From a virus, in the IMG/VR virus record IMGVR_UViG_3300030380_002429, positions 12,277 through 34,125 of that record: a stretch of DNA of 21,849 nucleotides. The stretch is one strand, 5' to 3'. Below, piece by piece: positions 1 to 21,849 of the stretch. Below the pieces are notes generated by a model. The model did not search any database, was not told the DNA's origin, and was given only the letters and a program-made list of their open reading frames with translations. Numbering within the stretch: the stretch's first letter is position 1; the number at the start of each line of letters is the position of its first letter. The position numbers and the translations under genes were made by a program.

Positions 1-21
1 CCCCGCCACAGTTAAGCAAAG

Positions 22-789
22 TTAAAAAGGAATATTTTCGTTTTGACTTTCGCCGTCTTGAGTGTGTTTGACATTGACATCACCCTTATCAACCGACTCA
101 GCAAAAGCTTTCGCGGATGTATAAAGGTTTATATCCCCCACTTGCTTGTCCAAAGACATTTCCCATCCATGCCATTTACCTTTGCTGTTTTCTTCAGCAA
201 TAGTTGTAAGTGTGTAAACGTGTGAATACATAGGTGGAGTGAAAGGCCCATTCTTACCAGTCATTTGTCTTGACATAATCATGGACATCCACTTACGGGA
301 TTTTTTAAGTTGCGTTGACTTCATAGCAATCAATGCATTAGACGCCGTACCATCTTCTTCAATTACTTTAACATACCATTGACAGGTCTGTTCAATGTAA
401 TCACCGCTACCGTCCGTAAGATATTCTTTATTATCCTCAGAAGAACGGCTTGTTTCAGGCATATCATCCGTAGGCTTATAGATACCGACAGGTGCACCTG
501 AACCGCTACCTCTAGGTTGCCATTGAATAAAACGCCTTTGGTACGCACAAGGCACAACATTAATTTTACCTTTGTACAAAGTATTGGTAACAGTATTTAA
601 AATGTCACCTGCTTTTGCGTTATCTATTTCATCAAGCTCATCACTTTGCTTTGACAAAACTTTTAGGAAAGGTAAAGCCAAATCCTCAGTGCCAAGATTA
701 TTAAGCCCTGCACCGGCATCTTGCTCAAACATATCCATATCGAGTGTAGCGACTTTAGTATCGCCCTTAGTCTTTACTGCATTTGCCAT
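22..789 (-). CDS. Putative phage single-stranded DNA-binding protein with SSB-like C-terminal tail
   Basis: This 255-residue soluble protein has no signal peptide or membrane segment. Its clearest feature is the extreme C-terminus, an acidic and polar stretch ending in NENIPF. This closely resembles the acidic 'DDDIPF' tip by which bacterial SSB recruits replication and repair partners. The body has beta-type segments (for example around residues 130-145 and 185-200) and a basic patch KKSRKWM near residues 162-168. I could not recognise an OB fold with certainty. The ATG overlaps the stop codon of the upstream gene (TAATG) and follows a strong AAAGGAGG ribosome binding site, so the two genes are translationally coupled. 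The neighbouring helicase fits a replication/recombination role. The tail motif is seen; the ssDNA-binding role is inferred. It could instead be another recombination accessory protein. Confidence 0.6.
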   Translation of the reverse strand: MANAVKTKGDTKVATLDMDMFEQDAGAGLNNLGTEDLALPFLKVLSKQSDELDEIDNAKAGDILNTVTNTLYKGKINVVPCAYQRRFIQWQPRGSGSGAPVGIYKPTDDMPETSRSSEDNKEYLTDGSGDYIEQTCQWYVKVIEEDGTASNALIAMKSTQLKKSRKWMSMIMSRQMTGKNGPFTPPMYSHVYTLTTIAEENSKGKWHGWEMSLDKQVGDINLYTSAKAFAESVDKGDVNVKHTQDGESQNENIPF

Positions 790-1367
790 TATTTTCCTCC
801 TTTAATTACAGCTCGTTGACCAACAAAAGCCCCAAATAATTCCATTGGGAACTCGTCACCATTTTCGACACGTTCTTTTACAAACGCCCGAAGTGTTGAG
901 GAATGAACCTCAGTTTTCTTATCTGGCACAAAACCTTTGTCTTTTGCCATTTCAAAAAAACTATCCGCTTGGTTGTCTTCACCCATACCAAAGTTACAGG
1001 CAACAACATTTTTGACAATATCGCCAAAACCATTATCGCGTAGCCATTGATAAGCCTGTATGCGATTAGCAACAGGAATAGAAGCTCCATAAGTTTTCTT
1101 GATTTCTACTGACGACCCGTCAGCCATTTTAAAACTTGACATACCAAGTTCGGTTAGAAGTTGAGGTAAGTCCTCATCTGTTAACTTCATAAGGTTCTTC
1201 TTACACTCTTTTAAGTTTTCTTCTAAGACCTTTACATGTTCTGTTTCAGTTTTAATCATAGCCGCAAGATTTGCGGCCTGTTTGAGTTGCACATCTCCAA
1301 TAACTAGAGATGAGGAAGTTTTCTCAGCAACATCACTTTCCATAAGGGATGCTATATCATCTTGCAT
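789..1367 (-). CDS. Conserved-looking phage protein of unknown function, early/replication module
   Basis: This 192-residue protein is predicted to be cytoplasmic. Residues about 28-70 form a long charged helix with heptad-like spacing (KTETEHVKVLEENLKECKK), probably a coiled coil. A mixed alpha/beta domain follows, containing MADGSSVEIKKTYGASIP (about residues 82-98), QAYQWLRDNGFGDIVKN and, near the end, TLRAFVKERVENG. From memory, proteins with this architecture recur next to ssDNA-binding or recombination genes in phages, but I cannot name a function and assign none. It is the first leftward gene from the divergent promoter region. A good GGAGG site lies six bases before the ATG, and its TAA overlaps the next ATG. 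The start is well supported and the gene is certain; its role is not. Confidence 0.85.
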   Translation of the reverse strand: MQDDIASLMESDVAEKTSSSLVIGDVQLKQAANLAAMIKTETEHVKVLEENLKECKKNLMKLTDEDLPQLLTELGMSSFKMADGSSVEIKKTYGASIPVANRIQAYQWLRDNGFGDIVKNVVACNFGMGEDNQADSFFEMAKDKGFVPDKKTEVHSSTLRAFVKERVENGDEFPMELFGAFVGQRAVIKGGK

Positions 1368-1405
1368 CGTTGTCCTCCGTCCGTTGTTAAAAAGTATTTC
1401 TACTC

Positions 1406-1434
1406 TTGATTTTTCTTATTTAATCTTATACAAT
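1406..1434 (+). promoter_or_regulatory. Predicted rightward sigma70-like promoter for the helicase
   Basis: TTGATT at 1406-1411 and TACAAT at 1429-1434 are separated by exactly 17 bp. Both are near-consensus -35 and -10 hexamers. The predicted start of transcription is about 1441, some 22 nt before the helicase ATG at 1463. This argues against the TTG at 1439 as the start codon, because it would lie at or before the transcript's 5' end. It is the only strong promoter-like sequence I found serving the single rightward gene. Confidence 0.6.
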
Positions 1435-1445
1435 CCTATTGTCAA
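1418..1445 (-). promoter_or_regulatory. Predicted leftward sigma70-like promoter for the ssDNA-binding operon
   Basis: Read on the minus strand, a perfect TTGACA (-35, positions 1445 to 1440) is followed after 16 bp by TTAAAT (positions 1423 to 1418), a 4/6 match to the -10 consensus. A 17-bp reading gives TAAATA. This would start transcription near 1411, leaving a leader of about 43 nt before the ATG at 1367 and its GGAGG site at 1374-1378. The -35 is consensus and the -10 is weak, so the element may need an activator or be only moderately active. Confidence 0.45.
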
Positions 1446-1462
1446 GTAGTAAAGAGAAAAAA

Positions 1463-2899
1463 ATGTATAAATTTAAAACAAAGCCTTATAAGCATCAAGA
1501 AAAAGTTTTTCATCAATCTAAAGATGAAAAAAACTTTGCCTTGTTTATGGAGATGGGCACCGGAAAAACTAAGGTTGCAATAGATACTATTGGTTACTTG
1601 TATCAAAGTAAGAAAATAGATGCAGCTTTCATTATAGCACCTAAAGGTGTTTATGATAACTGGGTGCACAAAGAAATACCACAGCATCTACCAGATAACA
1701 TTCCAAGCATCGTGTTGCGTTGGCAACCCAACATTACCCAAACATATAAGAAAGAGTTTCTGGACTTTGTAGAAGCGTCAGGGCACCTTAAATTGTTTGT
1801 GATGAATATAGAAGCCTTATCTACAGAGAAGGGCTCTGAGACGGCTAAATGGCTGTTTCGTAAGCATCCTAAAAGCATGATGGTGGTAGACGAATCGACA
1901 ACAATCAAGAATAGAAAAGCTATGCGCACACGCAATGTAATTAGTTTGGGTCAATTGTGTAGCTATAAACGTATACTTACGGGATCTCCTGTTACTAAGT
2001 CACCCATGGATTTGTTTTCTCAGATTGGTTTTCTATCGGATAAACTGTTAGGTTTTACCAGTTACTATGCCTTTCAAGGTCGGTATGCCGTGGTCAAACG
2101 TAGAACAATGGGCCACCGCTCTTTTCAGGAGATAGCCGGCTACCAAAGACTGGATGAGCTTAATGAAAAGATAGAAGCATTTAGTAGTCGTGTGCTGAAG
2201 AAAGACTGTCTTGATTTACCAGACAAAATATTTGTACGCCGTAACGTACCTTTGACAGATGACCAGAAAAAACATTACACTGAGATGAAGAAGCTTGCTT
2301 TGACTTTGTTTCAAGATGGTATGCTGTCTACTACATCCAGTGTTTTGACACAGATTATGCGTTTACAGCAGATATGTTGCGGGTTTATCAAAGATGACGA
2401 TGATACAATTCGAAGCATAAGCTCTAATCGTATAACAGAACTGGTTGATATATTAAACGAAACAAGTGGCAAAGTTATTATATGGGCTTCTTTTGTACAT
2501 GACATAACCGCGATTCGTGATGCGTTGGCCAAAGAGTTTGGGGAACAATCTGTTGTTACTTACTACGGAGAAACACCACAGGAAGAACGACAGCAGATTG
2601 TAAAGAACTTTCAGGAAGATCAAACAACACGTTTCTTTATTGGTCAACCGCGTACAGGTGGTTTTGGTTTAACGCTTACAGCCGCAAGCACCGTGATTTA
2701 CTATTCTAACAGTTATGATCTTGAGATACGTTTACAGAGTGAAGACAGAGCGCATCGTATTGGTCAGAAAAATAATGTAACTTATATTGACCTAGTATCA
2801 CCTGGTACTATAGATGAGAAGATAATCAATGCTTTACGAGACAAGATTGATATTGCAGGTCAGGTGTTAGGCGAGAGTATTGAAAGTTGGATAGTTTAA
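1463..2899 (+). CDS. SNF2-type DEAD/DEAH superfamily 2 helicase (ATPase)
   Basis: This 478-residue ATP-dependent DNA translocase/helicase carries the SF2 motifs in order. A Q-motif-like KPYKHQEKVF is at 7-16, Walker A MGTGKT at 31-36, the DEST box at 143-146, LTGSP (motif III) at 172-176, GGFGLTLT (motif V) at 399-406 and SEDRAHRIGQ (motif VI) at 426-435. The DRAHRIGQ signature is typical of the SNF2 branch. Both RecA-like lobes are complete and no accessory DNA-binding domain is apparent. Phage proteins of this type are thought to act in replication, branch migration or recombination. I prefer the ATG at 1463 over an in-frame TTG at 1439 because the promoter predicts a start near 1441. The gene stands alone on this strand. 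Its last 33 nt overlap, tail to tail, the 3' end of the leftward 261-aa gene. Confidence 0.93.
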   Translation: MYKFKTKPYKHQEKVFHQSKDEKNFALFMEMGTGKTKVAIDTIGYLYQSKKIDAAFIIAPKGVYDNWVHKEIPQHLPDNIPSIVLRWQPNITQTYKKEFLDFVEASGHLKLFVMNIEALSTEKGSETAKWLFRKHPKSMMVVDESTTIKNRKAMRTRNVISLGQLCSYKRILTGSPVTKSPMDLFSQIGFLSDKLLGFTSYYAFQGRYAVVKRRTMGHRSFQEIAGYQRLDELNEKIEAFSSRVLKKDCLDLPDKIFVRRNVPLTDDQKKHYTEMKKLALTLFQDGMLSTTSSVLTQIMRLQQICCGFIKDDDDTIRSISSNRITELVDILNETSGKVIIWASFVHDITAIRDALAKEFGEQSVVTYYGETPQEERQQIVKNFQEDQTTRFFIGQPRTGGFGLTLTAASTVIYYSNSYDLEIRLQSEDRAHRIGQKNNVTYIDLVSPGTIDEKIINALRDKIDIAGQVLGESIESWIV

Positions 2900-3652
2900 C
2901 ATTGGATATAACTGATTAGAATTAATTATATCGGCGCCGGCCACAGTTGGATTGTTAAATGCAACTTGGTTTGGCGTTAATGCAAAGTCTGACATGACGG
3001 TAGAAGTATCTACGGGTTTTGTCTGATTAACAGGCAGTGATCCTATACCGGCTAATGTAATAGGTATTTGTTCATCATTTTGCGGAGCTAAACCTTTTTG
3101 TAAATAACTGTAATATTCTGGATTTGTTCTTTGAAGAAAAGGCAGGATGCCACTTAAATAGTCCTGTGCTGTTTTAATTCCAGAACCAATAGGATTAAAC
3201 ATTCCCTGTAAAGCTCCAATACCTTTACCCAACAAACTATCTTTGAGCCTTTCTTCTCTACCTTTAAGAAAATCTTCGTAATCAGCTGCGGTTAATTTTT
3301 GTTGACTTGCAGCAAATTGGTTAGGGTAAATAGTGTCTTGGTCAAAATCTCTTTGAGAGGGATCGTATAAAGCATTAACAAGGCGTTGGTACTGCTGTCT
3401 TGTGTAGGGTTTATCACCGCTACCCGCTGTGTCTAAACCGCGTAAGCCTGTTCCAAAAGTAGCAATGCCCATCTTTTCAAGACGGTTAAGCTCTTTCATA
3501 ACATCTTTGGAGCCTTTTCTAAGTTCTCCGGCGGCTATTTGATTTTTTAATTTATTAAGGTCAGCTTTAGCGATAGCTGTCTGATCGTCCCGCGTGTCGG
3601 GATTAGAGCTTAAATTAGAACCAAATTTACCACCACTAATAGTTACGGGCAC
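2867..3652 (-). CDS. Uncharacterised protein at the end of the virion operon
   Basis: This 261-residue protein has no recognised family. It is hydrophilic, with a charged helical N-terminal third (KADLNKLKNQIAAGELRKGS near 30-49), Gly/Pro-containing segments in the middle (LLGKGIGALQGMFNPIGSG near 140-158) and an Asn/Pro-rich C-terminus. No convincing transmembrane span is present. It starts with GTG three bases after the TAG of the 237-aa gene, with an AAGGA-like site about ten bases upstream, consistent with coupled translation. As the last gene of the leftward late operon, after internal virion genes and the endolysin, it is probably a minor virion or late accessory protein; this is inference from position only. 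Its last 33 nt are antisense to the end of the helicase gene. Confidence 0.8.
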   Translation of the reverse strand: MPVTISGGKFGSNLSSNPDTRDDQTAIAKADLNKLKNQIAAGELRKGSKDVMKELNRLEKMGIATFGTGLRGLDTAGSGDKPYTRQQYQRLVNALYDPSQRDFDQDTIYPNQFAASQQKLTAADYEDFLKGREERLKDSLLGKGIGALQGMFNPIGSGIKTAQDYLSGILPFLQRTNPEYYSYLQKGLAPQNDEQIPITLAGIGSLPVNQTKPVDTSTVMSDFALTPNQVAFNNPTVAGADIINSNQLYPMLNYPTFNTLA

Positions 3653-3655
3653 TTA

Positions 3656-4369
3656 CTAATCCTTCAAAGACATTTGTGAAAGCAACCTTTCAGACATGGT
3701 AGGTCTTCCTTGAGGTAAAGAGATAGCATTCTCTCTAGGAAACATCATTTCACCCGGTTTTAACATCATTTGTTCTCCTATGCCCATGCCTTTACCTAAT
3801 TCCATAATTTTTCTTATTTCATCTAAAGTATATCGTTGATTAGGATCTGCAAGTTGCTGTGAAGGAGGTGCTATTCCAGCGTCACTGATTACTCTTCCAC
3901 TACTGTCTACAACTAATTCACCGGGTTTTAAAACCACTGTTTTTTCTTGTTGTCTTTCTTGAGCTATAACATTACCCGCTGCATCCAAAACTGTTTGACC
4001 GGGTTTTAAAACCATTGTTCTTTCTTGTGGTTTTTGACCTAAAACCTCGCCATCTGAGTTCATCAAAACTTCGCCGGGTTTAAGTATCATGGGTTCCCGT
4101 ATGTTATTAGGAAAAGGTGTTGTTTCATCCATTCCTAACATACTTTTAGCTCTGCCAATAGCAGTGGGGTCTGTAACCATTTCCTGCAATATAGATTGTA
4201 CATCCTCACCCGTTTGTTCAGCAAGCCTTCTTGCTAAAGGCATCAATATTTCATACATTTGCGGTATGGACATGCCTTGGCCAAAATTAGGACTGCTTGT
4301 ATCACCCGCATCTGCTGGTGGTCCTTCATCCGGCATTGAATCTATTAATCCCATAATTCCTTCAGCCAT
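3656..4369 (-). CDS. Short LKPGE-repeat protein, putative virion/ejection accessory protein
   Basis: This 237-residue protein has three parts. Residues 1-90 are acidic and partly helical, including a segment rich in L, A and R (MYEILMPLARRLAEQTGEDV, 38-57). Residues 94-165 hold three tandem copies of a roughly 25-residue repeat: MILKPGEVLMNSDGEVL, MVLKPGQTVLDAAGNVI and VVLKPGELVVDSSGRVI. The C-terminal part has a short helix and a degenerate fourth copy, MMLKPGEMMF, at 201-210. The same repeat builds the middle of the 1049-aa protein encoded at 8806-11955, so the two probably share a fold and perhaps a site of action. The ATG lies inside the last codons of the endolysin gene, with an 8-nt overlap. 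The function is unknown; a structural or ejection role is inferred from the shared repeat and the operon. Confidence 0.85.
   Translation of the reverse strand: MAEGIMGLIDSMPDEGPPADAGDTSSPNFGQGMSIPQMYEILMPLARRLAEQTGEDVQSILQEMVTDPTAIGRAKSMLGMDETTPFPNNIREPMILKPGEVLMNSDGEVLGQKPQERTMVLKPGQTVLDAAGNVIAQERQQEKTVVLKPGELVVDSSGRVISDAGIAPPSQQLADPNQRYTLDEIRKIMELGKGMGIGEQMMLKPGEMMFPRENAISLPQGRPTMSERLLSQMSLKD
3875..4090 (-). repeat. Three tandem LKPGE/Q protein repeats
   Basis: Three consecutive coding repeats of about 25-26 codons encode residues 94-165 of the 237-aa protein. Each has LKPG[EQ], then a hydrophobic pair, then [DN]xxG, then a hydrophobic strand. At the DNA level two copies share the 12-bp palindrome GGTTTTAAAACC (3924-3935 and 4002-4013, 78 nt apart). 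The nucleotide similarity suggests fairly recent duplication or conversion. Confidence 0.85.
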
Positions 4370-4892
4370 TGTTTTTCTCCTTCATAGCCATTTCAACTGC
4401 CTTCTCTCTGGTTTCTTCGTTACGTCTTAACCAACCTTTGCCGAAAGTATCAAAGGTATTAAGTGAACGATAGAACTTTTCACGTTCCATAGCAAGGAAC
4501 TGAATAGTTTTTTCTGCTGGTATGTCAACAACGTGTCCCACGGTCTTTGGTCCGATGACCCCGTCAACTGTTGCGCCCACACATCTTTGTAAAGAAGTAG
4601 CTGCTCGTGCTGGCCCGCTGTTTACAGCCCAGTCAAACACAGACCAATCTACGCCGTCTGGTAGGTCATCACCTTTTACTTTGTCCCAATAACGCTTTCT
4701 ATATATTTCTGCGATTTCTTCATCTTTTATATTTCTAAGTTCATCATCTGTGCATTCACGACCTAAGTATTCTTCATATACTTTCTTGGTCACCCCTTTC
4801 ATTGTGCTGCCGCCAGGATCTTTTGAATGTGAGCTCCAACCTCCTTCGTGCACAAGTAACATTTCTAAACATTTATCAAAGTTTTCTCTCAT
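4362..4892 (-). CDS. Endolysin, glycoside hydrolase family 108 N-acetylmuramidase
   Basis: This 176-residue peptidoglycan hydrolase is predicted to cleave the MurNAc-GlcNAc backbone at host lysis. The GH108 hallmarks are present. HEGGW at 15-19 contains the predicted catalytic Glu16. The DPGGSTMKGVT loop is at 25-35, and FDWAVNSGP at 86-94 follows the YWDKVKGDDLP segment. The C-terminal part, including GATVDGVIGPKTV at 106-118, matches the peptidoglycan-binding domain usually paired with GH108. Length is typical and the enzyme looks complete. There is no N-terminal signal or anchor helix, so export would need a holin, and no holin-like gene is visible here. The gene starts two bases after the stop of the 1303-aa virion protein gene and overlaps the following gene by 8 nt, so it is expressed with late virion genes. 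Confidence 0.92.
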   Translation of the reverse strand: MRENFDKCLEMLLVHEGGWSSHSKDPGGSTMKGVTKKVYEEYLGRECTDDELRNIKDEEIAEIYRKRYWDKVKGDDLPDGVDWSVFDWAVNSGPARAATSLQRCVGATVDGVIGPKTVGHVVDIPAEKTIQFLAMEREKFYRSLNTFDTFGKGWLRRNEETREKAVEMAMKEKNNG

Positions 4893-4894
4893 AA

Positions 4895-7800
4895 TTACCC
4901 CATTAATGATCCAATGCCCGCCTGTCTCATACGGTTAACATCAGATGTTATGTCAAAAGGAAAAGCTGCGGCCAGTTTTGCCCTTTGATTTTGGTTTACG
5001 TTTGGCCCTGCTATTGGTTGTATTGGTGAAGCAGATGCTAAAGACGGACTAATCATCTCAGGTGGTGGCCCTTGAGTCGTGGGTAGTGAGGGAAGAACGG
5101 AGGGTTGCACCGCAGATACTTTATCCTCAGAGGTAGTAGGCACGACATATTCTTCATCTGTTACTTCTCTAGCAACGCTAGGCGATATTCTAGAAGTAGG
5201 CATCAAACCTGCATCAATAAATAAATCTAGTATTACCTTAGATATTCTATTGTACTCACCTACATTTTTTGGTTCTCGCATCATCGCTGCTAATTTTTTT
5301 GGATCTCTCATAAGTTCGCCCATAACATCCATTTTCATAGAATTAGGTAAATCTGCAAACATACGGCGAAGCAATTTAGAACCCGCAGAAGCTTCAATAA
5401 GACCTGCACCACCTGTTCTTCCCGGAATAATAGAACCTGCTATAGTTCCTAATTTAGCACCTGCAAGCCTTTGAGCAAAATCTGCAAAAAAACCAAAACC
5501 CTCAACTACTTCATCTATGCCTTTTCCAGCAACAGCGTTTTCATATTTAATAAATTGTTCTAATACTTTTTTCATTTGCCCAACTTCTGCTGAAGTTGCA
5601 ACACCTTGCTCAACCATAAATTTTGATAAAACCATATCAAAAGAATTTGGCACTTTACTAAATAAAGTATCGTACATGGCTCTTGGATTAAAAGTCTGGG
5701 AAGTCATGCCCCCTTTAACCATAGCAAATTCAAGTATTGAAGATCGCAACCCCGTCATAGCTGCTTTTCTTTTATCAGCATCGGTAACTCTATTAACAAT
5801 TTTAACTAAATTCATTAAGTCTCTTTTAGGTGCTTTAGAGTTAAAAGCCTTTGTAACAGCAAGCGTAGGATTTTCTACATTAGGTAAAAGATCCATAAAG
5901 GTTGTTTGATTTTTATATTTTTGTTGTATGGCACCTAGTTTGAGACTTTTAGAACCATCTAATGAAGCGTATTTTTTAGTCCATGATTGTAATAAATGTT
6001 GTGCTCTCTGTTCGTTTAACAAATCCTCTTTTAGTTCGGGAAAACCTGCGTAACCTTTAGAAGGATCAGGGTCTAAAATTTCTTTATTAGATTTTACCCA
6101 TTTTAAAACTTCTTCCTGATTAACACTTCCGTCTGATTTGATAGCCTTAGAACGAATATTTCTAATCATTTGATCTAAGGAACCAGTAATTGTTGCAGGA
6201 ACACTTACTTCTTTTTCTAAAACCTCATCATAATATTTGTTACTTAAATTAAATTTTCTTCCAAATTTGCTAACGTCACTAAGTTGTGTAATTCTTAAAT
6301 AAGTTGGGTCAGATCCTCCCCCAAAAATTTCTTTACCTAATAATTCAGGAGGTAATGTCTGCGCACCACTTTTTAGTTTGTCTCTAAGTTTGCCAGTAAA
6401 AGCTCTTGTGTAAGTATCATTTAAAGCTAAACTAAAAGCTCTTGCTTCACCATAAGCTTGTTTAAGATCTACGTCATCAATTTGTGCCGCAAATCCATTA
6501 ATGTCGTCTAACATGGCTTGTTGTAATATAAACATTAACTCTGATCCGGGTTCATTACCTGCTTTTAATCTTTTGCCTTCTTTTAAAATTCTAGACCGCA
6601 TTTCAATTAAACTACCTATCGTAATAGGATCATCCGGAACACCAGTTGTAAAATCAGTAAAAGACTCAGCTTGCTCAGAAGCTTCTACTCTTGCTTTTTC
6701 AGAAAGTTTTCTTGCATACTTTTGAATTTGTTTAAGTTTAGCTTTTTCGCCGGCCCTCATATATTTGCCGTATTCTATCATTCTCTGATCTATGGCTTGA
6801 GCAACTATGTCGGCATAAGCTCCGGGTAAATTAGGGCCGTCAAGATTAAGTCTATCTATTGATGTCTTACTTATAAAATTATTTTGAATTATACCTTGAA
6901 CACCTTGATTCACAGGTTGATAATCATAGATAGTTGAAGCAGCTATGTTTTCAAATTCTTGTATTACGTCAGAAGTTCCTAAAGATGTAATTTGTTGATT
7001 AACACGGTTTAAATTTTTAGAAACAACTGGGGCAGAACCTGCATCCTCTGGGTCAATATCTCCAATATCAATGCCTGATCTTTTAAGAAAATCTTTAATT
7101 GGTTTTGATATTTTACTTAAATCGTATTGTTTTGCACTTATGTCATTTGGTAAAACACCACCTTCGTTTACAGATTTTAGTGTATTTATATACTTAAAAG
7201 CAGTTAAATCTTCTAACCCAATTTCAAGATTTTTTAAAGGTCCCCATAAATTATCTTCAACTTTTCTAGCTTCCTCTAAAGAACCTAAAACAGCGTTAGA
7301 AATTTTTACGCCTAATTGAGTGGTGCTTACGTTAGAACCTTCTACTCTCGCAGAAGCTTCCAATAATTTTTGAACTCTTTTCGTATAGCCACTTTCTAAT
7401 ATTGACATTATGTAATCATTTTTTAACTTAGCCGCTAATTTTAAAGCATTTTTGTCACCTGTTTGCGTCAAAACATTAATTACATTTCTAAATGCTTTTG
7501 CTGCAGCTATGTCTGCGTCTGACTTTTCTTTACCAAAACCCGGACTACTTTGTTCGATAGCAGCTTCAATAGCCGCTAAAGTAGGGCTTCCTGATAGTTG
7601 TGCTGCGGATAATTTTCCCCCACTTTCTACAAGTTTTTTTAAATCATCCGGTAAATTTGCTTCATCAATTCCAAAAACATTGTCAGATTCCAAAGCTTTA
7701 ATAACCGCATCAGGGTCTTCACCTGCTTGCTCTAACAATTCTAATATTCGATTAACGCCTTGCTGTTGACGTTTTGTTTGAAATACGTTTAAGCCTTCTT

Positions 7801-8806
7801 TAAAACCGCCTTTTCTAATTTGATTTAAAGTGCTTATAACAGAAGGTATTCTATTTAAAAGTGAGTTTGACGCTATACTACCCGCTACTCCACTAGCTAG
7901 TTCAGTCCCTAATCTTACCGGAGTTGATCCGGGAGCCACGGTTTCTGCTCCGTAAGCACCAAAAGTTGCCGCACCTGCCGCACCTAATTCAGTAAGCGGA
8001 GCTCTAATTGGTTTTTCTGTGTAGAACTTTTTTGTGTTGTTAACAAATCTTTCAATAAAAGAGTTTGTAAGCAAAGCTCCTTTTTTGTAGAAAGGTAATT
8101 TTTTGTATAAATTTTTATCCATGGTAGATAAAAAATTTGCAGCCCCTAAATCTACACCTGACTTTAAAAGATAGGGTTGAGTTATGAAAGGAACAATGTT
8201 TGCAAAAGTTTTACCGGCTTCATATGCTGCATAAGATCCAGGAGCAATAGGAGGTTCTTCCCCCATTATTCCCTCAGTCACGGCTGTTCCCGTTTCATAA
8301 CCAGCCAATGTTCCTAATAACCAAGAACCAACATAAGCCGGTGCTTTAACATAAGCCAAAGGTCCAGCAGGAGGAGCTGCTTTTAAAAAATTTAAACCTA
8401 ATTGAGTGGCTTTAACAGCCGCCGCTGAAGCAGCCGCCGCTGAAATTGAGGGTATCGCTTCTCTTGCCATACCTTTAAATATGGCAGCACCGCCAAAATT
8501 TTCAGCATTAGAAAACAGTTCTATTATCTGATCATCTGTTAGTCTTCTGTCTTTAACATTTAAATTTTTAGTAACAGGATTTAAATCAAAAAAAGGTGCT
8601 GTACCGTCTTTTAACCCATCATAAGTAATTTCTTCTGGAAACTGTGTGTTAAATTCAGCCGCTAATTGTTCTGCTAAAATATTAGAAGTATTAAATTTAA
8701 AAGTAGAAATCCATGTATCCATTCGTTCATTACTAAACTCAACCGGTTTAATTTTATCTAAAATATTATTTGAAACTTCGGGTTCAACTGGAAATGTGTC
8801 TGCCAT
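4895..8806 (-). CDS. Very large internal virion / genome-ejection-type protein
   Basis: This 1303-residue, mostly helical protein has long charged helical stretches. Several Ala/Gly-rich amphipathic or hydrophobic segments lie near the N-terminus (about 105-180, including SISAAAASAAA, and about 270-315) and again in the C-terminal third (LAGAKLGTIAGSIIPGRTGG). A Pro/Ser-rich linker precedes a terminal motif, FPFDITSDVNRMRQAGIGSL. Its size and its place after the 475-, 285- and 1049-aa genes recall the giant last internal core protein of T7-like phages (gp16, of similar length). However, I see no soluble lytic transglycosylase motif at the N-terminus and no clear sequence match. The ATG overlaps the preceding stop (TAATG). 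The call as an ejection protein is inferred from size, composition and gene order; a scaffold or other internal head protein remains possible. Confidence 0.65.
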   Translation of the reverse strand: MADTFPVEPEVSNNILDKIKPVEFSNERMDTWISTFKFNTSNILAEQLAAEFNTQFPEEITYDGLKDGTAPFFDLNPVTKNLNVKDRRLTDDQIIELFSNAENFGGAAIFKGMAREAIPSISAAAASAAAVKATQLGLNFLKAAPPAGPLAYVKAPAYVGSWLLGTLAGYETGTAVTEGIMGEEPPIAPGSYAAYEAGKTFANIVPFITQPYLLKSGVDLGAANFLSTMDKNLYKKLPFYKKGALLTNSFIERFVNNTKKFYTEKPIRAPLTELGAAGAATFGAYGAETVAPGSTPVRLGTELASGVAGSIASNSLLNRIPSVISTLNQIRKGGFKEGLNVFQTKRQQQGVNRILELLEQAGEDPDAVIKALESDNVFGIDEANLPDDLKKLVESGGKLSAAQLSGSPTLAAIEAAIEQSSPGFGKEKSDADIAAAKAFRNVINVLTQTGDKNALKLAAKLKNDYIMSILESGYTKRVQKLLEASARVEGSNVSTTQLGVKISNAVLGSLEEARKVEDNLWGPLKNLEIGLEDLTAFKYINTLKSVNEGGVLPNDISAKQYDLSKISKPIKDFLKRSGIDIGDIDPEDAGSAPVVSKNLNRVNQQITSLGTSDVIQEFENIAASTIYDYQPVNQGVQGIIQNNFISKTSIDRLNLDGPNLPGAYADIVAQAIDQRMIEYGKYMRAGEKAKLKQIQKYARKLSEKARVEASEQAESFTDFTTGVPDDPITIGSLIEMRSRILKEGKRLKAGNEPGSELMFILQQAMLDDINGFAAQIDDVDLKQAYGEARAFSLALNDTYTRAFTGKLRDKLKSGAQTLPPELLGKEIFGGGSDPTYLRITQLSDVSKFGRKFNLSNKYYDEVLEKEVSVPATITGSLDQMIRNIRSKAIKSDGSVNQEEVLKWVKSNKEILDPDPSKGYAGFPELKEDLLNEQRAQHLLQSWTKKYASLDGSKSLKLGAIQQKYKNQTTFMDLLPNVENPTLAVTKAFNSKAPKRDLMNLVKIVNRVTDADKRKAAMTGLRSSILEFAMVKGGMTSQTFNPRAMYDTLFSKVPNSFDMVLSKFMVEQGVATSAEVGQMKKVLEQFIKYENAVAGKGIDEVVEGFGFFADFAQRLAGAKLGTIAGSIIPGRTGGAGLIEASAGSKLLRRMFADLPNSMKMDVMGELMRDPKKLAAMMREPKNVGEYNRISKVILDLFIDAGLMPTSRISPSVAREVTDEEYVVPTTSEDKVSAVQPSVLPSLPTTQGPPPEMISPSLASASPIQPIAGPNVNQNQRAKLAAAFPFDITSDVNRMRQAGIGSLMG

Positions 8807-11800
8807 TATTTATTAGCCTTCATTGCACTTTTAAGATCATTTAAAACATTTTCACTAAGACCACCCGGAAGATCCTCTGGAACACCGGCTAATAAGTCTA
8901 ATAATCTTTCAATTTCTACGTTTTTACTTTCTAAATTTCTTGCTATAGTATCGTCCAAGACACCTTCAGTTAATGCGGTTAAATTTCTTTTGTATTGTTT
9001 TTTAGCTATTCTTTTCAAAGCTATGTATTTTTGAGCTTGTGTTTCAGGTCTACCAAAAATTCTATCAGGACTTGGAAATAGTGCACTTAATTGATTTAAT
9101 TCAGTAACAGCAAATTTTGGATTTACGCTTAATGCTGATCGACCTAATTTTTCAATTGCGTTAAGATACTGCCTTGCTTGCATTGTGTCTTTAAAAGTTT
9201 CTTTCATAACACCCGGTGCAACACCACCAACTACGTTATCAATTAAAGCATAGAAAGCAGCCCATGGACCTGTGCCTGCAATAGCATAATCCATAGCATC
9301 AATAATATCTGACTGATCTTGAGCACTAAGTTTTTCTTCTCCAACTTGGATTGTATCTCCATTAGCGTTTTTGTCATAAACAGGTATAGTCATTTGATCT
9401 ACACCTTTTGTAAACTTTGCTAGTTTAGCAACATTTTGTTGAAGTTTTCTTGAACTTTTTAAAGCTTGATAAGTTGTGGTGTCATTAATAGCAACCGCTC
9501 TATAATTATCTAAATTATCAATAACAGGAGCAGAACCTTCCGGTATTAAATTACCTGCCATATCAATGTTTCGACCTTTTAAATCTTTTCTTATAAAAGT
9601 TTTTTGGTCATAACTAAGAACAATGTCAGTTGCAATACCATCTTTATCCAAATCAACTAGGAAAGTTTGTGCTTTTGATTTAAGCTCTGTTGTTATTTTT
9701 TGTAAATTTAGATTAGGATCAGTGTTAGATTGAGCTACAAGTAATTGACCTTCTGCACTATTAATATCCACAACAGTTTGTGCGCCTGTCGCAGAGTTAA
9801 TAAGTTTTCTATACTCAGGTTTATATACGGTACTGTCACGCTTTGCTACAGGATGAACAGTTGCATCTTTATTCATCAGTAACATTGCGTCATAAGCTGC
9901 TTTTTCATCAGGATCACTTAAATTATAAGTATCCACCACTTTACCATTTACGACTATTTCGTAAAGATCAACTTTTGGTGGGTTGCCTTCAGCAATAACC
10001 TCACCTGTAGCTTTATCTATTACTTTTTGTCCAACGCCTACGGTCACTGTCTGGTTATCACCTCTAGCTACTACAACTCCGCTTGCGTCAACTAATGTTT
10101 GACCCGGAGACAATGTAACAAGTTTTTCACCACCCTCTGCAATTATCTTACCAGTGCTGTCTACAGCTGTTTGACCCGGTGATAATGTGTATACCTTATT
10201 GTCACCTCTGCCAATAACGACACCATCCTCGTCAATCACAACGGAGCCCGGAGCTAAATTAATATTTCTTTTTGCACCTCTGGCTTTTTCTTTACCATCG
10301 GATCCATACAATATCTGACCCGGTCCAAGAATGTGCTCTTTGCCCGGTGCAACTATAATTTCATTACCGTTTTGATCAAATACTGTCTCACCCGGAGATA
10401 ATTTAAATTTCTTAGCAGGACCTCTAACAATAAGGTTACCGCTTCGATCATAAATTTCAACACCTTCTGTAACAGCAATAGTTTTTTCTTGACCTCTTGC
10501 AACCTCTACACCACCTTGAAAAGCCACTTGACCTTCACTTAATGTTATTGTTTGAGCAGGACCTTCAGCTTTAATAGTACCGTCAGCATTTAATAATCTT
10601 TCGCCCGGTTTTAATACTCTTTCTTTACCTTGTTCTGCTATGGTTTTACCATTGCCATCGACTACTTTTTCGCCTTCGCCAATCTTATAAACTTTTGGTG
10701 GTCCGTAAGCAAGTACCACACCATTTTCGCTTACACGCATTTCGCCCGGTTGTAAGGTATATGATCTATCCGCCCCTGTCGCTACAACCTTGCCATTGGC
10801 TCCTATTAATTTTTCACCCGGTCCTATTTTTTGCGGAGCTATATATTTTTCAGGGCCTTTGGCAATGACATCACCATTTTGATTAAAGGCAACTTGATTT
10901 TCACCTAAAGTAATTACATCATCTTTACTTATTATCTCTACGCCGTCTGCTGTATAAGCTGTTTCTCCCGCTTTTAAAGTAATGTTCTTTTTGTTTTCAG
11001 CAATAACATCACCTTTATCGGTTACAACCTGCTGTCCCTCAGACATTGTTATTAATTGATTATTTCCAACAGCCAATAATTTGCCATCAATATCAAATAA
11101 TTTTTCACCCGGTTTTAATATTTTTGTCGTTTCAGTAGGTCTTTCCTGTATTATATCACCTGAAGGTGACACTAAAGCTTCACCGGGTCCTAATGTATAT
11201 TTTTTAGCTGCTGCTGCGTCAGCCGCGGTCTTTTGAGCTATAGCCATTTCTAGAGCTTTAGCTTTTTCGGTTTGCTTAACTTTATTGTAAGCCGCTAGTT
11301 GTTCCCCAATAGGTGTTGTTGAAGATGCTAAAAACCCTGCAAGTTTTTGTGCTTCTGTTTCATCATCACCATAAGGTTTACCTGTCGCAGGGTTTACACC
11401 ACTACCAAATAGAAAAGCTCTCTGTGCTATGTCTAATAAGGCTTGTCCTTGTGCTTGTTTCTTTATGTCACCAGATCCTAGAACTTCTTGGATAAGAGGT
11501 AAGTTTTTTTGATAATAGTCTGACAAAGAAACGGCGCCTCCGGGTGCATACCCCACAGGACCACCCTCTTGAAACTGTTGCACAGGCTGTGTCATTTCCA
11601 TAATGCCACCTGTCATTTCAGGGTCAACGGGCCCCGCCATCTGTTCTTGTGCCAGACCACCAATACCTTCATCAATCAATGCGTTCTCAATAACAGGCTG
11701 TGCCAAAGCTAAAACAGATTCAGGTGTCTGCATAGCATCTTCCGGACCTACAATAGTTGCTAGTTCACGGTAACGATCTTCTATTGGAGCCGCATCACCG

Positions 11801-11955
11801 CGTGTTGCGTTAATCATCTGTTCAAAGTTTTGAGAGGTGTCTATCTCTTGATTGATTTGCCCCATAACCTGTTGGGCACCTTGCTGAACAGCAGCTGCTT
11901 CGGGAGCCGTGACCGGCCCGCCTTGTTGAAACATTCGTCTTCTTAAAACGCTCAT
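8806..11955 (-). CDS. 1049-aa virion protein with 17 tandem beta-repeats, putative ejection/structural protein
   Basis: The protein has three regions. Residues 1-250 are low-complexity and helical, with two copies of a short motif, FQQGGPV (9-15) and FQEGGPV (128-134), and an Ala/Lys-rich helix before the repeats. Residues about 251-662 form 17 tandem copies of a 23-27-residue repeat, roughly T-L-x-P-G-[EQ]-x-V-V-D-x-x-G-x-V-I-A-x-G. Each has turns at PG, DxxG and AxG, as expected of a beta-solenoid or serial hairpins. Residues about 663-1049 are mixed then helical, with a possible calcium-loop-like DLDKDGIATD near 768-777 and a Gly/hydrophobic stretch (FYALIDNVVGGVAPGVM, 901-917). The ATG overlaps the stop of the 285-aa gene (ATGA) and the stop overlaps the next ATG. 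Position suggests an internal or ejection protein; the role of the repeats is unknown. Confidence 0.7.
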   Translation of the reverse strand: MSVLRRRMFQQGGPVTAPEAAAVQQGAQQVMGQINQEIDTSQNFEQMINATRGDAAPIEDRYRELATIVGPEDAMQTPESVLALAQPVIENALIDEGIGGLAQEQMAGPVDPEMTGGIMEMTQPVQQFQEGGPVGYAPGGAVSLSDYYQKNLPLIQEVLGSGDIKKQAQGQALLDIAQRAFLFGSGVNPATGKPYGDDETEAQKLAGFLASSTTPIGEQLAAYNKVKQTEKAKALEMAIAQKTAADAAAAKKYTLGPGEALVSPSGDIIQERPTETTKILKPGEKLFDIDGKLLAVGNNQLITMSEGQQVVTDKGDVIAENKKNITLKAGETAYTADGVEIISKDDVITLGENQVAFNQNGDVIAKGPEKYIAPQKIGPGEKLIGANGKVVATGADRSYTLQPGEMRVSENGVVLAYGPPKVYKIGEGEKVVDGNGKTIAEQGKERVLKPGERLLNADGTIKAEGPAQTITLSEGQVAFQGGVEVARGQEKTIAVTEGVEIYDRSGNLIVRGPAKKFKLSPGETVFDQNGNEIIVAPGKEHILGPGQILYGSDGKEKARGAKRNINLAPGSVVIDEDGVVIGRGDNKVYTLSPGQTAVDSTGKIIAEGGEKLVTLSPGQTLVDASGVVVARGDNQTVTVGVGQKVIDKATGEVIAEGNPPKVDLYEIVVNGKVVDTYNLSDPDEKAAYDAMLLMNKDATVHPVAKRDSTVYKPEYRKLINSATGAQTVVDINSAEGQLLVAQSNTDPNLNLQKITTELKSKAQTFLVDLDKDGIATDIVLSYDQKTFIRKDLKGRNIDMAGNLIPEGSAPVIDNLDNYRAVAINDTTTYQALKSSRKLQQNVAKLAKFTKGVDQMTIPVYDKNANGDTIQVGEEKLSAQDQSDIIDAMDYAIAGTGPWAAFYALIDNVVGGVAPGVMKETFKDTMQARQYLNAIEKLGRSALSVNPKFAVTELNQLSALFPSPDRIFGRPETQAQKYIALKRIAKKQYKRNLTALTEGVLDDTIARNLESKNVEIERLLDLLAGVPEDLPGGLSENVLNDLKSAMKANK
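9970..11205 (-). repeat. Array of 17 tandem ~24-codon repeats
   Basis: The array encodes residues about 251-662 of the 1049-aa protein. Counted by eye, copies begin at KKYTLGPGE, KILKPGE, ITMSEGQ, ITLKAGE, ITLGENQ, KIGPGE, YTLQPGE, YKIGEGE, VLKPGE, ITLSEGQ, IAVTEG, FKLSPGE, ILGPGQ, INLAPG, YTLSPGQ, VTLSPGQ and VTVGVGQ. Period is mostly 23-24 residues, with a few longer copies. The copies have diverged at DNA level but keep turn residues and the hydrophobic pattern, so the structure is under selection rather than being a recent slippage array. Confidence 0.9.
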
Positions 11956-12809
11956 CCAAACAATCCTAACTTGTTAGCACCTGATACAGCACTCAATCCA
12001 CCTATACCATAACCAAGGTATTGTTGGAAAGGAGAAACACCAGACCCTGGTGCAGTGCCCGTAGTAAACTGCATTTGTGACGAAGGTGCACCTTGAAATA
12101 TGTCAGATAAAAAACCAAGCCTTTGATAAGGCTCCATTTGTTGTCTTAACTGATTTTGGTAAAGAGCATCTAAACCAGCTTGTTGCTGTGCCTGTTGCCT
12201 GCTACCCATATCAAATAGAAACCCAAGTTCCTGTTGTTTTAATCCGGGAAGAGACGCACCCAAACTGGCTAAACCGCCAGCCGCAGAACCTAATCTACCC
12301 ATTCTGTTTTGAAAATTAGATGCAGCAGTACCCATTGCCTGTTGAAACCCTTGTGACCTTAACTGGCTCCCGGTCCGTGCTTGCTGATCTAAAACATTTC
12401 TACCAATCTCTGCTGACCCAATAGCTTGCCTGCCACCGCCAAAAGCACCTGCCTGTATAGCAGAATCTGCTAAACCTTGCTGCTGTTGATTACCAAGCCT
12501 GTTTATATCAGCATATTGCTGTTTTATCACTTCTTCAGTATAAGGATCCATAAACTGTTGATAGGACATGGGGTCAAATTTAGCAGTGCTCTGACTGTAT
12601 AAATCACCAGCACCTTGCAAAAAAGGCATATATGAGCCAATGCCCTGACCCGCGTATTCTGTCGCAAGCTTTTGCAACCCAGACATATCAGCTATCTGTT
12701 GTTGCGGCAGTGTCATGCCTGTTTTTGTTAAATCAACACCGGCCTGCATTAAAGCAAGCTTCATGGCTTCTATATCAGGGGCCTCTCTTGTTATTACTGT
12801 CTCAGCCAT
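11952..12809 (-). CDS. Putative internal virion / DNA ejection protein (Gln/Ala/Gly-rich)
   Basis: This 285-residue protein is rich in Gln, Ala and Gly. Residues about 80-170 are helical, with YTEEVIKQQYADINR (90-104) followed by AIQAGAFGGGRQAIG (117-131), a motif I associate with small internal or ejection proteins of podoviruses. A Gly/Ala-rich segment (LGSAAGGLASLGASLPGL, 173-190), which could contact membranes, and a Gln-rich stretch (SRQQAQQQAGLDALYQNQL) follow. The C-terminus is glycine-rich and ends in LGLFG. There is no enzymatic motif. Both ends overlap neighbours (TAATG upstream, ATGA downstream), so it is tightly coupled to the 475- and 1049-aa genes and they probably act in the same particle substructure. 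The family assignment rests on motif memory and context. Confidence 0.65.
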   Translation of the reverse strand: MAETVITREAPDIEAMKLALMQAGVDLTKTGMTLPQQQIADMSGLQKLATEYAGQGIGSYMPFLQGAGDLYSQSTAKFDPMSYQQFMDPYTEEVIKQQYADINRLGNQQQQGLADSAIQAGAFGGGRQAIGSAEIGRNVLDQQARTGSQLRSQGFQQAMGTAASNFQNRMGRLGSAAGGLASLGASLPGLKQQELGFLFDMGSRQQAQQQAGLDALYQNQLRQQMEPYQRLGFLSDIFQGAPSSQMQFTTGTAPGSGVSPFQQYLGYGIGGLSAVSGANKLGLFG

Positions 12810-14236
12810 TACGCTCTCCTTGTTTCAAGGTTACGCATTAAAGAGTACATATTCTTTATGCCTTTATTTAGATTACCATTACCCGCATTTTTTACAGCTT
12901 TTCTTGTCATCACAAACTCACCATCCATAAGCATAGCAGGTACATCATCTTTTTTACCAGAACCTAAACCGGGCCCGATACCGCCTGTTCGTCTTGGAAA
13001 AGCAGGTCCTCCCTCTTTTGCGTTAAAAGTAGGTATTGGGTATGGCGACATCTCAGAAATAGATGGTATGCCATAAGCACTAGCCACTTGTGTTTGATCT
13101 ACGAAGGGTTGTGCTGCTACATCGATGTAATACTTGTCAGGATCCTCATCAATCAAATCTTGTCCTGTTAGTATCTCCTCTTCGGGTTCTTCTTCAGGTG
13201 CACTAAAGAACCCGCCTAATGCAGCAGCACCCGTTATGCCTGCAAGCGGTACGCCATATTTTTGTAAAAAGCTAGGATCAAAATCTTTTCTTAAAAGTTG
13301 TAAAGCTTTATCTGCTGAAAATCCTTGTACTTTTGTTAAATAATCAAAATCTTTACTGGCTGCTAATTCAAGGTCGCTGTATGTTGGATTAAAAGGACCT
13401 TTAAATATTGATTGATCTAAGGAAGGCAAACCTTGCCCAAATTCAATCATGTTTTTTTGCCCAGCTATTGTTTGTGCGGTAGGCATATTAGGAAGTTTTT
13501 CAACTTGATAAATTTTACCCATTTCATCATTTGTCATAACATTATCTATGCTTGGTTGAGCTTCTGTTGAGCCAGAGGCAAAGTATTGTTGAGCCCGTTT
13601 AAAAGGATTTGATAAAGTTTCTCCAATATTTTTTGGCCGAAGACCTTGGTAACCCTGTTCAAGATCTGATAATACACCTCCTGCAAAAGTACCTCCACCT
13701 CTACCAACATTCCTTAATCCAGCAAAAGCTGCCCCAGATAAACCACCAATAGCAGCCTTTCGCAAAGCTTCTTTTGGATCATCTCCTTGTATTAAACTTC
13801 CTAAACCTGCACCCAATAAACCACTTGCAGTAGTTCCTATACCAAATTGTCCTAATGCAAAAGGTAAAATAATTGCAGCATTTTTCTTTAGTGCCTTACC
13901 TACATTTTTTAAACCTTTAAATATCTTTTTAAGAAAAAACTCTGGCTGACCTGTAATAGGATTTATAGAGTTGAGCTCACTACCTACAATATAACGCTCT
14001 GGTTCGATGCCCATGTCCCGCATTTGTGTAAACAGCATACTCTTTAACTGTGGGTTTGCATCTAATACTTCCATAGGTAAAACAGTTTCGCCTTCAGCCG
14101 CATGAACTATATATGTATCCCCGTTACGGCCCATGTTAGCAAGCTTTTCTGCTTGGTCTTGAAAAGAAGCAATACCTACCGGATCAAGTTCATAATCTGG
14201 TTTGCTATTTACAAATGATGATATACCCTGTTGCAT
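12809..14236 (-). CDS. Virion protein with paired GE-motifs, putative ejection/internal protein
   Basis: This 475-residue protein has an N-terminal block, TYIVHAAEGETVLPMEVLD (41-59), followed by RYIVGSELNSINPITGQPEF (81-100). A basic helix (KKIFKGLKNVGKALKK, 103-118) then leads into Gly/Ala hydrophobic stretches (about 119-177 and 330-344) that could insert in or lie on a membrane. An acidic linker (SAPEEEPEEE, 345-354) leads to the C-terminal block EGGPAFPRR (408-416), GIGPGLGSGKKDDVP and AMLMDGEFVMTRKAV (434-448). I recognise this last block as recurrent at the C-terminus of virion or tape-measure-like proteins of marine phages. The start follows an AAGGTAGG site and the stop overlaps the next ATG. 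Basic helix plus glycine-rich hydrophobic segments suit a DNA-ejection protein; the exact role is inferred. Confidence 0.65.
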   Translation of the reverse strand: MQQGISSFVNSKPDYELDPVGIASFQDQAEKLANMGRNGDTYIVHAAEGETVLPMEVLDANPQLKSMLFTQMRDMGIEPERYIVGSELNSINPITGQPEFFLKKIFKGLKNVGKALKKNAAIILPFALGQFGIGTTASGLLGAGLGSLIQGDDPKEALRKAAIGGLSGAAFAGLRNVGRGGGTFAGGVLSDLEQGYQGLRPKNIGETLSNPFKRAQQYFASGSTEAQPSIDNVMTNDEMGKIYQVEKLPNMPTAQTIAGQKNMIEFGQGLPSLDQSIFKGPFNPTYSDLELAASKDFDYLTKVQGFSADKALQLLRKDFDPSFLQKYGVPLAGITGAAALGGFFSAPEEEPEEEILTGQDLIDEDPDKYYIDVAAQPFVDQTQVASAYGIPSISEMSPYPIPTFNAKEGGPAFPRRTGGIGPGLGSGKKDDVPAMLMDGEFVMTRKAVKNAGNGNLNKGIKNMYSLMRNLETRRA

Positions 14237-14245
14237 AAACCTACC

Positions 14246-14566
14246 TTAACTTATTTCCATAAAACTTACAACCACATGTAAGCGATTTGCTGTTGCTGCT
14301 GTCGCTTTTAATATTTCTGACTCCGCCAACACCAAAGGTGCTGTTAGTAGTTCTACAGTTGTGTTAGCACCAACAGCTTTTACCTTAAATAAACTAAACA
14401 CATCACTACCTGCTGTAATAGTTAGCGTAATTGTATCTGCATTTCCACTATCTTCTGACACTAATATAGATTTTATTACAGCTGTAGTTGCGTTTGCAGG
14501 TGTCAGAACAGCTGTTGCACCCGTTGTAGTTAAATCTGTTTTAGCGTTTTTGTACCGTACTGTCAT
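14246..14566 (-). CDS. Small beta-rich virion protein of unknown function
   Basis: This 106-residue protein is built almost wholly of Thr/Val/Ala-rich beta-strands (for example ATTAVIKSILVSEDSG and ADTITLTITAG), without charged helices, membrane spans or enzymatic motifs. The pattern suggests a small jelly-roll or immunoglobulin-like domain. In related-looking phages such proteins sit among head-tail or tail genes, but I cannot assign one. Its ATG overlaps the stop of the upstream small gene (ATGA) and its end lies nine bases before the 475-aa gene. It may be a decoration, tail-tip or fibre-attachment protein; context alone supports a virion role. Confidence 0.8.
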   Translation of the reverse strand: MTVRYKNAKTDLTTTGATAVLTPANATTAVIKSILVSEDSGNADTITLTITAGSDVFSLFKVKAVGANTTVELLTAPLVLAESEILKATAATANRLHVVVSFMEIS

Positions 14567-14754
14567 CGACCCATAAACCAGCTGATTGTTTCTAATTGTT
14601 CTTCTGTCTCTGAATTTTGTTGTTGATTAATAAAAACCTCCAAAGCACGAATTAAATCTCCCATATAACTAGCGGTAATCAAAGGATCTCTTGCAAAATC
14701 AGTGGGTGGTTCGGGAAGTCTTGGAGGTGTTACCCCTAAATTACCATATACCAT
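14563..14754 (-). CDS. Small hypothetical protein following the tail hub
   Basis: This 63-residue protein begins MVYGNLGVTPPRLPEPPTD, a Pro-rich extended N-terminus. A helix (ASYMGDLIRALEVFINQQQ) and an acidic tail follow. I chose the ATG at 14754 rather than the in-frame TTG at 14757. It overlaps the stop of the 713-aa gene as TGATG and has a GGGAG site just upstream. Its stop overlaps the ATG of the 106-aa gene. Such one-helix proteins with an extended arm are often small connectors in the tail or neck, but nothing in the sequence proves this. Coupling on both sides supports a real gene. Confidence 0.75.
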   Translation of the reverse strand: MVYGNLGVTPPRLPEPPTDFARDPLITASYMGDLIRALEVFINQQQNSETEEQLETISWFMGR

Positions 14755-16895
14755 CAACGTCTCCCATCTGGCCTAATACTAACTCTTGGTGAGCCTAGCT
14801 TCCATTTCATTCCGGTAGCGTTTGAGTCAACGCGTAAAGCAAAAGATCGTCCTCTTACCCGTAGGTCTATTTGATTTGTATATAACTCTATAGGTGAAGT
14901 AGCGGTTCGAGTTGCTGTGCCCGCAGAGGTATTACCGTAATCTTCTCCGGGTTCATTGCGTGCTTTTAAAGTAAAATTTGCGGCAGGTGTACTTTGATTA
15001 ACAGATCCTTCGAAAGTTAAATCTGGTATAACTTTTTGTACAAGACTAAATTTGTCGCCATCACCTATGTCCATTGGTGCTGATTCAATAAACGATGTCA
15101 TTGCTGACCCATCGTCATCGTGCCCTGTTTCATGGTTATATAAAAAAGGACTTCCTGCTGCGATTGGAAAGTTTCTAATACCTCTGTCTATCCATGCTGT
15201 CCTAGCTAAATTACCAAAATACCAAACTTTTTCATTGTAGTTATATACAACATATTTATCTATGTCGCCCGTGCCACCATTGTTAAGTGAGTTAGACTCA
15301 GACGGATAAAACCATATAACTTCACCAAACTCTGAGTTCACACCAGATACAACCTTGTCTCTTTGCTGGTTGTTAAAATCAAGAAACACTTTGTCTTTTA
15401 CAGTGCATGGCAGGGTTTGTGTGCCACCAGCATAAACATAAAAATTATCCCTGCCCATCCAGAATACGAAGTCCTCTGTAGATACAGCAGCCTTTGGACC
15501 CATGATCGTAATGTTCGATGCGATTTGCTGTATACCAAAAACAAAGTCACCACCGATAAAACGTAAAGAGTGTAGTGATGTATCTGTATAAACAAGTATT
15601 TCACGTTTTGTCTCTACAGCTTGTACAAACTCTGAACCAGATCCAAGTCTCAAGCTACCCGCAGTGGTATCCGAACTGATTGTCCAGTTAGCTACAGACT
15701 CTTGGTCAGACCATCGAATCATCAATGGGTCTTGGACCGTGGTTCCATATGTGTTTGTACCGAAACAAAGCACATGTCTGTCAATGTCACTCACAAGAAC
15801 CTGTTTGGCAACAGTTGGTGTATTTGCAGCACCTGCTAATGTACTAAGCTCCACGGCCCGTGTAGATAGACCATTTGTTTTATCCCACAAAAACACTGCA
15901 CCATCTCTAGCATTTATTAGTAAATCTTCACCAAAGTTGTCGTGTGACCATGTTCTTATTTCACGAGTTGTGCCACTTACTGCAGCTATACCCCAACCAG
16001 TAAAGTCATCGTCAGATGACGCATTGCCTACAGATAATTGTACAGTTGAACCATCTGCATGAGCAGAAGCTGTTGTGCCACTTTGTGCTCTTGTAACTGT
16101 TAAATTATTTGTAGAAACATTTGTTACTTTTAAAATTTCTTCTCCAATTAAAATAAAGTCATTTGTTGCAATCTGATGTCCAGGATTTGAATTAGCAACA
16201 GTCAAAGTAGTATCTGAATTACTAAATTCTGCTCCTTCATTTATTGTTGTAGCAACAGCGTTAGCAGTCGTACCACCAAACAATCCAGCACCCCAACCTG
16301 TACCACCAACCTGCGAGTCAAGACCTGTGTTAATTTGATATGCGGCTGTTACAGAATTTCCACCTCCCACAGCATCGCTTGTTGCATTTGTAGAAACAGT
16401 TATAATATAACTATTACCATCTGTTACAGAAGTTATTTGATGTTCTGCGTTTAATATTGAGGTTCCTAAACCACCTGTAGCATCTGCACCAGCTATTGTA
16501 ACAAAATCTCCTTCTGCCGCACCATGATTAATATCATTTATTGTAACTTGTTTTTCTGTTCCTGTTGTGTCATTTGTAACAATTGGATCACTTGCTAAAC
16601 TATTTGCACTACCCCTTAAAGGTGTTATGTCATTAAATGTACCACCTTCTTCTATATAATATTTAAGATGTGTACCAACACCAAGAAAGTTTGATCCATC
16701 GAGTGCTAACCAGTTATGTAAACGTCTTGCCGTGCCTTCGTATTCATTACTAGTTAATTTTTCCCAACCACCAAACTTCTCTGGGTAACCAAAGCGAAAA
16801 CGTATCTTATCACAGTCAACCCAACCACCTTCGTTACTATACTTTGTAATTTCTCTATTTATACCTGGTTTAAACTGTAGTTTGGTTAATGGCAT
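14754..16895 (-). CDS. Tail hub / packaged-DNA stabilisation protein, P22 gp10-like
   Basis: This 713-residue beta-rich tail protein has an N-terminus (KLQFKPGINREITKYS, then GGWVDCDKIRFRFGYPEKF, 23-41) and a central block typical of the P22 gp10-like stabilisation/tail hub proteins of short-tailed phages. The central block has PLMIRWSDQESVANWT (390-405), GSLRLGSGSEF, EILVYTDTSLHSLRF (432-446), IMGPKAA, FVFWMGRDNFYVYAG and TLPCTVKDKVF. In P22, gp10 joins the portal assembly and helps hold packaged DNA. Here two extra beta-domains appear inserted at about 100-190 and 215-290; the second contains FILIGEEILKVTNVSTNNLT. The gene lies between fibre genes and the internal protein block, as expected for a hub that bears fibres. 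No clear Shine-Dalgarno precedes its ATG, one base from the preceding stop, so translation may rely on coupling. Confidence 0.78.
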   Translation of the reverse strand: MPLTKLQFKPGINREITKYSNEGGWVDCDKIRFRFGYPEKFGGWEKLTSNEYEGTARRLHNWLALDGSNFLGVGTHLKYYIEEGGTFNDITPLRGSANSLASDPIVTNDTTGTEKQVTINDINHGAAEGDFVTIAGADATGGLGTSILNAEHQITSVTDGNSYIITVSTNATSDAVGGGNSVTAAYQINTGLDSQVGGTGWGAGLFGGTTANAVATTINEGAEFSNSDTTLTVANSNPGHQIATNDFILIGEEILKVTNVSTNNLTVTRAQSGTTASAHADGSTVQLSVGNASSDDDFTGWGIAAVSGTTREIRTWSHDNFGEDLLINARDGAVFLWDKTNGLSTRAVELSTLAGAANTPTVAKQVLVSDIDRHVLCFGTNTYGTTVQDPLMIRWSDQESVANWTISSDTTAGSLRLGSGSEFVQAVETKREILVYTDTSLHSLRFIGGDFVFGIQQIASNITIMGPKAAVSTEDFVFWMGRDNFYVYAGGTQTLPCTVKDKVFLDFNNQQRDKVVSGVNSEFGEVIWFYPSESNSLNNGGTGDIDKYVVYNYNEKVWYFGNLARTAWIDRGIRNFPIAAGSPFLYNHETGHDDDGSAMTSFIESAPMDIGDGDKFSLVQKVIPDLTFEGSVNQSTPAANFTLKARNEPGEDYGNTSAGTATRTATSPIELYTNQIDLRVRGRSFALRVDSNATGMKWKLGSPRVSIRPDGRR

Positions 16896-16896
16896 A

Positions 16897-17817
16897 TTAA
16901 TTCTGTGTTATCATAGCATTAGTTGTTGATGTAGTACTTAATATATGTCGTTGGAAATTACAATTTGTTCTTAATTGAAACAAAGCGTATGATCCTGCAC
17001 TGCCTGCTGTTGATAAAACATACATACGAATATAACGACCTGCTGGTAAGACACACTCATATAATTTAAATTGTGGAAGACTAGCGTTAAAAGTATTATT
17101 GCCTGACTCTAAGAAATATTCACCACTTAATCCAACACCACTTGGTAAAGTAGAAGAAGTTGCAACGGCATTTGTTCCACCACCACTCTCACGCAATGTC
17201 ATAGACATCCCACTGTTATTTACTGCCGAACTGTTACCAGAACCATTTCGACCTTGTATAAAAAAATATGCACCGTTTGTTTCAACACCTGTGTGATTAG
17301 CTTCTAAAACATATGTTCCTGTATGAGAGACTGTAAACTCTACTTCGGCATATGATGTTGTTGTTCCACCTGCCAAAGCAGAAGCTGATACAGTCATTAA
17401 TTGAGCGTAATCTTGGTAAGAGGTGCTTGGAAATGCTGAGTAATTAGATATGTAAAAGCCTTTACCACTTGCCGCAGTTGCACCATTCCAGTTTGATCCA
17501 GCAGTTTGTATTAAATTCACATTTGATACAGAAGGAGCTACAATTCTATAAGAATTAACATAATTAGTTAAACTTAGAGAACCACTTGTATCTATAGAGG
17601 AGTTTACTGATGTAAAACTTGGTGAAACTCCACCATTAGGGTACATAGCAAAGGGTAGTGTACTTCCATTGGAGCTTGATATTGCAGTTCCACTAACAGC
17701 GTGATCAGCAGGGTCGGCAACATTATTTTCACCTTTATGTAAGGCTGTTAAATCGTTACTGCCTGATCCAAAAAAATCTCTTACAGTTGTTAAAGATATT
17801 GGTAAGCTAAGAGCCAC
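16897..17817 (-). CDS. Beta-rich tail fibre / receptor-binding accessory protein
   Basis: This 306-residue protein is dominated by Ser, Thr, Gly and Asn with alternating beta-strands and almost no charged helices. A short N-terminal segment, LPISLTTVRDFFGSGSNDLT (5-24), may dock on the tail. The central part resembles a secreted beta-sandwich (TTSYAEVEFTVSHTGTYVLE near 153-172), followed by RYIRMYVLS near 266. No depolymerase catalytic motif is apparent. It starts with GTG inside the last codons of the S74 fibre gene (11-nt overlap), with an AAGGA site about eight bases upstream. It is therefore coupled to that fibre. An adhesin or fibre-tip role is inferred from composition and neighbours; I do not recognise the family. 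Confidence 0.65.
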   Translation of the reverse strand: MALSLPISLTTVRDFFGSGSNDLTALHKGENNVADPADHAVSGTAISSSNGSTLPFAMYPNGGVSPSFTSVNSSIDTSGSLSLTNYVNSYRIVAPSVSNVNLIQTAGSNWNGATAASGKGFYISNYSAFPSTSYQDYAQLMTVSASALAGGTTTSYAEVEFTVSHTGTYVLEANHTGVETNGAYFFIQGRNGSGNSSAVNNSGMSMTLRESGGGTNAVATSSTLPSGVGLSGEYFLESGNNTFNASLPQFKLYECVLPAGRYIRMYVLSTAGSAGSYALFQLRTNCNFQRHILSTTSTTNAMITQN

Positions 17818-19048
17818 AATTACATCCTTGTTTATGTTCGTCTAATTCTTTTTTTAAATCTTTAATTGCTTCTATAAGAACGCCAACCATGTTTCCATAT
17901 GCAACAGATTTATATTCACCATCTGTTACAACTTCTGGTATAATCTTTTCTACCTCTTGTGCAATAACACCAATACCTTTTTCAGCTTGTTTAGTAAATG
18001 ACACACCACGCATATTCATTACTTTGTATAAAGCATTGTCTATGGTTTTTATGTCTGACTTTAATCTTTCATCTGATGTAGCTGTGACTTCTGCACCTTG
18101 CACGGTGCCTGTTGCCGTGACGTTTCTAAATCCAGATGCGTCTTTGTTACCGTCTACAACAACTGCCTTTGATGCTACAACTGTTCCTGCTGTTGAGCCA
18201 TCAAGTAAATTTAATTCAGCCGCTGTAGATGTAACTCCGTCTAAAATATTTAATTCAGCAGTTGTAACCGTTGCACCATCAAGTATTTCAAGTTCTGCTT
18301 CTGTAATAGTAGCACTTCCTATAGTAAAACTAGTTGAAACAGTTAAATCACCCTCATGCGTTAGTCTCATCTTCTCTGTCGCAGCTTCAGAACTACCTAG
18401 CTTAAAGACCATATCTGTTTGATTGTTATCTTCTGCAAAAGTATTATCTGCTTCAGCTACAATAGATGCAGAAACTGTTATGGCATCTGTACCACTTCCT
18501 TCATTCGGTGCTTGGAACTGTAAGGCACCAAGCACATCACCATCTGTAACTGTTGTGTCAGATGTCTGTAATGTCAACAAAGCACCATCACCAGTTTTTA
18601 CTGTTAAATCTTCTGTAAAGGAATCTGACCCAGTTTCTATCTGTGCAACTGCCGCACCAGAACCTGCACCATCTGCATAAACTATTGCTGTTTTGCCACT
18701 AGCAACAGTAACTGTAGCACCACTGCCTTGTTTAATTATTATAGATTGACTACCAGAGGTACTGTTTACTACAAAATATAATTTATCTTGATCGTTAGGT
18801 CCTATAGTAACAGTATTTGTTGCACTTAACGTACCACCAAAAACTAATACTTTAAAATGACCATCTGACAATGCACCATCTGTTGTTGTTAGATCATGTG
18901 TCGTGCCAGAAAGTGTAATAGCACCGACACCATTGATGGCTCTATCAATTATATCAAAATTTGTATTGGTTGTTGCACCCCAAGTACCTGCTTGTTCGCC
19001 TGTACCAATCTTTTCTATGCCGTTATTTGCTGTATACGAACTTGCCAT
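17807..19048 (-). CDS. Tail fibre with C-terminal S74 intramolecular chaperone
   Basis: This 413-residue fibre subunit has an N-terminal block (KIGTGEQAGTWGATTNTNFD, 13-32) that I associate with virion-attachment domains of marine phage fibres. A beta-rich shaft and three near-repeats of TAELNILDG (250-286) follow. From residue 325 comes a Peptidase S74 / endosialidase-chaperone domain: SDERLKSDIKTI carries the predicted autocleavage Ser325-Asp326, then GIGVIAQEVEKIIPEVV and YGNMVGVLIEAI. A short coiled coil and a Cys-containing end (CNCGS) close the protein. S74 chaperones drive fibre trimerisation and then cut themselves off N-terminal to the serine, so a mature fibre of about 324 residues is predicted. 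A TAGGAG site precedes the ATG. The chaperone call is strong; the receptor is unknown. Confidence 0.85.
   Translation of the reverse strand: MASSYTANNGIEKIGTGEQAGTWGATTNTNFDIIDRAINGVGAITLSGTTHDLTTTDGALSDGHFKVLVFGGTLSATNTVTIGPNDQDKLYFVVNSTSGSQSIIIKQGSGATVTVASGKTAIVYADGAGSGAAVAQIETGSDSFTEDLTVKTGDGALLTLQTSDTTVTDGDVLGALQFQAPNEGSGTDAITVSASIVAEADNTFAEDNNQTDMVFKLGSSEAATEKMRLTHEGDLTVSTSFTIGSATITEAELEILDGATVTTAELNILDGVTSTAAELNLLDGSTAGTVVASKAVVVDGNKDASGFRNVTATGTVQGAEVTATSDERLKSDIKTIDNALYKVMNMRGVSFTKQAEKGIGVIAQEVEKIIPEVVTDGEYKSVAYGNMVGVLIEAIKDLKKELDEHKQGCNCGS
18191..18301 (-). repeat. Three TAELNILDG fibre-shaft repeats
   Basis: Three consecutive 12-13-residue repeats (EAELEILDGATV, TAELNILDGVTS, AAELNLLDGSTA) encode residues 250-286 of the S74 fibre. 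They lie ahead of the chaperone and probably form a trimeric shaft segment. This repeat type recurs in fibres of marine phages. Confidence 0.85.
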
Positions 19049-19057
19049 CTATAACTC

Positions 19058-19534
19058 CTAATTTGTACTCACATCTGTCCAAGTGTCGCCTGTGTGAGTA
19101 ATCTCTGTCCAATTATCACCTGTATGCGTGATCTCTGTGTAAGTCACAGTAACACTCGGAACGATTTCTGTAAATAATAATTCGCCCGTAGCTGTCTGTG
19201 TTAAATTAAAATCTTGTGTTGAAGTGCCAACCAATGTACGAACACCTGTTGTTGTCTGCACAGAAGAAGATACCAGGTCTGTTTCTAATGTTGAACCCTT
19301 TATAAATACAGCAGAAGAAGATGCTACTGAACTAGAATCAAGACTTGCACTATGAACAAGTATTCTAACTCCTGCTGATGTCTGTATTGATAAAGAAGAC
19401 ATTGTAGCTTCGCCAACAAGCGTACCCGCCGCAGCAGAAGACGCTACGGATAATCCTGTCATTGATGCTGATAGTTCTAGTACCTTATTAACACTACTAA
19501 TAGGGTTTTCTGATAAAGCACTAAAGCCTAGCAT
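19058..19534 (-). CDS. Repeat-rich small tail/fibre-associated protein
   Basis: This 158-residue protein begins LGFSALSENPISS, an N-terminus of a kind I have seen in marine phage fibre-associated proteins. Residues 25-125 contain four to five degenerate 20-22-residue repeats of the type GLSVASSAAAGTLVGEA, SLSIQTSAGVRILVHSA and SSSVQTTTGVRTLVGTS, all Ser/Thr/Val beta-forming. The C-terminus has a nearly exact duplication, TEITHTGDNW then TEITHTGDTW (133-152). There is no membrane span, enzyme motif or charged helix. Its ATG overlaps the stop of the 61-aa gene (TAATG) and its end lies nine bases before the S74 fibre gene. It is probably a fibrous tail or receptor-binding accessory; the function is not recognised. 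Confidence 0.75.
   Translation of the reverse strand: MLGFSALSENPISSVNKVLELSASMTGLSVASSAAAGTLVGEATMSSLSIQTSAGVRILVHSASLDSSSVASSSAVFIKGSTLETDLVSSSVQTTTGVRTLVGTSTQDFNLTQTATGELLFTEIVPSVTVTYTEITHTGDNWTEITHTGDTWTDVSTN
19079..19141 (-). repeat. Duplicated TEITHTGD(N/T)W peptide
   Basis: Two adjacent 10-codon units encode TEITHTGDNW and TEITHTGDTW, followed by a truncated third (TD). The DNA copies are similar but carry several synonymous differences, so the peptide rather than the DNA is conserved. Confidence 0.85.
19160..19462 (-). repeat. Degenerate 20-22-residue Ser/Thr/Val repeats
   Basis: Four to five imperfect units span residues about 25-125 of the 158-aa protein. They are recognisable by an alternating [LV]S[IV]xxSAG[VT] strand followed by [TR][LI]LV[GH].A. 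Register was judged by eye and the outer copies are weak. Confidence 0.55.
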
Positions 19535-19719
19535 TAATCAGCATCCTCTATTGTAAGTTCACCTGCATCAACTTGTCGTTTGATTTCAGCGTAGTGTATG
19601 TTAGCTTCGTCTATTGGTACAAACATTTCAACACCATTTATTGTAGCTTTGATATTTTCTTTACTATTACCTTTGTACTCATTCCATTGTGCTTTTGTTA
19701 TTATCATTTTACCAATCAT
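19534..19719 (-). CDS. Small conserved-looking protein in the fibre cluster
   Basis: This 61-residue protein (MIITKAQWNEYKG, then IKATINGVEMFVPIDEAN and YAEIKRQVDAGELTIEDAD) has a short helix, a beta-hairpin and a C-terminal helix ending in an acidic tail. From memory, similar small proteins beginning ITKAQ occur beside fibre genes in marine phages, but their role is unknown to me. The start at 19719 follows an AGAGG site; an internal Met at residue 5 is an alternative. The stop overlaps the ATG of the 158-aa gene. It could be a fibre-assembly factor or a minor tail component. Confidence 0.75.
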   Translation of the reverse strand: MIGKMIITKAQWNEYKGNSKENIKATINGVEMFVPIDEANIHYAEIKRQVDAGELTIEDAD

Positions 19720-19727
19720 ATTAACCT

Positions 19728-20756
19728 CTATAAATCTGCATCAAGTGCTATGCCTGTGTACCAATATGCTCCATCAGCATTTCCTGAAGCAGTGCATTGA
19801 GTACCAACACCATTTACTGTCATATCACCAAAATTTCTATCAGTAGGAAATGAACTTTGTGATTGAGAAAGAATTGATGCACTAGGTGCTGCTCTCATAG
19901 TTTGACGAAATCCGTCATGTATATAATAAGCATTACTACTTTGCACTCTACCACTCCAGTTACTGTATTGTACTTTTGAATAATACCTTTGGCATCTAGC
20001 TAGATTATCTCCAAAACTTTCGTATTTAAAAGGAGTAGCAACTCTTCCAACTTCCATTTGAACACCTGTTAATAAAAACTCATTATCTGTACTAGCCATA
20101 ATGTTAACACCTTGACCACCAAAATATTTAGTGCCGTCACTAGACCATGCTTGACCTGTTGCACCACCACTTGTATAGCCTGTTCCAGAACCTAAACAAA
20201 ACTCTATCCACAAACTATTAGAATTATCATCTGGTATGGCTGTTGTTGTTTCGCCTATGTAGGTTAATACTTTTTTCTCCCAAGTATTAGCAGAATCTAT
20301 AGTGTAAGTTTGAGATTGATACTTAACTGTAGCATCTTTAGCCACCATTAAAAGACAGTAAGTTCCTGTAACATTAGACCTAACATGAAATGAAACAGTT
20401 AAAGGTTTTGCATTTGATGTACCCCAATTTAAATGTTGTAAATTTAAACCTTCTTGGTTTTGAACAATAGAGGTATATTGTGTAGAACTTAAAGATGAGT
20501 CTGCTGTAGTAGTATCTATTTTTAAACTATTATTAAATCCTTCTGGAGAAGTGGAACTTTGTGCAACAGTAAATACTGCATCTGCTGATTCTATAATTTT
20601 AAATCTATCTACACAATAAAATGTTCCTGTTTGACTTGTTAGACTTGTTGCTCTTTGTGAAACAGCCATATCGCCATTTTGTATCATATTAGGACTAGCT
20701 AAACTACCCTCTTCAGATGCTGTAGCTAAATCTGCAAATGTTCTTGCTCTGCTCAT
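19728..20756 (-). CDS. Tail fibre / lectin-like adhesin with 'NGDM...CQRYY' architecture
   Basis: This 342-residue protein begins SRARTFADLATASEEG, a short helical arm. It continues with NMIQNGDMAVSQRATSLTSQ, then a beta-sandwich with YCVDRF, and a second part with FLLTGVQMEVGRVATPFKY and LARCQRYYSKV. This order is well known in phage tail fibres and prophage tail proteins and resembles carbohydrate-binding modules, so it is probably a receptor-binding subunit. The C-terminal 80 residues are Ser/Gly-rich and likely form the variable tip. I chose ATG 20756 instead of the in-frame upstream ATG at 20780 because it overlaps the previous stop as ATGA and begins with the family's usual N-terminus. 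Confidence 0.75.
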   Translation of the reverse strand: MSRARTFADLATASEEGSLASPNMIQNGDMAVSQRATSLTSQTGTFYCVDRFKIIESADAVFTVAQSSTSPEGFNNSLKIDTTTADSSLSSTQYTSIVQNQEGLNLQHLNWGTSNAKPLTVSFHVRSNVTGTYCLLMVAKDATVKYQSQTYTIDSANTWEKKVLTYIGETTTAIPDDNSNSLWIEFCLGSGTGYTSGGATGQAWSSDGTKYFGGQGVNIMASTDNEFLLTGVQMEVGRVATPFKYESFGDNLARCQRYYSKVQYSNWSGRVQSSNAYYIHDGFRQTMRAAPSASILSQSQSSFPTDRNFGDMTVNGVGTQCTASGNADGAYWYTGIALDADL

Positions 20757-21070
20757 GGCGTTGTCTGACTTTCTGCCCAAGTTTTATAATTAGCTTTAAC
20801 TGTATCAGTCCACGCTGCATTTGCAATAGCCTGTACAGAAGCATCTTCACCACTAATGTCAGTGGCTGTATGTGTCCACTTACCATCAGAATCTTTTCCT
20901 GAAGTAAATGGTGCTAATACATGACGATGAAATGAACGAGTTAATTCTTTCTTAGAACCATCTGCCTGTTCTTCCATTATCTTTGTTGCCTGACGAACTT
21001 GTATGTTCCATGTTGATACGACTTCAATTTTATCGTATTCTATTTCTTTAGTTATATCACCTTGTGCCAT
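20753..21070 (-). CDS. Small tail-cluster protein of unknown function
   Basis: This 105-residue soluble, acidic protein begins AQGDITKEIEYDKIEVVSTW and has a central basic beta-segment (LTRSFHRHVLAPF, 63-75). The C-terminus is helical and Ala/Trp-containing (QAIANAAWTDTVKANYKTW). No signal, membrane span or catalytic motif is seen. From memory, similar proteins sit beside fibre genes in marine phages and may be tail-assembly or chaperone proteins; the function is unknown. A strong AAAAAGGAGA site precedes the ATG. The gene follows a 56-nt spacer with a hairpin, the longest gap in the operon, so it may be a point where expression is reset. Confidence 0.8.
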   Translation of the reverse strand: MAQGDITKEIEYDKIEVVSTWNIQVRQATKIMEEQADGSKKELTRSFHRHVLAPFTSGKDSDGKWTHTATDISGEDASVQAIANAAWTDTVKANYKTWAESQTTP

Positions 21071-21096
21071 AATATTTTCTCCTTTTTAGGCTTCCA

Positions 21097-21117
21097 ACTC
21101 TAGCAATCCACTAGAGT
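21097..21117 (-). other. Short inverted repeat (hairpin) in the fibre intergenic spacer
   Basis: ACTCTAG (21097-21103) and CTAGAGT (21111-21117) form a perfect 7-bp stem with a 7-nt loop in the 56-nt gap between the upstream fibre stop and the 105-aa gene. No U-run follows the stem on either strand, so it is not a canonical intrinsic terminator. It could be an RNA-processing or stability element, a weak attenuator, or chance. Confidence 0.45.
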
Positions 21118-21126
21118 ATTCCTTTG

Positions 21127-21849
21127 TTATTCTTCTACTTTATATGTTATACTAAAACGAAATTGGTCATTTGCACCCAATCCTCCATTTTGTGCTTGTA
21201 AGCCAAAAAAATCACCATCTGTGTTATACAAAACTGTCATGGTTGATGTATTAAGTGATGTTAGAACCATAAATCCACCTGTTTGATTTGTTTGATATGT
21301 TACCCCAGCTTCAAGCATAGCCGATACACCTTGTGTCATATTGTCATTTTTTGCCGTAAATGGTAAAGAAATTAAAGTATTTCCATTTGGACTTGAAACT
21401 GAACTTATTTTGGGATGACCATGAACAGTTACAGTATCTCCTATTTTTGTATAATGACCTGTATTAAAACTACTATTTAAAGTTATAGTTCCTGAAGAAG
21501 CTGCTGTCATTGCTATAGTATAAGTGCCTTCTTCATAATCATCTAGAAGTTCAGATGCCATACCACTTGCATCACTTGTAGCTGCAAAGTTAATACCATG
21601 ACCACTAGCTACAGTTACGTCACCATCAGTTAAAGTTAGTCCATTAGCAACTGTAAGACTGCTACTTACTCCACCACTTAATGTAACAGCACCACTAAAC
21701 GTACCACCACTTGTAGCACTAACCATATCGCCTACAGTAAATACATCATAGACCACCACAGTCACTTCATCATTTGTATTCAAGGCTGATAGACCTGCTA
21801 TCGTGTTAGCAGTACTTGTGTTATAGTCTGTTGTTGGTTTTAACAAAAC
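21127..21849 (-). CDS. Tail fibre protein, 5' end outside the window (partial)
   Basis: The reading frame is open to the window edge and the visible C-terminal part is about 240 residues. Its first visible codons continue a domain (TTDYNTS, then NDEVTVVVYDVFTVGD) usually found after an N-terminal fibre region. A beta-rich shaft segment (VTLSGGVSSSLTVANGLTLT) and the junction motif LLDDYEEGTYTIAM follow. I know that motif as the border between shaft and C-terminal tip in many marine phage fibres. The C-terminal tip has Tyr/Gly/Thr-rich strands and ends FRFSITYKVEE. There is no S74 chaperone on this fibre. The TTG near 21846 is not a credible start, so the gene is truncated by the window. Confidence 0.8.
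   Translation of the reverse strand, partial: VLLKPTTDYNTSTANTIAGLSALNTNDEVTVVVYDVFTVGDMVSATSGGTFSGAVTLSGGVSSSLTVANGLTLTDGDVTVASGHGINFAATSDASGMASELLDDYEEGTYTIAMTAASSGTITLNSSFNTGHYTKIGDTVTVHGHPKISSVSSPNGNTLISLPFTAKNDNMTQGVSAMLEAGVTYQTNQTGGFMVLTSLNTSTMTVLYNTDGDFFGLQAQNGGLGANDQFRFSITYKVEE

What the first reader, a model, noticed from the sequence alone, without database searches (positions are those of the whole stretch)
8806..11955. 17-copy beta-repeat (T-L-x-P-G-E/Q...D-x-x-G...A-x-G) inside a large virion protein
Residues about 251-662 form a long array of 23-27-residue repeats, each with three predicted turns (PG, DxxG, AxG) separated by short hydrophobic strands. That pattern suits a three-sided beta-solenoid or a run of hairpins. 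The array is flanked by helical regions and sits in the block where podoviruses encode internal ejection proteins, which in the known T7 case are largely helical. A beta-rod in this position could form part of a genome-delivery conduit or an internal head structure. I know of no described family with this arrangement, but cannot search.
Basis: partly seen in the sequence, partly recalled or inferred. Interest (0 to 1): 0.75.

Follow-up and report, generated by a model that had tools for sequence, protein, structure and literature searches.

The report
Swappable repeat array, phage ejection protein
A marine phage protein that probably helps thread the viral DNA into the host cell contains 17 copies of a short 24-residue building block, and comparison with about 80 related viruses shows that this stretch is an exchangeable slot, filled in different phages by quite different repeats and traded together with its partner gene.

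Summary
In detail: ORF 8806-11955, on the minus strand (1049 aa), carries exactly 17 diverged tandem units of 23-27 residues (residues 254-662, modal period 24), far beyond chance. No Pfam, PHROG, NCBIfam, PDB or phage-record family matches it. AlphaFold2 predicts three short strands per unit (pLDDT 72); a solenoid is neither shown nor excluded. The larger result is outside the array. The protein ("X") lies between a DNA-ejection-protein homologue (phrog_4287) and a long gene ("D") related to an annotated DNA transfer protein, the layout of P22 gp7-gp20-gp16. In relatives the X N-terminus and the last ~25-90 codons of D are conserved, while everything between is exchanged as one cassette: 33 of 43 close pairs, in 8 of 9 clusters, plus the window against its nearest relative. 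The slot holds this array (17, 6, 2-3 or 1-2 copies), at least four other repeat types, or a helix-rich, coiled-coil-like segment. Best reading: a gp20/gp15-like conduit protein whose tolerant middle segment is built here from beta repeats. Mosaic ejection proteins are known; the anchored slot with interchangeable repeat arrays appears to be a new variant. Virion location and function are untested.

The parts
8806..11955 (-). Gene X (1049 aa), candidate gp20/gp15-like ejection protein
   Evidence: ORF; synteny
11206..11955 (-). X residues 1-250: conserved N-terminal anchor with RxMFxxGG motif
   Evidence: 86% identical in L001; 33-44% in distant relatives; motif in 69 of 77 relatives
9970..11196 (-). 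17-unit repeat array (T-L-x-P-G-E/Q...D-x-x-G...A-x-G), residues 254-662
   Evidence: AF2 model
9676..9966 (-). Two beta-beta-alpha-beta units directly after the array (residues about 664-760)
   Evidence: AF2 model (pLDDT about 40-77 here); alignment A12
8809..9822 (-). Conserved C-terminal region of X (residues about 712-1049), mostly helical
   Evidence: alignment A12 with nine relatives; blastp 31-34%
4895..8806 (-). Gene D (1303 aa), DNA-transfer-protein-like, exchanged together with X
   Evidence: 26% identity over 69% of its length to the annotated DNA transfer protein of phage DSL-LC04
4895..5068 (-). Conserved C-terminal tail of D (AAxFPxD...GIGSL), right-hand anchor of the cassette
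   Evidence: DNA similarity to L001 resumes here; tail motif in relatives
5069..11230 (-). Variable cassette: X from codon about 241 to near the end of D; no DNA similarity to the closest relative although the flanks are 83-87% identical
11952..12809 (-). Ejection-protein homologue (285 aa, phrog_4287), gp7/gp14-like position
   Evidence: E 4e-13; homologues in HTVC023P and DSL-LC04
3656..4369 (-). Gene S (237 aa), small protein with three units of the same repeat
3872..4087 (-). Three repeat units inside S; the homologue in L001 has one GIPxxVF-type helical unit at this place
14754..16895 (-). Virion structural protein (phrog_3287), podovirus tail-stabilisation type
   Evidence: E 6e-65; annotated 'stabilization protein' in relatives

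Best explanation
X is an internal virion (ejection) protein in the position of P22 gp20 and T7 gp15. It would be packaged in the head, expelled at infection, and form with D (gp16-like) the channel that carries the DNA through the periplasm. Its N-terminal domain and the C-terminal tail of D are constant anchors. Its middle is a tolerant slot for any chain segment that can pass the portal and then pack side by side with its neighbours in the tube. In this phage the slot was filled by tandem duplication of a 24-residue three-strand beta unit up to 17 copies; in other phages other short repeats or helix-rich segments fill it. X middle, X C-terminus and D are exchanged together because the two proteins must fit each other. 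Shown here: the array, the slot, the anchors, and the joint exchange. Inferred: packaging, ejection, conduit location, spacer or wall role of the array, and the need of X and D to match.
For: Gene order phrog_4287 - X - D and the same order in DSL-LC04, whose D homologue is annotated DNA transfer protein. Hub gene of a podovirus tail type nearby. Joint exchange of X middle/C-terminus and D with fixed ends in window/L001 and L010/L011 and in 33 of 43 pairs: coverage 0.02 over X mid+C and 0.00 over D less tail, against 0.88 for X codons 1-250, 0.95 for the last 25 codons of D and 0.86 downstream. Slot contents: 24-aa units in L060, L103, L107, L069; other repeat types and helix-rich segments. 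Published P22 results fit: gp16 or gp20 of Sf6 alone do not work in P22 but both together do; gp20 tolerates very different intragenic mosaic modules; gp7 is conserved (PMC10883804).
Against: No sequence match of X to any known ejection protein in Pfam, PHROGs, NCBIfam or PDB sequences. No proof that X is in the virion. Slot lengths (about 75 to over 450 residues) and predicted folds differ so much that a rigid ruler is unlikely, and the spacer role may be only passive. The fold model is of moderate quality.
Confidence: 0.6

Rival explanations
1. The cassette is a variable region under diversifying selection: the X middle and D are the target of entry-blocking proteins of hosts or resident phages (as SieA acts on P22 gp16/gp20), and swapping repeat types is an escape route.
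For: Very high turnover with fixed ends. In P22, changes in gp16 and gp20, or exchange of the ejection genes for those of HK620, overcome SieA at least in part (PMC10883804).
Against: No exclusion gene or host factor was examined here; the P22 escape changes are in C-terminal regions, not in a repeat slot; neutral mosaicism would look the same.
Confidence: 0.2
2. The array is a binding surface: units in X and the three units in S interact with each other or with one common partner, so that S joins or caps the X assembly.
For: S carries the same unit in the same phage. The S homologue of the closest relative lacks it and has a GIP-type unit at that place instead; both unit types occur together in X of L107.
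Against: Only two S types were found (window and L001/L002). In L001 the X array is a third type that matches another small protein only weakly (E 0.016). Reuse of a common module pool explains it equally well.
Confidence: 0.12
3. X is a scaffold or tape-measure-like protein of another tail type rather than a podovirus ejection protein.
For: A nearby 475-aa protein (12809-14236) weakly matches tape-measure PHROGs.
Against: That match covers only a 40-residue motif near its C-terminus; the hub gene matches phrog_3287, annotated as stabilization protein in relatives.
Confidence: 0.08

Closest known systems
P22 gp20 with gp16 (ejection proteins; also Sf6, HK620, CUS-3)
   Same: Middle gene of a three-gene ejection block; long internal mosaic; must match the gp16-type partner; first gene (gp7) conserved (PMC10883804).
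   Different: No detectable sequence relation; X is about twice as long; the exchange here has fixed ends and the slot holds tandem repeat arrays, which I did not find reported for gp20.
T7 gp15 and gp16 (DNA ejectosome)
   Same: Position and sizes of the two long genes; fast divergence and domain swapping are described for this class (PMC8954989).
   Different: T7 ejection proteins are described as largely helical; X has a beta repeat array. No lytic domain was found in D by family search.
X-type proteins of related marine phage contigs (L060, L103, L069, L107)
   Same: The same 24-26 aa unit in the same slot.
   Different: 6, 2-3, 1-2 and about 2 copies instead of 17.
Major vault protein repeats and WD40 propeller hairpins
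   Same: Short strands with PG or DG turns; they appear in low-score fold and profile lists.
   Different: Scores are at noise level (Z below 3; about 2 bits per unit); no relation claimed.

Membership tests
P22 gp20 / T7 gp15 ejection proteins | Second gene of a gp7(14)-gp20(15)-gp16 block | tested here: met
   phrog_4287 gene, X, then D related to an annotated DNA transfer protein
P22 gp20 / T7 gp15 ejection proteins | Sequence homology to known members | tested here: inconclusive
   No hit in Pfam, PHROGs, NCBIfam or PDB sequences; known members themselves diverge strongly between groups (PMC8954989)
P22 gp20 / T7 gp15 ejection proteins | Packaged in the virion and ejected before the DNA | not testable with these tools
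   needs virion proteomics or ejection assays
P22 gp20 / T7 gp15 ejection proteins | Intragenic mosaicism and co-exchange with the gp16-type partner | tested here: met
P22 gp20 / T7 gp15 ejection proteins | Largely helical fold | tested here: inconclusive
   C-terminal model shows helices at low confidence; the middle is predicted beta here and is helix-rich by composition in many relatives
Three-sided beta-solenoid | One coil per repeat with parallel stacked strands | tested here: inconclusive
   Three strands per unit predicted but pTM 0.43 and no confident solenoid match
PASTA domain | Pfam PF03793 above its cut-off | tested here: not met
   13.1 bits against a cut-off of 23.2, in S only
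RCC1/WD40-type propeller | Family score above cut-off over whole blades | tested here: not met
   PF25390 14.1 bits against a cut-off of 150; unit profile gives about 2 bits per blade

The most novel reading that the evidence does not exclude
The X-D cassette is an entry-protein variable region: a fixed-end, two-gene slot in which interchangeable short repeat arrays (beta and helical) are shuffled fast enough to change how the DNA conduit meets host or prophage entry blocks, with small proteins such as S carrying matching modules.
Probability: 0.2. Interest if true: 0.8.

Novelty: new variant of a known kind. Interest (0 to 1): 0.6.

Why it matters
The P22 literature proposes that gp20-type conduit proteins lie extended along the tube, so that any section can be replaced if it packs with its neighbours. 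The marine family found here is a natural test of that idea: dozens of phages share near-identical ends but have a middle made of beta repeats, helical repeats or helix-rich segments, and the partner protein changes with it. That gives defined units and copy numbers (1 to 17) with which the architecture of a DNA conduit could be studied, and a clear marker for mosaic exchange in marine phages.

Tried and rejected
Family searches of X and S in Pfam, PHROGs, NCBIfam and PADLOC gave only sub-threshold matches. The array against 50,697 phage records and against plasmids gave no credible hit. PDB sequence searches: the apparent 7e-6 match to designed WD40 proteins is a sum of about 2-bit hairpin matches in perfect repeats and was rejected. 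Two direct viral scans with array peptides found nothing; the arrays of relatives came to light only through the conserved N-terminus. The genome-contig scan with the C-terminal profile gave no relative. Aligning fragments to the full protein misplaced the C-terminal pieces, so separate alignments were used. Fold search with the C-terminal model (pLDDT 56) gave only ferritin-like and FAT-domain noise. A P22-type portal was not found in the fragments. A suspected single-copy unit in HTVC023P gp82 (by eye) was not supported by the profile, nor was homology of its C-terminus. Evidence for a 7-unit super-repeat is weak: P 0.0016 for lags 7 and 14 chosen after seeing the data, P 0.11 for the best of all lags. 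Assembly chimaeras were considered as the cause of the swaps and judged unlikely, because breaks recur at the same two places, with open frames on both sides, in many samples.

Full report
1. The observation. The ORF lies on the minus strand, 11955 to 8806, 1049 aa. Residues 254-662 are 17 tandem units of 23-27 residues, modal 24. Identity at lag 24 is 75 matches against 37.5 +/- 3.4 for shuffles. The units are only 31% identical on average, yet the DxxG glycine is in all 17 and the PG glycine in 16, so the pattern is kept while the rest drifts. The same unit occurs three times in a small protein, S, at 3656-4369 (-).

2. What the unit looks like. AlphaFold2 on units 9-17, with units 1-8 as the second alignment row, predicts three short strands per unit throughout (mean pLDDT 72, pTM 0.43). 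Foldseek against PDB and BFVD and VIA-align give no confident match. The all-beta prediction is usable; its three-dimensional arrangement is not settled. After the array a second model (pLDDT 56 overall) shows two beta-beta-alpha-beta units and then helices.

3. Surroundings. The gene before X (11952-12809) matches phrog_4287, named DNA ejection protein, with homologues in pelagiphages HTVC023P and HTVC027P and in DSL-LC04. The gene after X, D (1303 aa), is 26% identical over 69% of its length to a protein annotated DNA transfer protein in DSL-LC04, where the homologue of the X N-terminus is encoded immediately upstream of it. A GH108 lysozyme follows D. The hub gene (14754-16895) matches phrog_3287 and is annotated stabilization protein in relatives. 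The window is part of a 36.6 kb IMG/VR record that also holds replication genes, judged by eye. This is the layout of the gp7-gp20-gp16 or gp14-gp15-gp16 ejection blocks (PMC8954989).

4. The slot. The closest relative found (L001/L002) is 86% identical in X residues 1-245 and 34% in the C-terminus, but its middle holds seven units of about 38 residues of a different kind. At DNA level the similarity (83%) stops near X codon 241 and returns only 58 codons before the end of D (86%); the repeat part of S is unmatched as well. The independent pair L010/L011 is 97-98% identical outside and shows no DNA similarity inside, with breaks at X codon about 359 and 30 codons before the D stop. Their D proteins are 24% identical, so the cassettes are diverged versions, not unrelated genes.

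5. How general it is. A scan with the N-terminal alignment found 204 relatives, of which 80 loci were kept. Among 43 pairs with 84-98% identical N-termini, 33 have lost DNA similarity over X middle and C-terminus (mean coverage 0.02) and D less its tail (0.00), while the upstream 0.9 kb (0.89), X codons 1-250 (0.88), the last 25 codons of D (0.95) and the next 1.4 kb (0.86) remain matched. The pairs fall into 9 clusters, 8 with swaps; pairs within a cluster are not independent. The ends carry conserved motifs: RxMFxxGG at the start of X in 69 of 77, and at the end of D a motif like AALFPxD...GIGSL in most relatives and in the window.

6. What fills the slot. By composition the middles split into helix-rich segments poor in G, P and N (A, E, K, Q, R, L and M about 0.57-0.70 of residues) and strand- and turn-rich ones (about 0.34-0.48). 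Sixteen of 56 non-redundant proteins show strong tandem repeats (z at or above 8), with periods including 24, 26, 27, 30, 33, 38, 41, 46 and 50. Repeat kinds seen: this 24-aa unit (window 17, L060 6, L103 2-3, L107 about 2, L069 1-2); a 27-aa unit of the form TVGGNIIDITDPDNVKVIF (L059, L062, L075); a helical unit KGIPxxVFxxLSxxxQxxILG (L107, L049); a helical unit DKDYFxKFGMxxEEFxxL (L082, L043, L083); and beta-beta-alpha-beta-like units of 38-50 aa (L001, L043, L085). Fold names for the units other than the 24-aa one are read from sequence, not predicted. The S homologue of L001 has one KGIP-type unit (E 0.003, left out of training) where the window's S has its three beta units, so S draws on the same module pool.

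7. Mechanism. I commit to this: X is a gp20/gp15-like conduit protein; the slot is a wall or spacer section that tolerates many sequences; D is its partner and travels with it. This agrees with published P22 work: gp20 or gp16 of Sf6 alone abolish plaque formation in P22, both together restore it; gp20 tolerates very different mosaic modules, explained there by extended, laterally packed chains; gp7 is conserved (PMC10883804). Small local repeat units would also suit a protein that has to unfold to leave through the portal and refold outside, but this is inference. Whether the exchange is driven by entry blocks such as SieA is open.

8. Novelty. Mosaic ejection proteins are known. I found no description of a fixed-end cassette whose slot is built from interchangeable tandem arrays, in a limited open-access literature search. 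Hence: new variant of a known kind.

9. Limits. The relatives used for the cassette comparison are metagenomic contigs; packaging and function are untested; fold models are moderate (array) or poor (C-terminus); the S link rests on two phage types.

Noticed in passing
3656-4369 (-): Small protein S carries three units of the same repeat; its L001 homologue (nearly identical elsewhere) has a helical KGIP-type unit there. The C-terminal motif LPQGRPTMSERLLSQ is shared with that homologue, and a second small L001 protein ends similarly (LPKSRPTMAEILMEQ).
   Followed up: partly
L001:15672-16223: Extra 183-aa gene absent from the window, with one unit resembling the repeat type of the L001 X protein (E 0.016 only).
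   Followed up: partly
L107:6259-9888: X protein with the beta unit and the KGIP helical unit side by side, both in the middle slot and again in its N-terminal part.
   Followed up: partly
L049, L059, L062, L075, L082, L043, L083, L085: Further tandem-repeat kinds in the same slot (periods about 27, 30, 33, 41, 46, 50), one resembling villin-headpiece-like helical units; not identified further.
   Followed up: partly
17807-19048 (-): Tail-fibre-like protein ending in a sequence (SDERLKSDI...) that looks like an intramolecular chaperone domain; judged by eye only.
   Followed up: no
9970-11196 (-): Units seven apart are somewhat more alike than others, hinting at duplication of a 7-unit block; significant only if lag 7 is chosen after the fact.
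   Followed up: partly
12809-14236 (-): 475-aa protein with a KDDVPAMLMDGEFVMTRKAVKNAG motif shared with many tape-measure PHROGs.
   Followed up: no
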